Shown one piece after another: positions 1-64,000 of a stretch of 64,000 nucleotides of DNA. Both the position numbers and the translations under genes were made by a program. Source of the DNA: Oscillospiraceae bacterium. Its GTDB lineage: Bacteria; Bacillota; Clostridia; Oscillospirales; CAG-272. The stretch is from the NCBI GenBank assembly GCA_015064555.1, contig SVRZ01000009.1, positions 1 through 64,000 of the forward strand, written 5' to 3'. The notes beneath the pieces were generated by a model that did no database searches, had not been told where the DNA came from, and saw only the letters and a program-made list of their open reading frames with translations. Position 1 is the stretch's first letter. Every line of letters begins with the position of its first letter.

Positions 1-1
1 C

Positions 2-1669
2 AGATGCGATACACTCTTCGGCGCTACCTATATGGTTATTGCGCCCGAGCATGCTCTTATAGAGAAATGGAAGCCTCTGATAGAAAATTATGATGAAGTC
101 GAAGCTTACAAGGCTGAGGCGGCAAAGAAATCAGACTTTGAGAGAACAGAGCTTGTAAAGGATAAGACGGGTGTTGAAATTAAAGGCGTAAGAGCTATAA
201 ACCCCGCTACACAAAAGGAAATCCCCATTTTTATATCCGATTACGTTCTTGCAGGATACGGAACCGGTGCTATTATGGCAGTTCCTGCGCACGATGATCG
301 CGACTGGGAATTTGCAAAAAAGTTTGGACTTCCGATAATCGAGGTTGTTGCCGGCGGTGACGTTCAGAATGAAGCATTTACCAACGTTGAAACAGGTAAG
401 CTTGTAAACTCGGGATTTCTTAACGGACTTGACGTTGCTGATGCAAAGGTTAAGATGGTAAGCTTCCTTAAAGAAAACGGAATCGGAGAAGAGAAGGTAA
501 ACTTCAAGCTTCGCGACTGGGTATTTTCACGTCAGAGATATTGGGGAGAGCCTATTCCGCTTGTTAACTGCGAAAAGTGCGGATGGGTAGCGGTTCCCGA
601 AGATCAGCTTCCTGTAGAGCTTCCCGAGGTTGATTCTTATGAACCTACAGAAACCGGAGAGTCTCCTCTTTCTCTTATGACAGATTGGGTGAACTGCACT
701 TGTCCTAAGTGCGGCGGAAAGGCACAGCGCGAGACTGATACGATGCCTCAGTGGGCAGGCTCTTCCTGGTATTTCCTCAGATATTGCGATCCGCACAATG
801 ATGAAGCGCTTGCTTCTCCCGAGGCTCTCAAATATTGGATGTCTGTAGATTGGTACAACGGCGGTATGGAGCATACTACTCTTCATCTTCTTTATTCTCG
901 TTTCTGGTCTAAGTTCCTTTTTGATATTGATGTGGTTCCACAAAAAGAGCCTTATCTCAAGAGAACCAGTCACGGAATGATTCTTGGAGAAAACGGCGAA
1001 AAGATGTCTAAGTCTCGCGGTAACGTAGTAAATCCCGACGATATCGTTCGTGATTACGGTGCGGATACTATGCGTCTTTACGAGATGTTTATAGGAGATT
1101 TCGAACAGGCAGCTCCTTGGAATACCCAGTCTATCAAGGGATGTAAGAGATTTCTTGAAAGATTCTTCTCACTTCTTGACATTGCAGAAGGAAAGGGAAC
1201 TACACCCGAGCTTGAAAAGCACCTTCATAAGCTTATCAAAAAGGTGACCTCCGATATTGACTCAATGAAGTTCAATACTGCAATTGCGGCAATGATGGGT
1301 ACTATAAATACTATCTACGAGGTTGGAAAGATAACCAAAGACGAGCTTGGCATTCTTGCAAAGATCCTTTCACCCTTCGCTCCTCACATTGCGGAAGAAA
1401 TATGGTCAACCCTTGGCTTTGAGGGACTTGTTTCTCTTGCTCAGTGGCCTGAATATGACGAGGCAAAAACTGTTGATAACACAATAGAGCTTCCGGTACA
1501 GATAAACGGAAAGGTTCGCTCGGTTATTATGGTTCCTAAGGATGCCGACAAGGATGCTGTAATTGCTATTGCCAAAGCTGATGAGAAGGTTTCTTCGGCT
1601 ATCTCAGGTCTCAATATAATTAAAGAAATTGTTGTTCCCGGCAAGATAGTTAATATCGTAGCTAAGTAA
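2..1669 (+). CDS. leuS: Leucyl-tRNA synthetase, C-terminal part (gene cut by window start)
   Basis: Charges tRNA-Leu with leucine in the cytoplasm. The open frame runs in from the window edge, so the true start and the HIGH motif lie upstream; about 555 of the usual ~800 residues are present. Visible are part of the CP1 editing domain ([10 protein letters not shown]), a CxxC zinc-type pair (CEKCGW, later CPKCGG), the class I catalytic motif KMSKS followed by RGN, and the C-terminal anticodon-binding helices ([13 protein letters not shown]). Class and amino-acid specificity are clear from these motifs. The stop is followed by an intrinsic terminator, so the next gene is a separate unit. Confidence 0.97.
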
Positions 1670-1718
1670 TAAAATCTTTCTTTGATTTTACGTAAAAAAC
1701 GTGTTTGAAAATAAAAGA

Positions 1719-1759
1719 ACTCTCGCAGTAGAATGAAAATTTCTCTGCGAGAGTTTTTG
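1719..1759 (+). terminator. Intrinsic terminator after leuS
   Basis: A perfect 10-bp stem (ACTCTCGCAG with CTGCGAGAGT) closes a 16-base loop and is followed by a run of T. It lies 50 bases past the leuS stop and before the promoter of the next unit. Confidence 0.85.
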
Positions 1760-1839
1760 TATATAACTGAAATAAAAAACATTCAAAAAAGCCACTGAAT
1801 ATTGTCGTTATAAGAACAAAATATTTAAAATAAAAAAGA

Positions 1840-1868
1840 TTGACAACGCAAGCGGTGTATGGTATAAT
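1840..1868 (+). promoter_or_regulatory. Sigma-A type promoter of the phospholipid operon
   Basis: TTGACA (1840-1845), a 17-base spacer and TATAAT (1863-1868): both hexamers are perfect. Transcription would begin near 1875, so the open frame that seems to start with TTG at 1840 cannot be translated from there. The first usable start is the ATG at 1900. Confidence 0.92.
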
Positions 1869-1899
1869 TATCATAAGAAAGTATGGCTGTAGGTGTGTA

Positions 1900-2988
1900 A
1901 TGCAAAATAAAAACGACAAAACCGATTTGCAGGTAAAAAACGAAAAAAAGAAAAGCAGTAAGATTTTATGGACTTTGCTTTTTATATTGATTGCGGTACT
2001 GACAGTTGTTGCGGTTACTTCTCAGAGTGAAAACTTTTCGTTTTCCGAGTTTGTTGACTTTGTTGGCTCTTTGGATATAAAATACGTTATATGCGCATTT
2101 CTTGCAATGATTGGTTTCATTTTATTTGAGGGACTTGCATTACGAACTATTGCAACATCGTTTGGATATAAGCGCTCGGTTGTAAAAAATTATAATTATT
2201 CCGCTGCGGATATATATTTTTCAGCGATTACACCTTCTGCAACCGGAGGACAACCTGCAAGTGCGTTATTTATGATTCAGGACGGAATACCCGGCTCTGT
2301 AACTACGGTTATACTACTTGTCAATCTTGTTATGTATACTTTTGGTATTATTGCGCTCGGTATTTTGGGATTTGTCCTAAATCCTTCTATATTTCTTAAT
2401 TTTTCAGGGCTCTCAAAGGCTTTGATAATTATAGGATCACTTACACAGCTTGCAATTGCTTTCGGCTTTATAATGCTTCTCGTTCACGGAAATATTTTAT
2501 ATAAGATTGGCAATTTCTTTATTTCACTTCTTGCAAAAATTAAAATAATCAAAAATCCTGATAAAAAAAGAGAGAAGCTTAAAGAAGCAATAACTACATA
2601 TACAGACGTTGTACATCAGATTAAGGATAAGAAATTAATGCTTCTCAAAGCATTTATTCTTAATTTTCTGCAAAGGGCATCCTTGATTGCAGTTACGCTT
2701 TTTGCATTTCTCTCCAGCGGAGGCAAGCTTGCCGCAGCTGTTGACATCTGGGTGACTCAGAGTATGGTAATTCTTGGCTCGAATACCGTCCCTATTCCTG
2801 GAGCTATGGGAGTTGCGGATTATCTTATGCTCGATGCTTTCGGTGAATTAATGAGTGAAAGTATTGCGATAAATCTTGAACTTTTAAGCAGAACGATATC
2901 TTTCTATTTCTGTGTTATTATTTGCGGCATTTCTTTTATGCTCAGATGTATTATTTTTCAGTTTAGAAAAAAGGAGAACGAAAAATGA
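1900..2988 (+). CDS. Multi-pass membrane protein, lysylphosphatidylglycerol synthase TM / UPF0104-like flippase family
   Basis: An integral membrane protein of 362 residues. A charged, lysine-rich cytoplasmic N-terminus (about 20 residues) is followed by repeated hydrophobic helices and the family's typical internal stretch with ITPSATGGQPASA (near residues 110-125) and PIPGAMGVADY (near 305-315). Family members are flippase-like membrane domains found alone or fused to MprF-type synthases. Its stop overlaps the start of phosphatidylserine synthase by four bases, which suggests a role with phospholipids, but the substrate is inferred. ATG 1900 was chosen because the promoter covers the earlier in-frame codons; the ribosome site (AGGTG) is weak. 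Confidence 0.82.
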   Translation: MQNKNDKTDLQVKNEKKKSSKILWTLLFILIAVLTVVAVTSQSENFSFSEFVDFVGSLDIKYVICAFLAMIGFILFEGLALRTIATSFGYKRSVVKNYNYSAADIYFSAITPSATGGQPASALFMIQDGIPGSVTTVILLVNLVMYTFGIIALGILGFVLNPSIFLNFSGLSKALIIIGSLTQLAIAFGFIMLLVHGNILYKIGNFFISLLAKIKIIKNPDKKREKLKEAITTYTDVVHQIKDKKLMLLKAFILNFLQRASLIAVTLFAFLSSGGKLAAAVDIWVTQSMVILGSNTVPIPGAMGVADYLMLDAFGELMSESIAINLELLSRTISFYFCVIICGISFMLRCIIFQFRKKENEK

Positions 2989-3683
2989 TAGGTTATTATA
3001 ACTATACAATGTTTCTTACGTACATTTCGCTTGTTTCGGCAAGTCTTGGAATTGTCATAGCCCTTACGGGCGGAGGTCATCCGTATATCGGAATGTGCTT
3101 CTTGCTTTTGTGCGGACTCTGCGATGCTTTTGATGGCAAGGTTGCAAGGCTCAAGAAGGATAGAAGTGTAACGGAGAAAAAATTCGGTATTCAGGTAGAT
3201 TCCCTTTCCGATATAGTTGCATTTGGTGTTTTGCCTATATGTATAGGAGCTGCTCTTATGCGTACTTCTGAAGCATTGCAGAAGATTCAGAGCGGTACGG
3301 CGGGTATGTTTTTTACAGTTCTTTTATTCGCTATAATGACTCTTTATACACTTATGGCTTTGATTCGTCTTGCGTATTTCAACGTAACTGAAGAAGAAAG
3401 ACAAAATACCGAGGAAGGCGCAAGAAAGTATTACCTTGGTCTTCCTGTGACTTCAGCAGCCATCATATTTCCGACCGTTCTTCTTATCAATTACCTGTGC
3501 TTGAAATTCAAAAACGTAGACCTCGCTCCGATATATTTCGTTATTCTCGGTGTGACGGCGCTGGCTTTTGTTTTGAAATTTCAGCTTAAAAAGCCTGGAC
3601 TCAAAGCGATTCTTGCAATGATTGCATTCGGCGCCGTTGAAGGAATAATTATGATTATTGCATACGCAAACTTCGGTAGATAA
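2985..3683 (+). CDS. pssA: CDP-diacylglycerol--serine O-phosphatidyltransferase (phosphatidylserine synthase)
   Basis: Membrane enzyme joining CDP-diacylglycerol and serine to give phosphatidylserine. The CDP-alcohol phosphotransferase signature is present near residues 46-80: CDAFDGKVAR, then GIQVDSLSDIVAFG, giving the conserved D..DG..AR..G...D...D pattern. Several hydrophobic helices surround it and the length (232) is normal for the bacterial integral-membrane type. The start overlaps the upstream flippase-like gene (ATGA) and follows AAGGAG; the stop overlaps the psd start (TAATG). The decarboxylase next door makes serine the likely alcohol substrate. Confidence 0.93.
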   Translation: MIGYYNYTMFLTYISLVSASLGIVIALTGGGHPYIGMCFLLLCGLCDAFDGKVARLKKDRSVTEKKFGIQVDSLSDIVAFGVLPICIGAALMRTSEALQKIQSGTAGMFFTVLLFAIMTLYTLMALIRLAYFNVTEEERQNTEEGARKYYLGLPVTSAAIIFPTVLLINYLCLKFKNVDLAPIYFVILGVTALAFVLKFQLKKPGLKAILAMIAFGAVEGIIMIIAYANFGR

Positions 3684-4519
3684 TGAAAAAGAGTAAAGAA
3701 ACACGCTCTCTCAGATTTCTTTATAATACTGCAATCGGAAGATTTTTTCTGAAGATTCTCACTGCAAGATGGATATCTAAATTAGCAGGTAAATTTCTTG
3801 ACAGCCGAGCTTCCAAGCCTCTTATAAAAAAATTCGTAAGAAAAAACAACATAAATTTATCTGAATATTATGCTGATAATTTTACTTGCTTCAACGATTG
3901 CTTTACAAGAAAAATCAGAGATGGCCTTCGTCCTGTAGATGCTTTGCCGACTTCATTAATATCTCCTTGCGACTCTTTGCTTTCGGCATATCATATAGAC
4001 GAGAATCTTGTTTTGAAAATTAAGGGCAGTGAATACAGAATAGAGGATTTACTTAATAACGCTATGCTGGCGGAATCTTTTCGCGGCGGTGTGGCTCTTG
4101 TTTTTCGTCTTTGTGTTACGCATTATCATAGATATATTTATTTCGATAACGGAAATAAAGGAGATAACGTATTTATTCCCGGAAAGCTTCACACAGTGCG
4201 TCCGATAGCGCTTGAGGCGCTTCCTGTTTTTGTTCGTAACTGTCGTGAATATACGATTATGAAAACGGATAATTTCGGAACTGCCGCGCAGATAGAGGTT
4301 GGAGCGCTTCTTGTCGGAAAAATAAAAAATCATCATTCTGAGTATACCTTTACGCGCGGAGAAGAAAAAGGAATGTTCCTTTACGGAGGCTCTACAATCG
4401 TCCTTCTTCTCGAAAAGAATCGGGCAAATCTCAGAGAGGATATTTTTCTGACTACAGAAAACGGTCTGGAGACAGACGTTATGATGGGTGAAAAGATTGG
4501 CGAAGCTATAATAAAGTAA
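3683..4519 (+). CDS. psd: Phosphatidylserine decarboxylase proenzyme
   Basis: Pyruvoyl-dependent enzyme converting phosphatidylserine to phosphatidylethanolamine. Near the C-terminus sits GGST, the counterpart of the LGST self-cleavage motif; cleavage before Ser237 would give a 42-residue alpha chain carrying the pyruvoyl group. VTHYHRYIYFDNG contains the conserved histidines of the family. The protein is 278 residues, within the usual range. It is the last gene of a three-gene unit with overlapping stops and starts, completing a two-step path to phosphatidylethanolamine, and a strong hairpin follows. Confidence 0.93.
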   Translation: MKKSKETRSLRFLYNTAIGRFFLKILTARWISKLAGKFLDSRASKPLIKKFVRKNNINLSEYYADNFTCFNDCFTRKIRDGLRPVDALPTSLISPCDSLLSAYHIDENLVLKIKGSEYRIEDLLNNAMLAESFRGGVALVFRLCVTHYHRYIYFDNGNKGDNVFIPGKLHTVRPIALEALPVFVRNCREYTIMKTDNFGTAAQIEVGALLVGKIKNHHSEYTFTRGEEKGMFLYGGSTIVLLLEKNRANLREDIFLTTENGLETDVMMGEKIGEAIIK

Positions 4520-4524
4520 TTTGA

Positions 4525-4562
4525 GCGGCGATGATTGCAAAATGCATCATCGCCGCCTTTTT
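4525..4562. terminator. Bidirectional terminator between psd and the AraC gene
   Basis: The 11-bp stem GCGGCGATGAT / ATCATCGCCGC has a 10-base loop and is followed by T on the plus strand. It separates two converging genes and probably serves both. Confidence 0.85.
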
Positions 4563-5358
4563 AATATATTTTGTTTATTTTTTTGAAATCGCTCGGCGTA
4601 CGTCCGAATTTCTCCTTAAAGCGTCTTGAAAAATAGAACTGATCGCAAAAGCCAAGCGCCGCGCTTACCTCTGAGATACTGCATCCGACTTTTGAGAGCA
4701 TCTCTCTTGCTTTTATGAATATCATATCGTCTATGTATTTTCCGATAGGCATATTCATTTCTTTTTTGAAAGAGTTTCGTATTTTACTTTCGGATACGAA
4801 AGTTGCCCGTGAAATATCTTCAACCGTGAGCTTTATTGATAGATTATCTTCAATATAACTAATTACCGATTGAACAGTAGGACTGTATTTTTTTATTGAT
4901 GTTTTCTCAAAGCTATAAGCATCGGAAAAGTCAAGAACTGTCTTTAAAATAAAGAGTTTAAGGCTTAATATATCAACGTATCTCTCTGAATTTATAAGAG
5001 TCCTTATTTTCTCCGAGGTTTCTATAGAGAAGGGCATAGAATAGATTTTTTCAACGTTGTAAAACAAATCGTATTTTTCTACAGTTGAAATATTGATATG
5101 AAAGAAAAACTTTTCAAGATGCTTGCAACCGCAGGAAAATTTACAGTTTGGCGGAATGAAGTAGACGTTGCCCGGTGACATCTCTACGTACTGATCTTTG
5201 GTTTTCAAAAAGCCGCCTCCTCCTGTCACAAAATACAGTCTTGTATGAGGTGAACCGGTGGTTTGAAAATTCCACCGTTCATCTAAAGAAGCAAACACAG
5301 CTCTGGAAATATTTATATCAGTTTCTCTTAAAATTTCAAGCAGAGAATTCTCTCTCAT
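4561..5358 (-). CDS. AraC-family transcriptional regulator
   Basis: A 265-residue regulator. The N-terminal half reads as a cupin-like sugar-binding domain (RLYFVTGGGGF, then PGNVYFIPPNC near residues 63-77); the C-terminal ~100 residues hold the two helix-turn-helix units of the AraC/XylS family (LTVEDISRATFVSESKIRNSF, then FSRRFKEKFGRTPSDFK). It is transcribed away from the fucosidase gene, with 135 bases between the starts, the usual arrangement for a local activator of a glycan-use gene. GGAG lies eight bases before the ATG. The effector is not evident; fucose or a fucosylated glycan is inferred. Confidence 0.92.
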   Translation of the reverse strand: MRENSLLEILRETDINISRAVFASLDERWNFQTTGSPHTRLYFVTGGGGFLKTKDQYVEMSPGNVYFIPPNCKFSCGCKHLEKFFFHINISTVEKYDLFYNVEKIYSMPFSIETSEKIRTLINSERYVDILSLKLFILKTVLDFSDAYSFEKTSIKKYSPTVQSVISYIEDNLSIKLTVEDISRATFVSESKIRNSFKKEMNMPIGKYIDDMIFIKAREMLSKVGCSISEVSAALGFCDQFYFSRRFKEKFGRTPSDFKKINKIY

Positions 5359-5392
5359 AACAAAATCTCCATATTTTTTAACAAAAAATCAA

Positions 5393-5421
5393 TTGCATAG
5401 CAGAGCTTTATATGATATATT
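5393..5421 (+). promoter_or_regulatory. Possible promoter of the fucosidase gene
   Basis: TTGCAT (5393-5398), a 17-base spacer and TATATT (5416-5421), about 70 bases before the fucosidase start in the AraC/fucosidase intergenic region. Two mismatches to consensus would fit an activator-dependent promoter. No clear AraC half-site pair was seen. Confidence 0.45.
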
Positions 5422-5493
5422 TGAAATAAAAAACACATATTCTTAGTTTACTATACTACAAAAAACACAAAATGTCAAGAAAGGGACTGGAAA

Positions 5494-6951
5494 ATGAAAG
5501 AGAATAAGTCAACCCAAGCAAACGACATAATAAACAAGAAGGGACTGGATGCGCAGGAAATTGAAGAAGCAGAGCGCCAAGCTGAAATCAGAAGACAAGC
5601 ATCGAACTATACTTATCCCAAAACACAGGAGCTCAGAGATAAGGTAGAGTGGTTCCGTGATCAGAAATTCGGTCTTATGGTTCACTGGGGCCTTTACAAT
5701 ATTTTAGGTATAAAGGAATCCTGGCCTCTTGTAGACAGACCGTGGACTAAATGGCAGTTTAAACCCGGTACTACCAACCGTGAGGTTAAGGAAATGTATG
5801 CTCAGCTCCACAAGGGATTTCTTCCTCTCAGATTTGATCCTGATGAATGGGCAGACCTTGCATATGATGCAGGATTCAGATATCTTTGCTTTACTACTAA
5901 GCACCACGACGGATTCTGCCTTTGGGATACTAAAACTACCGATTATAAGGTTACAGGCAGCGAGGTTCCTTACAGAGATAATAAAAATGCCGATATAACC
6001 AAAGTTCTCTTCGATTCATTCAGAAAAAAGGGAATGGGGATTTCTCTTTATTTCAGCAGAGGTGATTTTTCGTGTCCTTATTATTGGGAAGAGGGCTATG
6101 CTATGCAGGATGGAGCGGAAAGAGTTCCTTCCTACGATCCCGACCAAAAGCCTGAAAAATGGCGTAAATTCCAGGAATTTGTATTCGCACAGCTTAAAGA
6201 GCTTGTAACCGACTATGGTAAAATCGATGCTCTTTGGTATGATGGCGGTTGCGACGGTCTTAAGCTTGGGGTTCCCGAAATGACGGAAGAATTAAGAAAA
6301 ATTCAGCCTGATATGCTTGGAGTTTTGAGAGGCGGCGTAGGAGTATGCGAGGACATAATAACTCCCGAGCTCGTCTTTCCCGATTCTTATATTGACGTTC
6401 CGTGGGAAGTTTGCACGGTTATGTCAAAGCCTGAAACTGAGTGCGCATTACCTAAGGGAGCGCTTCCACACACCTCGTTCGGTTATACCTTCGACATTGA
6501 TTATATGACGGCAAAGGAAGTTGCTCATATGCTTCTTGACGTCGTTGCAAAAGGTGGAAACCTTGCGCTTAACATTGCACCTCAGCCTGACGGAAGATTG
6601 CCCGGCAGAGCAGTAGAAGAACTCTGGGTTCTCTCTGATTGGATGAAAATTTTTGCGCCCGCAATTCATTCGACAAGAGAAGCAGCGCCGTATCGCACGG
6701 GAAAATTTGCGTATACCAGAAGCAAGGATTCGAAAAAAATCAACGTCTTTTATCTGTATGACGATAACGAAACCAGAGCAGAAGAATATAAGATACCGTT
6801 CAAATTTTCAGCAACCAAAATTACTGATATGCGCACAAAAGCAGAACTTAAATTCGAGCAGAATATTGACAAGCTTAAGGTGCATTTACCTAAAGAACTT
6901 GCTGGAACTGTTGGCGATATAGCCGATTGCTTCGTGATAGAGGTTGAATAA
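5494..6951 (+). CDS. Alpha-L-fucosidase, glycoside hydrolase family 29
   Basis: Hydrolyses terminal alpha-linked fucose from glycans. GH29 landmarks are FGLMVHWGLYN (residues 59-69), TKHHDGFCLWD (135-145) and LWYDGG (247-252), where Asp250 matches the family nucleophile; the conserved WE of PWEV follows. The protein is 485 residues and shows neither signal peptide nor carbohydrate-binding module, so it probably acts in the cytoplasm on imported fucosylated sugars. A charged ~40-residue N-terminal extension precedes the barrel. The start has a modest purine-rich site (AAAGGGACTGG). The divergent AraC gene is the likely regulator. The exact fucosyl linkage cannot be read from sequence. Confidence 0.94.
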   Translation: MKENKSTQANDIINKKGLDAQEIEEAERQAEIRRQASNYTYPKTQELRDKVEWFRDQKFGLMVHWGLYNILGIKESWPLVDRPWTKWQFKPGTTNREVKEMYAQLHKGFLPLRFDPDEWADLAYDAGFRYLCFTTKHHDGFCLWDTKTTDYKVTGSEVPYRDNKNADITKVLFDSFRKKGMGISLYFSRGDFSCPYYWEEGYAMQDGAERVPSYDPDQKPEKWRKFQEFVFAQLKELVTDYGKIDALWYDGGCDGLKLGVPEMTEELRKIQPDMLGVLRGGVGVCEDIITPELVFPDSYIDVPWEVCTVMSKPETECALPKGALPHTSFGYTFDIDYMTAKEVAHMLLDVVAKGGNLALNIAPQPDGRLPGRAVEELWVLSDWMKIFAPAIHSTREAAPYRTGKFAYTRSKDSKKINVFYLYDDNETRAEEYKIPFKFSATKITDMRTKAELKFEQNIDKLKVHLPKELAGTVGDIADCFVIEVE

Positions 6952-6957
6952 TTTAAG

Positions 6958-6998
6958 AAGTCATAACCCACCGGTTTTTGGTAGGTTATGACTTTTTT
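6958..6998 (+). terminator. Intrinsic terminator after the fucosidase gene
   Basis: AAGTCATAACC pairs with GGTTATGACTT (allowing the A/T run to extend the stem) and a T-run follows directly. Confidence 0.85.
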
Positions 6999-7018
6999 CT
7001 GTTGTTCATATAAAAGGC

Positions 7019-7047
7019 TTGAATTGTTCGGCAAACTATAATATAAT
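7019..7047 (+). promoter_or_regulatory. Promoter of the small lipoprotein gene
   Basis: TTGAAT (7019-7024), a 17-base spacer and a perfect TATAAT (7042-7047), about 50 bases before the lipoprotein start. Confidence 0.75.
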
Positions 7048-7095
7048 ATTATTGATAAACTATACTTAGATTTTATAGTATGGAGATCATCCACA

Positions 7096-7419
7096 ATGAA
7101 AAAGATATTATATTTTGTTATAACAGTGGTAGCGCTTTTGGGATGTCTTGTCGGGTGCAATAAAGAAGAAACGCCTGTCGGTGGAGGAAATTCAGAAATT
7201 ACGGGTAGCATTGCCTATTTCTACGGTGAAGAAGAAAATGCTATTGAATCGTTCTATTCTGAGGACAAGCAATCAAAGCAAATTGAACTTTCAAAGAAAA
7301 ATACATATACAATTGGTTTAAGACCGAGCTTCAGAGGAAGCAAAGAGGCTTTATATAACGGGGATTGCGCGACATTCTCCTTTGCCGACGGTTGTGGGCG
7401 AAAGGCATTGTTTTATTGA
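7096..7419 (+). CDS. Small lipoprotein of unknown function, probably frameshifted
   Basis: The 107-residue frame opens with a lipoprotein signal: KK, a hydrophobic core, and lipobox L18-V19-G20-C21. The rest is short, polar and beta-rich in appearance; no family was recognised. The frame stops at 7419, but in the +1 frame a protein-like sequence continues (ERHCFIELDNSVP and onward) to a stop at 7474. A one-base insertion or deletion somewhere around 7375-7398 therefore probably broke a gene of about 125 codons; GGG at 7396-7398 is one possible site. It has its own promoter and lies 400 bases upstream of three ABC exporter genes, so it may once have worked with them, but this is inference. Confidence 0.6.
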   Translation: MKKILYFVITVVALLGCLVGCNKEETPVGGGNSEITGSIAYFYGEEENAIESFYSEDKQSKQIELSKKNTYTIGLRPSFRGSKEALYNGDCATFSFADGCGRKALFY

Positions 7420-7474
7420 ACTTGATAATAGCGTACCAATATCAGCAGAGAATAATGTAATAGTTTATTTTTAA

Positions 7475-7818
7475 GATAAAATACGCGAATATAAAATTCA
7501 ATTTATCGTGTGATATAAAGCAAACTTGTATTCAAACTTAAAAACCACATTGTTGGACAGCTTATTGACGATTCTGATACTATTATTTAAAGTTATATAA
7601 TAACACGGTTACAAAGCCATAAAATGCTTGAAATATTCATGAAAATATGAGATAAATATCTTACTAAAGTATAATTTCCCCATAAGGTTGTGGGAAATCA
7701 ATCCATATTAACAAGGATACACCCATAGTTTTTGAATAAGTTATAGGTGTAATTTGCTTTATTAGCGGTTGATAAAACTTTATGTTTTACGGTCGGCAGC
7801 TCAAAGGAGGGTGTAAAA
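7475..7818 (+). other. Intergenic stretch before the ABC exporter operon
   Basis: An AT-rich region of about 340 bases with no convincing coding potential on either strand. It ends in a strong ribosome site (AAAGGAGGGTG) for the first ABC gene. A promoter for the exporters should lie here, but no hexamer pair with good spacing stands out (TTGACG near 7565 is the best -35 candidate). No repeat or RNA gene was recognised. Confidence 0.5.
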
Positions 7819-9528
7819 ATGAAAATCAGAAATCTATGTAAAACATACGACATAAAAAACGGAGAGAAGGTACACGCGCTAAAAGGCGTGAGCTTTGACC
7901 TACCTTCCACGGGTATGGTTGCCATACTCGGTAAATCCGGAAGTGGAAAGTCAACACTTTTGAATATCCTCAGCGGACTTGATAGCTTTGATAGCGGTGA
8001 CGTTGAAGCCTTCGGAAAAAATATGAAGGATTTCTCTCGTGCCGAGCTTGATAACTACCGTAATTCTTGTATCAGCTTCGTTTTTCAAGAATATCATCTG
8101 ATACCCGAGCTGAACGTTGGCGAAAACATTGCGCTTGCTCTGCAATTACAGGGAGAGCAAAATGCCGACGAAAATGTAAAATCGGTGCTTAAGCAAGTAG
8201 AACTTTCCGGATATGAAAACAGAAAGATTTTGGAGCTTTCGGGCGGTCAGAAGCAACGTGTAGCTATTGCAAGAGCGCTAATTAAGAATCCGAAAATCGT
8301 TTTTGCCGACGAGCCTACAGGCGCGCTTGACTCACAGACTGGCGAAAGCATATTGCAAATACTTAAAGCGGTTTCAAAAGAAAAGCTTGTTGTACTCGTT
8401 ACGCACGACCGCGAATTTGCGGAAAGATACGGAGATCGTATTATTGAACTTGCCGACGGCAAGGTGATACACGATACCGATAAAGCATACCGATTAGAAG
8501 GACAAGAGAATGACATAAAAATCAGCAAACCTCGTTTGCCTCTTAAAACTGCTTTTAAAATCGGTTGTAGCAATTTTAAGCATCATCCCTTCAGACTTTT
8601 TTCAACCATCCTACTTTCCGTTATTGCGTTTTCTCTGCTTGGGATTGCGTTACCTATCGCATTACTAAATCCAACCGAAGTTTATTCTAATGCCATTATG
8701 GATAGCGATATGGAGTTTACAGCAATCTATAAGTGGCAGTGGTATGAAGATCCCAATGAAATTGATCAATCGTTAGATCAATTTCTTGGCGGAGAAACCC
8801 GACATCATAAAGATGTTTCCATAGCGAAAGAAGACATTGAACACTTGAAAAGCAAAGTTGGCAATTCTTATGCATTGGTTTACACTGCGCTCATTCACTC
8901 ATTCCAGAGTTCCATCGTTGCCACTCGCGATCAGGTAAATGAAGCAGGAAAAAATAATCCTGACACCAATTACCTTTCTACCGCAGACGGGTATATTGCA
9001 TTGTCAGAAGAAGAGTGTGAAAGACTTGGTTACACTGTAATAGGTGAGTTACCGAAGAATTCATCGGAAGTAGCCATAAATGAGTGTATATTCAATATTT
9101 TTTCAATTGCCGGAATAATAGAAGATGACCAGATATTCGAGATTTCCTCATATGAAGACATAATTGGACATAAGATTTCTGTTGTGGATCATACTTTCGT
9201 TGATGCATACAAAACAATTACAGGTGTAGTTATAACAGGGTGTGATCGCGAATGCAGAAATTATCATTACGCTCCAACGGATAGAGGAAACGGTAATTGG
9301 GAAACATATCACGACAAAATTTTTGTATGTGAAGACTACTTTGACGAGTATACATATGCATTGTGTTCGATTCCTGAAAACAAATCCGAATTGACACACT
9401 TCGTCAATTTTGTTTTACAATCCGAAAAGAACGATGACTATTATTTTACGATAAAAAATAAGTTAAGTTCTGGTTTTTATTCTTCCTATAGTATTGCCAC
9501 AATGTTAAAAATTTGTGCCTGTATTTAA
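7819..9528 (+). CDS. ABC transporter, ATPase fused to MacB/FtsX-type permease, copy 1 (N-terminal fragment, frameshifted)
   Basis: First of three tandem one-gene ABC exporters. Residues 1-225 form the ATPase: Walker A GKSGSGKS, signature LSGGQKQR, Walker B IVFADEP followed by TGALDS, and the H-loop VTHD. A permease follows with one transmembrane helix near 255-280 and a long extracytoplasmic domain. The frame ends at 9528, before the three C-terminal helices. These occur in the -1 frame immediately after (9513-9920) and align with copy 2. The break lies at five A residues (9507-9511) where copy 2 implies one more base. Disabled gene, sequencing error and -1 slippage on AAAAA are all possible. 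The family exports peptides or lipoproteins, or couples to sensors; the substrate is unknown. Confidence 0.85.
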   Translation: MKIRNLCKTYDIKNGEKVHALKGVSFDLPSTGMVAILGKSGSGKSTLLNILSGLDSFDSGDVEAFGKNMKDFSRAELDNYRNSCISFVFQEYHLIPELNVGENIALALQLQGEQNADENVKSVLKQVELSGYENRKILELSGGQKQRVAIARALIKNPKIVFADEPTGALDSQTGESILQILKAVSKEKLVVLVTHDREFAERYGDRIIELADGKVIHDTDKAYRLEGQENDIKISKPRLPLKTAFKIGCSNFKHHPFRLFSTILLSVIAFSLLGIALPIALLNPTEVYSNAIMDSDMEFTAIYKWQWYEDPNEIDQSLDQFLGGETRHHKDVSIAKEDIEHLKSKVGNSYALVYTALIHSFQSSIVATRDQVNEAGKNNPDTNYLSTADGYIALSEEECERLGYTVIGELPKNSSEVAINECIFNIFSIAGIIEDDQIFEISSYEDIIGHKISVVDHTFVDAYKTITGVVITGCDRECRNYHYAPTDRGNGNWETYHDKIFVCEDYFDEYTYALCSIPENKSELTHFVNFVLQSEKNDDYYFTIKNKLSSGFYSSYSIATMLKICACI

Positions 9529-9920
9529 GTGTTCTCTTTTCGTTCTTCTCATTACTACTTTTGTCGAACTTTATTTTCAGTTCTATGAGGCGACAGATGA
9601 AACAAATCGGTATACTATCAGCTTTAGGAGCTGGATTCAAGGATTTGGGCAAAGTATATGGTAGTGCGATAGCGGTGATGTGTTCTGTTGTTGCATCAAT
9701 TTCTTTAGTTATTCAAATCTGTTCGGTAAAATGGTTAAATGTTTATTTAAGGAATGATATCCGTGATTTGTATTTTGATTTGATACCGTTCAGTATTGTT
9801 GCAACGTCGCTATTGCTTGTTATAATAGTTACAGTTGCGATTGCAGGATGCTTTATTCCGTTAATTCGCCTTAGAAAGATAGATCCCACTAAGATTATCA
9901 ATAAAGGTCAAGTAAAATGA
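9513..9920 (+). CDS. C-terminal permease part of ABC transporter copy 1 (after frameshift)
   Basis: Continues copy 1 in the -1 frame: hydrophobic helix, the conserved SMRRQMKQIGILSALGAG loop typical of FtsX-type permeases, then two more helices and the tail LIRLRKIDPTKIINKGQ. That tail is identical in copy 2. The fragment has no ribosome site and opens with TTG at the break, so it is unlikely to be an independent gene. Its stop overlaps the start of copy 2 by four bases. If the frame were whole, 7819-9920 would encode about 700 residues, matching copy 2. Confidence 0.75.
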   Translation: MCLYLSVLFSFFSLLLLSNFIFSSMRRQMKQIGILSALGAGFKDLGKVYGSAIAVMCSVVASISLVIQICSVKWLNVYLRNDIRDLYFDLIPFSIVATSLLLVIIVTVAIAGCFIPLIRLRKIDPTKIINKGQVK

Positions 9921-12028
9921 AAATAAATAACGTTTACAAAACTTACGATACCAACACAGGTCAAAAAGTTCAAGCACTGAAGGGGGTAAGCTTTGACCTA
10001 CCTTCCACGGGTATGGTTGCTATACTCGGTAAATCCGGAAGTGGCAAGTCAACACTTTTGAACATTCTCAGCGGACTTGATAGCTTTGATAGCGGTGACA
10101 TTGAAGCTTTCGGAAAGAATATGCGGAGCTTTTCGCAAAAAGAGCTTGATCACTACCGTAACTCCTGTGTAGGATTCGTATTTCAAGAGTACCATCTGAT
10201 ACCCGAGCTTACCGTTGGCGATAATATCGCCGTTGCGTTACAATTGCAAGGTCAATCGGGTACGGAAGAAAAGGTAAAAGATGCGCTAAAGCTTGTCGAG
10301 TTGGTTGGCTATGAAAGCCGAAAGATTGACGAGCTTTCGGGCGGTCAGAAGCAACGTGTAGCGATTGCAAGAGCATTGGTCAAGAACCCAAAAATCATTT
10401 TTGCAGATGAGCCTACGGGAGCGCTTGACTCCGAGACCGGTGAGAGCATACTGCAAATTCTGAAAGGTATTTCAAAGGAAAAGCTCGTTATACTCGTTAC
10501 GCACGACAGAGAGTTTGCTGAAAGATACGGAGATCGTATTATTGAGCTTTCCGACGGTGTAGTAATTAACGATACCGATAACACGTATCGGTTCGCAGAA
10601 GCGGAAGAAGCGATGAATATGCGTAAGCCGCGTATGCCCCTTAAAACCGCTTTGAAAATCGGTTGCAGCAATTTCAAGCACCATCCTTTCAGACTTTTTT
10701 CAACCATTCTGCTTTCTGTAATTGCATTTTCTCTGCTTGGTATCTCACTAACGATTGCGTTTATGAATCCTGTCGAAGTTTATTCCGATGCCCTTATGGA
10801 TAGCGATATTAAATTTACGGCAATTTATAAGCGTCAATGGTATGTACCCACCGGTTGGATAGAGTATGATCAATCATTAGATCAATTTCTTGGCGCAGAG
10901 CGTCGTAATTGGAAAGATGCTCCTATAACAAAAGATGATGTTGAATTTTTGAAAAGTAAAGTTGGCGGTTCTTATACCTTGGTGTATTCTGCTATTATTG
11001 ACTCCTTCCAAGACTCATATGTTGCCACACGTGATCAATTAGCTGAAGCATTAGCAAAAAAAGAAAAGGAATACTCCGTAGCCGCAGACGGATATATTGC
11101 TATGACCAAAGAAGAATGCGACAAAATGGGTTACGTCTTAATAGGTAGATTGCCGGAAAATTCTTCTGAGGTTGCAATAAACGAGGGGATATTTAACACC
11201 TTCTCTTTAGCCGGGTTAATTGAGGAAAATAAAGTATACGATATTTCCTCTTACGAGGATATAATCGGACGTAAGATTCCTATTATAAACAATAGATCTT
11301 GGAATGAGAATGACTACAAAACTATCACCGGAGTAGTCATAACGGGATGTGATTATGAATGTTTTAACAGTCATTATCAACCTGAAGATAGACTAAACCA
11401 TTGGAACTGGGAGCACTATCACGATAAGATTTTCGTATGTCAGGACTATTTTAACGAATATACCTATGCTTTGCGTTTGCTTCCTAAAAATGAAACGGAA
11501 TTGGTTAATTTCATAGATTTTATTATTAGCTATGAGGAAAACGATTTCTACTTCAAAGATGTAAACAAACTGAGTTCCGGTTTTTATAGCTCTTACAATT
11601 TTGCAAAATTATTAAAGAACCTGTGCTTATATTTATGTGTTCTGTTCTTATTCTTTGCTTTGTTGTTACTCTCAAACTTTATTTTCACTTCTATGAGGCG
11701 ACAGATGAAGCAAATTGGTATTCTTTCAGCATTAGGCGCAGGATTTAAGGATCTGTGCAAAGTGTACGGTAGCGCAATTGGTGTAATGTGTTCCGCTATT
11801 ATGGGAATTAGTTTGATTACTAATATACTTGGAGTAAATTGGTTTAACTCCTTCCTCAGAGCCGATGATCCTTATTTGTATTTTGATATTGTTCCGTTCA
11901 GCTTTCTCGCCCTATTAATATTAGTTGTGATAATAGCGGCAATTTCAGCTGCGGGATTTATAATACCGTTAATTCGCCTTAGAAAGATAGATCCCACTAA
12001 GATTATCAATAAAGGTCAAGTAAAATGA
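9917..12028 (+). CDS. ABC transporter, ATPase fused to MacB/FtsX-type permease, copy 2
   Basis: Intact 703-residue version. The ATPase (1-225) carries Walker A GKSGSGKS, signature LSGGQKQR, Walker B IIFADEP then TGALDS, and VTHD; it is close to identical to copies 1 and 3. One helix near 255-275 is followed by a ~310-residue extracytoplasmic domain recognisably related to that of copy 1 (both have AADGYIA, IGRLP or IGELP, and SSEVAINE), then three C-terminal helices. Topology is that of MacB/LolE-like mechanotransmission transporters, which drive periplasmic or surface partners rather than moving substrate through the membrane. Start and stop overlap both neighbours by ATGA, so the three genes are coupled. 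Confidence 0.92.
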   Translation: MKINNVYKTYDTNTGQKVQALKGVSFDLPSTGMVAILGKSGSGKSTLLNILSGLDSFDSGDIEAFGKNMRSFSQKELDHYRNSCVGFVFQEYHLIPELTVGDNIAVALQLQGQSGTEEKVKDALKLVELVGYESRKIDELSGGQKQRVAIARALVKNPKIIFADEPTGALDSETGESILQILKGISKEKLVILVTHDREFAERYGDRIIELSDGVVINDTDNTYRFAEAEEAMNMRKPRMPLKTALKIGCSNFKHHPFRLFSTILLSVIAFSLLGISLTIAFMNPVEVYSDALMDSDIKFTAIYKRQWYVPTGWIEYDQSLDQFLGAERRNWKDAPITKDDVEFLKSKVGGSYTLVYSAIIDSFQDSYVATRDQLAEALAKKEKEYSVAADGYIAMTKEECDKMGYVLIGRLPENSSEVAINEGIFNTFSLAGLIEENKVYDISSYEDIIGRKIPIINNRSWNENDYKTITGVVITGCDYECFNSHYQPEDRLNHWNWEHYHDKIFVCQDYFNEYTYALRLLPKNETELVNFIDFIISYEENDFYFKDVNKLSSGFYSSYNFAKLLKNLCLYLCVLFLFFALLLLSNFIFTSMRRQMKQIGILSALGAGFKDLCKVYGSAIGVMCSAIMGISLITNILGVNWFNSFLRADDPYLYFDIVPFSFLALLILVVIIAAISAAGFIIPLIRLRKIDPTKIINKGQVK

Positions 12029-14382
12029 AAATAACTAACGTTTATAAAACTTACGATACCAACACGGGTCAAAAAGTTCAAGCACTGAAGGGTGTGAGCT
12101 TTGATCTGCCTTCCACAGGTATGGTTGCTATACTTGGTAAGTCCGGAAGTGGAAAGTCAACGCTTTTGAATATCCTCAGCGGACTTGATAGCTTTGATAG
12201 CGGTGACATTGAAGCTTTCGGAAAGAATATGCGGAGCTTTTCACATAAAGAACTTGATCACTACCGTAACTCCTGTGTAGGATTCGTATTTCAAGAGTAC
12301 CATCTGATACCCGAGCTTACCGTTGGCGATAATATTGCCGTTGCTTTACAATTGCAAGGTCAATCGGGTACGCAAGAAAAGGTAAAAGACGCGCTAAAGC
12401 TCGTTGAGTTGGTTGGATATGAAACCCGAAAGATTGACGAGCTTTCGGGCGGTCAGAAGCAACGTGTAGCGATTGCAAGAGCATTGGTCAAGAACCCAAA
12501 AATCATTTTTGCGGATGAGCCTACGGGAGCGCTTGACTCCGAGACCGGTGAGAGCATACTGCAAATATTGAAAGCGGTTTCTAAAGAAAAGCTCGTCATA
12601 CTCGTTACGCACGACAGAGAGTTTGCCGAGAGGTTTGGTGACCGTATCATAGAGCTTGCCGATGGTGTAGTAATTAACGATACTGATAAAACGTATCAGT
12701 TTACCGAAAAAGAACCCGAGATGAAAATGCGCAAACCGCGTATGCCCCTCAAAACCGCTTTGAAAATCGGTTGCAGTAACTTCAAGTACCACCCTATCAG
12801 ATTGGTTTCAACGATTCTATTGTCAGTTATGGCGTTTCTGCTGCTTGGTGTTTCGCTCATAACAAGCTCGGTAAAATTCAATGATTTCATATACGATTAT
12901 CTGAGCTCTAACAATATTTCGTCAAGCATATTGATAAAGTATGACGGTGAGATGCAAGGTAGCTTTTCGCGTGACGATGTTTCTTCCGTTAAAGAGCATT
13001 TTGGTGGGGATATAGTCGCTATCAAATACAAGGAGCTGACGCTTGACGGTTATGAAGAAGATATTTCAGATTTTCTTCCGTACATGGTAGTGAGTATAAG
13101 TGAAGAAAGCCTTGAATATTTGAATATGGAATATGAGGGGCAGGTTCCAACAAGCGACAATGAAATTGCAATATCCGTTAAGCTTGCGGAGGCAATCTGC
13201 GGTGCGGACAGCTCAATAACAAGCAAAGAAGCTTGTATAGGTAAGAGCCTCACCGTATGCGGTAATGAATATCTCATAACTGCTCTAATCGACACCGGTG
13301 AGCAAAGCGAGGAAGGACTTCCTTTCCAAAATGCGTTGTTCGCCTATGCTATCAATTCCTTCGATCAGGACGAATACATAGCATTAGACACGCCCGCAGA
13401 GTTACATTTAACCGCAGGTTATCCGAATAGCATATCTAAAATAATCAAGAATTCTGATTCAATAGAAAAGTATGCTTTAAACGGAAAAACGGACGGAAAC
13501 TACTTGCCCGTTTACCTTATTCCGAGCGTTCTGCATAGTGTGAGCTGTTCTATTGAATACGATGGCACCTTCCACCGTAATTACGGTCAACTGTTTAACG
13601 CCCTTCTATCCGAAGCGCAAGAAAGCACCGATATTCAGCACGGGTACGTTGCACTTCTTGATAGGCTCAGAAATGAATTTGATTTAGAGAATAGCTTTAG
13701 TTATTCATTTAAAATCCCTGCGTATGAGTTTGAACGTACTATTTCCATTGACGGATTTTATTTTGAAGAATCCGTATCGGAAAACATACCGGAAGATATA
13801 ATTTTAAATGACAGTTTAATCGGTGAGATTCGTTATATCACGGAAACGGGATGCGATATGCTTATTGTTCCTGTTGAGCCGGCGCTAAAGGATTATCTTG
13901 ATAAAGAAGCCGTTATCAGAGCTTCTGATCCTGCCGTAACCAACTTGTACGGACGAGAGGCAAACGTAGTTATATTTACAAAAATTGCTTCTGTTTTAAC
14001 TATCGTTTTTGCGGCATTCTCCGCTTTGCTGCTTGTAAGCTTTATTAGCCAAAGCTTGACCGACAAAACAAAAACAATCGGTATTCTGAGAGCCTTCGGA
14101 AGTGACTCCTTTAATCTCATAAAGATATTCGTGTGGGAGGGATTGTTGCTCGGTGGTGCAGTTTTCCTTGTATCAACAACATCGTTATTCGGTGTATGCG
14201 GTATATTGAACGCATTGTTCTCGGGCTTCATCGGCTTTAACGTCCATTTCTTCAGTATGAATCTTTTCACAGCAATTTGGCTGTTGTTATTAGCTATCGC
14301 ATTCTCGTTCATCGGATGTATCATACCGATCATCAGGCTGATACGCTTGCAACCTACAGAAATCATAAGGTCTGATATTTAA
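12025..14382 (+). CDS. ABC transporter, ATPase fused to MacB/FtsX-type permease, copy 3 (divergent permease)
   Basis: A 785-residue protein whose first ~270 residues (ATPase plus first helix, KIGCSNFKYHP) are nearly the same as in copies 1 and 2, down to long runs of identical DNA. The extracytoplasmic domain is longer and unrelated by eye to the other two. The C-terminus keeps the FtsX pattern (SQSLTDKTKTIGILRAFGSDSFNLIKIF, then helices) and ends in LIRLQPTEIIRSDI. This suggests an ATPase spread by duplication or gene conversion onto a different permease. Last gene of the cluster; a GC-rich hairpin follows. ATPase partnering between the three copies seems possible but is inference. Confidence 0.92.
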   Translation: MKITNVYKTYDTNTGQKVQALKGVSFDLPSTGMVAILGKSGSGKSTLLNILSGLDSFDSGDIEAFGKNMRSFSHKELDHYRNSCVGFVFQEYHLIPELTVGDNIAVALQLQGQSGTQEKVKDALKLVELVGYETRKIDELSGGQKQRVAIARALVKNPKIIFADEPTGALDSETGESILQILKAVSKEKLVILVTHDREFAERFGDRIIELADGVVINDTDKTYQFTEKEPEMKMRKPRMPLKTALKIGCSNFKYHPIRLVSTILLSVMAFLLLGVSLITSSVKFNDFIYDYLSSNNISSSILIKYDGEMQGSFSRDDVSSVKEHFGGDIVAIKYKELTLDGYEEDISDFLPYMVVSISEESLEYLNMEYEGQVPTSDNEIAISVKLAEAICGADSSITSKEACIGKSLTVCGNEYLITALIDTGEQSEEGLPFQNALFAYAINSFDQDEYIALDTPAELHLTAGYPNSISKIIKNSDSIEKYALNGKTDGNYLPVYLIPSVLHSVSCSIEYDGTFHRNYGQLFNALLSEAQESTDIQHGYVALLDRLRNEFDLENSFSYSFKIPAYEFERTISIDGFYFEESVSENIPEDIILNDSLIGEIRYITETGCDMLIVPVEPALKDYLDKEAVIRASDPAVTNLYGREANVVIFTKIASVLTIVFAAFSALLLVSFISQSLTDKTKTIGILRAFGSDSFNLIKIFVWEGLLLGGAVFLVSTTSLFGVCGILNALFSGFIGFNVHFFSMNLFTAIWLLLLAIAFSFIGCIIPIIRLIRLQPTEIIRSDI

Positions 14383-14415
14383 GCAAGTGTGTATCAGAAA
14401 ACTACGATATTCTAT

Positions 14416-14448
14416 CAAGCCCTCGTTCCATATCGGAGCGAGGGCTTG
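14416..14448 (+). terminator. Hairpin after the ABC exporter operon
   Basis: CAAGCCCTCGTTCC pairs with GGAGCGAGGGCTTG around a short loop (one mismatched pair). Only a short T stretch follows, so termination is likely but less certain than at the other sites. Confidence 0.6.
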
Positions 14449-14501
14449 TTGAAGCTCAAAACTTTTTCAACATTAAACTTAAAACTTTTTTCAACTAGAC
14501 A

Positions 14502-14530
14502 TTGTAATTTTTAAATATTTGTGTTATAAT
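14502..14530 (+). promoter_or_regulatory. Promoter of the lepB operon
   Basis: TTGTAA (14502-14507), a 17-base spacer and TATAAT (14525-14530), about 60 bases before the lepB start. It overlaps the upstream in-frame codons, which supports the later ATG. Confidence 0.8.
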
Positions 14531-14591
14531 GCTTTGTATATGGGTTCTATTCACGCAACGAAAGCAATTTACAGGAAAGGAGCGTGACATA

Positions 14592-15524
14592 ATGGAAGAA
14601 AACGAAAGATTCCCCTCCTCTTCCGCAAGTGCCGAAGAGAAATTTGAGGATATTGAAGGCAGATCCGAGGACGTACTCGAAGAAAATGCGAGAGCGGCAG
14701 ATGACGCGACTGCCACGTCAAGGACTGACAGCTTCACTGACGCAGAGACCGTAAGCAATACCGAGACGGAGGTTGCCTTGTTTGAGGAATTTATTAACGA
14801 GAACGAGGAATTCACCGCACCTGAGCTTGCGGAAAACGAGATCTATTCGGAAAAGACCGAAGCAGATAACAGCATAAAGGACGAGATCAAAGACGAGGTC
14901 GAATATGACGATAGGTCTTCCGAGGACAAAACGGATACGGTTGAGCAGGTACGTCAAGATGCGCTCACCGAGGACAAGGATTCCAACGAGGAGGACGAGA
15001 AGAAAGATCCTTCCGCGCGTGCTATCCATACCGTATTTGATTTCATCGAGCTGTTTATTTTCAGCCTCGTGGCAGTTCTTGTGGCAACGACCTTCCTCTT
15101 CAAGCACTCGATCGTTGAGGGCGGATCTATGGAAAATACCCTCCACGAGAATGAGCATATAATCATAAGTGATCTTTTCTACACCCCTAAAAGAGGCGAT
15201 ATAGTCGTTTGCGAGAGCGAGGTGCTTGATAAGCCGGTTGTCAAGAGAGTTATCGCCGTTGCCGGAGATCATGTTCAGGTGACCGTGGACGGCAAGGTTA
15301 CTCTCAACGGAGAGCCGCTCAAAGAGCCGTACGTATTTACGGACGGATTGACGTTCAAGCCCGAGGTGGATATCATCGTCGGCGAGGGCGAAATATTCGT
15401 TATGGGTGATCACAGAAATAAATCTACCGACTCGCGCGAGTTCGGTACGGTTGATACAGATTGCGTGCTGGGAAAGCTTCTCATAAGGTTTTATCCATTT
15501 GAGAAATTCGGCACGGTAGAATAA
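14592..15524 (+). CDS. lepB: Signal peptidase I with a long acidic cytoplasmic extension
   Basis: Cleaves signal peptides from secreted proteins at the outer face of the membrane. One transmembrane helix (about 147-170) precedes the catalytic part: GGSMENTL with nucleophile Ser179, VVKRVIAVAGD with general base Lys218, and GDHRNKSTDSREFG near the C-terminus. Ahead of the helix is a ~143-residue region made largely of Glu, Asp, Ser and Thr, absent from standard Bacillus SipS/SipT proteins and probably disordered in the cytoplasm. ATG 14592 follows GGAAAGGAG and lies downstream of the promoter. First gene of a tight unit with rbgA, rnhB, yraN and thrC. Confidence 0.93.
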   Translation: MEENERFPSSSASAEEKFEDIEGRSEDVLEENARAADDATATSRTDSFTDAETVSNTETEVALFEEFINENEEFTAPELAENEIYSEKTEADNSIKDEIKDEVEYDDRSSEDKTDTVEQVRQDALTEDKDSNEEDEKKDPSARAIHTVFDFIELFIFSLVAVLVATTFLFKHSIVEGGSMENTLHENEHIIISDLFYTPKRGDIVVCESEVLDKPVVKRVIAVAGDHVQVTVDGKVTLNGEPLKEPYVFTDGLTFKPEVDIIVGEGEIFVMGDHRNKSTDSREFGTVDTDCVLGKLLIRFYPFEKFGTVE

Positions 15525-15544
15525 ATGAAGGGACACTTTAAATA

Positions 15545-16417
15545 ATGGCAGTAAATCCTATACAATGGTTTCCCGGTCATATGGCGAAAACCAAGCGCCT
15601 CATAAGCGAATGCCTATCAGGAGTTGATATAGTGCTTGAGCTTATTGATGCCAGGATACCGTATAGCTCAAAAAATCCCGATATTGAAAATATAACCCGC
15701 GGAAAGCCGCGTCTTACCGTAATGACGAAGGCGTCCATGGCAGATCCCGAGGTGAGCCGCCGCTGGCTTGCATATTATAAAGAAAACGGCGTGAATGCTG
15801 TGCTTATAGACTCACACGACGGTACCGGAATTAAAAATCTCTCCGACGAGGTAAGACGCATTCTTGCGGATAAGCTCGAAAAATATTCTGACAAGGGTAT
15901 GCACGGCAGAGCGTTGAAGGCTATGATCGTCGGTATCCCTAATGTCGGAAAGTCATCTCTTATCAATAAATTATCCGGCACGAAAAGCACTAAGGTCGAA
16001 GATAGACCCGGTGTCACGCTCAATAAGCAGTGGGTAAAGACAGAGATCGGAATCGACCTTCTGGATATGCCCGGAGTTCTATGGCCCAAATTCGAGGACG
16101 AGAGAGTGGGCTATAATCTCGCTATGACGGGCGCTATAAGGGACAAGATACTTGATACGGAGGAGATCGCGATGCTTCTCTGCTCTCGCCTTATGACATG
16201 CGCGCCTGAAAAGTTTATGGCAAGATACAAGCTCACCGCCGATGAAACGGCATATCTTGACGGATATGACCTTTTCGAGCTAGTGGCAAGAAAGCGCGGA
16301 ATGCTTATGAGCGGCGGTGCTGTAAATTCCTCGCGCTGTGCCGAGATGCTCCTTGATGAATTCAGAGGTGCCGTCATTGGCAAAATATCATTAGAGGCTC
16401 CGGAGGACATAATCTGA
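15545..16417 (+). CDS. rbgA: Ribosome biogenesis GTPase YlqF/RbgA
   Basis: Circularly permuted GTPase needed for late assembly of the 50S subunit in Bacillus. QWFPGHMAKTKR at the N-terminus is the family hallmark; TKAS (G4 position), GIPNVGKSSLINKL (G1) and DMPGVLWPK (G3) appear in the permuted order G4-G1-G3. The length, 290 residues, is typical. It starts 20 bases after lepB and its stop overlaps rnhB by one base (TGATG). The lepB-rbgA-rnhB-yraN order is common in Bacillota, which supports the assignment. Confidence 0.95.
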   Translation: MAVNPIQWFPGHMAKTKRLISECLSGVDIVLELIDARIPYSSKNPDIENITRGKPRLTVMTKASMADPEVSRRWLAYYKENGVNAVLIDSHDGTGIKNLSDEVRRILADKLEKYSDKGMHGRALKAMIVGIPNVGKSSLINKLSGTKSTKVEDRPGVTLNKQWVKTEIGIDLLDMPGVLWPKFEDERVGYNLAMTGAIRDKILDTEEIAMLLCSRLMTCAPEKFMARYKLTADETAYLDGYDLFELVARKRGMLMSGGAVNSSRCAEMLLDEFRGAVIGKISLEAPEDII

Positions 16418-17016
16418 TGCCAAGCTTTGAATATGAAAACAGAATATATGAGAGCGGATTTTCCGCAGTATGCGGCACGGATGAGGCAGGCAGAGGCCCG
16501 CTTTGCGGTCCTGTGGTCGCGGCTGCCGTTATTCTGCCTCGCGATACTGTAATCGAGGGGCTTGATGACTCCAAAAAGCTCTCCGAGAAAAAGAGAGAGG
16601 CTCTCTTTGAGGTAATCAAGGAAAAGGCCATAGCGTATGCGATCGCAGAGGCAACCCCTGCCGAAATAGACGAAATAAATATACTCAATGCATCTATGCT
16701 GGCTATGAGAAGAGCTATAGCCGCCCTACCAATAAAGGCTGATTTTGCCCTTATAGACGGTAACTGCTCACGCGGATTCGACATTCCCTGTGAGACGGTT
16801 GTCAAGGGTGACTCTAAGAGCTATTCGATAGCAGCGGCTTCTATCCTCGCAAAGGTAACGCGAGACCGAGGCTGCGCAGAGCTTGACAAGGAATATCCGC
16901 AGTACGGAATTGCAAAGCACAAGGGATATCCTACCAAGGAGCATATGGATGCGGTAAGGCAGTACGGCCCCGCACCGATATACAGAAGGACCTTTTTGAA
17001 ATTCCTTGACAAATAA
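16417..17016 (+). CDS. rnhB: Ribonuclease HII
   Basis: Removes ribonucleotides from RNA-DNA hybrids. The catalytic motif DEAGRG is at residues 22-27, with the further acidic residues in LIDGN and the YSIAAASILAKVTRDR stretch typical of type 2 enzymes. At 199 residues it is the short form without the extra N-terminal domain of some Bacillota. Translation is probably coupled to rbgA through the TGATG overlap. Confidence 0.96.
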   Translation: MPSFEYENRIYESGFSAVCGTDEAGRGPLCGPVVAAAVILPRDTVIEGLDDSKKLSEKKREALFEVIKEKAIAYAIAEATPAEIDEINILNASMLAMRRAIAALPIKADFALIDGNCSRGFDIPCETVVKGDSKSYSIAAASILAKVTRDRGCAELDKEYPQYGIAKHKGYPTKEHMDAVRQYGPAPIYRRTFLKFLDK

Positions 17017-17030
17017 AGGTCGGCGATAAA

Positions 17031-17453
17031 ATGAACATACTGAAGATCCTGACAGGAAAGCGCATAGTGGGTAACATCGGCGAGGACGCCGCCTGCTCTT
17101 ACCTTAAGAAGCAAAAGTATAAGATCAAAGGAAGAAATTACGTCGCAGCCGGCCATGAAATAGATATAATAGCCGAAAACAGAGAGTACGTAGCATTCGT
17201 TGAGGTCAAGACACGTACCGCAGGTCACGAAAGCATAAAGGAATCAAGACCTGCAGCATCGGTCACGCCCGAAAAGCAGCGCAGTATAATATCCGCCGCA
17301 AGAAGCTATGCTGCATCTCTGAATACAAATAAAAAATATCGCTTTGACGTGGCAGAGGTCATAATTTCCGAAGAGAAGGAGGTTCTCGATATAAATTATA
17401 TCGAAAGCGCCTTTACCCTGACCGATGCATACGCCAAGCATCCACACAGATAA
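17031..17453 (+). CDS. UPF0102 (YraN-type) nuclease-fold protein
   Basis: A 140-residue member of the YraN family, whose fold resembles Holliday-junction resolvases and restriction endonucleases. The signature residues are visible: GEDAACSYLKKQKY, then HEIDIIAENREYVAFVEVKTR, which supplies the E-D-ExK nuclease-like set. Its biological role is not settled for the family. It sits 14 bases after rnhB, its usual neighbour in Bacillota, and 16 bases before thrC. Confidence 0.93.
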   Translation: MNILKILTGKRIVGNIGEDAACSYLKKQKYKIKGRNYVAAGHEIDIIAENREYVAFVEVKTRTAGHESIKESRPAASVTPEKQRSIISAARSYAASLNTNKKYRFDVAEVIISEEKEVLDINYIESAFTLTDAYAKHPHR

Positions 17454-17469
17454 AAGAAGGTAGAAAAAA

Positions 17470-18960
17470 ATGAAATTCATCAGCACAAGAGGTAACGGCG
17501 AGGAGCGTGTAAGCTCCGCGCAGGCAATAAAGCAGGGACTCGCATCGGACGGTGGGCTTTTTATGCCCGAGAATATTCCTACCCTCACCTCCGACGAGCT
17601 TCTTATGCTTCAGGAAAAAAGCTATCCCGAGCGCGCCGCTTATGTAATAGGCAAATTTCTCACAGACTATACCTACGAGGAGCTTCTATGCGATGCATCC
17701 GAGGCATATTCATACGAAAAATTCGGCAATAATGCCGCACCTGTTGTCAGGGTAAACGATAATCTGGCTGCTCTCGAGCTCTGGCACGGTCCTACCTGTG
17801 CATTCAAGGATATGGCGCTCCAGATAATGCCCCGACTTTTTGTACGGGCACTCAGAAAAACGAATGAGAGCCGTGAGGCACTTATCCTCGTGGCTACCTC
17901 TGGAGATACCGGAAAAGCAGCACTCGAAGGATATCGGGACGTTAACGGCACTAAAATACAGGTATTTTACCCCACCGACGGAGTAAGCAAGGTACAGAAG
18001 CTTCAGATGCAGACGCAGGAAGGAAAAAACGTTTCGGTAAAGGCAATCAGAGGTAATTTTGACGATGCACAAAGCGGTGTTAAGAGAATATTTGCCGATT
18101 CCGCAATGGCAAGCCTCCTCAATGAATCGGGAGTCTTTCTTTCAAGTGCAAATTCGATAAACTGGGGAAGACTTGTGCCGCAGATAGTCTACTACGTATC
18201 AGCATATCTGGATATGGCGGAGCGCGGTGATATCGCCTTTGGAGAAGCGATAGACGTATGCGTTCCTACCGGAAACTTCGGCAATATCTTTGCCGCATAT
18301 ATAGCTAAGCTCATGGGACTGCCTCTCGGAAGGCTGATCTGCGCCTCCAATCAGAACAACGTGCTTACCGAATTCCTTTCATCCGGAAGATATAATAAAA
18401 AACGCGATTTCTACGCTACTATCTCGCCCTCAATGGATATTCTTATATCCTCTAACCTTGAGCGTCTTTTGTATCTCGTTGCGGGTCCCGAAAGAACGCG
18501 CGGATATATGAATAAGCTTAACAGCCTCGGCTCATACACCGTAGACGATGATATCTTTGAAAGCATCACTGCCACCTTCATCGGCATACACGCGGATGAG
18601 GATGAGACCAAGGCTACCATCCGCCGCATATATGAAAAAGAAAACTACCTTATAGATACCCATACCGCGGTAGCTATGTGTGCCGCCGCAAAATATATGA
18701 ATATCTATAAGGCAGAGAGGAAGGTTCTCGTAGTTTCTACCGCATCACCCTATAAATTTGCAAAGGACGTTTACCTTTCGCTGACCGGCAGCGATGCAAG
18801 CGAGCTATCCGATACGGATGCTCTAGGGGCGCTCTCCTCCCTCACGGGCACGGAAATCCCTACACCTCTTGCGGCAGTTCTTAACAAAAATATTCTCCAT
18901 CCCGATATTATCGGAAGGGACGATATGGACAATTCGGTAAAAGACTTCGTTACTCCTTAA
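17470..18960 (+). CDS. thrC: Threonine synthase
   Basis: PLP enzyme converting O-phosphohomoserine to threonine. The N-terminus (STRGN, then GLASDGGLFMPE) and the PLP-lysine motif GPTCAFKD identify the longer yeast/E. coli-type subfamily; ATSGDTGKAAL and PTGNFGN bind the cofactor phosphate. The 496-residue length agrees. A ribosome site (AGAAGGTAG) precedes the ATG and the gene follows yraN by 16 bases. Its stop overlaps, tail to tail, the stop of the minus-strand DUF1540 gene. Confidence 0.96.
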   Translation: MKFISTRGNGEERVSSAQAIKQGLASDGGLFMPENIPTLTSDELLMLQEKSYPERAAYVIGKFLTDYTYEELLCDASEAYSYEKFGNNAAPVVRVNDNLAALELWHGPTCAFKDMALQIMPRLFVRALRKTNESREALILVATSGDTGKAALEGYRDVNGTKIQVFYPTDGVSKVQKLQMQTQEGKNVSVKAIRGNFDDAQSGVKRIFADSAMASLLNESGVFLSSANSINWGRLVPQIVYYVSAYLDMAERGDIAFGEAIDVCVPTGNFGNIFAAYIAKLMGLPLGRLICASNQNNVLTEFLSSGRYNKKRDFYATISPSMDILISSNLERLLYLVAGPERTRGYMNKLNSLGSYTVDDDIFESITATFIGIHADEDETKATIRRIYEKENYLIDTHTAVAMCAAAKYMNIYKAERKVLVVSTASPYKFAKDVYLSLTGSDASELSDTDALGALSSLTGTEIPTPLAAVLNKNILHPDIIGRDDMDNSVKDFVTP

Positions 18961-19154
18961 TACTGCTTGGGCTTAAAGGTTGCACATACTGTGTTTGCCG
19001 AGCATTTAGCATCGCAAGGGCCTACGCAAATCTCACCTGCGTAGCACTCATTTTGTGCCTCGTGGTAAACACAGCTCTCCACATTACAGTTAATACCCTT
19101 AATGTGCTTATGGCGCTCTTTACCGCAAGCGGTTTCATACTTTCTTTCTTCCAT
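18957..19154 (-). CDS. DUF1540-type cysteine-rich small protein
   Basis: A 65-residue protein with eight cysteines, including CNVESCVYH and CDAKCSANTVC, the paired pattern of DUF1540 domains found in many Clostridia. Metal binding is likely; function is unknown. ATG 19154 was chosen over an upstream in-frame TTG because AGAGG lies ten bases before it. It faces the phosphoesterase gene across a short divergent region and ends inside the thrC stop codon. Confidence 0.82.
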   Translation of the reverse strand: MEERKYETACGKERHKHIKGINCNVESCVYHEAQNECYAGEICVGPCDAKCSANTVCATFKPKQY

Positions 19155-19220
19155 AGCAACGTATCCTCTTTTCCGCAAGATGTTTTATCTTGCAAGGATA
19201 TTTTGTACCGCGGAACGAAC

Positions 19221-19250
19221 ATTATACGTGATCGGAGAAAAAAATGTCAC
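19221..19250 (-). promoter_or_regulatory. Possible promoter of the DUF1540 gene
   Basis: On the minus strand, GTGACA (19245-19250), an 18-base spacer and a perfect TATAAT (19221-19226). It overlaps the first codons of the divergent phosphoesterase gene. Confidence 0.55.
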
Positions 19251-19975
19251 TTTACACTATAGCCGATCTTCATCTGTCAACTCTGGATAAAACCAATAAA
19301 TCCATGGAGGTCTTCGGCCCACGATGGGATTCTTATATGAAAAGGATCGAGGCAAACTGGAGAAGGCTGGTCACCGAAGAGGACACCGTCGTCATCCCCG
19401 GAGATATTTCCTGGGCACTCTCGCTCGATGAAGCCACATCGGATATGAAATTTCTTTCTTCCCTGCCCGGAAAAAAGATACTCGGAAAGGGCAACCACGA
19501 TTTCTGGTGGTGTACGATGAAAAAGCATAACGAGCATTTTGAAAAGCACGGAATCACGGGCATTTCATTCTTGTTCAACAACGCGCACGAGACCGACGAT
19601 TTTATAATAGCGGGAACGCGCGGATGGTTTTACGATGAAAAAAATTCTTTAAAGCTACCGAATAAAACCGACTTTGACAAGCTCACCGCGAGAGAGGAGC
19701 TTCGCCTTGAAACAAGTCTGAAGGCGGCAAGGTCTTTATCGGATGCCACAGGCAAGGAAATCGTTGTATTTATGCATTTTCCTCCTGTTTTCGGCGAGGA
19801 GATCTGTCCGGGGATTATAGAGATACTCAAGCGATACGGCGTGCGCAGAGTTTATTACGGTCATATCCACGGCAATTATACACTTCCTCCGTCATTTACA
19901 TACGAAGGGATAGAAATGATCATAATTTCTGCAGATTATATCGGTTTCACCCCCAAGATAGTACAAAAAAGTTAA
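19244..19975 (+). CDS. Calcineurin-like metallophosphoesterase
   Basis: A 243-residue hydrolase with the two-metal phosphoesterase motifs: TIADLHLS (residues 5-12, DxH), GDIS (GD), GKGNHDFWW (GNHD), MHFPP and GHIHGN. This layout belongs to the calcineurin-like superfamily, whose substrates range from proteins to nucleotides; no specific substrate can be called. CGGAG precedes the ATG. No obvious operon partner: it lies alone between the divergent DUF1540 gene and the separately promoted tig. Confidence 0.9.
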   Translation: MSLYTIADLHLSTLDKTNKSMEVFGPRWDSYMKRIEANWRRLVTEEDTVVIPGDISWALSLDEATSDMKFLSSLPGKKILGKGNHDFWWCTMKKHNEHFEKHGITGISFLFNNAHETDDFIIAGTRGWFYDEKNSLKLPNKTDFDKLTAREELRLETSLKAARSLSDATGKEIVVFMHFPPVFGEEICPGIIEILKRYGVRRVYYGHIHGNYTLPPSFTYEGIEMIIISADYIGFTPKIVQKS

Positions 19976-20016
19976 AATTATTTGCTTTTTGCGGTTAAAT
20001 TTGTTAAATTTATGTA

Positions 20017-20045
20017 TTGACAAATCTTAACATTTGTTGTACAAT
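20017..20045 (+). promoter_or_regulatory. Promoter of tig
   Basis: TTGACA (20017-20022), a 17-base spacer and TACAAT (20040-20045), about 55 bases before the tig start. CGGAGG follows eight bases ahead of the ATG. Confidence 0.88.
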
Positions 20046-20100
20046 ATAGTGGTTTATAATATAAAATAAAAATATCATATCTTTTTTCGGAGGAAAAACA

Positions 20101-21378
20101 ATGAGTTTGATCAAAAGCGAGCTTACCGAAAAGTCCGGCTTCTATATGGAGTTTTCCGTAAGCAAAGATGTTTATGAAAAGGCAGAGCTTGCCGCTTATA
20201 AGAAGATGGTTAAGAACGTTACCGTTCCCGGCTTCAGAAAGGGTAAGGCTCCCAAGGCTATTATCGAAAAATTCTACGGAAAGGGCGTTTTCTTTGAGGA
20301 TGCTATCAATGCTTGCATTCCCGAGGCATTTGACTCGGCAGTTAAAGAGGCAGGCTTCACCGTAGTAGGTAATCCTTCCTTTGATCTCGTTTCCAACGAT
20401 GGCGATATCGTTCTTAAGGCTACTGGCTTTGTAAAGCCCGAGGTTACCGTTGAGGGCTATAAAGGCATCGAGGCTGAGAAGAAGGTCGAAGAGGTTACCG
20501 ACGAGCAGGTTGCAGCAGAGCTTGACAGAGCAAGAGCGAGACTCGCCAGAACTGTTGAGGTTACCGACAGAGCGGCAGAGATGGGCGATATTGCCAATAT
20601 CGACTTTGAGGGATTTGTTGACGGTGTTGCATTCGAAGGCGGAAAGGGCGAGGGCCACGATCTTAAGCTTGGCTCCGGCAGCTTTATCCCCGGCTTTGAG
20701 GATCAGATCGCAGGCAAGAACGTAGGTGAGGAATTCGACGTAAACGTTACCTTCCCCGAAAATTACGGTGCTGCAGAGCTTGCAGGTAAGGCAGCGACCT
20801 TCAAGACCAAGCTCAATGCGCTCAAGACCGAGGAGCTTCCCGAGGCTGACGACGATTTCGCTAAGGACGTATCCGAATTTGATACTCTTGATGAATACAA
20901 AGCAGACATTAAGGCAAAACTTGCCAAGAAGAATGAGGAGAATGCAGACAGAGCGTTTGAGAATGCAGTAGTTGATGCTCTTCTTGAAAAGCTCACCGCA
21001 GAGATCCCCGAGCCTATGTTCGAGGCTGAGACCGAGAACTTCCTTCGCGACTATGACAACAGACTCAGAATGCAGGGACTTGATCTTACTAAGTACACTC
21101 AGTACACCGGAGTATCTCTCGATGATCTCCGCGCTCAGTTCCGTCCTAACGCAGAGAAGCAGGTTAAGCTCAGACTCGCGCTTGAGAAGATAGCAGCTCT
21201 TGAGAGCCTCACCGTTTCCGAGGAGGAGATCGAGGCTGAGTACACCAGAATCTCCGAGGCATACAACATGCCCGCAGATCAGGTAAAGGCTATGGTATCG
21301 GTAGATGATATCAAGGCTGATATGCTCGTTGCCGCTGCTATGAAGTTCGTTAAGGAAAACGCTAAGGTTTCCGAGTAA
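20101..21378 (+). CDS. tig: Trigger factor, ribosome-bound chaperone
   Basis: Binds nascent chains at the ribosome exit and has peptidyl-prolyl isomerase activity. The N-terminal ribosome-binding motif appears as GFRKGKAPKAIIEKFYG (about 42-58); a FKBP-type domain follows (IDFEGFVDGVAFEGG, GSFIPGFEDQIAG, about 165-205), then the helical substrate-binding C-terminus. The 425-residue length is normal. It heads the conserved tig-clpP-clpX order and has its own promoter. A long antisense open frame across it is a by-product of codon bias. Confidence 0.97.
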   Translation: MSLIKSELTEKSGFYMEFSVSKDVYEKAELAAYKKMVKNVTVPGFRKGKAPKAIIEKFYGKGVFFEDAINACIPEAFDSAVKEAGFTVVGNPSFDLVSNDGDIVLKATGFVKPEVTVEGYKGIEAEKKVEEVTDEQVAAELDRARARLARTVEVTDRAAEMGDIANIDFEGFVDGVAFEGGKGEGHDLKLGSGSFIPGFEDQIAGKNVGEEFDVNVTFPENYGAAELAGKAATFKTKLNALKTEELPEADDDFAKDVSEFDTLDEYKADIKAKLAKKNEENADRAFENAVVDALLEKLTAEIPEPMFEAETENFLRDYDNRLRMQGLDLTKYTQYTGVSLDDLRAQFRPNAEKQVKLRLALEKIAALESLTVSEEEIEAEYTRISEAYNMPADQVKAMVSVDDIKADMLVAAAMKFVKENAKVSE

Positions 21379-21418
21379 TAAAAACAATACCTAAGGGATC
21401 AATTCCCTATTTCAGTCG

Positions 21419-21451
21419 GAGGCGGGGTCAGCAATTTCTTGACTCTGCCTC
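21419..21451 (+). other. Hairpin between tig and clpP
   Basis: GAGGCGGGGTCA can pair with TGACTCTGCCTC using two G-T pairs, loop of nine. No T-run follows, so it may be a processing or attenuation structure rather than a full terminator. Confidence 0.5.
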
Positions 21452-21513
21452 TTAAGACTCTTATACACCTTCGCCAATATTCTACATAATACTATTTATA
21501 CGGAGGAAAAACA

Positions 21514-22101
21514 ATGGCACTCGTTCCAATGGTCGTTGAGCAAACATCTCGCGGTGAGCGCTCCTACGATATTTATTCAAGACTTCTTAACGACAGAATA
21601 ATCTTCCTTTCGGATGAGGTAAACGACGTTACCGCATCGCTGGTCGTTGCACAGCTTCTTTACCTTGAGGCTCAGGATCCCGATAAGGATGTTTACCTTT
21701 ATATAAACAGCCCCGGAGGCTCTATTACGTCGGGTATGGCTATATATGACACGATGAACTATATCAAGTGCGACGTTTCTACTATTTGTGTAGGTATGGC
21801 GGCATCTATGGGCGCATTTCTTCTCTCCAGTGGCGCTAAGGGCAAGAGATTCGCTCTTCCCAATGCCGAGGTTATGATACATCAGCCTCTCGGCGGTATG
21901 CAGGGCCAGGCAACCGATATAAAGATCCACGCAGACAGAATACTCGCAATAAAGGCAAAGCTCAATTCTCTGCTCTCAGAGCAGACCGGAAAGCCCCTTG
22001 AGGTTATCGAAAGAGATACCGAGCGCGATAACTTTATGACCGCTGAGCAGGCTTGTGAATACGGACTTATCGACAAAGTAATTACCAAGAAGGAAATTTA
22101 A
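21514..22101 (+). CDS. clpP: ATP-dependent Clp protease proteolytic subunit
   Basis: Serine peptidase forming the barrel of the ClpXP and ClpAP proteases. Catalytic residues are Ser98 (GMAASMGA), His123 (MIHQPLGG) and Asp172 (ERDNFM). The 195-residue length and N-terminus ([10 protein letters not shown]) are typical. CGGAGGAAAAACA precedes the ATG, closely resembling the tig ribosome site. It is one base upstream of clpX, so the two are co-translated. Confidence 0.98.
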
Positions 22102-22102
22102 G

Positions 22103-23425
22103 ATGGCACAGAATCAGAATAACGGCCTCCGCCGCTGCGCATTCTGCGAAAGAAGCGAAAAGGAAGTATCCATACTCATCCCCTCGAAGAGAGGCGATAC
22201 CTATATATGCGATATGTGTACCCAGCTTTTTTCGGACTTTCTCGAGGAAAATTTTGCCGATGCGTTTGAGTCGGAGAACAGAAAAGGCGGTGTGCTCGGA
22301 CTTTCTCTTGAAAAGCTTCCCCGCCCCCGCGAGATAAAATCCATGCTTGATGCATACGTTATCGGTCAGGACGATGCAAAGCTTGCGCTCTCGGTTGCCG
22401 TTTATAATCACTATAAGCGTATTCTTTCTCTCGATGAAAAACAGTCTGCCAAGGGCAAAAAGGGAGCAAAGGATGCCGAGGTTGGCGATGAGGACGAAAT
22501 AGAGCTTCAGAAATCAAACGTTCTGCTCCTCGGTCCTACAGGAGTTGGAAAGACGTATATTGCCGCAACTCTCGCAAAGCTCCTTAAGGTTCCCTTTGCT
22601 ATCGCAGATGCAACGACTCTCACCGAGGCGGGCTACGTTGGCGAGGACGTTGAAAATATCCTCCTTCGCCTGATACAGGCGGCTGAATTTGATATTGCGC
22701 GTGCCGAGTACGGAATCATATATATAGATGAAATAGACAAGATATCGAGAAGAAGCGAAAACAGATCCATAACCAGAGACGTTTCCGGCGAGGGTGTTCA
22801 GCAGGCACTTCTTAAGATACTCGAGGGCACTGTGGCAAACGTTCCCCCTCAGGGAGGCAGAAAGCATCCCAATCAGGAATTCATACAGATCAATACCTCA
22901 AACATTCTGTTCATATGCGGTGGTGCATTTGACGGTATAGAGTCTATCATTGAGCAAAGACAGGGCGCTCAGCAGATAGGCTTCGGAACAGAGAAGACCA
23001 CCAAGCGCGAGAAGATAGAGCGCGGCGTTTATAAGGACGTTACAGCTCACGATATCGTTAAATACGGTCTTATTCCCGAGCTCGTGGGCAGACTTCCTGT
23101 TATCGCTACTCTCACAAATCTTGACGAGGAGTCGCTTGTAAGAATACTTAAAGAGCCTAAAAATGCTATATATAAGCAGTATCAGAAGCTGTTTGAGATA
23201 GACGGCGTCGAGCTCGAATTTGAGGACGATGCGCTTAACGAGATCGCAAAGATGGCAATAGAGCGCGAAACAGGTGCAAGAGGTCTGCGCTCCATCATGG
23301 AAGCGACTATGCTCCGTCCTATGTTTGATATTCCCTCGGAGAAAAATATTAAAAGGATCGTCATCACTGCAGGATATATCCGCGGCGAAGAGGAGCTGAA
23401 AACCGTCCTGAAGGACGAGGCTTGA
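22103..23425 (+). CDS. clpX: ATP-dependent Clp protease ATP-binding subunit ClpX
   Basis: AAA+ unfoldase that feeds substrates to ClpP. An N-terminal zinc-binding domain has the four cysteines in CAFC (13-16) and CDMC (about 35-38). The AAA+ core shows GPTGVGKT (Walker A), IYIDEIDKI (Walker B), the [11 protein letters not shown] pore-region helix and a C-terminal [12 protein letters not shown] sensor-2 motif. The 440-residue length is normal. The ClpP-docking IGF-type loop is visible as QIGFG. A hairpin terminator about 155 bases later begins the repeat-rich region. Confidence 0.98.
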
Positions 23426-23496
23426 AGTTCCTGTCACGAATAATACCCAACAAAAAAACACCGATTATCAAATGGGTGATGTCCTTAGCGGAGAAT

Positions 23497-23562
23497 TTGA
23501 ATATTCAATGCAGTGCGAGCATCGCATTTGACTAGTCAAACACACTTTGGGCTAAGTCCAAA
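23497..23562. repeat. Short palindromes downstream of clpX
   Basis: Four closely spaced dyads: TTGAATATTCAA (23497-23508), TGCGAgcaTCGCA (about 23515-23527), TTTGACTAGTCAAA (23527-23540) and TTTGG/CCAAA (23546-23562). With the following terminator and hairpin array they form a stretch with no coding content. A role as protein-binding sites or as part of an inserted element is possible. Confidence 0.55.
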
Positions 23563-23580
23563 CCCATATTACAAGCAGAA

Positions 23581-23624
23581 AGAGCAAACACGCAAGAAAA
23601 AATCTTGTATGTTTGCTCTTTTTT
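23581..23624 (+). terminator. Intrinsic terminator after clpX
   Basis: GAGCAAACA pairs with TGTTTGCTC, with an inner CAAGA/TCTTG, and is followed directly by six T. It probably ends the clpP-clpX transcript. Confidence 0.85.
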
Positions 23625-23629
23625 CTGTC

Positions 23630-23800
23630 AGTGAAGTTTTTGCTGTCGCAAAAGTGAAGTTGTGTGATACACAGTGAAGTTGCTCGCGGGGGCTTGCAGT
23701 GAAGTTAAGTTTGCCCATTTTGCCAAGGGCAAAACTTCACTATCCGTAGGATAACTTCACTTACGAAGTAAACTTCACTTGCCCAGAGGGCAAACTTAGT
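23630..23800. repeat. Hairpin array built on AGTGAAGTT / AACTTCACT units
   Basis: Four forward copies of AGTGAAGTT (23630, 23653, 23673, 23698) are mirrored by three inverted copies AACTTCACT (23733, 23753, 23771) and a decayed fourth (23793). Each gap of about 9-17 bases holds a tiny inverted repeat, for example GTGT/ACAC, ATCC/GGAT, TAC/GTA and TGCCC/GGGCA; the centre is a larger stem (AAGTTTGCCC with GGGCAAAaCTT). The whole unit is thus a large palindrome made of small hairpins. Spacing is irregular and no cas genes are near, so it is not a CRISPR array. A MITE- or REP-like non-autonomous element is the best guess. Confidence 0.8.
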
Positions 23801-23833
23801 TATGCGTGTTCTCCGTTAAGGATAACACGCATA
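23801..23833. repeat. 10-bp inverted repeat at the edge of the hairpin array
   Basis: TATGCGTGTT (23801-23810) and AACACGCATA (23824-23833) are exact inverted copies around 13 bases. It lies between the array and the 3' end of the minus-strand lipoprotein gene and could end that transcript, though no T-run follows on the minus strand. Confidence 0.6.
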
Positions 23834-23850
23834 TAGGCGGTGTTTTTTGA

Positions 23851-24276
23851 TTATTTTACATATTTTTTTATCAATTTCTCGAAGTCATCGTCAGAGCAAT
23901 TGTTTCTGCCGGTATACTCGATTCCGTCGATTATCTTCATTTGCGTATGAGGACATATATATTCTCTGTCGCCGTTTTCATATACTAGCATTATCGCTCT
24001 GAATCCCGAAGTTAGCTTTGAGGATTCCCCGAAGAGATATGTATGAAAAACGATAGAATTGAAGTCATCAATAAAGGTATCCGTATCGGTAATGCTTGCT
24101 GCAGTTGTATATTCGACCTCGACTTCGGATTCCGATCTTACCACCAGAGTCAGATCGACTATCGCTATCTCGGTTATTTCATCGACCGGGTGCAAAAATT
24201 GATATTCCGACGCTCCGCATCCCGAAAATACTATGAGAACTGCTATCAGAAGCAACGCAGACGTAATTCTTTTCAT
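23851..24276 (-). CDS. Putative lipoprotein of unknown function
   Basis: A 141-residue protein opening with a lipoprotein signal (MKR, hydrophobic core, lipobox FSGC with Cys20), so probably anchored on the outer face of the membrane. The body alternates beta-like segments with acidic patches and carries CPHTQ and CSDDDFEKLIKKY near the C-terminus. No family recognised. GGGAGG lies four bases before the ATG. It is the last of four or five genes read in the same direction with gaps of 14-27 bases. Confidence 0.75.
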   Translation of the reverse strand: MKRITSALLLIAVLIVFSGCGASEYQFLHPVDEITEIAIVDLTLVVRSESEVEVEYTTAASITDTDTFIDDFNSIVFHTYLFGESSKLTSGFRAIMLVYENGDREYICPHTQMKIIDGIEYTGRNNCSDDDFEKLIKKYVK

Positions 24277-24293
24277 ATAACCTCCCGAAAATA

Positions 24294-24878
24294 TTATTTT
24301 TTAGGAGTTCCCTCAATAAAGTAGGTAGCCTCGCTATCAGCAAGATGGACGGCAAACGCAAGCGGAAACATCTCGAATGCCTGAGAAATATTTCGCGGAT
24401 CCTCTCTCTCGGAGGAATATCCCATATGATACCTTATGGCAAATGCCTCCTCCCTGGTAAGGCGCATATAGCCGGTTATGATATAAACACTCTTTTCTCC
24501 GTGACCGTAAGGAAGCTGATCATCATATTCAAAGGTATCGACTCTTTTCCACGAGCCGCTCTCATCCTTGACGTTACGGAAGCCCTTCTTATATACGCCC
24601 ACCTTGCAAAGATCGTGCAGAAGTGCAACTATCGCAATGCTCTCCTCGGAGTAGTTGAAGCCATACTCCTTTGCTCTGGGAGAATTGAGATATCCCTTAA
24701 GCGCATCGTATACGTTCAGAGAATGATCAAGAAGTCCGCCCTCATAGGAGGAGTGGAATCTTGAGCTTGCGGGGGCTGTGAAGAAGTCGGACTTGAGAAG
24801 AAAATCGAGCAGCTTATCCGCTCCTTCCCTCTTTATACAGCTATTGTATATTTCGATAAATCTTTCCTTGCTTGTCAT
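24294..24878 (-). CDS. HD-domain phosphohydrolase-like protein
   Basis: A 194-residue protein with the metal-binding HD pattern: GGLLDHSLNVY (first His), ALLHDLCKVG (HD pair) and later ITGYMRLTREEAFAIRYHMG. Such proteins hydrolyse nucleotides or nucleic-acid ends; the substrate cannot be told. It lies 17 bases upstream of the lipoprotein gene and 14 bases downstream of the TIM-barrel gene, suggesting one transcript. AAAGG precedes the ATG. Confidence 0.85.
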   Translation of the reverse strand: MTSKERFIEIYNSCIKREGADKLLDFLLKSDFFTAPASSRFHSSYEGGLLDHSLNVYDALKGYLNSPRAKEYGFNYSEESIAIVALLHDLCKVGVYKKGFRNVKDESGSWKRVDTFEYDDQLPYGHGEKSVYIITGYMRLTREEAFAIRYHMGYSSEREDPRNISQAFEMFPLAFAVHLADSEATYFIEGTPKK

Positions 24879-24892
24879 ATTTGTTACCTTTC

Positions 24893-25681
24893 TTATTTAA
24901 ATAATTTATTTTTGATAAGGAAATCCACACTTTTTCTAAGGCCATCTATAGTCTTCACCTCGATAAGACAGGTATCACCGCGAAGGAGCTCAAGCTTCTT
25001 TTCCGCATCCACCTCGGCGGATGAAAGCGGCATATGCGGACTGCCACCCTCGCAATCGTGCAAATGCATATGCATAAGCTTTTCGGGATATTGTGCAAAC
25101 ACGTGAGTATCCTTGAATCCGAGCTTCACCTCGTGACCTGTATCAAGCGTCAGTGCAAATGCATCGCTTCCGAGGAAAAGCTCAAGCGCATCGAGCTGAG
25201 ATGAGGTAAATGGGTTTGAATCAACATTTTCTATGCATATTTTAATGTCGGAGCCGGCTATTTCATCCTCGCAAAGCTTTATAAAATCACGCACTCGGGA
25301 TAAATATTTTTCCTTGTACACATCGGTGAGCAGTATCACCTTGCCGGGAAGAGTCACGTATATTCCCTTCTGCAAATGGAGATTTATCACTCTCGCCCCT
25401 ATTCTTTTTGCAACGCCGATGGTATCGCGCATCACTCCGAAATAGCAGTCGGACACGCTGGGATTGAAATCAAAGGGATTCAGTGCCTCGTCCGCGTGAA
25501 TTGTGTAAAAAATACCGTGTTTTTCGGCAATCCTGCATGCACCGTCTATATCAAATTCCGCGGCACAGTACTCGGGAAAGCTCATATTTATTTCTATAAA
25601 ACCGAGCGAAAGCTCATCTGCTATCAAAGCACACTCGCCAAGCGTCTTACATTCTACAAGAGTAGGCATACCGTAATGCAT
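24893..25681 (-). CDS. Sugar phosphate isomerase/epimerase-like TIM-barrel protein
   Basis: A 262-residue protein of the xylose-isomerase-like / AP endonuclease 2 superfamily. Likely metal ligands are in ICIENVDSN (Glu), LTLDTGHEV (Asp, His), MHMHLHDCEGG (His, Asp) and LIEVKT (Glu), at the ends of the barrel strands. Members isomerise sugars or inositols or cut abasic DNA; without the zinc set of Nfo the sugar branch is more likely. It lies 14 bases after the MATE gene and before the HD gene. Confidence 0.82.
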   Translation of the reverse strand: MHYGMPTLVECKTLGECALIADELSLGFIEINMSFPEYCAAEFDIDGACRIAEKHGIFYTIHADEALNPFDFNPSVSDCYFGVMRDTIGVAKRIGARVINLHLQKGIYVTLPGKVILLTDVYKEKYLSRVRDFIKLCEDEIAGSDIKICIENVDSNPFTSSQLDALELFLGSDAFALTLDTGHEVKLGFKDTHVFAQYPEKLMHMHLHDCEGGSPHMPLSSAEVDAEKKLELLRGDTCLIEVKTIDGLRKSVDFLIKNKLFK

Positions 25682-25695
25682 AAATTTTCCTCCCT

Positions 25696-27060
25696 TTACT
25701 GCTTTATTTTGTTATTTTTCTGGCGCGGTCGGATATAACGATAGGTCTTAGCATATGCCAGCACGAAGATAAGCGATACCACAAGCGAGATAAGCTCCGC
25801 CACAGGTGTTGCTATCCATATTCCGTCAACATCGAATATCATCGGCAAAATGAGTATAGAAAGCATCTGGAATACAAGCGTTCTCGCAAACGACACTATC
25901 GCGGATATAAGTCCGTTATTCAGCGCGGTAAACAGGCTTGAAGTGAATATATTGAAGCCCGCAAGCAGGAATGACACCGAGAACAGGCGGAATGCACCGA
26001 CTGTGATATCACAAAGCACAGCATCATAGCCTACGAATATTTTTGCAAGAGGCATCGATGCCACAAGCGCAAGAGCCGTAAGTGTTACACCCGAAACCGA
26101 AATTATCAGTATACTCTTACCGAAAATATTCTGTAGCTCCTCCTTATTCCCCGCACCGTAGTTGTATCCTATCAGAGGTGCAATACCGACAACATAGCCT
26201 ATATACAGAGCTATAAATATAAACTGAACGTACATTATAACTCCGTAAGCCGAAACTCCGTCCTCACCGAGGAATTTCATAAGCTGGAAGTTATACAGCA
26301 TACCGATGACGGATGAGGATATATTTGACATCAGCTCGGAGGAGCCGTTTACGCATGCCTTCAGCATCGGACGCCACTCGGGCAGTGTCCTCACGATACG
26401 TAAAGGTCTGTCCTTTTTACCTAGGAAGTATATAAATGGAATAACCGCTCCGACAAGCTGACTTATACCTGTTGCCATAGCGGCACCTGCAACGCCCCAT
26501 GAAAACACTGCGATAAACAGAGCATCCAATATCATATTGGTAAAGCCTGCGGCAAGAGTTGCTACAAGTCCGAGCTTTGGCCGCTCTGCTGCAACCAGAA
26601 AGTTCTGAAAAAGGTTCTGAAGCATAAAAGTCACGGTAAAGCCTATGACTATTCTTCCGTAAAGAACGCAGTCACCGATCATCTCCTCGGTAGCGCCCAG
26701 AAAATAGGATATCGGGCGTATAAACACGATGCCTATCAGAGTAAGTAATCCGCCAAGGGCAATCGTCAGATATATCATCATAGTGAAATATCTGTTAGCT
26801 CTTTCGGTATCACCCTCGCCAAGAACCTTGGAAACGAGCGCCGTTCCGCCGCTGCCTATCATAAAGCCCATTCCTCCGAGCACCATAATGAAAGGCATTA
26901 TCAGATTTATTGCCGCAAACGGCGTTTTTCCTACGAAATTAGAAACAAAGAACCCATCTACAACACCGTATATCGATATGAAGACCATCATTAATACGGA
27001 CGGTAGCACGAAGCGGAAAAGTTTTTTGTAATCAAAATGATCAGAAAGCTGTATTTGCAT
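25696..27060 (-). CDS. MATE-family efflux transporter
   Basis: A twelve-helix transporter of 454 residues, the usual length for the family. The first half has FVLPSVLMMVFISIYGVVDGFFVS and MIGSGGTALVSKVLGEGD, the second half GIAPLIGYNYGAGN; these repeated G/N-rich motifs mark the MATE (MOP) superfamily and its multidrug or Na+-coupled efflux members. ATG 27060 is preferred over an upstream in-frame TTG; the ribosome site is weak. The large BspA-like gene ends 27 bases upstream on the same strand, so the two may share a transcript. Substrate unknown. Confidence 0.92.
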   Translation of the reverse strand: MQIQLSDHFDYKKLFRFVLPSVLMMVFISIYGVVDGFFVSNFVGKTPFAAINLIMPFIMVLGGMGFMIGSGGTALVSKVLGEGDTERANRYFTMMIYLTIALGGLLTLIGIVFIRPISYFLGATEEMIGDCVLYGRIVIGFTVTFMLQNLFQNFLVAAERPKLGLVATLAAGFTNMILDALFIAVFSWGVAGAAMATGISQLVGAVIPFIYFLGKKDRPLRIVRTLPEWRPMLKACVNGSSELMSNISSSVIGMLYNFQLMKFLGEDGVSAYGVIMYVQFIFIALYIGYVVGIAPLIGYNYGAGNKEELQNIFGKSILIISVSGVTLTALALVASMPLAKIFVGYDAVLCDITVGAFRLFSVSFLLAGFNIFTSSLFTALNNGLISAIVSFARTLVFQMLSILILPMIFDVDGIWIATPVAELISLVVSLIFVLAYAKTYRYIRPRQKNNKIKQ

Positions 27061-27087
27061 ATATAATTCCAATCCTGAGTTTTAAAA

Positions 27088-30000
27088 TTATCCTACACGT
27101 CCCCAATAAACCTTCGCAGAGCTGTCATAAATCCACATCGATGACCAGTTTAAGGGCCGCGACGATGGCGCACAGTATATCTCAGCGGACACGCGGGAAA
27201 AGGCATATGCGCCTACCGTGGTAACACTGGTAGGAACAAGGAATCTATCCACTTCTGTACAGTAACAGAATGCGTAGTAATCTATCATATTAAGACTATT
27301 CGGAAAATCCACTATGCCTTTCATTGATTTCTGCTCGTAAAAGGCATATGATCCTATGGTTTTGAGCGCAGATTTCGCTTCAAACGACAAGGATGACAAC
27401 GGTACTGCGGTTCCTCCTCCGTTATAGAACAGATATTCGGGGATACTCTCTACATTGCTTGCTATAAGAAGATCTACCGCACCGAATGTTTTTCCCACGT
27501 CACGAAAGGCATATGTTCCTATAGTTTCAAGATTTGTGGCATAATACTTCATGAAGGTAACCGATTTGCAATTATAAAATGCGTACGGAGCAATTTCCGA
27601 CACGTTCGGTACGCTCAAGCTCTTGAGATGAATAGCATTTTTGAATGCATTCTCTCCTATCTGGTATGCCGCTCCTATATCCATATAGACAAGATACGGA
27701 GTCATGGGATCCGTCTCGGAGGTCGAGGGGCAGAACATATTTGCCGGGATTATCGCTCCTGCTTTATCGGAGATAAGAGTAATACCCGTCGAAAGAGTTC
27801 CGGCATCGGCAAAAATAAGATTATCCGCCGCAAATCCGTTAGCGCGCGCATTATAGACGATGCTTGTGATACGAGTGCAATTCATAAAGGCACCCGTTCC
27901 TATAGAAGTAACCATGGAAGAAATAGAAAGATCTGTTATACCCGTGCCGCTGAATGCATATTCGCCTATTGATATATCTGTGCTATAGTTATCGGTAAAG
28001 TAGACACATGTGAGTGAGGTACAGCCCTCAAATGCACTTTTCCCTACAGTTGCAAGAGTGTTTTCGGGTAACAGGTTGAGTTTTATACAGCCACTGAAGG
28101 CAAAATCACCTACGAATGCATTGCTCAAGGGAACCCTCTCGAGAAGCTCACATCCATCAAATGCCCGTACTCCAACCGTGGTGATCGAGGGTGCGGAGGT
28201 GTTTATGCCGACAAGCGCGGATGCCGATGCAAATGCTCTTTCGGATATTACCTTGAGCTTCGGCATATTTACCGCTACCAGAGAGCTGCATCCCTCAAAG
28301 CAAGCGACACCGAGAAAGCTTACCGTATCAAATGATATTTCAGTAAGACTCGTACATTCTCCGAATGCACCGCCGCCGAGGCTCGTGACAGATTTTCCGC
28401 CTGTAACAGTTGCGAGCGAAGAGCATCCGTAAAAAGCAAGCCCCTCTATTTCACAGATCTTACCCGGCAGGCTTATAGCTTCGAGCGACGTACAATATGC
28501 GAATGCCGAGGCATATATTTTCAAGGTATCTTTGTCAAGAACTATTTCGGTAAGGCTTCTGCATCCCCTGAATGCACCCGAGTCTACGGTCACTACGCCG
28601 GTCAGAACTGCCTTTTTTATCGAAGAATCCTCAAATGCATTCATACCGAGGCTCAAGACCGCTCCATTTGTATCTATAGACTCAATGACGGCTGATTTGA
28701 ACACTGCATTTCCCATGTAATAGTCAGCCCCGTTAAATTTTTCAGGGAGCACTACGTCTGTCGCATTCCCATGATAATCTATCAGATAATGCTTATCCCC
28801 AATAGTCACAAATACAAATCCGCCGTCAATCTCAACGAATTCGTACTGAGATGCATCCGTACATATTATCTTGGGATAATCGGTTATATTACTCATGGTC
28901 AGATCATCTTCGTCAAGCTGCGTCCTGTTTTCCAGAATGATCAACCTTATGCAATCGTAGAATGCCCGTGTGCCGAGGTGCAAAACTTTTGACGGAAGCG
29001 ATACGGTCATCAATGCGTGACAATATGAAAAGGCTTCGTTCTCAATATCACTGAGCGTTTCAGACGGTGCGAAGCTGCGAATACCGCTCTCCTGAAATGC
29101 CCCGACTCTGATGGTTATCAGCCCATCTCCGCCAACTATCTCCCCAAGACCGGAGCATTTTGCAAAGGCATATTTACCTATTACGGTTACGCACTCGGGT
29201 ATGGTAACCGAAGCTATACCGGTGCAATGGTAGAACGCAGCATCACGGATTTCGGTTATACCTTCCGGAATCACTATATCTCCGGATATCAGCTCTCCGT
29301 TCAGATAAAGAGATGCGCCCGTTTGGTAAATCGGATTTGAATATATATTGACAAATGCTATATTACACCAAGCGGAAATATCATTTGCATATACCTTTGT
29401 TATTCTCGAATCCGAAAATGCACTTTCTCCTATCTCGCTAACAGATGCCGGTATATTTATGCTGTCAAGCGACTTACAGTTATAGAACGATCTTTTACCG
29501 ATAGAAGATACACTGTCGGGAATAATTAGTTCTGCCAGAGACTCGCATCGATCAAATGAATAATCAAATATGCTTGTTACACCATCCGGTAAAATGATCT
29601 CTTCCACATTGAGACAGCCCGAAAATGCACCGTGTCTGAGATTTCCGCCCGTCATAATTATTCTTTTCAGAGAATCCGGAACATTGTATCTGACATAAGA
29701 CATATATTTGTAGCACTGATTTGCGCCACCGGAATACACACTTCCGAAGATATATCCGAAAACGCTCTCCTCGGTCTCATTTGCAACCATGAGACTCTTG
29801 CCTATATACGGGATAGTAATGCTTTCGACAGCAGAGCATCCGTAGAACGCATTTTCTCCTATCTGATAGACGTCTGACAAAATTACAACTTCCTTCAGCG
29901 ATTTGAAATTGCTGAATGCACCGTATTTTATATCACCGCCGCGTACAGTTATTTTTTCGAGTCGGTCGGGAGCATAACAGGTATTGCTTCCTTGACTTGA

Positions 30001-31794
30001 ATATGCTTGGCGAATACTCGTTCCTCCTTCGTATTGCCAATCTCCGAAAATATATCCGAAGAGCGCCTGTTTTTCAACCGCAATACGAGAACTTCCGACA
30101 AATGGCATATTTACAGATATTATTGAGGAGCAGCCGCTGAAGGCACCCTCGCCGATAAATTCGAGGCTATCCGGCAGATACAGATCCGTAATGCCGATGC
30201 AATTAACGAATGCACGGCACTCTATGGTCTTTATTCCTTCCTTGAGGATCGGCGTAGCACCGCAATCTGCGAAGGCATTTTCCCTGATCGTGACTATTTC
30301 GGTCGGCAAATCTATCGTTCCACCCTTACATCCCGAGAAGGTATAAGACGCGATCTCGGATATCAACGTTCCCTCGGCAAAGCTGATCGTGGGAGATGTG
30401 CCGCGAAAGGCATATTGACCTATTACGCGCACCGCCGCCGGGATGACGAGCGACTCGATCTTGCCGCAATCAGCAAAGGCAAGGCTCATTATTTCTGTCA
30501 CTTGATCGTCTATATATGTATTTTCGGAGTCAGATGCACGAACGAGCAGCATTTCCGATCTTTTTATCAGACATCCGCCTCGGGACATATAATATGCATT
30601 ATCGGGATCGACGGTTATCGAGCCAAACGTACAATTATCAAATGCACCGTCCTCTACGACAGTGACGGTATAGGGCAGCGAAATACAGTTAAATGACATA
30701 CCGCTGAATGCACCCGCAAGAATTTTAGTCACAGGCTTATCAAGGCTCATCGCCGGAACTACCGCATTTTCAAGCTCTTTGTCTGAAACACCGAAAAGGT
30801 AATAGGACGTATAATCCTCAGATAATATATAGACAAATCCGTCCGTAGCAACTCTCTGATATCCGCAAACCGAGCAGATGTTTTTATCGTTGTAGTTATG
30901 ATCTGCCTCCGAGCCCCTGAGCCCCTCGCAGCCACAGCTTGGCGGATTCCAATGCTTTTCATCATCATATTCATACATTTCCTTATCGTAGGTATGATCT
31001 ATCATATCGATATCGGTATACTCTTTAGCACCGCACACCGTACAATAAGCAGTTGAAACACCGAGCTCGGTACAGGTCGGCAGCTTTGTTACATAAGGAT
31101 CGGAAAATGAATGCTCTTCCCTTTGCTCGAGCTCCTCACAGCCACATGTATAGCTGAACCAATGATGTGTCTTATCGCTCGAGTACACCGTTTCCACCGC
31201 GTGCTCTACTATCGGGATAGGCTCTGTTTTTTCTGCATCGCAGCCATAGCTTGTGCAACGATAATGCATCTCGCCCTCTTCGGTGCAGGTAGGAGCCTTG
31301 ATAATTTCACCTTCGCTCCAGGTATGCTCCCACTTTATTATTTCGCATCCACAGGTCCAAATCTCCCAGTGATACATATCATCAAATGCGTATCCATCAA
31401 CAGTATGATACCTCGCCGGTATCGAGGACTTAACGGTATAGCCGCATACGTAACAGGATTTACTCTTCTCACCGGGGGTTGTACAGGTTGGCTCAAGAGT
31501 TACGGTTTCCTCTCCAAACTTATGCGATCCATAATCCGCAACATATCCTTGCTTCTCTGCCTCTTCACAGCAGTTTGAAGGACGGTAATGCTTTTTATCG
31601 TTATAAACGAATTCATCGCTGTAGGTGTGCTCGTGCTTGATAAAACAACCGCACTCGTCACAGATACTATCCATATCGAGGTCCTTGTGGATCTCGCATT
31701 TCTGCTCGCTGCCGGCAGTCGATCCCATATTGATACATGCGCACAAAATCATAGCTACACAAAATATCAAAGTCGCAAAAGCATACCTTCTCAT
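27088..31794 (-). CDS. Very large BspA-like leucine-rich repeat surface lipoprotein
   Basis: Encodes 1568 residues. A signal peptide ends at a lipobox-like LCAC (Cys20). Residues ~30-320 hold about six Cys/His-rich repeats with the pattern PTCTEEGE...CxxCG plus HTY/HTW, a module common in surface proteins of gut Clostridia. From ~330 to the end run some 40 LRR_5 (BspA) repeats, recognisable by AFxxCxxLxxIxIPxxVxxIGxxAF-type spacing (IGKYAF, IGEGAFSGC, IGTYAF). Such proteins bind host matrix or other cells, so adhesion is the likely role. ATG 31794 follows GGAGGTG and a consensus promoter. No LPxTG or S-layer anchor is seen, consistent with lipid anchoring. Confidence 0.92.
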   Translation of the reverse strand: MRRYAFATLIFCVAMILCACINMGSTAGSEQKCEIHKDLDMDSICDECGCFIKHEHTYSDEFVYNDKKHYRPSNCCEEAEKQGYVADYGSHKFGEETVTLEPTCTTPGEKSKSCYVCGYTVKSSIPARYHTVDGYAFDDMYHWEIWTCGCEIIKWEHTWSEGEIIKAPTCTEEGEMHYRCTSYGCDAEKTEPIPIVEHAVETVYSSDKTHHWFSYTCGCEELEQREEHSFSDPYVTKLPTCTELGVSTAYCTVCGAKEYTDIDMIDHTYDKEMYEYDDEKHWNPPSCGCEGLRGSEADHNYNDKNICSVCGYQRVATDGFVYILSEDYTSYYLFGVSDKELENAVVPAMSLDKPVTKILAGAFSGMSFNCISLPYTVTVVEDGAFDNCTFGSITVDPDNAYYMSRGGCLIKRSEMLLVRASDSENTYIDDQVTEIMSLAFADCGKIESLVIPAAVRVIGQYAFRGTSPTISFAEGTLISEIASYTFSGCKGGTIDLPTEIVTIRENAFADCGATPILKEGIKTIECRAFVNCIGITDLYLPDSLEFIGEGAFSGCSSIISVNMPFVGSSRIAVEKQALFGYIFGDWQYEGGTSIRQAYSSQGSNTCYAPDRLEKITVRGGDIKYGAFSNFKSLKEVVILSDVYQIGENAFYGCSAVESITIPYIGKSLMVANETEESVFGYIFGSVYSGGANQCYKYMSYVRYNVPDSLKRIIMTGGNLRHGAFSGCLNVEEIILPDGVTSIFDYSFDRCESLAELIIPDSVSSIGKRSFYNCKSLDSINIPASVSEIGESAFSDSRITKVYANDISAWCNIAFVNIYSNPIYQTGASLYLNGELISGDIVIPEGITEIRDAAFYHCTGIASVTIPECVTVIGKYAFAKCSGLGEIVGGDGLITIRVGAFQESGIRSFAPSETLSDIENEAFSYCHALMTVSLPSKVLHLGTRAFYDCIRLIILENRTQLDEDDLTMSNITDYPKIICTDASQYEFVEIDGGFVFVTIGDKHYLIDYHGNATDVVLPEKFNGADYYMGNAVFKSAVIESIDTNGAVLSLGMNAFEDSSIKKAVLTGVVTVDSGAFRGCRSLTEIVLDKDTLKIYASAFAYCTSLEAISLPGKICEIEGLAFYGCSSLATVTGGKSVTSLGGGAFGECTSLTEISFDTVSFLGVACFEGCSSLVAVNMPKLKVISERAFASASALVGINTSAPSITTVGVRAFDGCELLERVPLSNAFVGDFAFSGCIKLNLLPENTLATVGKSAFEGCTSLTCVYFTDNYSTDISIGEYAFSGTGITDLSISSMVTSIGTGAFMNCTRITSIVYNARANGFAADNLIFADAGTLSTGITLISDKAGAIIPANMFCPSTSETDPMTPYLVYMDIGAAYQIGENAFKNAIHLKSLSVPNVSEIAPYAFYNCKSVTFMKYYATNLETIGTYAFRDVGKTFGAVDLLIASNVESIPEYLFYNGGGTAVPLSSLSFEAKSALKTIGSYAFYEQKSMKGIVDFPNSLNMIDYYAFCYCTEVDRFLVPTSVTTVGAYAFSRVSAEIYCAPSSRPLNWSSMWIYDSSAKVYWGRVG

Positions 31795-31832
31795 AACACA
31801 CCTCCGTCTAAATATTTTATACTTTTTATTCA

Positions 31833-31861
31833 ATTGTAGCACAGTTCGATACATTTGTCAA
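31833..31861 (-). promoter_or_regulatory. Promoter of the BspA-like gene
   Basis: Minus strand: TTGACA (31856-31861), a 17-base spacer and TACAAT (31833-31838), about 40 bases before the start at 31794. Its position shows that the longer open frame cannot be translated from its first codon. Confidence 0.88.
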
Positions 31862-31953
31862 CGATGCACAGCTTTTTTTCGCGCTCTGATACACCTCTTT
31901 CCCCAATCTGTCTGCGCAGAGGTCAAATTAAGAAAAAAATAATCGAAATAACC

Positions 31954-31982
31954 TTTACTTTCTGCCGAATTTATGTTAAAAT
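31954..31982 (+). promoter_or_regulatory. Promoter of the DUF951-ruvA-ruvB unit
   Basis: TTTACT (31954-31959), a 17-base spacer and TAAAAT (31977-31982), about 35 bases before the DUF951 start. Confidence 0.65.
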
Positions 31983-32017
31983 GTATATTGGAGTGTTATT
32001 TTGATAAGGAGAAGTAT

Positions 32018-32215
32018 ATGCCTATTGTCAGATTTTCGGCAGGCGACGTTCTGGTTTTAAAAAAGAAGCATCCCTGCTCATCCGATGAATTCACCGTTAT
32101 GCGGGCAGGAAGCGACGTCAGGATAGTATGCCGCGGCTGCGGCAGAGATATGACTCTCCCGAGAGAGACACTTGAAAAATCAATAAAGAGGGTTATCGGT
32201 GCATCCGATACCTGA
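32018..32215 (+). CDS. DUF951 family small protein
   Basis: A 65-residue basic protein matching the DUF951 (YyzM-like) pattern: FSAGDVLVLKKKHPC, then VCRGCGRDMTLPRETLEK. The paired cysteines suggest metal binding; the family is widespread in Bacillota and uncharacterised, with a nucleic-acid role often guessed. ATG 32018 follows AAGGAGAAG and the promoter; an earlier in-frame codon lacks both. It is 16 bases before ruvA. Confidence 0.88.
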   Translation: MPIVRFSAGDVLVLKKKHPCSSDEFTVMRAGSDVRIVCRGCGRDMTLPRETLEKSIKRVIGASDT

Positions 32216-32231
32216 AGAGGACGGTAGATCA

Positions 32232-32846
32232 ATGTTTTATTATATACAGGGTGAGCTTGCCTACAAGGACCTTAACACCTGCGTTCTTGATTGCGGCGGA
32301 GTCGGCTACAAGCTTACCGTCAGCAGGATAACCTCAGAAGAGCTTTCCTCATCCGTAGGAAAAAAGGTAAAGCTTTTCACGCATCTTGCGATTCGCGAGG
32401 ACGATATCGAGCTTTTCGGCTTCGGCTCGGAGAACGAACGCTCCTGCTTCAATTCACTTACCACGGTGAGCGGTGTAGGACCTAAGGTGGCTATGAGCAT
32501 TTTATCGGTCATGACTCCCGACGATCTTATATCAGCAATATATTCCGAGGACGTCAAGGCTATCGCAAAAGCACCCGGCATAGGTTCAAAGACCGCGGCG
32601 AGGATAGTCCTTGAGCTCCGTGATAAGATCGCCAAGGATATGCCTCTTGTTGATGCTAAAACGCTCAACAGGGGCTCATCGGCAAGCGTAGCAAAGGGCG
32701 GCGGAAAGAATCTTTCCGAGGCGGCAGAGGCACTTATGGTGCTCGGATACGATAAAAACACCGTTTTGAAGGTGCTGAAGGATATAAACACCGATCTTGA
32801 GGTCGGCGAGATAATAAGGCTCGCTCTCCGCAAATTGGCAGGATAG
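32232..32846 (+). CDS. ruvA: Holliday junction branch migration protein RuvA
   Basis: Binds four-way junctions and loads RuvB. An N-terminal OB-fold (MFYYIQGEL) is followed by two helix-hairpin-helix motifs (GVGPKVAMSILS and APGIGSKTAARIVLEL) and a C-terminal RuvB-binding domain (EALMVLGYDKNTVLKVLK). Length 204 residues. ATG 32232 begins the conserved N-terminus; codons upstream would overlap the DUF951 gene. Fourteen bases separate it from ruvB. Confidence 0.97.
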   Translation: MFYYIQGELAYKDLNTCVLDCGGVGYKLTVSRITSEELSSSVGKKVKLFTHLAIREDDIELFGFGSENERSCFNSLTTVSGVGPKVAMSILSVMTPDDLISAIYSEDVKAIAKAPGIGSKTAARIVLELRDKIAKDMPLVDAKTLNRGSSASVAKGGGKNLSEAAEALMVLGYDKNTVLKVLKDINTDLEVGEIIRLALRKLAG

Positions 32847-32860
32847 GAGTTATTTAAGCT

Positions 32861-33895
32861 ATGATGGATGAAATAAACGAGTTCGATTTTGAAAATCGGA
32901 TAGTTTCAAGCGAATACGATTCAAATCAGGATTACGAGGTAGAAAATTCTCTGCGCCCGAAGGCTATCAGCGAGTATATAGGACAGGAAAAGGCAAAGTC
33001 AAATCTTGAGATATACATAGAAAGCGCAAAGCTGCGCGGTGATGCACTCGACCACGTTCTTCTCTACGGCCCTCCTGGTCTCGGAAAAACAACGCTGGCA
33101 GGTATTATCGCTTCAGAAATGGGTGTGAATATACGCACTACATCGGGCCCCGCGATTGAAAAGCAGGGCGATCTTGCCGCTATACTTACAAATCTTTCAG
33201 AGGGCGACGTGCTTTTCATAGACGAGATACACCGCCTTTCCAAGGCCATAGAGGAAATACTCTATCCCGCTATGGAGGATTATTCGCTCGATATAATAAT
33301 AGGAAAAGGCCCGAGTGCGAGATCCATCCGACTTCCTATACCCAAGTTTACACTGATCGGTGCGACCACAAGGGCGGGACAGCTTACCTCTCCCTTGCGT
33401 GACAGATTTGGAGTTCTGCTCAAGCTTGAGCTTTACACCACCGAGGAGCTTGCAGCTATAGTAAAGCGCTCGTCATCTATTCTCGGAATCGAGATTACCG
33501 ATGACGGTGCTACAGGAATAGCTTCACGCTCAAGAGGTACTCCCCGTATAGCAAACAGGCTTCTCAAGCGAGTGCGCGATTTTGCTTTGGTAAAGGGCGA
33601 CGGAGTCATAACCTCGGAAATAGCAAAGCTTGCGCTCGAGGCGCTTGAGATAGATGATCTCGGTCTTGATAACGTGGACAGAAGGATGCTCGAGGCAATA
33701 ATCAAATTCTATGCGGGAGGGCCTGTAGGACTTGATACTCTTTCAGCAACTATAGGTGAAGAGGCCATCACTATCGAGGACGTTTATGAGCCTTACCTTA
33801 TGCAGATAGGATTTCTTGCACGTACTCCTCGCGGTAGATGCGCCACCAAGCTGGCATACGATCATTTGAATATACCTTACAGTTCAAATGATTGA
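32861..33895 (+). CDS. ruvB: Holliday junction branch migration ATPase RuvB
   Basis: AAA+ motor that drives branch migration with RuvA. The family N-terminus ([21 protein letters not shown]) leads to [11 protein letters not shown] (Walker A), [22 protein letters not shown] (Walker B), GATTRAG (sensor 1) and the C-terminal winged helix ([10 protein letters not shown]). Length 344 is normal. No ruvC is nearby, as usual in Bacillota, where RecU resolves junctions. A long hairpin with a T-run follows. Confidence 0.97.
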
Positions 33896-33953
33896 TTTTT
33901 TGTAAAATCGAGATTTATTTAACGGCAGAAATCGTAAAAATGTCACAACAAAA

Positions 33954-34010
33954 GAAGCATAAAGCTTGTTTCCACCGCAAGACGGTGCTAAGCTTTATGC
34001 CTCTTTTTTT
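33954..34010 (+). terminator. Intrinsic terminator after ruvB
   Basis: GAAGCATAAAGCTT pairs with AAGCTTTATGCCTC (one mismatch), with an inner CACCG/CGGTG, and seven T follow. It lies between converging ruvB and rpe and may act on both. Confidence 0.85.
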
Positions 34011-34076
34011 ATTTTTCTAAAAAACATTTAGCCGTTTATCGGATAACCTTTGCCAAGCTTTTATAACGTCTTTCGA

Positions 34077-34721
34077 TCACGTGCGCAAAGCATTTATAGC
34101 CTCGCACCTATCCTTTGCCTTGAATACAGAGCTTCCTGCCACGAGGATATTTGCACCTGCGGCGATCGCATCGGCAGCATTGGAGGGTGTTATTCCGCCA
34201 TCGACCTGTATGTCTATGGAAATGTCTCTGCGGTCGGCTTCCTCCCTTATGCGCTTTACCTTAAGCAAGGTTTCAGGTATAAGAGCCTGACCTCCGTACC
34301 CGGGCTCGACTGTCATAACAAGTATCATATCGCATTTATCAAGATATGGGAAAACTACCTCTGCAGGAGTATTCGGCTTTATCGAAACGGCCGCCCTTGC
34401 CCCCTTCTTATGTATCAGGTCTATGATCTCTTCAGCAACGCTCGTAGCCTCATAATGGAAGGTCAGAATATCCGCCCCTGCATCAATGAAGCGCTCTACG
34501 TATCTCTCGGGCTTCTCTATCATGAGATGAACGTCAAAAACCATATCACTCTTCTTGCGAAGTGCCTCAATTACAGGCAGACCAAACGAAATATTGGTCA
34601 CGAACATACCGTCCATAACGTCAAGGTGTACCATATCCGCACCGCATCTTTCGATATCGGCAACCTCCTCGCCGAGCGCGGAAAAATCTGCCGCGAGAAC
34701 AGATGGAGAAATTTTTATCAT
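34077..34721 (-). CDS. rpe: Ribulose-phosphate 3-epimerase
   Basis: Interconverts ribulose 5-phosphate and xylulose 5-phosphate in the pentose phosphate pathway. A TIM-barrel protein of 214 residues with family motifs SPSVLAADF (residues 5-13), HLDVMDGMFVTNISFG, DVHLMIEKP, VEPGYGGQ and DGGITPSNA, supplying the His/Asp metal site. ATG 34721 follows AAAGGAATATAAAA; 29 upstream in-frame codons have no family similarity. The neighbours are MEP-pathway genes separated by 240 bases. Confidence 0.96.
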   Translation of the reverse strand: MIKISPSVLAADFSALGEEVADIERCGADMVHLDVMDGMFVTNISFGLPVIEALRKKSDMVFDVHLMIEKPERYVERFIDAGADILTFHYEATSVAEEIIDLIHKKGARAAVSIKPNTPAEVVFPYLDKCDMILVMTVEPGYGGQALIPETLLKVKRIREEADRRDISIDIQVDGGITPSNAADAIAAGANILVAGSSVFKAKDRCEAINALRT

Positions 34722-34876
34722 TTTTATATTCCTTTCATTAGTATCATTCTGTGTCGCAAAAATCATATGCGCATAAACTGTTAGCATTGCAGACAACGGC
34801 AAATACACGCCCGGGGGACATTAAAGCTAAGGACGTTTCAGTAAGCGTCGGGCGATCGGTTTGCCTTTATATATGC

Positions 34877-34907
34877 GGCTGCCGAGTGAGCATTTCACAA
34901 GGCAGCC
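34877..34907. other. Hairpin in the rpe-ispF gap
   Basis: GGCTGCC (34877-34883) pairs with GGCAGCC (34901-34907) with an inner GTGA/TCAC, inside 238 bases of non-coding sequence between two minus-strand genes. No T-run on either strand. It may be an RNA structure or a site that weakens read-through from ispF into rpe; nothing else was recognised in the gap. Confidence 0.4.
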
Positions 34908-34959
34908 TTAGGACATTTATCCATTCGTCGCCGCATTTGTCATTCTGCGTTTTATGGTT

Positions 34960-35439
34960 TTATAGCTCTATAAGCGCCACCGCGTGTGCACTTATACCCT
35001 CCTCGCGCCCGGTAAAGCCCAGGTGCTCCTCAGTTGTCGCCTTTACGTTTATTCTCGAAATATCGCATCCAAGACAAAAGGCTATATTTTCGCGCATCCT
35101 CTCGATAAAGGGTGCTACCTTAGGCCTTTGAAGAATGACGGTAGCATCCACATTTACGACACGTATACCCCTTTCATCCATCATTTTTCTGACAAGAGTC
35201 ATAAGGTGCATACTGCTGACTCCCAGAAGCTCCGGATCGGTATCAGGAAAATGCCTGCCTATATCTCCGAGGCTCATGGCTCCGAGCAATGCATCCATAA
35301 TTGCGTGAAGAAGAACGTCTGCATCCGAATGACCGAGCAACCCCAGGTGATGCGGAATTTCAACTCCGCCGATTATAAGCCGCCTGTTCGCAACGAGCTT
35401 ATGAACGTCATATCCGTGTCCTATACGCATCTCACTCAT
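34960..35439 (-). CDS. ispF: 2-C-methyl-D-erythritol 2,4-cyclodiphosphate synthase
   Basis: Fifth step of the MEP route to isoprenoids: forms the cyclic diphosphate with release of CMP. Family motifs are [11 protein letters not shown] (metal ligands Asp, His), [11 protein letters not shown] (His) and [17 protein letters not shown], and 159 residues is the normal length. The start overlaps the ispD stop by four bases, so ispD and ispF are coupled. ispE lies separately at 62.8-63.7 kb. Confidence 0.97.
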
Positions 35440-36134
35440 ATCGGCTGCCCCTCTCTTTCCGAAATTATCAGTTCCGCGAGCGCAATATCTGAGCTTGCGG
35501 TGATTTTTATATTTGTAGGTCTGGTATCAACGCAAAATACAGGCTTACCAATAGCCTGAACAAGCATATTATCATCCGTAACCGACGAATCTGTACTGCC
35601 GTTTTCAAGTGCCTGTGCATAAATATCGCAGAGGAACGCCTGCGGCGTCGCCATCGCGCGCAGACCGTCTCTCGGAATACTCTCTGTGATAAAGCCGTTT
35701 TTGTCGCACCTCTTTACGCTGTCCACTATCCGGACAGATGCGGTTGCGGCGCCGTATCGGTAGACGGCTTTTTCTATATCTTCTATCTCCTCCGGAGTGA
35801 TAAGACATCGCGCCGCATCGTGTATCATGACTGCGGTGCTCCCCACAGGAATGGCAAAGAATCCCTTTGCCGCAGATTCGGCACGAGTGCTTCCTCCCGA
35901 CACTATATTGATGCTTTTTTCGATGCCGATGCATTCTTCCGCCGCAAAATCGAGCTCATCCTCTCTGGCAACCACGGTTATTGAGCTGATAGAACCCACG
36001 TTGTCGAATGCCTCCAGGCTACGGCGCAAAATACTTTTGCCCGCTATGAGCAACCTCTGCTTTGTCACAGAGAGTCCCATCCTGGTTCCGCTTCCTGCCG
36101 CCAATATAACAGCGGCCGTTTTTTTATCTGCCAT
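35436..36134 (-). CDS. ispD: 2-C-methyl-D-erythritol 4-phosphate cytidylyltransferase
   Basis: Third MEP step: couples CTP to methylerythritol phosphate. The nucleotide-binding motif [13 protein letters not shown] is at the N-terminus; HDAARCLIT and VRIVDSVKR follow, and the C-terminal [17 protein letters not shown] is typical. Length 232. ATG 36134 begins the conserved region; an upstream in-frame ATG would overlap the preceding gene by 20 bases. A short gap (7 bases) separates it from the unknown gene upstream. Confidence 0.95.
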
Positions 36135-36141
36135 TGATTGC

Positions 36142-36480
36142 CTACTTTCTGTAATAAACAAAATGTACTGTGACCGTTCTCATTCTACCGCCCTCAAGCT
36201 TGTTCGGGCCTTTTACTATGACGCCGTCACCGCTCATAAGATAGCTTGCATCAAGCTCGGACACATCAATTACCATAAGCCGCTCGCCTGAGGTATCTAT
36301 AATAAATTCGGTGTCCTTAAGACAAAGTGCACCACCACGCCCCACAACATCCTCGTTACCGTCGACGTGCTCTGTGACGTATTTGACCGCCTGTCCGTGA
36401 AGCTCCTTGGCACGCTCCAACCTGAAGGCGTAGCTACCCGGCGCAGCCTTTTTATGAAAAATGCGTTTAAGAAGTGACAT
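36142..36480 (-). CDS. Protein of unknown function upstream of ispD
   Basis: A 112-residue protein, basic at the N-terminus (MSLLKRIFHKK), with a soluble, beta-rich look (LCLKDTEFIIDT, GERLMVIDVSELDASYLMSGDG). No signal peptide, transmembrane helix or known motif was recognised. AAGGAAGG lies upstream of the ATG. It is the first gene of the unit with ispD and ispF and stands divergent to the mraZ cell-wall cluster, 270 bases away. Confidence 0.7.
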   Translation of the reverse strand: MSLLKRIFHKKAAPGSYAFRLERAKELHGQAVKYVTEHVDGNEDVVGRGGALCLKDTEFIIDTSGERLMVIDVSELDASYLMSGDGVIVKGPNKLEGGRMRTVTVHFVYYRK

Positions 36481-36610
36481 TTCAAGCCTTCCTTTCTTTC
36501 TGCCGAATCTATTTTACCACATCCCACCGTTAAATGGAAGAGTTTTTTTAAGATTTAAAGGATTATTTTCATCAAACGGAAGAAAAAATATTTTTTTTGC
36601 AAAAAAACTA

Positions 36611-36639
36611 TTGACACGGACACAGATATGTATTATAAT
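36611..36639 (+). promoter_or_regulatory. Promoter of the mraZ (dcw) cluster
   Basis: Perfect TTGACA (36611-36616), a 17-base spacer and perfect TATAAT (36634-36639), about 110 bases before mraZ. Confidence 0.92.
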
Positions 36640-36648
36640 AATAACCAA

Positions 36649-36672
36649 GTGGGGAGAAGTGGCTAAATGTGG
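36649..36672 (+). promoter_or_regulatory. Likely MraZ operator: three GTGG repeats
   Basis: GTGG occurs at 36649, 36659 and 36669, exactly ten bases apart (GTGGGGAGAA, GTGGCTAAAT, GTGGTTAAAA), directly after the -10 box. MraZ binds short direct repeats of this kind just downstream of its own promoter in other bacteria, so autorepression of the cluster is expected. Confidence 0.8.
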
Positions 36673-36708
36673 TTAAAAATCCCTAATAAGACCGCTCAAG
36701 TGGTATCG

Positions 36709-36725
36709 CAGCCCGTTTTGGGCTG
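36709..36725 (+). other. Small hairpin in the mraZ leader
   Basis: CAGCCC (36709-36714) pairs with GGGCTG (36720-36725), loop GTTTT, placed just before the ribosome site (AAAGGAGGG). It could stabilise the 5' end or tune translation. Confidence 0.45.
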
Positions 36726-36751
36726 AAATTATTTGAAAGGAGGGCGCCGAC

Positions 36752-37174
36752 ATGTCGTTCGTAGGCTCATATTCCTACTCGCTTGATGCAAAAGGACGTG
36801 TTTTTATACCTGCGAAGTTCCGTGAAGACCTCGGATCCGAGTTCTACATCACAAGAAAGCATGAGCCCTACCTCTCAATATACACCGCAAATGATTGGGA
36901 GGATTTCGTAAAATCGATACAGGATCTCCCCGAGTCAATAGCCGCTGAGCTCCAGGATTATTTTCTGGGTGCTGCTCAGAAATGCAACCCGGACGGTAGC
37001 GGAAGAATCATACTTGATAAAAAGCTTATGTCCCATGCCAAGATAGATAAAAACATTGTCTTCGTCGGCGCGGGAAAACAGATAAAAATCTGGGCCGAGG
37101 AGGTCTGGAACGAGCGAGAAGCAAGTCGCGACCTCGAAAGAATACGCGATCTTATGCGTCAGTACAATCTTTAA
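36752..37174 (+). CDS. mraZ: Transcriptional regulator MraZ
   Basis: A 140-residue DNA-binding protein of the SpoVT/AbrB-like fold, with two MraZ domains: SYSYSLDAKGRVFIPAKFRE at the N-terminus and CNPDGSGRIILDKKLMSHAKI in the second half. In other bacteria it represses the division and cell-wall cluster it heads. A strong ribosome site (AAAGGAGGG) precedes the ATG. The GTGG repeats upstream are its probable operator. Confidence 0.96.
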   Translation: MSFVGSYSYSLDAKGRVFIPAKFREDLGSEFYITRKHEPYLSIYTANDWEDFVKSIQDLPESIAAELQDYFLGAAQKCNPDGSGRIILDKKLMSHAKIDKNIVFVGAGKQIKIWAEEVWNEREASRDLERIRDLMRQYNL

Positions 37175-37216
37175 TACGCTCTCAAAAAACCAAATCACGA
37201 AAGGAAGAAACCAATC

Positions 37217-38161
37217 ATGGCATCAATCCCCTTCTCTCACGTTTCCGTTCTGCTTGGCGAATGCATTGATGCTTTGAATATACGTGACGGTTATACCTAT
37301 GTCGACTGTACTACAGGCGGCGGCGGTCACTCGCTTGAGATCGCAAAAAGATTGGGGGCAAATTCACGTCTTATATGCTTTGACCGCGATGAAAACGCAA
37401 TAGCCGCGGCAAAGGAAAGATTGAAGGACTATCTTGATAAGATAACCTTCGTGAACAGTAATTTTTCCGAGCTTGATAATATTATAAAGGAACACAACAT
37501 AACCAATCTCGGCGGAGTTCTTGCCGATCTCGGATGCAGCTCCTTCCAGTTTGACTGTCCCGAGCGAGGCTTCAGCTATATGCATAATGCGCGACTCGAT
37601 ATGAGAATGCAGATAGATGCTCCCCTCTCTGCCTACAACGTGGTCAATGAGTATTCCGAGGATGATCTCAAGCGGATAATTTACGAATACGGAGAGGAAC
37701 GATTTGCTCCGAGAATTGCATCGGCAATATGCAAAAGCCGCGCGCTCAAGACTGTTGAAACAACCTTTGAGTTATCCGACATTATCAAGAATGCTATTCC
37801 TGCTGCGGCAAGAGCGGACGGTCCACACCCCGCAAAAAGAACCTTCCAGGCTATAAGGATCGAGGTCAATTCCGAGCTCGATACCATAAGACCAATGATA
37901 CTTACTGCCGCAAAGCATATGTCGGCAGGCGGCAGGATCGCAGTTATATCATTCCACTCTCTTGAGGACAGGCCTGTCAAGCTCGCATTTAAGGAGCTGA
38001 CACTCGGATGCACATGCCCGAGAGATTTCCCTATCTGCATTTGCGGAAAGAAGCCCACTATCAAGGAAATAACAAAAAAGCCCATCCTTCCATCGGATGA
38101 GGAAATTATGAACAATCCGCGCTCGCGCAGTGCAAAGCTCCGCGTAGCCGAAAAGATATAA
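37217..38161 (+). CDS. rsmH: 16S rRNA (cytosine(1402)-N(4))-methyltransferase
   Basis: Methylates N4 of C1402 in 16S rRNA; traditionally called MraW. Family motifs: HVSVLLGECIDAL, DCTTGGGGHSLEIAKRL (SAM site), FDRDENAIAAA, LADLGCSSFQFD, RGFSYMHNARLDMRM, HPAKRTFQAIRIEVN and ISFHSLEDRPVK. Length 314. It follows mraZ by 42 bases with AAAGGAAG upstream, the universal mraZ-rsmH order. Confidence 0.97.
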   Translation: MASIPFSHVSVLLGECIDALNIRDGYTYVDCTTGGGGHSLEIAKRLGANSRLICFDRDENAIAAAKERLKDYLDKITFVNSNFSELDNIIKEHNITNLGGVLADLGCSSFQFDCPERGFSYMHNARLDMRMQIDAPLSAYNVVNEYSEDDLKRIIYEYGEERFAPRIASAICKSRALKTVETTFELSDIIKNAIPAAARADGPHPAKRTFQAIRIEVNSELDTIRPMILTAAKHMSAGGRIAVISFHSLEDRPVKLAFKELTLGCTCPRDFPICICGKKPTIKEITKKPILPSDEEIMNNPRSRSAKLRVAEKI

Positions 38162-38192
38162 ACAGGAAGAAAAGGAGAAAAAGGCAGCAATT

Positions 38193-38639
38193 ATGACTTA
38201 CGACCAGCTTTACCGTGCTATGGTGAATACCTTCACTATTGAAAAAGATAACAAAGATTACAACCTCGGCGATTTCATGCTTATGAAGGCCCGGAAGAAG
38301 AGAAATGAACTAACCGCTGCCACAAGCTCCAATCTCCCTGTGGCACAGACTGCAAACGATGGTGCACTTGTTTCTATTCTTGCTTACGTCAACGATAAGC
38401 TTACCGTCAAGGAGGCACCCGTCCGCGACCGTACTATGCGTCGCTTCCCCTTAAGAACCTCTCTCAGCGCATTTGCATCCGCACTTGTGGTATGCACACT
38501 CGTTATATCCTGCGGAATATTCGGATTCGGAGCTATGTCCTCCGCTCCCGATAATACCGTTGTAGCACCCGTAAACGAGGATATCGAACAGAACGAAACA
38601 AACGAGGATACCTCAGGCTTCATCTCACACTGCGCTTGA
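38193..38639 (+). CDS. Single-span membrane protein at the ftsL position, not FtsL-like
   Basis: A 148-residue protein between rsmH and the division transpeptidase, where ftsL normally lies. FtsL has a short cytoplasmic tail, a helix and a long extracellular coiled coil. Here the order is the reverse: about 85 polar residues, a helix at about 88-113 (ASALVVCTLVISCGIFGFG), then only ~35 acidic residues outside, ending GFISHCA. No leucine-zipper pattern was seen. AAAAGGAG lies upstream. Function unknown; a divisome or cell-wall link is suggested only by position. Confidence 0.72.
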   Translation: MTYDQLYRAMVNTFTIEKDNKDYNLGDFMLMKARKKRNELTAATSSNLPVAQTANDGALVSILAYVNDKLTVKEAPVRDRTMRRFPLRTSLSAFASALVVCTLVISCGIFGFGAMSSAPDNTVVAPVNEDIEQNETNEDTSGFISHCA

Positions 38640-38736
38640 ATCAAAAGTTCTCTTCATTACATATAAATATTATCTTATTTAATTCAGTCATCTCACAATC
38701 TCTCATATTCATCTCACAGCGCATTCATAAAAAGAA

Positions 38737-38795
38737 AACTCCCGTAATAGAATGTATAAACGGTATTCCGTTATGCATACTTTACGGGAGTTTTT
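38737..38795 (+). terminator. Terminator-like hairpin overlapping the pbp ribosome site
   Basis: AACTCCCGTAA (38737-38747) pairs perfectly with TTACGGGAGTT (38782-38792); an inner AACGG/CCGTT lengthens the fold, and TTTTT runs straight into the ATG at 38796. The 3' arm contains GGGAG, the only plausible ribosome site for that ATG. The structure could stop transcripts from mraZ-rsmH or mask the ribosome site. Confidence 0.8.
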
Positions 38796-41051
38796 ATGTC
38801 TTCTTTCAAAGCACAACAAAAAAATGCGGTAATGATAACGAAAAGACGGCTGGGTAAAACACTTATAGCCTTTTCGCTCTTTCTCGCCTATCTTTTATAT
38901 AATCTGATATCACTCCAGCTCGTCAATTCTGCCTATTACAAGGATAAGGTATACGAGCAGATTACCACCGAATCGGCTATGAAGGCAAAGCGCGGTACTA
39001 TATACGATGCAAATATGAATATCCTCGCCACCGACAAAACCGTCTGGCGGATATTTGTTTCTACAAGAGAGATACGCAAAAGAAACAAGCAGGATAACAT
39101 AGATTATACCGATATTATATGTAGCGGACTGTCTGACATCCTCGGGATGAGTTCATCCGACCTATACAAAAAAATAAGCGGCTCGAAGCTACTTGACGTA
39201 ACTGTGAAAAAGGGCGTGGAGGAGGATAAATACAAACAGATAATATCATTTGTCGAAAGCAACGGACTTCTGGGTATGGTGTGCACCGAGGCTCAGACCT
39301 CGCGCTACTACCCCTTCGGTACTCTTGCGGCACACACACTCGGATTTGTGGGAAGCGACCTGCAAGGGCTCTACGGGCTTGAATACTCCTACAACAGCAC
39401 ACTTCAGGGTAAGGACGGCAGCTACCTTTATGCAAAGGATGCAAACGGCAATTCCCTGCCTATTGAATACTCCACCTACATCCCCCCGAGCGACGGACTC
39501 AGCATAGTTACCACTATAGACCACTTCGTTCAGGAATCGCTTGAGGAGCAGCTGGAAGCGGCGCGAATAAATCATTTGGCGCAGAATCGCGTTACGGGAA
39601 TCGTTATGGACACGAAGACAGGTGCGATCCTCGCTATGGCGACAACCTCTCCTTTCGATCCGAATTCTCCGTATGAGCTTGATACGCTTTCGCAAATAAA
39701 GCTTGATGCCTCCGGATTTGAAAAAGACAGCGAGGAATATAAAAAATACAAAAAGGAGCTGCTTGAGATCCTTTGGTCCAACAAAGCAATAAGCGAAACC
39801 TACGAACCCGGATCGACCTTTAAAATAGTTACCGTTGCCGCAGCTCTCGATGCGGGCACGGCAAAGGTCAGCGACAAATTCTCCTGCCACGGATATCTCG
39901 CTATCGGAGGCTGGCATATCAAATGCCACAAAGCGGGCGGGCACGGCTCAGGCTTCGACCTTGCATACGGACTTCAGATGTCCTGTAACCCCACTATGAT
40001 GACGGTAGCTGAAAGACTTGGCGCAGAGAATTTCTACAATTACGTTCGGGACTTCGGCTATTTTGAAAAAACGGGTATAGACCTTCCGAGTGAAGCATCC
40101 ACCATTTTCCACAAGCAGGAGAATATAGGACCTACCGAGCTTGCAACGGCATCCTTCGGGCAAAGATTCAAGGTATCGGTGATACGGCATCTCGTTTCGC
40201 TTTCGGCTATTGCAAACGGAGGCAGGCTCGTTACGCCCTATCTTGTTTCAAAGATAGTTGATTCCGAGGGCAAAACGGTTGAAGAATTTGGAGAAAGACC
40301 TTCAAGACAGGTCGTTTCGGCAGAGGTTGCCAACACGGTGGCGGATATACTCGAAAAGGGTGTAAGCGGTAACGGCGGTGCAAAGAATGCCGCTGTGAGC
40401 GGATATAAAATAGCTGCGAAAACAGGAACCTCTCAAAAATTCGATATACTTGATGAAAACGGTAATTCCTATCTTCGAATAGGCTCAACTATGGCGTTTT
40501 CCATGTCGGATGACGGAGGCATCGCAGTCATTATAGTAGTTGACGAGCCGACAAGCGCGGTAAAATACGGAAGCGTCGTTGCGGCACCTTACGTATCCGC
40601 CTTTCTCGGCGAGACACTTCCCTATCTCGGCTACATATCGGAAACTGAAACTCCCTATGTAGAAATAGGAAATTACGTCGGACAGAATATAGCCGATGCA
40701 AAGAAGAAGCTTTCGGAGCTTGGAATAAGGTATGAGATTCTGGGTGGCACAGATACCGTAATCGCACAGACACCCTCGCCGCTCGATCCGTTTATAAAGG
40801 AAAACGGATGCGTTATTCTTTATACGGATGAGGAAAGCGCAGAATACGTAACAGTCCCCGATATCGTAGGTATGAATCTTTACGAAGCAAATGCGGCAAT
40901 AATAAATTCCGGATTAAACCTACGTATAGAGGGAGCTAATGATCGGGAAGGTGGAGCAACGGTGGTCGCACAGTCTTTGCCCCCCGGAAGCGTAGTTACA
41001 AGAAACAGCATTATTGAGCTTAAAATATTATATTTGGATTTTGAGGATTGA
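38796..41051 (+). CDS. Division-type penicillin-binding protein (FtsI/SpoVD class) with two PASTA domains
   Basis: Class B transpeptidase cross-linking septal peptidoglycan. An N-terminal anchor (LIAFSLFLAYLLYNLISL) is followed by a dimerisation domain (KRGTIYDANMNILATD) and the transpeptidase domain with active-site STFK, SCNPT (SxN) and KTGTS. Two PASTA repeats close the protein (about 620-680 and 685-750: VPDIVGMNLYEANAAI, SLPPGSVV). PASTA-bearing class B enzymes in Clostridia include both FtsI and sporulation SpoVD; the dcw position fits either. ATG 38796 has GGGAG five bases upstream inside a hairpin; ATG 38832 is an alternative with no good site. murE follows after one base. Confidence 0.93.
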   Translation: MSSFKAQQKNAVMITKRRLGKTLIAFSLFLAYLLYNLISLQLVNSAYYKDKVYEQITTESAMKAKRGTIYDANMNILATDKTVWRIFVSTREIRKRNKQDNIDYTDIICSGLSDILGMSSSDLYKKISGSKLLDVTVKKGVEEDKYKQIISFVESNGLLGMVCTEAQTSRYYPFGTLAAHTLGFVGSDLQGLYGLEYSYNSTLQGKDGSYLYAKDANGNSLPIEYSTYIPPSDGLSIVTTIDHFVQESLEEQLEAARINHLAQNRVTGIVMDTKTGAILAMATTSPFDPNSPYELDTLSQIKLDASGFEKDSEEYKKYKKELLEILWSNKAISETYEPGSTFKIVTVAAALDAGTAKVSDKFSCHGYLAIGGWHIKCHKAGGHGSGFDLAYGLQMSCNPTMMTVAERLGAENFYNYVRDFGYFEKTGIDLPSEASTIFHKQENIGPTELATASFGQRFKVSVIRHLVSLSAIANGGRLVTPYLVSKIVDSEGKTVEEFGERPSRQVVSAEVANTVADILEKGVSGNGGAKNAAVSGYKIAAKTGTSQKFDILDENGNSYLRIGSTMAFSMSDDGGIAVIIVVDEPTSAVKYGSVVAAPYVSAFLGETLPYLGYISETETPYVEIGNYVGQNIADAKKKLSELGIRYEILGGTDTVIAQTPSPLDPFIKENGCVILYTDEESAEYVTVPDIVGMNLYEANAAIINSGLNLRIEGANDREGGATVVAQSLPPGSVVTRNSIIELKILYLDFED

Positions 41052-41052
41052 T

Positions 41053-42531
41053 ATGAAAATAAAAGAGCTTATTCCCAACGATGAAATTATAAATATAGGT
41101 AAGTATGCCGAAACGGATATTCAGAACTGCACATCGGACTTCCGCCGGGCGGATAAAGGATCGCTACTGTTTCTGTTGCCCGGAGTCAGCTTCAATACAT
41201 ACGAGCTTATCCCCGAATTTCTGAAATCCTCGCCCTGTGCTATAGTTACCGAAAAAATATCCGAGTTTCCCAAAACACGCGTACCTCTCATAGAGGTGAA
41301 AAATGCACGTAGGGCGTTTGCATTTGCGATGTCCGCACTCTCAAAAATCAATTACAAAGAACTTAAATTCATAGGTGTCACGGGTACGAACGGAAAGACG
41401 TCCACTGCCACGATGATATATAGGATACTTAATCTCAACGGCTATCGTTGCGGATTTATCGGTACGGGAAAAATAGAATTCTGCAACAAGCGCTATACCG
41501 ATGAAAATTATTCTATGACCTGTCCCGATCCAGATCTACTCTATCCGACCTTACACACTATGCAGGATGACGGATGCAACGTGATAGTCATGGAGGTATC
41601 GAGCCACGCACTCGAGCTGGAAAAAACCGCGCCCATAAGCTTCGATATAGGAATTTTCACGGGATTTTCTCACGAACATATAGATTTTCACGGCAGTATG
41701 GAGGCTTATTTTTCAGCGAAGGAAAAGCTGATAAAATCCGCGAAACGTGCCATAATAAACTTTGACGATGACGGAGGCAAAAGGCTGTACGACCGCTATC
41801 GCGAAAAGTCAACCGGTGTCGGGGTGGTGTGGAAAAGCGACGTCAGTGCAACCGACGTAGAAAACTACGGTCTGTGCGGCATAGGATATATATTCCGCGG
41901 AAAAAACTTTCTCACGCGTGTAAAGCTCCCACTTCCGGGGCTTTACAATATATATAATTCAATGCTCGCCTTTGAAGCGGCTATAGAAATGAACGTAACT
42001 CCGAAGGGTATAAAGGAAGCCTTGGAATCAACCGATTTCATCGAGGGCAGATGCGAGTGCATTTATGATGACATAACGGTTATCGTGGACTATGCCCACA
42101 CGCCTCGGGCACTCGAAAACATATTAAAAACCTCGATTTACGATAAAAATCCGCAGCAGAAAATAACACTGGTTTTCGGATGCGGAGGAGAGCGCGACTG
42201 TGAAAAGCGCCCGATGATGGCCGCCATAGCCGAAAAATATGCAGATAAAATAATAGTTACAAACGACAATCCAAGAGGCGAGGACGAGGAAAAAATAATA
42301 TCGGACATAACCTCCGGCTTCAGAAAAGCACGCTACGGAGTTATCCGTGACAGGAGCGTTGCCATAACTTATGCGATAAAAAGCGCCTCCCCCTCGGACA
42401 TAGTAATAATCGCAGGAAAGGGACACGAAAAATATATATACGACAAAAACGGATACCGCCCCTTCGATGAAAAGGAAATCATAAGGTCGGCGCTGAAGCT
42501 AAGAAGGTCTGAGGTCTGGAATGAGAATTAA
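41053..42531 (+). CDS. murE: UDP-N-acetylmuramoyl-L-alanyl-D-glutamate--diaminopimelate ligase
   Basis: Adds the third residue of the peptidoglycan stem peptide. The ATP site is GVTGTNGKTSTA; FTGFSHEHIDFHGSMEAYFSAKEKL carries the conserved central-domain residues. TNDNPRGEDE contains DNPR, the signature of enzymes choosing meso-diaminopimelate rather than lysine, so the wall should be DAP-type. Length 492. ATG 41053 comes just after the pbp stop; GAGG at the end of pbp serves as ribosome site. It overlaps murF by 11 bases. Confidence 0.96.
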   Translation: MKIKELIPNDEIINIGKYAETDIQNCTSDFRRADKGSLLFLLPGVSFNTYELIPEFLKSSPCAIVTEKISEFPKTRVPLIEVKNARRAFAFAMSALSKINYKELKFIGVTGTNGKTSTATMIYRILNLNGYRCGFIGTGKIEFCNKRYTDENYSMTCPDPDLLYPTLHTMQDDGCNVIVMEVSSHALELEKTAPISFDIGIFTGFSHEHIDFHGSMEAYFSAKEKLIKSAKRAIINFDDDGGKRLYDRYREKSTGVGVVWKSDVSATDVENYGLCGIGYIFRGKNFLTRVKLPLPGLYNIYNSMLAFEAAIEMNVTPKGIKEALESTDFIEGRCECIYDDITVIVDYAHTPRALENILKTSIYDKNPQQKITLVFGCGGERDCEKRPMMAAIAEKYADKIIVTNDNPRGEDEEKIISDITSGFRKARYGVIRDRSVAITYAIKSASPSDIVIIAGKGHEKYIYDKNGYRPFDEKEIIRSALKLRRSEVWNEN

Positions 42532-43870
42532 AACCGCGTACCCCATTACAATGGATCTTATAAATGAAGATATACTCGAAGACAATATAACCTGCAGTCG
42601 GGCCAGCATATCCCATATTTCGACAGATACCCGAGAGCTTTGCGCCCAAGATCTCTATTTTGCATTATCGGGCTCACGATTTGACGGAGAAGATTTCATA
42701 ACCGATGCAACCTATCGCGGTGCGTTGAGCGTTGGCAGATCCGAAGGCGCATCAATACGCGTTCGTGATCCCGGACAGACGCTCCTAGAGCTTGCACACC
42801 GATATAAGAGAGCCTTTTTTCAAAAGCCGACGGTTGCAATTACGGGAAGCGTTGGAAAAACCACCGTGAAAGATCTCACCGCTTCCATTTTATCAAAAAA
42901 ATACAAGGTGCACGCAACTAAAGGAAACCTGAATAATGAGATCGGGCTTCCGATGACCATTTTATCCGCAGCTGCAGATACAGATGCTATGATTCTTGAA
43001 ATGGGAATGAATCACAGAGGTGAGATAAGAAGGCTATCGCTCTGCGCCGAACCGTCACTCTCTGTCATAACCTGTATTGGAACGGCACATATAGGAAATC
43101 TTGGAAGCCGTGATGCAATTGCCGAAGCAAAATCCGAAATACTCGACGGTATGGTGCAAAAATCAGTTCTTATTCCGCATGGAGAAGAATTGCTGACCAA
43201 TCTTCCCGGAGCGAGAACCGTTTCGACCACCGATCCAAGCGCAGATCATTTTTTGGAGATCATTTCCAAAGGCCGTGATACAGTTACCGTCCGATATTTC
43301 TCCGAGCGTATCAAAACCGACGTGATCTGCCTTCCCTCTCCCGGGGTCCACTTCCCTACCTGCCTTGCATTTGCCATCTCGGTTGCGGACAGTATGGATC
43401 TTTCACGAGAGGACATAGAATCCGCACTCGGTGATCTGAATTACGGCGGCAGGCTTATCGTGCTTCCACAACTTACAATTCTCAATGACTGCTACAATGC
43501 ATCTTGCGAATCGGTACGTTCGGCACTCGGCTCGCTTTCCTATTACGGCAAACGGAGCGCCCTTCTCGGAAATATGCTTGAGCTGGGTGAATTCACCGCA
43601 GATATGCACCTGGATATAGGTCGTGCGGCGGCAGAATGCCGACTTGAATATCTCTATCTTATAGGTGAATTCTCAGAATATATAAAAGAAGGCGCGGTAT
43701 TGGGCGGTATGAGTCCCGACCGCATTCTGATAAATGCCGACAGTTCAAGACCTGATATATCCGCCGAGCAGATAATTTCTACCGCAAACGGAGAAACGAT
43801 TCTTTTCAAGGCATCTCGCGGAATGCATCTCGAAACTGTCATTAATATTATAAAGGATTACTTTGATTAA
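42521..43870 (+). CDS. murF: UDP-N-acetylmuramoyl-tripeptide--D-alanyl-D-alanine ligase
   Basis: Adds D-Ala-D-Ala to the UDP-MurNAc tripeptide. The Mur-ligase ATP motif is AITGSVGKTTVKD; KGNLNNEIGLPMTIL and LEMGMNHRGEIRRL are distinctive of MurF. STDTRELCAQDLYFALSG is its typical N-terminal substrate loop. Length 449. It overlaps murE by 11 bases and ends five bases before mraY. Confidence 0.96.
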   Translation: MRIKTAYPITMDLINEDILEDNITCSRASISHISTDTRELCAQDLYFALSGSRFDGEDFITDATYRGALSVGRSEGASIRVRDPGQTLLELAHRYKRAFFQKPTVAITGSVGKTTVKDLTASILSKKYKVHATKGNLNNEIGLPMTILSAAADTDAMILEMGMNHRGEIRRLSLCAEPSLSVITCIGTAHIGNLGSRDAIAEAKSEILDGMVQKSVLIPHGEELLTNLPGARTVSTTDPSADHFLEIISKGRDTVTVRYFSERIKTDVICLPSPGVHFPTCLAFAISVADSMDLSREDIESALGDLNYGGRLIVLPQLTILNDCYNASCESVRSALGSLSYYGKRSALLGNMLELGEFTADMHLDIGRAAAECRLEYLYLIGEFSEYIKEGAVLGGMSPDRILINADSSRPDISAEQIISTANGETILFKASRGMHLETVINIIKDYFD

Positions 43871-43875
43871 GTTTT

Positions 43876-44859
43876 ATGAAGGACGCTAATTTTCTGTATT
43901 ATCTTCTTGCCTTTGCTCTTACCTTTCTGATAACGGTTATCCTTGAGCGAAGGCTTATCCCTATATTAAAAGCAACCGCCGCACAGCCTATATACACCGA
44001 GGGCCCGGATTGGCATATGAAAAAATCAGGTACCCCGACAATGGGCGGCATCGGATTTCTTATCTCCTGTGCCGTTTCGCTCATTCTTGCGGCATCCTAT
44101 CTTTTGTTCAAGGGTGAAAGTTATTTTGCGCTATCTCTCATCATAAGCCTTTGCTATGCTATGATGAATTCCTTTATCGGAATAATTGATGACAGAGCGA
44201 AAATAAGAAAAAAAGAAAACGCAGGTCTTTCTCCTATAGAAAAGCTGATGCTTCAGGCTATTGCGGCAACTATGTTTTTACTTGCAAGAAATATTCTGCT
44301 CGGAGATGGAACTACCGTATACTTCAGCACAGGCACACTCGATCTCGGAATGCTTTATTATCCTATCGCACTTCTTATGCTTCTTGGAACGGTCAACTGC
44401 GCTAACCTCACAGACGGTGTCGACGGTATTGCATCCGGAGTTGCCTTTGCCATAGGTCTTTCACTTGCCTATCTCTCTCTTAACTCCAATTCCGAGGTGG
44501 AATTCATTTCCTTTGCGATCATGGGAGCGGCGATAGCATTTCTTATATTCAATATCCATCCCGCAAAAATATTTATGGGTGATACGGGCTCGCTACTATT
44601 CGGATCGCTTATCGCGGCAGCATGCTTCTCTCTCGGAAATATGCTTATTATATTGGTAGTTGGAATAATATACGTCATCGAAGGACTTTCGGTAGTCTTA
44701 CAGGTCGCCGCCTTTAAAATGACGGGTAAAAGAATATTCAGGATGGCACCCTTCCATCACCACCTCGAAAAATGCGGATGGAGTGAAAACAAGATAGTTA
44801 TATGGGCTATCATAGTTACCGTACTGTTATCCGCTTTCGCAGATTTTTTGTTCTTATAA
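43876..44859 (+). CDS. mraY: Phospho-N-acetylmuramoyl-pentapeptide-transferase
   Basis: Membrane enzyme making lipid I from UDP-MurNAc-pentapeptide and undecaprenyl phosphate. Ten or so helices are evident, with the MraY motifs GTPTMGGIGFL, FIGIIDDRAKI (the DDxxK-type pair), NCANLTDGVDGIASG, FMGDTGSLLFG and the histidine motif FHHHLEKCGW. Length 327. In most clusters murD follows; here ftsW does. Confidence 0.97.
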   Translation: MKDANFLYYLLAFALTFLITVILERRLIPILKATAAQPIYTEGPDWHMKKSGTPTMGGIGFLISCAVSLILAASYLLFKGESYFALSLIISLCYAMMNSFIGIIDDRAKIRKKENAGLSPIEKLMLQAIAATMFLLARNILLGDGTTVYFSTGTLDLGMLYYPIALLMLLGTVNCANLTDGVDGIASGVAFAIGLSLAYLSLNSNSEVEFISFAIMGAAIAFLIFNIHPAKIFMGDTGSLLFGSLIAAACFSLGNMLIILVVGIIYVIEGLSVVLQVAAFKMTGKRIFRMAPFHHHLEKCGWSENKIVIWAIIVTVLLSAFADFLFL

Positions 44860-44877
44860 GGGGCGCAGGGAGATTTT

Positions 44878-46047
44878 ATGAAGCACTTACAAGCAAGATC
44901 GGATATCGGTCAATACGGGATCTTCATAGGAAAGAATAAGCCGCCGTGTGATAAGCCTCTCGCGGTATTGACTCTTATAATCGCACTATTCGGCACTCTC
45001 ATGGTATTCAGCGCGGGAAGCGCTTATTCCGCCTTTAGATACGGAGATCCATACTTTTTCGTAAAAAGGCAAACCGTTTGGCTGATTATCGGAATAGCCA
45101 CAATGGTATTAGCATCAAATATACGACCTGCGGTATACAGATTTATAACGCCGTATCTATACGGTATAACTCTCTTTCTCCTTGTCCTCGTCCTGGCGGT
45201 CGGTCTTGTAGGAAACGGAGCACAAAGATGGATCAGTATCGGACCTATAACGATACAGCCCTCCGAAATAGCCAAAATGACTATGGTAATGATGCTTGCC
45301 TATTACTTTTCCGCAAAGGGCGAGTCGGCACTCGATCATACCAAAAGAAAAAATGCTCTTATCTACGGAACTCTGATACCCTGCATTATTATGGCGATAC
45401 CGATTATTCTTGTAATGCTGCAGAAGCATCTTTCATGCATAATAATTCTTGGTGTCATAGGTCTTCTCGTCATAATAGCATCGGGAATAGATACACGGTA
45501 CATATCACTTTTATCTGCCGTCGGTGCGGCGGGAGTGGCATTTATCGCCTTTTTTACAGACTATACAAAGGATCGCATCACCGTCTGGCGAGATCCCGAA
45601 AGCTATAAGCTCACCGGCGGATGGCAGACACTCCAAGGACTTATGGCAATAGGCTCCGGTGGTGCATTCGGACTCGGATACGGAAAATCGGTACTGAAGC
45701 ATTGCTACGTTTCCGAGCCGGCAAACGATATGATATTCGCGATTCTTTGCGAGGAGCTCGGATTTGTCGGAGCTATGCTTGCGCTTGCGCTGTTCTCCGC
45801 CCTTGTAATAAGAGGATATCGGATAGCCCTGCATGCGGAGGGCAGCTTTGAAAGAATAGTAACCTTCGGTATATTCACCAAGATCGCCGTTCAGACGCTT
45901 CTGAACGTAGCCGTTGTTACAAATACCATTCCCAATACCGGCATATCGCTCCCCTTCTTCAGCTACGGTGGCTCATCGCTCATAATGCTCTTTTTTGAAA
46001 TAGGTATGGTTCTTTCCTTTTCGCGCTACTCTGCGATCACCAAGTAA
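44878..46047 (+). CDS. ftsW: SEDS-family peptidoglycan polymerase, FtsW (or RodA)
   Basis: A multi-span membrane protein of 389 residues polymerising glycan strands with a class B PBP. SEDS motifs: VGNGAQRWISIGPITIQPSEIAK, the large loop with TVWRDPESYKLTGGWQTLQGLMAIGSGGAFG, LCEELGFVGA and the signature PFFSYGGSSL. Position in the dcw cluster, downstream of the division PBP and before murG, favours FtsW over RodA. A 30-residue cytoplasmic N-terminus precedes the first helix. Confidence 0.93.
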   Translation: MKHLQARSDIGQYGIFIGKNKPPCDKPLAVLTLIIALFGTLMVFSAGSAYSAFRYGDPYFFVKRQTVWLIIGIATMVLASNIRPAVYRFITPYLYGITLFLLVLVLAVGLVGNGAQRWISIGPITIQPSEIAKMTMVMMLAYYFSAKGESALDHTKRKNALIYGTLIPCIIMAIPIILVMLQKHLSCIIILGVIGLLVIIASGIDTRYISLLSAVGAAGVAFIAFFTDYTKDRITVWRDPESYKLTGGWQTLQGLMAIGSGGAFGLGYGKSVLKHCYVSEPANDMIFAILCEELGFVGAMLALALFSALVIRGYRIALHAEGSFERIVTFGIFTKIAVQTLLNVAVVTNTIPNTGISLPFFSYGGSSLIMLFFEIGMVLSFSRYSAITK

Positions 46048-46085
46048 TTGCAGCTTTTGTATCAAAACGTATCGGAGAAAATTAT

Positions 46086-47180
46086 ATGAAGATAATATTA
46101 TGCGGCGGCGGAACCTCGGGACACGTAACACCATCGCTGGCAATAGCCGAGGCATTTAAAAGAAGACTTCCCGAGTGCGAATTCCTTTTTATAGGCAGAC
46201 GCGGAGGCAAGGAAAACGATGCGGTCAATGATGCGGGACTTCCCGTTAACGAAATAGATATACGCGGACTTCGTCACTTCTTAAGCATAGAAAATGCCGC
46301 CATACTCAGGGAGGCGATAAAGGCACGAAGAAAAGCGAAAAGTATAATATCCGATTTTTCACCGGATGCAGTCATTGGAACGGGCGGCTACGTATGTTGG
46401 CCTGTAATTTCCGCGGCTCAGAAAATGAATATCCCAACCTTCATCCACGAATCCAATGCCGCGGCGGGGCTGACCACTCGCATTCTGTCAAAGGGCTGCC
46501 GAGCAGTATTTGCGGGAGTTAAGGAATTGGAGAATGAATTCCCGAACGGAATATATACGGGAAACCCTCTGCGCCGGAATTTCATTAATAAGTCGCGCAC
46601 GTCTGCGCGCAAGGAGATGAAGATTTCCGATGACCGACGGCTTATCATCTCTGTCGGCGGAAGTCTTGGCGCAGAGAAGCTGAACGATGCTGCGATCGCG
46701 CTTATGAACAATTTTTCGCTGAAGAATAAGAACATCGTCCACATCCACATATGCGGTCACCGGTATTATGAGGATATCAAGCGCCGCTATCCCGAGCTGT
46801 GCTCTTTAAATTCACAAGTGAGGATCATACCGTTTTCAAACGATATGCCGACACTTTTGCACGCAGCGGATCTTGTTATTGCCAGGTGCGGCGCTATGAC
46901 AATAAGCGAAATAGAATGCTGTAGGGTGCCCGCCGTACTCATACCTTCACCAAACGTTGCCTCAGATCATCAACGCAAAAATGCGTATGCATATGCAAAA
47001 GATGAGGCGACTGTCGTGATTGAGGAAAAGGAACTGACGGGCGATAGTCTTATAGCAGAGGTGAGAAAAATGCTCTCTGCCGACTACCGCGTTAATTGGA
47101 TAAAAAATACAGCGAAAAACCGCTATTTTTGCGATGCCGGAGACGTCATCGTAGAAAAGGTTATTGAGATCATCAAGTGA
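46086..47180 (+). CDS. murG: Lipid II synthase: UDP-GlcNAc transferase MurG
   Basis: Transfers GlcNAc to lipid I at the inner face of the membrane. GT-B glycosyltransferase with the N-terminal glycine loop CGGGTSGHVTPSLAIAEAF, GTGGYVCWPVISAAQ, FIHESNAAAGLTTRILS, GGSLGAEKLNDA and the donor-site VIARCGAMTISEIECCRVPAVLIPSP. Length 364. CGGAG lies upstream of the ATG. It is the last gene before ftsZ, without the usual murB, ftsQ or ftsA in between. Confidence 0.97.
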   Translation: MKIILCGGGTSGHVTPSLAIAEAFKRRLPECEFLFIGRRGGKENDAVNDAGLPVNEIDIRGLRHFLSIENAAILREAIKARRKAKSIISDFSPDAVIGTGGYVCWPVISAAQKMNIPTFIHESNAAAGLTTRILSKGCRAVFAGVKELENEFPNGIYTGNPLRRNFINKSRTSARKEMKISDDRRLIISVGGSLGAEKLNDAAIALMNNFSLKNKNIVHIHICGHRYYEDIKRRYPELCSLNSQVRIIPFSNDMPTLLHAADLVIARCGAMTISEIECCRVPAVLIPSPNVASDHQRKNAYAYAKDEATVVIEEKELTGDSLIAEVRKMLSADYRVNWIKNTAKNRYFCDAGDVIVEKVIEIIK

Positions 47181-47252
47181 ATTAATTCTGCTTGTGATTT
47201 TCAGGCGTTTGCGCGTATAATTGTGAACAATTTGTTAATTGTAAAAAAGGAC

Positions 47253-47281
47253 TTGAAATTATTCCAAAAACATTATAAAAT
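47253..47281 (+). promoter_or_regulatory. Possible promoter of ftsZ
   Basis: TTGAAA (47253-47258), a 17-base spacer and TAAAAT (47276-47281) in a very AT-rich 177-base gap before ftsZ. The long leader suggests ftsZ is expressed separately from murG. Confidence 0.6.
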
Positions 47282-47357
47282 ATTTATAGATATTTATTTT
47301 ACTTAATATTAAAACTTTTATCTATATTATATATTATATGCATTGGAGTGTGTTAAA

Positions 47358-48935
47358 ATGGAATTTGATTTCGATCCCGGATATGAAAGTAATGTGAACA
47401 TAAAGGTCGTCGGAGTAGGCGGAGGCGGAAACAATGCCGTTAACCGTATGATCGACGCAAAAATAAGAGGCGTGGACTTCATCGCCATCAATACCGACCG
47501 TCAGGCTCTCAACGAATCCCGCGCGGCAAAGAAGCTCGTTATCGGAAAGAACGTTACTGCAGGAAAGGGCGCAGGTGCGAACCCCTCCGTCGGCAGACAG
47601 AGCGCTGAGGAATCCGCAGAGGAGATAAAGAATCTCATAAAGGGCGCGGATATGCTCTTTATAACCGCAGGTATGGGCGGTGGAACAGGTACGGGTGCCG
47701 CACCTATCGTTGCGAAGCTTGCGCGCGACCTTGAGATCCTCACCGTTGCAATAGTAACCAAGCCCTTCGATTTCGAGGGACGCAGAAGAATGAAGCAGGC
47801 TGAGGACGGTATTGAGGAGCTCACCAAGTTTGTTGACTCCATCATCGTTATACCCAATGAAAGACTTAAGCAGATCGAGGGCGCAAGCCTCCGTGCCGAT
47901 GCGGCATTCGAGATGGCAGACGACGTTCTCAGAAAGGGTGTTCAGTCGGTTTCCGACGTTATCAACTACCCCAGCTTTATAAATCTTGACTTTGCCGACG
48001 TTACCGCAATTATGAAGAATGCGGGACAGGCTCATATGGGAGTAGGTCAGGCAAAGGGTGAAGACAAGGCTCGCCTTGCGGCAACTCTTGCTACCAGCTC
48101 TCCCCTCCTCTCCACCAGAATTGACGGTGCTACCGGCGTGCTTATCAGCATCAGCGCTGCTCCCAATATTCCGATCGACGAGCTCGATCTTGCATCCAGC
48201 ATGGTTCGTAACAGAGCTCATCCTGATGCAAACATCATATGGGGTGCATCCTTCAATGAGGCACTTGAGAACGAGATCCTTATAACCGTTATAGCAACAG
48301 GATTTACCAATACGAACGAAACGGTATATCAGGATTCGGTCAGCTCGTCTACCTCTACTACCGGTGACAGAATGTTCTCGATAGACAAATCTAACCGCGG
48401 CTTCGGTTATCAGGACCTCGGTGTACGCGACACTAAGACTTCCGCGGAGCCTGTCATTACCGTGAGCGAAACCGTAGACGTTGCTCCCAAGACCGTATCA
48501 AAGGTATTCGAGCCTACCATCACCGAGGAGTATATCCCCTCGACCAAGCAGACCTCGCAGCCCGGTAATCTGGAATACGTTTTCCCGAAGGTTGAGTCGA
48601 CTCAGTATCCCGAAACGACACCCATCAGCACAACTGTAGCTTCCGTGCCCGTGAGCACGACTGTAGCCTCCGCGCCCGTGAGCACGACTGTAGCCTCCGC
48701 GCCCGTGAGCCAGACCTACACTCCCGTTTCCGAATCTCCGATGCACACCGGATTCATTCCGCAGAAAAAGGTTGAGCAGACCGAGACTCCCGTTCACACT
48801 GCTACTGTTGTTGCAGAGCCTGTTTCGGTTAAGACAGAGACCGCTCCTACCGTTACCGACGATAGCGGCGCCAAGGCTTCCTGCAAGGAATATGAGGAGC
48901 TCTTCACCTGCATCAGAAGAATAAAGAAGAACTGA
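47358..48935 (+). CDS. ftsZ: Cell division GTPase FtsZ with repeated linker and atypical C-terminus
   Basis: Forms the division ring. The GTPase part (to about residue 320) is well conserved: VVGVGGGGNNAVNRM, the tubulin signature GGGTGTGAAP, NADRQAL-like NTDRQAL and the T7 loop region NLDFADV. The linker (about 325-505) is long, Thr/Val/Pro-rich, and holds three 9-residue repeats of STTVAS plus [VA]PV. The last residues, CKEYEELFTCIRRIKKN, do not give the usual acidic-IPxFxRR partner-binding peptide, although a basic end remains. Length 525. ATG 47358 follows GGAGTG; an upstream TTG would place the ribosome site inside the gene. A terminator follows. Confidence 0.96.
   Translation: MEFDFDPGYESNVNIKVVGVGGGGNNAVNRMIDAKIRGVDFIAINTDRQALNESRAAKKLVIGKNVTAGKGAGANPSVGRQSAEESAEEIKNLIKGADMLFITAGMGGGTGTGAAPIVAKLARDLEILTVAIVTKPFDFEGRRRMKQAEDGIEELTKFVDSIIVIPNERLKQIEGASLRADAAFEMADDVLRKGVQSVSDVINYPSFINLDFADVTAIMKNAGQAHMGVGQAKGEDKARLAATLATSSPLLSTRIDGATGVLISISAAPNIPIDELDLASSMVRNRAHPDANIIWGASFNEALENEILITVIATGFTNTNETVYQDSVSSSTSTTGDRMFSIDKSNRGFGYQDLGVRDTKTSAEPVITVSETVDVAPKTVSKVFEPTITEEYIPSTKQTSQPGNLEYVFPKVESTQYPETTPISTTVASVPVSTTVASAPVSTTVASAPVSQTYTPVSESPMHTGFIPQKKVEQTETPVHTATVVAEPVSVKTETAPTVTDDSGAKASCKEYEELFTCIRRIKKN
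48627..48707 (+). repeat. Three 27-bp direct repeats in the ftsZ linker
   Basis: Units at 48627-48653, 48654-48680 and 48681-48707. The second and third are identical and the first differs at four positions. The period is in frame (nine codons), so copy number can change without breaking the gene. Confidence 0.92.
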
Positions 48936-48968
48936 TTTTTTACATAACCCGAGATAAATTCATAATAT

Positions 48969-49020
48969 GATCAAGGCGGCGCCGCAGGATATTCTGTCGG
49001 TGCCGCCTTGATCTATTATT
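48969..49020 (+). terminator. Intrinsic terminator after ftsZ
   Basis: A 16-bp stem (48969-48984 with 48998-49013, one G-T pair) rich in G and C, 13-base loop, followed by TATTATTT. Strong hairpin with a modest T-run. Confidence 0.78.
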
Positions 49021-49230
49021 TCCACATCTATGAGTTTTCCACACACGGCGGTTTTTAGGGTTATTCGATGCGTTTTCCACAATGTTGAAAACGCGAAAGT
49101 CAAGCAAAATGCGTCTTTTCGCCTGTTTTTATACTCAAAAACGGGGTAAATATCGGAATAGTATACTTTTCGGGGGCAATTCTTTTGAACCGCGATGTGG
49201 AAAGATTTCCGCTTTCAACACTCTTCCACA
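49018..49230. other. Cluster of DnaA-box-like sites between ftsZ and the mreB-like gene
   Basis: Five nonamers resembling the DnaA box TTATCCACA lie in about 210 bases: ATTTCCACA (49018-49026), TTTTCCACA (49035-49043 and 49073-49081), CTTTCCACA on the minus strand (49196-49204) and TCTTCCACA (49222-49230). Two stand one mismatch from consensus. An 8-bp dyad GCGTTTTC/GAAAACGC surrounds the third. No coding sequence is evident in 48936-49413. Whether DnaA binds here is inference. Confidence 0.45.
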
Positions 49231-49291
49231 TGCTTTTTCTCCCACAACGGAAAAGTGTATGTTGCCTATTTCTCGGCTCGGAATGTAATCA

Positions 49292-49346
49292 AATCGCAAA
49301 AAAACAGAGAGCAAAACGCTTTCGCTTTGCTCTCTGTTTTTTGCGA
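49292..49346. terminator. Long bidirectional terminator at the strand switch
   Basis: An almost perfect stem of about 22 bp (ATCGCAAAA...CAGAGAGCAAA with its complement) contains A and T tracts that give a T-run on either strand. It would end read-through from ftsZ and the transcript of the mreB-like gene. Confidence 0.85.
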
Positions 49347-49413
49347 TATTCCTGCTACTGCTACGCGCCCTTTCCTGTCGGAGGCTCGTATAACATCGCC
49401 TTGCCGGATCATA

Positions 49414-49524
49414 TCAAAGAAGGTAAACCAAAACACCGAACACAACTGTCAAAAGCATAAGACCCGCAAGAATGCCTGCCATTATTCTTACGCTCATAGA
49501 GGTTTTTTTATCCTGATTTTTCAT
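49414..49524 (-). CDS. Small single-span membrane peptide (36 residues)
   Basis: A short gene 23 bases downstream of the mreB-like gene. Its product starts MKNQDKKTSMSVRIMAG and continues as one hydrophobic helix to the end (LVYLL), so it is a basic N-terminus plus a C-terminal membrane span. A good ribosome site (TAGGAGAAATAAGG) precedes the ATG, and codon choice resembles neighbouring genes. No family was named; small proteins of this shape occur next to cell-shape genes in Clostridia, which is only a general impression. Confidence 0.68.
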   Translation of the reverse strand: MKNQDKKTSMSVRIMAGILAGLMLLTVVFGVLVYLL

Positions 49525-49547
49525 ATCCTTATTTCTCCTATGTGAAA

Positions 49548-50567
49548 TTATTTTTTATTACTTGATTTATAATGCCGTGCCAGCTGACCTGTAATATTCT
49601 TTCCGTTAGAGCGCATCTTTATCGGAAGGAATCCGTTTATCAACGAAAGTCCACGGGAAACGCAATCCTCGGGATTTTTTGTCATGATCACCTTGATTCC
49701 AAGAACCTTGGATATCATCTTATCAAGACCGTACAGCGATGCACCGCCACCCGAAAGAACTATTCCGTTTGCAAAAATCTCCTCAACATAGTCTATCGGA
49801 ATTTTCTTGACGCCGTCCGCGATTGCCGCAAGGAGATTACGAAGCGGCTCCTCGAATACGCCGAGAATATCCTCCGAGCATATCGCCATACGGATCTTAT
49901 TGCCCGTAAGCGCAAGCGTACCGGTTATGGTGACGGGAGAAGCATCTCTTCCCTCCCATACCGAGCCTATGCCCTCCTTGATCGCTCTTGCGTCCATCAA
50001 GGATATATTCAGCTCTCCGTGCTTCAGTATGTAAGACTGGACCGCTATATCAAAATTCTCACCGCCGATATCAACTGTCTTTGAATATATGACGGTTCCC
50101 TGATAAAGAACTGCAACCTCCGTCTTAGCCGCACCGACGTTTACCGACACCGCGCTTATCGACGGTGCATATCCGGCACCGATAAGACCTGCTATAGCTC
50201 TGTTGACGAAGAAGCATTCCTTCACGCCCTCCTCGGATACCACAGACCAAAGTGCCGCCTCCTGCTTCGAATTGAATTCCGCGGGAACACCCATAACGCA
50301 TCTTATGTTTTCCGAGCCGCCGACCGCCTTGAGTGCTTCTCTTATGACGGTTCTTGTGAACTCTGCCGAATAAAGCATACCGTTCTTGAAGGGGCGTACA
50401 AGAATACCCGAGGCTCCGTCATAAGACGCCGCCTCTCTGCCGACCGAAACGATACGGCGAGTAGATCTGTCTATTATCGCAATTGACGGCTGACGCTTAA
50501 CATCAAGCGAAACATCGCTGACTGTGATATTGGCATATCCGAGGTCAAGCCCTATCTTTGTTACCAT
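49548..50567 (-). CDS. MreB-like actin-family protein, divergent
   Basis: A 339-residue actin-fold protein resembling MreB: IGLDLGYANITV (phosphate 1), GREAASYDGASGILVRPFKNGML, CVMGVPAEFN, AAKTEVAVLYQG (phosphate 2), VDIGGENFDIAVQSYI and ANGIVLSGGGASLYGLDKMI (adenosine site). It departs from MreB at several normally fixed positions (GTANT becomes GYANI) and has a basic C-terminal tail (RHYKSSNKK). No mreC, mreD or rodA is adjacent. ATG 50567 follows AAAGGAGCG; the earlier in-frame codons lie in the leader. It may direct cell shape, division or sporulation-type wall synthesis. Confidence 0.85.
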   Translation of the reverse strand: MVTKIGLDLGYANITVSDVSLDVKRQPSIAIIDRSTRRIVSVGREAASYDGASGILVRPFKNGMLYSAEFTRTVIREALKAVGGSENIRCVMGVPAEFNSKQEAALWSVVSEEGVKECFFVNRAIAGLIGAGYAPSISAVSVNVGAAKTEVAVLYQGTVIYSKTVDIGGENFDIAVQSYILKHGELNISLMDARAIKEGIGSVWEGRDASPVTITGTLALTGNKIRMAICSEDILGVFEEPLRNLLAAIADGVKKIPIDYVEEIFANGIVLSGGGASLYGLDKMISKVLGIKVIMTKNPEDCVSRGLSLINGFLPIKMRSNGKNITGQLARHYKSSNKK

Positions 50568-50610
50568 ATCGCTCCTTTCCGCATTAAGCAAATTGCATTA
50601 TCTCTAATTG

Positions 50611-50639
50611 ATTATACTACATCCTTAGCGAAATTTCAA
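50611..50639 (-). promoter_or_regulatory. Promoter of the mreB-like gene
   Basis: Minus strand: TTGAAA (50634-50639), a 17-base spacer and TATAAT (50611-50616), about 45 bases before the start. Confidence 0.8.
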
Positions 50640-50670
50640 GGTTTATTTATAAATATTTTTGCGTTTTTAT

Positions 50671-52881
50671 TTATTTATAGTCGATAAGTCGGCTTTTCAA
50701 AGTCGTATAACGTAATATCTCGCTGTTATTCGTCACCATTTTGCCGACAATGTCGGCTCTGCCTACCATTATAACCATTCCCTTAGCTCTTGTAATGGCG
50801 GTATAAAGAAGGTTCCTCGTCATAAGCATCGGTGCACAGGAATACATAGGTATGATAACGACCGGGTATTCGCTTCCCTGACTCTTATGGACGGTTATCG
50901 CATAGGCGAGCTCAAGCTCATCAAGCGTTTCAAAGCCGTATCTTGCAACCCGGTCATCAAATCGGATACGCATTACGGAGTCCTCATTATCTATAGCCTC
51001 GATTACTCCTATATCTCCGTTGAATATTCCCATTCCGTCGCTTGAGCCGCGGCGCCACTCTATATCGTAGTTATTCACCGTCTGCATAACTCTGTCTCCA
51101 ACACGGAAGAGTGTCCCGTGAGCCGATTTTTCCGCCTTGTGGCGCGACGAAGGATTCATTTTAGACTGTAGCTCGGCATTGAGGATCTCAACGCCGCCCT
51201 GCCCTTTTTTCGAGGGGGTTATGACCTGAATACGCTCGGATATGCGCGCGCCGTAGGTTTTTGGGAGTCTTTCCATTATCAGAGAAGAAACGGTTGCCGG
51301 GATATCGCGCTCATAATCGCGCTTTACAAAGAAGAAGTCACCGTTTACAGATCTGAGCTCAGGCATCTCACCATTGTTTATTTTATGCGCGTTCGTTACT
51401 ATAAGGCTTTCCTTCGACTGTCTGAATATCTCTGTCAGAGCTACCGTGGATATCCTTTCCGATGCTATTACGTCGGCAAGGATATTTCCTGCGCCAACGC
51501 TGGGGAGCTGATTAGAGTCACCTATAAGCACAAGCCGCGCTCCGCGGCGCAGAGCGCGTACAAGCGCCTGCATAAGCGAAAGATCGATCATAGATGCCTC
51601 GTCAATTATACAAACGTCCTCTTCGAGAGGATTTCCGCCGTTTCTCCCGAAGCGAACCTTAACGTCTGTTCCCTTCTCCATCTCGAGCATACGGTGAATA
51701 GTTTTAGCCTCATGGCTTGTTGCCTCGCTCATACGCTTAGCCGCTCTTCCCGTAGGTGCGGCGAGCACGACTCTTTGCGAAAGACCGTTGAATATCGCGA
51801 GAAGCGCCTTTATTATCGTAGTCTTTCCTGTTCCGGGTCCGCCGGTTATCACCGTAACACCGTTCTGAAGAGTTTCACATATCGCCTTTCTCTGTAGTCT
51901 CTCGTATGCTATACCGCTTCTCGCCTCAACGTTATCTATGAGGCTTGATACGTCTGCTACCGAAAATTTCGGTGCGGCATCGTCAAGCAAAAGCAGCCTT
52001 CTGGCTATATAATCCTCCGAATCAAAAACGTCGGTGGTCATTATGAGCTGCTGCCCATCGTCGGTATAGCTCGAAAGCTCGCCTATTTTCACGAAATTGA
52101 CGATTTTGGTACGAAGCATATCCTTTTCTATCCCGAGAACCTCGGATGCCGCCTCGGTCAGCTTTTCGATCGGCAGACATGTGTGTCCGTTGGTGACCGA
52201 ATTATATTCAAGTACGTACCTGATTCCGCTGAGTATTCTGAAATTACTGTCGGGCGCAAAGCCCATCGATGCGGCTATCTCGTCCGCCTGATGGAATGAA
52301 AGACCTGTGTCTCCATCGCAGAGTATATACGGATTGCGAACTATTATACCGACAGCTCCCGAGCCGAGCTTCTTATATACCTTAGTGGCATCGGCTACCG
52401 TCATATAGTCCTTGCAGAACATAATGACGTCCCTCATTCCGCTCTGCTCGGTAAATGCCTCGGATATTGCCGCCGCCTTCTTCATCGTTATTCCCTGAAT
52501 ATCTGCAAGCCACTCGGGGTGATTTTCAAGAACGTCAAATGTGTCGGTACCGAATCTGTCAACTATCTTCTTAGCGGTTACGGGACCTACGCCCTTTATC
52601 GTACGCGAGGAGAGATACTGATATATACCCTCTACCTCCTTCGGCAGAGTCTTTTCATGCGATTCTATAGCGAACTGCTTGCCGAACTCCTTATGGTAGG
52701 TCCAGCTGCCCTTAAGTATCACGTTTTCTCCTGCGAACGGAATAGGAACGGTGCCTACCGCCGTTATTATGAGATTATTCTCGGTCATTATTTCAAGCAC
52801 GGCATAATCGTTGCCGTCATTGTAGTACACAACGTTGTCTATAACGCCACGTATCGTTTCAAGACTATCTCCTTTAGGCAT
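50671..52881 (-). CDS. recD2: ATP-dependent 5'-3' DNA helicase RecD2
   Basis: SF1B helicase without RecBC partners. The N-terminal OB-like part is followed by tandem helix-hairpin-helix motifs (IKGVGPVTAKKIVDRFG and ADIQGITMKKAAAISEAF), then the motor: ITGGPGTGKTTIIKA (Walker A), CIIDEASMIDL (Walker B), LIGDSNQLPSVGAGN (motif III), and the C-terminal VHKSQGSEYPVVI and YTAITRAK. Length 736 and domain order are typical of RecD2 of Bacillota. CAAGGAGGTG precedes the ATG. metK is 113 bases upstream on the same strand. Confidence 0.96.
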   Translation of the reverse strand: MPKGDSLETIRGVIDNVVYYNDGNDYAVLEIMTENNLIITAVGTVPIPFAGENVILKGSWTYHKEFGKQFAIESHEKTLPKEVEGIYQYLSSRTIKGVGPVTAKKIVDRFGTDTFDVLENHPEWLADIQGITMKKAAAISEAFTEQSGMRDVIMFCKDYMTVADATKVYKKLGSGAVGIIVRNPYILCDGDTGLSFHQADEIAASMGFAPDSNFRILSGIRYVLEYNSVTNGHTCLPIEKLTEAASEVLGIEKDMLRTKIVNFVKIGELSSYTDDGQQLIMTTDVFDSEDYIARRLLLLDDAAPKFSVADVSSLIDNVEARSGIAYERLQRKAICETLQNGVTVITGGPGTGKTTIIKALLAIFNGLSQRVVLAAPTGRAAKRMSEATSHEAKTIHRMLEMEKGTDVKVRFGRNGGNPLEEDVCIIDEASMIDLSLMQALVRALRRGARLVLIGDSNQLPSVGAGNILADVIASERISTVALTEIFRQSKESLIVTNAHKINNGEMPELRSVNGDFFFVKRDYERDIPATVSSLIMERLPKTYGARISERIQVITPSKKGQGGVEILNAELQSKMNPSSRHKAEKSAHGTLFRVGDRVMQTVNNYDIEWRRGSSDGMGIFNGDIGVIEAIDNEDSVMRIRFDDRVARYGFETLDELELAYAITVHKSQGSEYPVVIIPMYSCAPMLMTRNLLYTAITRAKGMVIMVGRADIVGKMVTNNSEILRYTTLKSRLIDYK

Positions 52882-52994
52882 AAAGCACCTCCTTGTAATT
52901 TATTTGGGCGAGCCGTGATTCGACTCGTATATGCCCTTCTTAAAGGACAGAGGCCGTCTCAAATGCGTTTGGCACTTGTAACAGCCCCTTTATA

Positions 52995-54185
52995 TCAAAG
53001 GCAAAGCTCGCGGAGCTTATCAGCTATGTCGCATTCCTCCCACTTGACGCCGAGGTCCTCTCTGCCCATATGTCCGTAGGCAGCGAGCTCCTTGTAAATG
53101 GGACGGCGAAGCTCAAGCTTATTGATTATTGCCGCCGGACGAAGGTCTACAAGCTCGGATACAGCCGCAGAAATGCGCTCCTCGGGGCAAACTGCCGTGC
53201 CGAAGGTCTCTATCATTACCGATACGGGCTTTGCGACGCCTATAGCATATGCTATCTGAACCTCGCACCTGGTTGCAAGACCGGCCTTGACTATATTCTT
53301 TGCTACGTATCTTGCCGCATAGGATGCACTCCTGTCCACCTTCGTCGGATCCTTGCCCGAGAAAGCACCGCCGCCATGGCGCGAATAACCGCCGTATGTA
53401 TCAACTATTATCTTTCTGCCTGTAAGACCGGTATCTCCCGCAGGTCCGCCAATAACGAATCTGCCGGTGGGATTTACGTAAATATTCACCTTTCCGTCAA
53501 GAAGCTCGGTTGGAACTATCGGAAGAATGACCTTATCGATTATATCCTTGCGTATCTTCTCTGCCGATACCTCCTCGCTGTGCTGAGAGGATACGACGAT
53601 GGTGTCTACTCTTACGGGCTTATCGTCTACGTATTCAATAGTCACCTGCGTCTTTCCGTCGGGGCGGAGGTAAGAGAGCGTTCCGTTCTTCCTGACCTCT
53701 GTAAGTCGCTTTGCAAGCTTATGCGCAAGAGATATGGGAAGCGGCATCAGCTCGGGAGTCTCATTGCAGGCATATCCGAACATAAGTCCCTGGTCGCCCG
53801 CACCGATATCAAGCTCGTCACTCATGCTTCCGTCCTTAGACTCAAGGCACTTGTCTACGCCCATGGCAATATCGGGGCTCTGCGCGTGGATCGAGCTGAG
53901 AACAGCGCAGGTAGATGCATCAAAGCCGTACTTTGCTCTGGTATAGCCTATTTCGCTCACCGTTTCACGGACTATCTTCTGTATATCAACCGTTGCGGTA
54001 GTGGTTATCTCACCCATTACGTTAACTATTCCCGTGGTGGCAAACGTCTCACACGCAACGCGGCTCATAGGATCCTGCCTGAGCATCTCATCAAGTATAG
54101 CATCCGATATCTTATCGCAGATCTTATCGGGATGTCCCTCGGTTACGGATTCCGAGGTAAAAAGAATTCTTTTGTTTTCTGACAT
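52995..54185 (-). CDS. metK: S-adenosylmethionine synthetase
   Basis: Makes S-adenosylmethionine from methionine and ATP. Family motifs: [76 protein letters not shown]-type loop (here ASYAARY) and the C-terminal [18 protein letters not shown]. Length 396. GAGGAGAAAATAAA precedes the ATG. It is controlled by the S-box riboswitch directly upstream, giving feedback by its own product. A long antisense frame across it is not a gene. Confidence 0.98.
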
Positions 54186-54215
54186 TTTATTTTCTCCTCA
54201 TTTGTCTCCTATATC

Positions 54216-54333
54216 AAAAATCTCGGGAAGGCGCAAGCATTCCCGAGATATATCTTATCTTACAGGAATTAGCACCTTATATACACAGGTTGCCGGGCTT
54301 CATAGGGCCAGTCCCTCCGCCGCTCTTGATAAG
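54216..54333 (-). ncRNA. SAM-I (S-box) riboswitch with terminator, upstream of metK
   Basis: Reading the minus strand, the conserved S-box elements occur in order: CTTATC opening P1 (54333), AGAGCGGCGGAGGGACTGG, CCCTATGAAGCCCGGCAACC, AAGGTGCTAATTCC and the closing GATAAG (54254). A rho-independent hairpin follows (54250-54220, ATCTCGGGAA/TTCCCGAGAT) with a T-run, then the metK ribosome site. High SAM should stabilise the aptamer and let the terminator form. Confidence 0.96.
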
Positions 54334-54355
54334 GAATATTAAATTTTACGCTACT

Positions 54356-54384
54356 ATTCTATCACAAAGAGCGACAAAAATCAA
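54356..54384 (-). promoter_or_regulatory. Promoter of the metK riboswitch transcript
   Basis: Minus strand: TTGATT (54379-54384), a 17-base spacer and TAGAAT (54356-54361), about 20 bases before the aptamer. Confidence 0.75.
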
Positions 54385-54425
54385 TAGCAAAACAAAATAT
54401 TTTCATTATTTCGCAAAAGATAAAA

Positions 54426-55655
54426 TCAAATAACTACGTGCACGGGCATTCCGTGGTCGTAACGGGGCGAATTTTCGCCTATAACGAGCGGAGCGAGATA
54501 CCCGAGGCATTCCTCGGTAACACCGTTTCCGGCCTCATTTATGTAGCTTTCGGGCACCGTTTTTATAGCATTTGCAATACCCTTTATATCAGCCATGCCG
54601 AATTCTACCGAATATCCGTCGGCAGAGACTCTTTCTATAGTAGCCATTACGCCTGTATTTCCGTCAAGCGCGAGAGCGACTCCCGCCTTTCCGACACCTA
54701 TCGATTCGCGAAGGTCGGTAAGGCTGGCGATATGAGCGGCACAGCGCTGAGGAAGACTCAGCTCCACAGAGCGCACCTTGCATCCTATCCTCTCCTTCAC
54801 TAATGACTCGAGCACCTTGCCCGTACCCGAAAGATATTTATGACCGAATACGTCTACTGCGCCGGATTGACTGCCAGCACCCACGTACTCGCCGCTCGCA
54901 AACCTTATTCCCTCGGAAACGCATACCAGAACCGCGGGATGCTTCTCAAGTGCCGCACCTACAGAGCTTATAAACTCATCCTCGTCAAATATACGCTCGG
55001 GAAGATATATGAGATCAGGTCCCTTACCGGAGAGCGAGGGGAGTGCGGATGCTGCGGTAAGCCAGCCTGCATCTCTGCCCATTACCTCGACTATCGTAAC
55101 TGCCTTCACGGTATATACGTTGACGTCGGCTATCATTTCCTTGACGGTGGTAGCAACAAATTTTGCCGCCGAGCCAAAGCCGGGGGTATGATCGGTTGCA
55201 ACCAGGTCGTTATCTATAGTCTTGGGAATGCCTACAACGCGCATTTCGTAATCATGCGCCGCCGCGTAATCCGAGAGCTTAAGAACGGTATCCATAGAAT
55301 CGTTTCCGCCGATGTAGAAGAAATATCTGATATTATGGCGCTTGAATATTTCAAGCATACGGGCATAGGTCTCACCGTCCACCTCGTGGGACTTGAGCTT
55401 CTTCCTGCACGAGCCGAGGGCAGCGGCAGGAGTATTCTCAAGTGCTGAAAGCCACTCCTCGTCAAAAAATCTTTCTCCGAGATCGACGAGTCTTTCCTGA
55501 AGAAAGCCATCAATTCCGTTCCTCATACCGTAAAGCGTTTCTATTCTTCCCGCCCTGTGTGCCTCGGCACATCCTCTTATAACACCCGAAAGGGTTGCAT
55601 TGATTGCGGCGGTGGGACCGCCGGATTGACCTACTACAGCATTTCCTATAAGCAT
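54426..55655 (-). CDS. 6-phosphofructokinase, pyrophosphate-dependent type
   Basis: Phosphorylates fructose 6-phosphate in glycolysis. Motifs: GQSGGPTAAINATLSG, IGGNDSMDT and PKTIDNDLVATDHTPGFGSA. ATP-using enzymes have Gly at the GGDGS position and PGTIDND; the Asp of GGNDS and the Lys of PKTIDND point to pyrophosphate as donor. VEVMGRDAGWLTA and a C-terminal GRDASPR-like substrate site also fit. Length 409, the mid-size class of PPi-type or related enzymes in Clostridia. GGAG lies upstream of the ATG, 48 bases after hslO. Donor preference is inferred from the motifs. Confidence 0.9.
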   Translation of the reverse strand: MLIGNAVVGQSGGPTAAINATLSGVIRGCAEAHRAGRIETLYGMRNGIDGFLQERLVDLGERFFDEEWLSALENTPAAALGSCRKKLKSHEVDGETYARMLEIFKRHNIRYFFYIGGNDSMDTVLKLSDYAAAHDYEMRVVGIPKTIDNDLVATDHTPGFGSAAKFVATTVKEMIADVNVYTVKAVTIVEVMGRDAGWLTAASALPSLSGKGPDLIYLPERIFDEDEFISSVGAALEKHPAVLVCVSEGIRFASGEYVGAGSQSGAVDVFGHKYLSGTGKVLESLVKERIGCKVRSVELSLPQRCAAHIASLTDLRESIGVGKAGVALALDGNTGVMATIERVSADGYSVEFGMADIKGIANAIKTVPESYINEAGNGVTEECLGYLAPLVIGENSPRYDHGMPVHVVI

Positions 55656-55703
55656 ATCGAATCTCCGTTTTTGTTTATTTTTAAATGTTATTCCGTGGCA
55701 GAA

Positions 55704-56585
55704 TTAAAGCAAATCCTTTTCCGTAAAGGTGTATTCCGAGTTACAGAAGTGGCAGATGGCAGTGAGTGAGCGCGCCTTTCCCTCTTTTTCCTGTGCGTTC
55801 AGCATATCGATTATCTCGGACTTGCCGAGCCCCTTGATCTTCTTGCACATCCTATCTCTTGAGCAGTCGCATCTGTACTCAACCTCAATAGTGTCAAAGT
55901 AATCAAACGGAATATCGCGCATAGCTACCTCGATAATTTCCTCATTCGTCATTCCCCTATCGAACATGGAGGATATATTGTAAAGCTCTCCAGCATTTCT
56001 CTCTATCAGATCGACCGTTTTATCATCCGGGAACGGCAAAAGCTGAATAAGAACACCGCCCGAAGCTCGACATCTGCCGTCAACGCCAACCAGAACTCCG
56101 AGCGAAAGAACTGTGGGAACCTGCTCGCTCTTTGCAAAATACGTGGCAATATCCTCTGCTATCTCGCCCGATACTATCTCTATAGTACCGCTCTGGGGCT
56201 CCTTGCCGCCTATATCCCTTATCATATAGAACACACCGTTTCCGACAGCCTCGCCTACGTTCAGCTTACCGTCCGGCCTGCGCTTAGGATCGGCATTCGG
56301 GTTTGCGATAAAGCTCTTTACGTTTCCGAAATAATCGGCAACCGCGAGCATTTTACCTATTTCTCCGTCTGCATTAAAGCCGAGTGTGACCGTATCCCCA
56401 TTTTCGGGAAGCATAGTGCCTATCATAGAAGCTGCGGTTACGAGTCTGCCGAGAGCGGCAGTGGAGGTGGGAGCCGTCTTATGGACTTCCAGCATTCCGT
56501 TTACAAGCTCCTTTGAATTTATGACAAGAACTCTCGCCGAGCCGTCTCTTGTCATTCCTCTGGTTATAATTGATTTATTTCCCAT
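55704..56585 (-). CDS. hslO: Redox-regulated chaperone Hsp33
   Basis: Holdase chaperone switched on by oxidation of a zinc site. The N-terminal domain reads as Hsp33 (HKTAPTSTAALGRLVTAASMIG, GNVKSFIANP). The C-terminal zinc-binding cysteines are seen as CDCSRDRMC and CHFC; the first is the CxC form of the family. Length 293. Its start overlaps the methyltransferase stop by 11 bases, so it is part of the same run of genes, downstream of the TerB-N/helicase group. Confidence 0.95.
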   Translation of the reverse strand: MGNKSIITRGMTRDGSARVLVINSKELVNGMLEVHKTAPTSTAALGRLVTAASMIGTMLPENGDTVTLGFNADGEIGKMLAVADYFGNVKSFIANPNADPKRRPDGKLNVGEAVGNGVFYMIRDIGGKEPQSGTIEIVSGEIAEDIATYFAKSEQVPTVLSLGVLVGVDGRCRASGGVLIQLLPFPDDKTVDLIERNAGELYNISSMFDRGMTNEEIIEVAMRDIPFDYFDTIEVEYRCDCSRDRMCKKIKGLGKSEIIDMLNAQEKEGKARSLTAICHFCNSEYTFTEKDLL

Positions 56586-57354
56586 ATGTTTTACCGTCCT
56601 TTATACATTTTGCAACCACGTATATGCGATCGTCGTTATCCGTTGCGGTGCTGAAATCAAAATCCGAGTAGGCACCGATAAATTCAAAGGAATTGCGTGC
56701 AAGCGCACTCCTTATCATCCTGAGGGTATACATTCGCTCCCTCTGCTCCTCATCGTAGCGCTCATATCTGCCATCCTCGCACTCGCAGAACAGGGTTATG
56801 TAAAAATCGCATATGCCGCTTTTTTCGTTGTAATAGTTTTGCCAGATACAAAGAGCTCCGTCATCCTCCATGGCATAGGTCTCCCTGCCGTATACCCTTT
56901 CAAACTTGCCTTTGCCGTTTATATCAAAAATAAACAGACCGTTCGGTATAAGGTAATTATGGACGAGTGAAAGACATTTATCAAGATCCCCTCTTGCTAC
57001 CAAATGATTCAGAGCATCAAGGCACGAGACCGTGACGTCCACCGTTCCGTAAAGCTCAAACCCGCGCATATCCTGGCATAGCCAAAGCATTTTATCCGAC
57101 AGACCGCACTCCTCGCCTCTGCCTCTTGCTATATCGAGCATTTCGGGAGAATAATCAATTCCCGTCATATCGTAGCCGCGCTTTGCCAATTCAAGCGTCA
57201 TGCTACCCGTTCCGCATCCGAGATCAAGAACGAGCGAAGGGGTTCCCTCTGTGTACTCTTTTTTTATGACCGATTCTATAAAATCAGCCCATTTAGCATA
57301 ATCTATATCCCCATTGAACCTATCGTAAAACGGAGCAAGCAGATCGTATATCAT
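56575..57354 (-). CDS. Class I SAM-dependent methyltransferase
   Basis: A 259-residue protein with Rossmann methyltransferase motifs: LVLDLGCGTGSMTLELAKRGYDMTG (residues ~41-65, motif I), MLDIARGR and DVTVSCLDALNHL (motif IV region). It opens YDLLAPFYDRFNGDIDYAKWADF, typical of small-molecule or protein methyltransferases of the YjjT/UbiE-like type; no DNA-methylase motif (DPPY, NPPY) was seen, so it is not an obvious restriction-system methylase. GGAGG lies ten bases before the ATG, and 20 bases separate it from the helicase gene upstream. Substrate unknown. Confidence 0.85.
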   Translation of the reverse strand: MIYDLLAPFYDRFNGDIDYAKWADFIESVIKKEYTEGTPSLVLDLGCGTGSMTLELAKRGYDMTGIDYSPEMLDIARGRGEECGLSDKMLWLCQDMRGFELYGTVDVTVSCLDALNHLVARGDLDKCLSLVHNYLIPNGLFIFDINGKGKFERVYGRETYAMEDDGALCIWQNYYNEKSGICDFYITLFCECEDGRYERYDEEQRERMYTLRMIRSALARNSFEFIGAYSDFDFSTATDNDDRIYVVAKCIKDGKTYGK

Positions 57355-57374
57355 AAAAGGCTATCCTCCAAATC

Positions 57375-59609
57375 TTATTCAAAGCGCTCGAATATCTCGT
57401 CGGAGCGGAGTCTGTCACAGGCATATGCCTCGCGCAGAAGCTCGGGCGGGATATATTCATCGTACTTATCGAATATCGGGCATTCGCCCTCGCGGACCAG
57501 CTCGGCGGTATCGATTCCGTCGCGCTCAAGAATCGCGCGGATTCCAAACAGGATACTCTTGCCCATTTCCTCGTTCGCCTTGAATTTTATGTAGCAGCAG
57601 CCCTCGCTCTGAATATCCGATATTCCGAGCTCGGATGCATATTTCTGCAGAAAGCGCCTGAGCGTCCTGAAGGACACCGTTCCAAGCCAGGGGAACATAA
57701 CGTAGCTCTGTCCGCCAAGGAATACGACCATATTTTCATCCATTCCCGCATTCTTTGCTACCCGTCTTGCATTTTCAAGCCTTTGCCTTGCATTGTCACC
57801 GAGGAAGGGATAATCCTTTCCGTTAAAGAGAACGTCGCGCATGGCGAGCAGGAGCTTCGTGTGTATTTCTCCGCTGTCGCCGGGCCAGGATATCTCCATC
57901 TTTCCCTCAACGCGCTTGACAAAGATCAGCCTTCGCTGAACATCGGTCTCCTTTACCTCCCATACCCTGCCGGCAAGAGCAAATCTGTCACCGACGGGAG
58001 GCGGTGTAGTTATAGTTCCTATCTCCTCACTGTCACAACGGACGGTAAAGTCCTCGCTGTCCTTGAAGACCGCATAGAACTTGAAGCTGTTTATTATTCT
58101 CTCGCCCTTCAGTCCCACTATAAGCCTTTTTTCCTCGGTCAGCTCGATATAATCCGAATTTATCATAGCCACAAGGAGCGCGCGATAGCTCTCCTTATCT
58201 ATAGCCGCAAGCGGCGGAAGCCCCAGCACAAGCTCGGCAAGCTCGCGCGGTGAACGCTCTCCGCCCGAGGCAAGTATGCTGAGCGTCTGATGGAATGCCA
58301 GGCTGAGAGGCATTTTCCTGAATCTCGGAGGCTCTATGAAGCGCTCGGAGGAATAAAGCTCTATTATACCTATTCCGCGAAGCAGCTCCCACGGAATGAT
58401 CTCCGGTAGGGGTGCATTCGGCAGTGGCATATCCTCACGGTAAAGCATTATCATCTCGGGCGGAGTTCCGCGCCTGCCCGATCTTCCAAGTCTTTGCAAA
58501 AAGCCCGATACCGTGGTAGGCGAGCCAACCTGGCACACTCTTTCAAGCCTTCCTATATCTATTCCAAGCTCCATAGTCACCGTAGCAGAGGTAACAGCCC
58601 GGAGCACCGTTTCATCCTTCATTTTTGCCTCGGCATCCTCTCTGAGCGACGCCGAAAGATTTCCGTGATGGATAAGGAATATGTCCGCATCTCCTCTTGC
58701 CGCCGCTATCTGACGCAGTGTTGCGGTAACGTATTCGGTCTCCTCTCTTGAATTTGCGAATATAAGCGCCTTTTTATCGGCTACCGAATCATAGAGAAAT
58801 TCGTAACCCGGATCGAGCGCGGCATAGCCGCCCTTATCCTCATTGGGCGCAGTTGAAAGCGAGGGCGAGGATGTCTGCACCTCGTTTGAATTCTGAATGT
58901 AAAAATGCTCAAGTCCCAGCCGCCAGCGAAGCTTGGTCGGCTCCGGAACCGGCGCGCAGGTCGCTCTGCCGCTTCCTGCACCGAGCCATGCTGCCGCAAG
59001 CTCGGTGTCGCCTATGGTCGCGCTCAATCCTACGCGGCGGGGCGAATGACCGATAAGGCGTGCGATTCTGACGAGCTGACAGAGCACCTGGTTTCCCCTG
59101 TCCTGACCTATCATTGCGTGGATCTCGTCAATAACAATGTATTTCAGCCTGCCGAAAAGCCGCGGAATATCGTTTGATCTGTTCATAAGCATCGATTCAA
59201 GCGACTCGGGTGTTATCTGCAGAATCCCCGAGGGCTCCTTGAGCAGGGCCGATTTATGCGAGGCACTTACGTCCCCGTGCCAATGAGTTACACGGATGCC
59301 CGACATATCGAGAAGCTCCTCGAGTCGGTAGAACTGATCGTTTATAAGTGATTTGAGAGGGGCTATATACAGAACCGACACCGAAGATGCCGCATCCGCA
59401 TCCGACACAACGTCTGCGATTATCGGGAAAAATGCCGCCTCGGTCTTGCCCGAAGCCGTGGATGAAGAAAGAAGAAGATTGTCATCCGTTTCAAGTATAG
59501 CGTGCGCCGCCTTCAATTGGATATCGCGCAGCTCGCTCCAGCCGTGACTGTAGATATATTCCTTTATGAAGTCGGGAAAAAGCGAAAATATTCGGTTCGC
59601 TTCGTTCAT
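57375..59609 (-). CDS. Lhr-like DEAD/DEAH-box helicase (BrxHI/BrxHII-like)
   Basis: A 744-residue superfamily 2 helicase. Motifs: Gln31 of the Q-motif, STASGKTE (50-57, Walker A), TPES (133-136), DEIH (161-164), SAT (196-198), IFANSR (283-288), TMELGIDIG (345-353) and QRLGRSGRRG (372-381). About 360 residues follow, read as a winged-helix region and a C-terminal domain of the Lhr-type core. Lhr-like helicases of this size occur in BREX types 2 and 3 beside BrxD. Here it is the third gene of a unit with a BrxD-like ATPase and a TerB-N protein. AGAGGAGG precedes the ATG, 33 bases after the ATPase gene. Confidence 0.88.
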   Translation of the reverse strand: MNEANRIFSLFPDFIKEYIYSHGWSELRDIQLKAAHAILETDDNLLLSSSTASGKTEAAFFPIIADVVSDADAASSVSVLYIAPLKSLINDQFYRLEELLDMSGIRVTHWHGDVSASHKSALLKEPSGILQITPESLESMLMNRSNDIPRLFGRLKYIVIDEIHAMIGQDRGNQVLCQLVRIARLIGHSPRRVGLSATIGDTELAAAWLGAGSGRATCAPVPEPTKLRWRLGLEHFYIQNSNEVQTSSPSLSTAPNEDKGGYAALDPGYEFLYDSVADKKALIFANSREETEYVTATLRQIAAARGDADIFLIHHGNLSASLREDAEAKMKDETVLRAVTSATVTMELGIDIGRLERVCQVGSPTTVSGFLQRLGRSGRRGTPPEMIMLYREDMPLPNAPLPEIIPWELLRGIGIIELYSSERFIEPPRFRKMPLSLAFHQTLSILASGGERSPRELAELVLGLPPLAAIDKESYRALLVAMINSDYIELTEEKRLIVGLKGERIINSFKFYAVFKDSEDFTVRCDSEEIGTITTPPPVGDRFALAGRVWEVKETDVQRRLIFVKRVEGKMEISWPGDSGEIHTKLLLAMRDVLFNGKDYPFLGDNARQRLENARRVAKNAGMDENMVVFLGGQSYVMFPWLGTVSFRTLRRFLQKYASELGISDIQSEGCCYIKFKANEEMGKSILFGIRAILERDGIDTAELVREGECPIFDKYDEYIPPELLREAYACDRLRSDEIFERFE

Positions 59610-59642
59610 TAAAAATCCTCCTCTCTGTATTTCTGCCTTAGA

Positions 59643-61016
59643 TTAAATATCAATATCGAATAAATTTACCTTTTTACGAGTTGTTTCGCGTTCCTCTGAG
59701 TCGGAAGCAATATCAGATGCCAAGGACTCGGCATACTCATTTCCCATACTCCTTATAAGCTCGGAAAAGCTTGCGCTCTTATTATCTCTCAGTATATTGA
59801 GGAAGGAAAGATAATCTCTTATTATCTCGCGGGGCGTGAGCATTTCATCCGCACCTGCACGTGACCTTGCCGCCCTTACAAATTCTTCTATCTCGCTATC
59901 CGTCACGGGGGCGGGTGTCCCCTCCTTCATAGCATAAAGGTTGGTCAGTCTTTTAACGAGCGCAAGAAGCTCGCTGCCCGAAAGAGTCCTCAGCCTGATG
60001 ACGGGAGAGGAAAGATTTCTGTAGCCGCTGAGTGCATCGTACTTAGAGTCTGCAAGTCGGCTCTTCAGAGCATCATAGCTGAAGAGTCCGCGGCGCGTGT
60101 CCTCGAGAAACTGAGGCGTTCCACCGAATATCACACCGAGGCTCTTTGCCTTTCCCTGAAGCGTATCGTTGAATATCGCGAGCAGCTTTTCATAATTCGC
60201 CTCGCGAGAGATACGGTTTGGTATCTTATAGAGATTTACACATTCGTCTATGAATACTATGAAGCCCGAATATCCGAGCTTTACCGAAAGCGATGCAAAG
60301 AGCTTTATAAAGCCATACCAGTTATCATCGTCTATAACGCAGCTTACTCTGAAGCCGAGCGCGGAATTCGCCTCGGTCTTATTGGAGAACTCACCGCGAA
60401 GCCAGCGTAAGCAAGCACTTTTCTTGTCGATATCGTCGCCGATGAGCGCAGAATAGTATTCCCCAAGCACCCTTGCAAAATCAAAGCCTCCAACGTCGCC
60501 CTCAAGCTCGGCGAGCATTCTGATAACCCTCCTTTTAAGAGCGTCCTCGTAGACGGGAGAATCGGGGGTTATACCCTCCACCGCGAGCTCTGCCTGAAGA
60601 TTCGCGTAATATCGCGAGAGAATGGTCGGCAGAGCGCCGCCGTCCGGCGATGCTTTTATTGCAATATTGGTCATAAGCTCCTTGTAGGTTGCAAGTCCCG
60701 CTCCGCTGCCGCCTGTCAGTCTTCTTTCGGGTGAAAGGTCGGCATCTGCACATATGAATCCTCGCTCGAGAGCTCTACCGCGTATAAGCTGTATAAGGAA
60801 GCTCTTTCCGCTTCCGTACCTTCCTATAAGGAAGCGGCAGGCAGCACCGCCCTCGGCAACATCGTCGAGATTGCCGAGCAGAGAGCCCAGCTCCTCTTCT
60901 CTGCCTATCGCGATATACGGTGCTCCTATTCTCGGAACTACGCCCGCAGCAAGCGAGGTGATGAGAGTGTTAAGTATCCTTTTCGGAACCCTTACCTCGG
61001 TATTTATCTGATCCAT
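59643..61016 (-). CDS. BrxD-like P-loop ATPase (DUF2791 / BREX ATP-binding family)
   Basis: A 457-residue AAA-like ATPase. Walker A is GRYGSGKS (residues 65-72), Walker B IVFIDEC (253-259), and a sensor-type segment GVIFGGTPQF (294-303) follows. The sequence GAGLATYKELMTNIA, LSSPVIRLRTLSGSEL and LTPREIIRDYLSFLNIL are features recalled from the DUF2791 family that includes BrxD of BREX. Its start overlaps the end of the TerB-N gene by 13 bases, so they are translated together. It ends 33 bases before the helicase gene. The likely role is an ATP-driven partner of the helicase; this is inference from BREX pairs. Confidence 0.85.
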   Translation of the reverse strand: MDQINTEVRVPKRILNTLITSLAAGVVPRIGAPYIAIGREEELGSLLGNLDDVAEGGAACRFLIGRYGSGKSFLIQLIRGRALERGFICADADLSPERRLTGGSGAGLATYKELMTNIAIKASPDGGALPTILSRYYANLQAELAVEGITPDSPVYEDALKRRVIRMLAELEGDVGGFDFARVLGEYYSALIGDDIDKKSACLRWLRGEFSNKTEANSALGFRVSCVIDDDNWYGFIKLFASLSVKLGYSGFIVFIDECVNLYKIPNRISREANYEKLLAIFNDTLQGKAKSLGVIFGGTPQFLEDTRRGLFSYDALKSRLADSKYDALSGYRNLSSPVIRLRTLSGSELLALVKRLTNLYAMKEGTPAPVTDSEIEEFVRAARSRAGADEMLTPREIIRDYLSFLNILRDNKSASFSELIRSMGNEYAESLASDIASDSEERETTRKKVNLFDIDI

Positions 61017-62611
61017 TCAATAATCTCCTCGTAATAATCCTCTATTATCACATATCCGCTATCCGATATTTCCAGGATAACGTCGCCGAAATTATCGGCA
61101 AATGCATTGTTTATCCTCTCCGCCACGGTATCCTCGGATTCTCCGAGTGAGGCGGCGATATTCCGCGCATCAACGATGCGCCCGTCGGCTATTGCCGCAA
61201 TATATGAGACGTCGAATTCCGAAAGTCCGTACCTTCCGGCAGTATCTTTCGGCTCGGTATTCACGGTATTCGTCTGCTCGTCCGCGCGGTGCGCGGCGCC
61301 GTCGGTCTTAGCGATCGGTGTCTCGGTATCCTCATATTCCTCGATGCCCTCAACGAGCCTCGCGGTCATATTCCATGACGCACGCTCTATCTCCAACGCG
61401 TTTTCAAACGAAATATCGGTTTCCTCGGATATATACAGCTTCTCGTACTCGGGTGCGTTTGCTCGCTCACGCTCGCGTCTGAGGCGTGCAAATTCGCCCT
61501 CGAAGTATTCGTCTATTATCCTCTTATATTCATCGGGAAGATTGCCGACCGAGATACGGCTCTTCACACCTATACAGGCGCGAAGCTTATTCTCGGTATA
61601 TCTCACCGCGGCGGTCACAGCCGCCCTCAGCCCGGTAGAACCGGAGATCGGATAGTATTCTATATCAAGTATGCATTTTACACTATGCGTGCAGAGCGAT
61701 CCCTGGAATGCCGTCCGAGAAATGAGTGCACTCTCTGTGCCGTAAAGTGCATCGCTCTCTGTTATCAAAGAGAATATACGGCTCATAGCTCCCTCAAGAT
61801 GAAGCCTGTAGGTATCGGCATTATCGCCGCCCGCATATTTTCCGCGGCGCCAATCGTAGTCCGAAAGATAGGCTATCATAGCTGAAGCCGCACTGACTCC
61901 CTTCAAAGATGGCGACAGGTAAAACTCCTTGAAGGCAGATGCGTTTATAATGTCAAAAATGAATTCGCCTATTTCCTCAAATGGGAAATCCAGCTCGTAA
62001 ACGAGGCAGTAATCCTGCATCCAGAGTGCGAAGCTCTGATCTATCTTCGGTAATTCGCGCCTGTACTCTCGCCAAAGGCGCGCAAGCATGATAAGTCCTT
62101 GATCGGGCGGTATTTTCTCGGGAAGATTCAATATCTCGTAAACGTAAAGATACAGATAAGAATAGTCGGTCTTGTGATATCTGCCCGAGCGCACCTCGTC
62201 GCGCCAATAGAAATAATACCTCTTCTGCTCATCGGTCATCTGCGTGTATTGCGGCTTATATGAATAAAATGGTACGAATTCCGATCTCTGACACTTATAC
62301 TCATAATATATAAGCGCCGCCTTCCTGAAAGTGCCGTAAAAATCGAAGCGGTCGACCGAGGGCTTTACCGTCACGCGTTTTATCAGGCGAGAGGATGCCG
62401 GAATATAGCTTCTTTCTCCCCCGTTCGCGCTGTCCCGGCGATAATCGGAAAAATCGAGCCTACGATCATCCTTTTCCAAGGATGAAGAAGGCGCATCTAT
62501 CACTACGTCACCTATCTTAGCCGAGGTCGCAAAGGAGCCGAGAGAGGATTTTTTCTTCGGCACAAGCCTTGATACGTCCCAGAAATCGTCGCGCTCGTCG
62601 TAATTATTCAC
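61004..62611 (-). CDS. TerB-N domain protein
   Basis: A 535-residue soluble protein, first gene of the unit. After ~90 low-complexity, charged residues comes a TerB-N-like region (about 95-290) with QMTDEQKRYYFYWRDEVRSG, SYLYLYVYEILN and ALWMQDYCLVYELDFP. The C-terminal ~75 residues (LSEFDVSYIAAIADG, then GYVIIEDYYEEIIEWI) look like a winged-helix or TerB-C-type end. GTG 62611 is chosen as start because AGGAAGGAGG lies eight bases upstream; an open TTG at 62665 has no ribosome site. TerB-N domains are linked in the literature to phage-defence and stress-type gene sets; the function here is unknown. Confidence 0.78.
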   Translation of the reverse strand: MNNYDERDDFWDVSRLVPKKKSSLGSFATSAKIGDVVIDAPSSSLEKDDRRLDFSDYRRDSANGGERSYIPASSRLIKRVTVKPSVDRFDFYGTFRKAALIYYEYKCQRSEFVPFYSYKPQYTQMTDEQKRYYFYWRDEVRSGRYHKTDYSYLYLYVYEILNLPEKIPPDQGLIMLARLWREYRRELPKIDQSFALWMQDYCLVYELDFPFEEIGEFIFDIINASAFKEFYLSPSLKGVSAASAMIAYLSDYDWRRGKYAGGDNADTYRLHLEGAMSRIFSLITESDALYGTESALISRTAFQGSLCTHSVKCILDIEYYPISGSTGLRAAVTAAVRYTENKLRACIGVKSRISVGNLPDEYKRIIDEYFEGEFARLRRERERANAPEYEKLYISEETDISFENALEIERASWNMTARLVEGIEEYEDTETPIAKTDGAAHRADEQTNTVNTEPKDTAGRYGLSEFDVSYIAAIADGRIVDARNIAASLGESEDTVAERINNAFADNFGDVILEISDSGYVIIEDYYEEIIEWIR

Positions 62612-62697
62612 CGAATTATCCTCCTTCCTCGTCCCAACGTATGGGTATATACCTGCCTTAGGCAAATATTATTTCTGCATTTGCCCGGTAATGATAA

Positions 62698-62726
62698 ATT
62701 ATATCATATATTTCGTTGTTTGTCAA
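62698..62726 (-). promoter_or_regulatory. Promoter of the TerB-N / ATPase / helicase unit
   Basis: Minus strand: TTGACA (62721-62726), a 17-base spacer and TATAAT (62698-62703), both perfect. The start of transcription would be near 62690, giving a leader of about 80 bases before GTG 62611. Confidence 0.92.
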
Positions 62727-62737
62727 TGTTTATACGC

Positions 62738-62788
62738 AAAAAGACAGCGGATCGGTGGAAGCGGTAATATCCACAGCGATCTGCTGCC
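62738..62788 (-). terminator. Terminator after ispE
   Basis: Reading the minus strand, GGCAGCAGATCG pairs with CGATCCGCTGTC (one mismatch) with an inner GTGGA/TCCAC, followed by five T. It separates ispE from the next promoter. Confidence 0.85.
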
Positions 62789-62814
62789 TTTTTATTGAGT
62801 TTTCATCATCAGCG

Positions 62815-63693
62815 TCAGACGGATGAAGCGCTCCACGCCAGATATCCCGAGCGAAGCAGACTGTCTCTTGCATTCTGAGCCTCTTCAGCGGTATCAAAGA
62901 TACCGAACACCGCGGGTCCGCTGCCGCTCATCATAGCTACGCCGCCCATCTCGATCAGCGCGGATATTATATTCTTTGCCGTAGGACATTCGGGTAGGAC
63001 GACCTTTTCGAAGATATTGAACATATCCTCTCTATGTATTCTGCCCTTCGAGATTGCGCGGATTATTCTCGGATATATCGCCTCGCCACCCGAAGGAATG
63101 CTACCGTCAAATGAAGAATAATCGGCATCAAGCATACCGTATGCCTCGGGGGTTGAAACGTGCTCTCCCGAGGATGCAATGACCACATTGAGCTTCATTG
63201 AAGTGTCTATGCGATGTATGCGCTCTCCTCTGCCCTCGCAAAGTGCCGTTTTTCCAACAACGCAATAAGGAACATCGCTTCCTATCGAAGCACCGATATC
63301 CGAAAGTGCCTTTGCCGTGAAGGGCCGCTTATATATTCTGTTAAGCGCGCGAAGCACTGCGGCGGCATCGGATGAGCCACCCGCAAGACCTGCGGATACG
63401 GGAATGCGCTTAACGAGCTTTATGTTTACCTCGTCGGTTACCCCAAGACGCTCCATAAAAGCCTTTGCTGCCCTAACCGCGAGATTTTTATCGTCATGCG
63501 GAAGGTGGGAATTTTCCGGCATAAAGATATTAACGCGGCATAGGGCGGCAGGCTTAACGGAAACCGTGATATCATCCGAGAGCGAAACCGAGTGCATAAC
63601 TGTTTTTATATTGTGAAATCCGTCATCTCTTCTCGAGATAACGTCCAGATAAAGATTTATCTTCGCGTATGCCTTTTCCTTGGTGGCAGTCAT
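62815..63693 (-). CDS. ispE: 4-diphosphocytidyl-2-C-methyl-D-erythritol kinase
   Basis: Fourth MEP step: ATP-dependent phosphorylation of the CDP-methylerythritol intermediate. A GHMP kinase: AYAKINLYLDVISRRDDGFHNI at the N-terminus, the phosphate loop PVSAGLAGGSSDAAAVLRAL (residues ~90-110) and the C-terminal MMSGSGPAVFGIF. Length 292. AAAGGAGCG precedes the ATG. It stands alone between a promoter and a terminator, far from ispD-ispF. Confidence 0.97.
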   Translation of the reverse strand: MTATKEKAYAKINLYLDVISRRDDGFHNIKTVMHSVSLSDDITVSVKPAALCRVNIFMPENSHLPHDDKNLAVRAAKAFMERLGVTDEVNIKLVKRIPVSAGLAGGSSDAAAVLRALNRIYKRPFTAKALSDIGASIGSDVPYCVVGKTALCEGRGERIHRIDTSMKLNVVIASSGEHVSTPEAYGMLDADYSSFDGSIPSGGEAIYPRIIRAISKGRIHREDMFNIFEKVVLPECPTAKNIISALIEMGGVAMMSGSGPAVFGIFDTAEEAQNARDSLLRSGYLAWSASSV

Positions 63694-63741
63694 TTCTTCG
63701 CTCCTTTGAGATTTACACGCTTTCCTTCAGCGTATGACAGT

Positions 63742-63770
63742 ATTATATACGATTCGGCGAAATTTGTCAA
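63742..63770 (-). promoter_or_regulatory. Promoter of ispE
   Basis: Minus strand: TTGACA (63765-63770), a 17-base spacer and TATAAT (63742-63747), both perfect, about 50 bases before the ispE start. Confidence 0.92.
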
Positions 63771-63893
63771 CGAAATCGAGCCCTATCCTTTATTAAACAT
63801 TATTAAACAGCGTTTTTTGAAAGAAAAAACAGGGGTTTTCGGAGTTTATTTCATTGAAAATCATTAAAAGCTCGGCTTTTTTCTGAAAAGGTA

Positions 63894-63922
63894 TTGACAA
63901 TTATAAAAAAATATGGTATTAT
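63894..63922 (+). promoter_or_regulatory. Promoter of a gene starting beyond the window
   Basis: TTGACA (63894-63899), a 17-base spacer and TATTAT (63917-63922). A leader of about 75 bases follows, with a ribosome site (AGAAGGAGG) ending near 63993, so the coding region should begin within a few bases of the window end. Confidence 0.85.
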
Positions 63923-64000
63923 AACTTGGTTCGAATCGTTTTCGGTTCGACTCCTTGCCATCGGGATTCGATGGCCTAATGACCAGAAGGAGGTAAAATT
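63923..64000 (+). other. Structured 5' leader of the downstream gene
   Basis: Contains GCCATCG/CGATGGC (about 63957-63975), a tight 7-bp hairpin, then CCAGAAGGAGG. The short structured leader with a strong ribosome site would suit a ribosomal protein or other highly expressed gene, but the gene itself is not visible. Confidence 0.4.

Follow-up and report, generated by a model that had tools for sequence, protein, structure and literature searches.

A Shango-type gene trio in an Oscillospiraceae genome and its probable vertical inheritance within one gut Clostridia family

The window analysed here, a continuous stretch of 64,000 nucleotides, carries three adjacent genes that on sequence grounds are the SngA-SngB-SngC set of Shango, an already published anti-phage system. 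The novelty appears to lie in how the trio is kept and passed on, since on balance it probably belongs to a resident, vertically inherited Shango lineage in one gut Clostridia family. By analogy with tested homologues, the most likely role of this vertically passed Shango would be standing DNA surveillance against phages.

Gene organization

The trio consists of three minus-strand open reading frames at 57375-59609 (744 aa), 59643-61016 (457 aa) and 61004-62665 (553 aa). In agreement with the original prediction, the first two genes in the direction of transcription overlap by 13 bases and a gap of 33 bases precedes the third. The features of the site are as follows.

62815..63693, minus strand: ispE (open reading frame; name from reading of the protein), left border
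62730..62805, minus strand: terminator-like hairpin that follows ispE, the gene upstream, -28.1 kcal/mol, z -5.6, with a U run
62698..62726, minus strand: promoter TTGACA-N17-TATAAT with TG ahead of the -10 element, sole 12/12 match in 57000-63000
61004..62611, minus strand: sngA homologue, 535 aa with the GTG start (553 aa with TTG 62665), PADLOC SngA 160 bits, 3.7e-47
59643..61016, minus strand: sngB homologue, 457 aa, BrxC/BrxD-type ATPase, PADLOC SngB 528 bits, 5e-159
57375..59609, minus strand: sngC homologue, 744 aa, SF2 helicase, PADLOC SngC 762 bits, 1.8e-229
56575..57354, minus strand: SAM-dependent methyltransferase gene, Methyltransf_25 8e-19, right border
55704-56585: hsp33 (name from reading of the protein), beyond the methyltransferase gene
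54426-55655: phosphofructokinase gene, PFK 7.4e-53, beyond hsp33

The start of SngA is probably GTG 62611, giving 535 rather than 553 residues, because the sequence AGGAGG (62620-62625) sits 8 nt upstream of it. The single perfect promoter proposed for all three genes was borne out, since of the 11 promoter-like sites in positions 57000-63000, where 6.3 were expected, the one at 62698-62726 alone matches at 12/12; a similar site lies 5' of sngA in 12 of 20 genus loci (raw count with a regular expression). The hairpin at 62730-62805, which none of 200 shuffles equalled in stability, separates the trio from ispE on the upstream side. The trio had been called a stand-alone operon, and this stands for the upstream end; the downstream end is uncertain, since the methyltransferase gene lies on the same strand and starts 20 bases past sngC.

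The housekeeping setting described earlier is evident in the flanking ispE, methyltransferase, hsp33 and phosphofructokinase genes, and the claim that no tRNA adjoins the trio can be widened, as no tRNA gene was found in the whole 64-kb window. Within the genus, the methyltransferase gene adjoins sngC in 18 of 20 loci and ispE was matched 5' of sngA in 7 of the 20 trio-bearing loci, while in all five of the trio-free genus genomes that were opened ispE is joined directly to the methyltransferase gene, leaving clean empty sites. Neighbours vary between genera: across 62 loci outside the genus, none of the protein clusters other than the trio is found in more than 5 of the 41 genera. A fourth conserved partner gene was sought on the same basis and none was found.

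Domain composition and identity

In PADLOC all three proteins match the Shango models best (SngA 160, SngB 528 and SngC 762 bits), the next-best defence models being BrxD at 137 bits for SngB and BrxHI at 400 bits for SngC. Since Shango models fit all three proteins, the reading of the locus as BREX without BREX genes falls, and the TerB-N protein that had been thought to replace the BREX parts is instead one member of a known three-gene set. The architecture is that of Shango, with three adjacent genes for a TerB-type protein, an ATPase and a DEAD/DEAH helicase, and SngA contains both TerB_N and TerB_C; the three proteins and their order are the same as in Shango of E. coli and Pseudomonas aeruginosa. 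Shango was tested against phages in P. aeruginosa, and homologues of the three genes moved into another strain restrict many, not all, of the phages tested, according to the published work (PMC10250203), from which anti-phage activity may be carried over to the present trio by analogy. The mechanism is listed as unknown in a 2026 review (PMC12926258).

Profile searches placed the three proteins in the families originally proposed. The first protein matches Pfam PF13208 TerB_N (4e-18, residues 108-214), as predicted, and in addition PF15615 TerB_C (8.6e-8, residues 425-530); in an alignment of 59 resident SngA rows, TerB_N is present in 59 and TerB_C in 54. Compared with E. coli SngA (769 aa), the window protein is shorter and lacks a match to that protein's central TerB domain (PF05099), as do all 59 resident rows. 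This domain was considered as a mark of the lineage and rejected, as just 6 of 26 other-Shango SngA rows have it; in our view it is not a defining Shango feature. The 457-residue ATPase matches PF10923 BrxC_BrxD (480 bits, 6.8e-144) and carries both Walker motifs that had been reported, GRYGSGKS (A) and VFIDE (B), whose residues are invariant over a 25-row alignment. The 744-residue helicase matches DEAD (3.7e-29) and Helicase_C (4.5e-13), and the residues of its SF2 motif set, also noted earlier, are invariant over 22 rows.

This helicase fits the SngC model far better than any other, although BrxHI (400 and 251 bits), DpdJ and DruE models also match; in the Hachiman paper, SngC, BrxHI, DruE and DpdJ form one SF2 helicase clade (PMC12278908). 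Among solved structures SngC resembles 5v9x and 7lhl ("ATP-dependent DNA helicase") and YprA (6znp), with matches confined to the helicase core, and neither SngA nor SngB gave a meaningful phmmer match. We take 5v9x and 7lhl to be Lhr. YprA has a role in repair, and the MZB domain is a feature of YprA/MrfA-type helicases. SngC has a helicase core similar to that of Lhr- and YprA-type helicases and differs from them in that Pfam finds no MZB match in the window protein. Pfam likewise detected no nuclease domain in any of the three proteins.

Distribution and co-retention

SngA is present in 87 of 116 good family genomes (4 of these 87 carry another Shango type) and missing from 29, and it occurs in 20 of 22 genus genomes. 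Elsewhere it was matched in 44 of 219 genomes of an order sample and 21 of 278 of a class sample, figures that are inflated, if anything, since three of the matches are weak (for example G364 at 19 bits and G681 at 22 bits). Over all 196 family genomes and the 116 good ones, respectively, the counts are 137 and 87 for SngA, 138 and 87 for SngB, and 133 and 88 for SngC (E<=1e-80); 14 control genomes gave 0, 1 and 3 matches. The proposal that the trio is conserved on its own was upheld: all three genes occur together in 129 of the 196 genomes and none in 55, where independence would give about 65 and 6. This co-retention persists although the genes are often unlinked, SngC and SngB lying on different contigs in 50 of the 129 genomes (contig breaks included) and sngC standing alone with at least 4 kb on either side in 15 of 20 fetched regions.

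Of 137 SngA carriers, 108 were typed by sequence and 29 were not; 101 are resident, two of them on doubtful rows (G070 and G099, among 40 added SngB rows, have very long branches and are perhaps in the wrong frame), and 7 carriers from 4 genera are of the other type. A score cut-off for the "core" label misassigns G339, G369, G020 and G127, and subsequent typing was by trees or lists. No sampled genome holds both types, which with 29 carriers untyped is only suggestive of mutual exclusion, nor did any genome show more than one full-length SngA match, the second match in G130 being partial.

The control gene hsdR is present in 31 of the 196 family genomes, in 13 of the 130 SngA carriers left when the other type is set aside (29 of them untyped) versus 18 of the 66 genomes outside this group (Fisher p 0.003). 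A tie between trio loss and restriction systems was nevertheless rejected, as this contrast is not borne out when phylogeny is taken into account (rpoB tree; median p 1 over 7 independent pairs). On the same tree, deliberately rich in absences, accounting for the trio across 52 family rows takes 9 changes. That the trio is dispensable is shown by its clean loss from genomes that are nearly complete. As a separate observation, defence systems are less often retained over a whole family than household genes are, which speaks against a defence reading.

Phylogeny and selection

Trees were built by quick searches with a simple model. For rpoB, 92 genomes were named, 79 searched, 77 matched, 75 taken and 66 used, nine rows being excluded in which the longest open reading frame had no rpoB match at 1e-50; the window genome (82% complete) gave no rpoB match and is therefore included in the SngB and SngC trees only. 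The SngB and SngC trees follow rpoB. For SngC (44 rows), 16 of 41 splits are in common with rpoB against 0.26 at random, so that just two in five are shared when weak branches are counted; among strong splits 11 of 15 are in common and 1 conflicts, where random trees give 14.5 conflicts. For SngB (39 rows), 9 of 12 strong splits are in common and none conflicts, against 11.6 at random.

The resident lineage is separated from other Shango with support of 100 in two trees and 99 in a third. It stands apart as a clade from Shango of E. coli and of Klebsiella, Sulfitobacter and haloarchaeal plasmids in a wider tree, which omits ten picked rows lacking a SngB or SngC sequence; the trees hold no P. 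aeruginosa sequence. An AU test with all family rows as a single clade gave p 6e-6 (the test was chosen after the tree had been seen, and the long Cetobacterium row was excluded). In the two resident pairs with dS below 1, dN/dS is 0.06-0.18, and the trio is under purifying selection of the same order of magnitude as neighbouring household genes.

Proposed function and alternatives

In the model that we prefer, SngA would act both as the scaffold and as the sensor arm, SngB as a switch or loader powered by ATP, and SngC as a motor working on abnormal or incoming DNA, the three jointly forming a standing, non-mobile surveillance complex that may blunt phage replication. As no nuclease domain was found, our preferred guess for the effector step is remodelling of replication intermediates. 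The separated loci suggest that the three proteins can function without co-transcription, and a lineage kept through family history supplies many diverged, naturally separated copies for learning key residues and contacts. Whether defence machines with such helicases also tend the host's own DNA is now testable.

The main alternative, possible if rather doubtful, is a genome-maintenance complex handling stalled forks, DNA ends and similar structures of the cell's own, with phage restriction by other Shango as a later use or by-product. The near-core, vertical and often unlinked genes, which also set this lineage apart from known Shango, are consistent with it, as are the household flanks and the likeness of SngC to 5v9x, 7lhl and YprA 6znp. 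The presence of MZB (YprA/MrfA-type) in only 2 of 196 family genomes can be added, but MZB is scarce both in genomes that have the trio and in those that lack it, and replacement of YprA/MrfA by the trio cannot be discerned. Against this alternative stand the phage restriction by homologues in another strain noted above and the clean losses.

A further reading, which we regard as unlikely, is that the resident lineage serves the whole family as a machine for chromosome surveillance and is no defence cassette but inherited household equipment, with parts that sit at separate loci and act in trans, mobile Shango being an exported version or the resident one a domesticated cassette.

Compared with these readings of a vertically passed Shango, repeated horizontal spread of the trio inside the family is very improbable. 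Its differing position among genera, where no cluster of neighbours is common to more than 5 of the 41, and the one strong SngC split in conflict with rpoB would fit such spread, but the strong SngB and SngC splits mostly agree with rpoB, and genes that have drifted apart in the genome are hard to move as one cassette.

More improbable still is an ordinary mobile Shango cassette that lies by chance among household genes here. In its favour, a survey of 72,556 plasmid records gave SngB-like matches in 690, of which 542 are classed as conjugative by prediction. A Klebsiella Shango query finds a match in 497 E. coli genomes out of 5,426, and in 438 the match spans at least 80% of the query length; Shango is called over-represented in prophages in one paper (PMC13064858). 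This origin was nevertheless rejected for the window trio, and the original prediction of a resident unit rather than a mobile island favoured, on the strength of the high family prevalence, the fixed site in the genus, co-retention while unlinked and congruence of the trees with rpoB; hsdR, by comparison, is found in just 31 of the same 196 genomes. The resident lineage was absent from the plasmid, phage and viral collections searched, which weighs little since elements from uncultured gut Clostridia are probably sparse there.

Least probable of all, and rejected on model scores and the neighbours examined, is a BREX remnant or a novel BREX type based on BrxD and an Lhr-like helicase: PF10923 spans BrxC and BrxD, BrxHI models also match the helicase and the ATPase and helicase superfamilies are those of BREX with BrxD and BrxHI, but the ATPase scores 139 bits against an NCBIfam BrxD cut-off of 350, the SngB and SngC models score far better (528 vs 137 and 762 vs 400 bits), the first gene is of TerB type, and the trio neighbours examined include no BREX gene (PglX, PglZ or BrxC-type partners).

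For counts of defence genes, a SngABC match should be read with the caution that it is not always a mobile system. The mobile or defence-island setting that is usual for Shango, though not defining, was not seen for the resident lineage, but the flank scans are weak. When 120 proteins flanking 21 resident loci were compared with 104 flanking 19 other Clostridial Shango loci (PADLOC and Pfam), both sets looked mostly household among the matches listed, and the commonest named flank family among these was riboflavin kinase/FAD synthetase (6 of 120 proteins). Again among the matches listed, PADLOC models for DinG-, RecD- and UvrD-type helicases each matched a single protein in the resident flanks, while those of the other Clostridial Shango loci matched DpdF, PsyrT and mad3 models.

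Identity and organization of the trio

The three minus-strand ORFs called in the original prediction were borne out; the start of the first protein probably needs correcting to the GTG codon at 62611, which has AGGAGG 8 nt upstream and gives a product of 535 aa. The features of the window referred to here are:

57375–62611, minus strand: the trio sngA-sngB-sngC
62698–62726, before sngA: promoter TTGACA-N17-TATAAT, the sole 12/12 site in 57000–63000
62815–63693, minus strand: ispE
56575–57354, minus strand: methyltransferase gene
27088–31854, minus strand: BspA-type leucine-rich-repeat protein, 1588 aa (PF13306, 8.7e-167)

Pfam matched the sngC product to DEAD/Helicase_C, the sngB product to BrxC_BrxD (480 bits) and the sngA product to both TerB_N and TerB_C, and sequence alignment showed the Walker residues of SngB and the SF2 motif residues of SngC to be intact. 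PADLOC bit scores were 762, 528 and 160 for SngC, SngB and SngA, respectively, which places the Shango models ahead of the BREX models. By these matches the trio is identified as the anti-phage system Shango. Assignment of the ATPase as the BrxD of BREX was rejected, as it falls far under the NCBIfam BrxD cut-off and Shango models outscore BREX models. The Shango trio is already known; what is new is its way of life within the host's family (f1).

The promoter looks strong from its sequence, and similar sites precede sngA in 12/20 loci of the host's genus, a count made without a chance control. A terminator-like hairpin lies 3' of ispE, the gene upstream. The transcription unit may be open downstream, because the methyltransferase gene follows sngC on the same strand after a gap of only 20 bases.

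Distribution and co-retention

SngA was found in 50/69 genomes of the genus and in 20 of its 22 good ones (completeness at least 90%, contamination at most 5%), and across f1 in 137/196 genomes, 87/116 good genomes and 56/71 genera. An order-wide sample gave 61/247 (17/28 in f1 and 44/219 in other families) and a class-wide sample 23/293 (21/278 outside the order). The f1 counts were 138/196 genomes and 87/116 good ones for SngB, and 133/196 and 88/116 for SngC (E<=1e-80). All three genes were present in 129 of the 196 f1 genomes, sngA with sngB in seven, sngB with sngC in two, sngC only in two, sngA only in one and none in 55; independent genes would predict approximately 65 genomes with the full trio and 6 with none. 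Of these 196 genomes, 31 have the control gene hsdR and two the MZB domain (PF09369), so that f1 almost lacks the latter.

Among the 137 genomes with SngA, trees or best matches assign 101 to the resident lineage, a distinct Shango lineage (two of the 101 on doubtful rows); seven have another type (four of these being good genomes) and 29 are untyped. The seven (G006, G008, G076, G122, G139, G164 and G165) belong to four genera, and none has a second SngA match.

Genomic site

The methyltransferase gene follows sngC in 18/20 good SngA-carrying genomes of the genus; of the two exceptions, one stretch stops within sngC and one has no methyltransferase match. An ispE match lies upstream of the trio in 7/20 of these loci. 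A search for hsp33 covered six genomes of the genus without the trio; five of these were opened, two of them good and three 80–88% complete. In all five, ispE adjoins the methyltransferase gene, with 17–297 bases between the matched parts and no trio remnant there, which shows that clean loss of the trio is possible. The neighbors differ in other genera, where none recurs in more than 5/41 genera.

Descent and selection

The SngC tree (91 rows) separated 73 resident sequences, 69 from f1 and four from family f15, from 18 others with support of 100, and within it the genus and the f1 residents each formed a single clade (support 99 for both). A SngB+SngC tree of 69 rows, to which were added E. 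coli (chromosome), four named contigs and plasmid trios from Klebsiella, Sulfitobacter, Sphingobium, Natrinema, Cetobacterium and two Paenibacillus, separated 39 residents from 30 others with support of 100. In a SngB tree enlarged by 40 f1 genomes, 104 rows stood apart from 20 others (support 99). The resident clade contains no plasmid row of these trees, two of those rows being the best plasmid matches.

Comparison was made with an rpoB tree of 66 genomes, chosen to be rich in trio absences. Splits shared with it numbered 16/41 for SngC (random 0.26) and 12/36 for SngB (random 0.19). Of the strongly supported splits, SngC shared 11/15 with one conflicting and SngB 9/12 with none conflicting, against 14.5 and 11.6 conflicts on label shuffling. 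The distance correlation (r 0.67) was matched by none of 1000 permutations. Trio presence or absence would require nine changes over 52 f1 rows of this tree, which we read as several losses.

For the two resident pairs with dS below 1 (G246/G255 and G037/G140), on which dN/dS rests since the remaining pairs are saturated, values were ~0.18 for SngA, 0.08–0.14 for SngB and 0.06 for SngC. The same method applied to the G246/G255 neighbors gave ~0.09 for hsp33, ~0.16 for phosphofructokinase and no value for the methyltransferase. SngA is the quickest to diverge, with ~23–36% identity to most other genera, compared with 57–65% for SngC.

Proposed function

The E. coli report on Shango is Millman 2022. 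For P. aeruginosa, the hotspot paper names a system of TerB-like protein, ATPase and helicase, gives modest 10- to 100-fold plating drops against many phages, not all, and cites an E. coli report (PMC10250203). Other papers group SngC with BrxHI, DruE and DpdJ (the Hachiman paper, PMC12278908), list Shango with the TerB domain (PMC10952713), place it in islands of E. coli (PMC11096173), count it as one of the defence systems of the rumen (PMC13356809), describe it outside defence islands with R-M genes nearby (PMC10924106), find it over-represented in prophages (PMC13064858) and state its mechanism as unknown (PMC12926258). No report of vertically inherited Shango was found among the titles and abstract openings listed in searches of an open-access library.

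By analogy with its homologues, the resident trio would restrict phages. SngA may hold the complex together and sense or recruit, SngB may load or switch, and SngC may travel along nucleic acid. Because Pfam shows no nuclease domain in the three proteins, remodelling of DNA is preferred over cutting, although the chances that the trio acts in this way are about evenly balanced. The rival explanation, a machine maintaining the host's own DNA, is less probable but credible and agrees with the household-like descent; the choice at stake for the f1 trio is standing immunity versus genome upkeep.

Broken operons

In 50/129 full-trio genomes, contig breaks included, sngC and sngB are on different contigs. 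Twenty of these sngC regions were fetched: in 15, sngC stands by itself and each side extends for 4 kb or more, four have a shorter side, and in one (G017) sngC adjoins sngB with sngA elsewhere. The sngA/sngB side, also fetched for seven of the 15, lacks sngC. The fetched sngA region of three genomes of genus g18 contains neither sngB nor sngC. In genus g21, G020 and G127 (L261 and L262) keep sngC as their sole trio gene, on a long branch, and G083 and G170 have the full trio.

Mobile and other relatives

SngB-like genes occur in 690 plasmid records (top identity 50.1%), 542 of them predicted conjugative. Nine of ten loci opened hold uninterrupted trios and the tenth is broken; eight of the nine are annotated, in order, as TerB N-terminal protein, ATPase and helicase, and the first protein in the Salmonella record is annotated as an ATPase. 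SngB had zero matches in the phage collection, and two short search patterns found three SngC relatives on viral contigs (31–35% identity). The close relatives that carry names come from uncultured Clostridia, Oscillospiraceae and Ruminococcus-type bacteria, and ruminant guts are the source of many. Two non-resident Clostridial Shango loci carry a tandem pair of SngC-like helicase genes (L123:6312-10824 and L130:2533-7099), and in E. coli RM14723 (L363) Shango is disrupted by an insertion sequence and a frameshift, with an AbiEii gene nearby.
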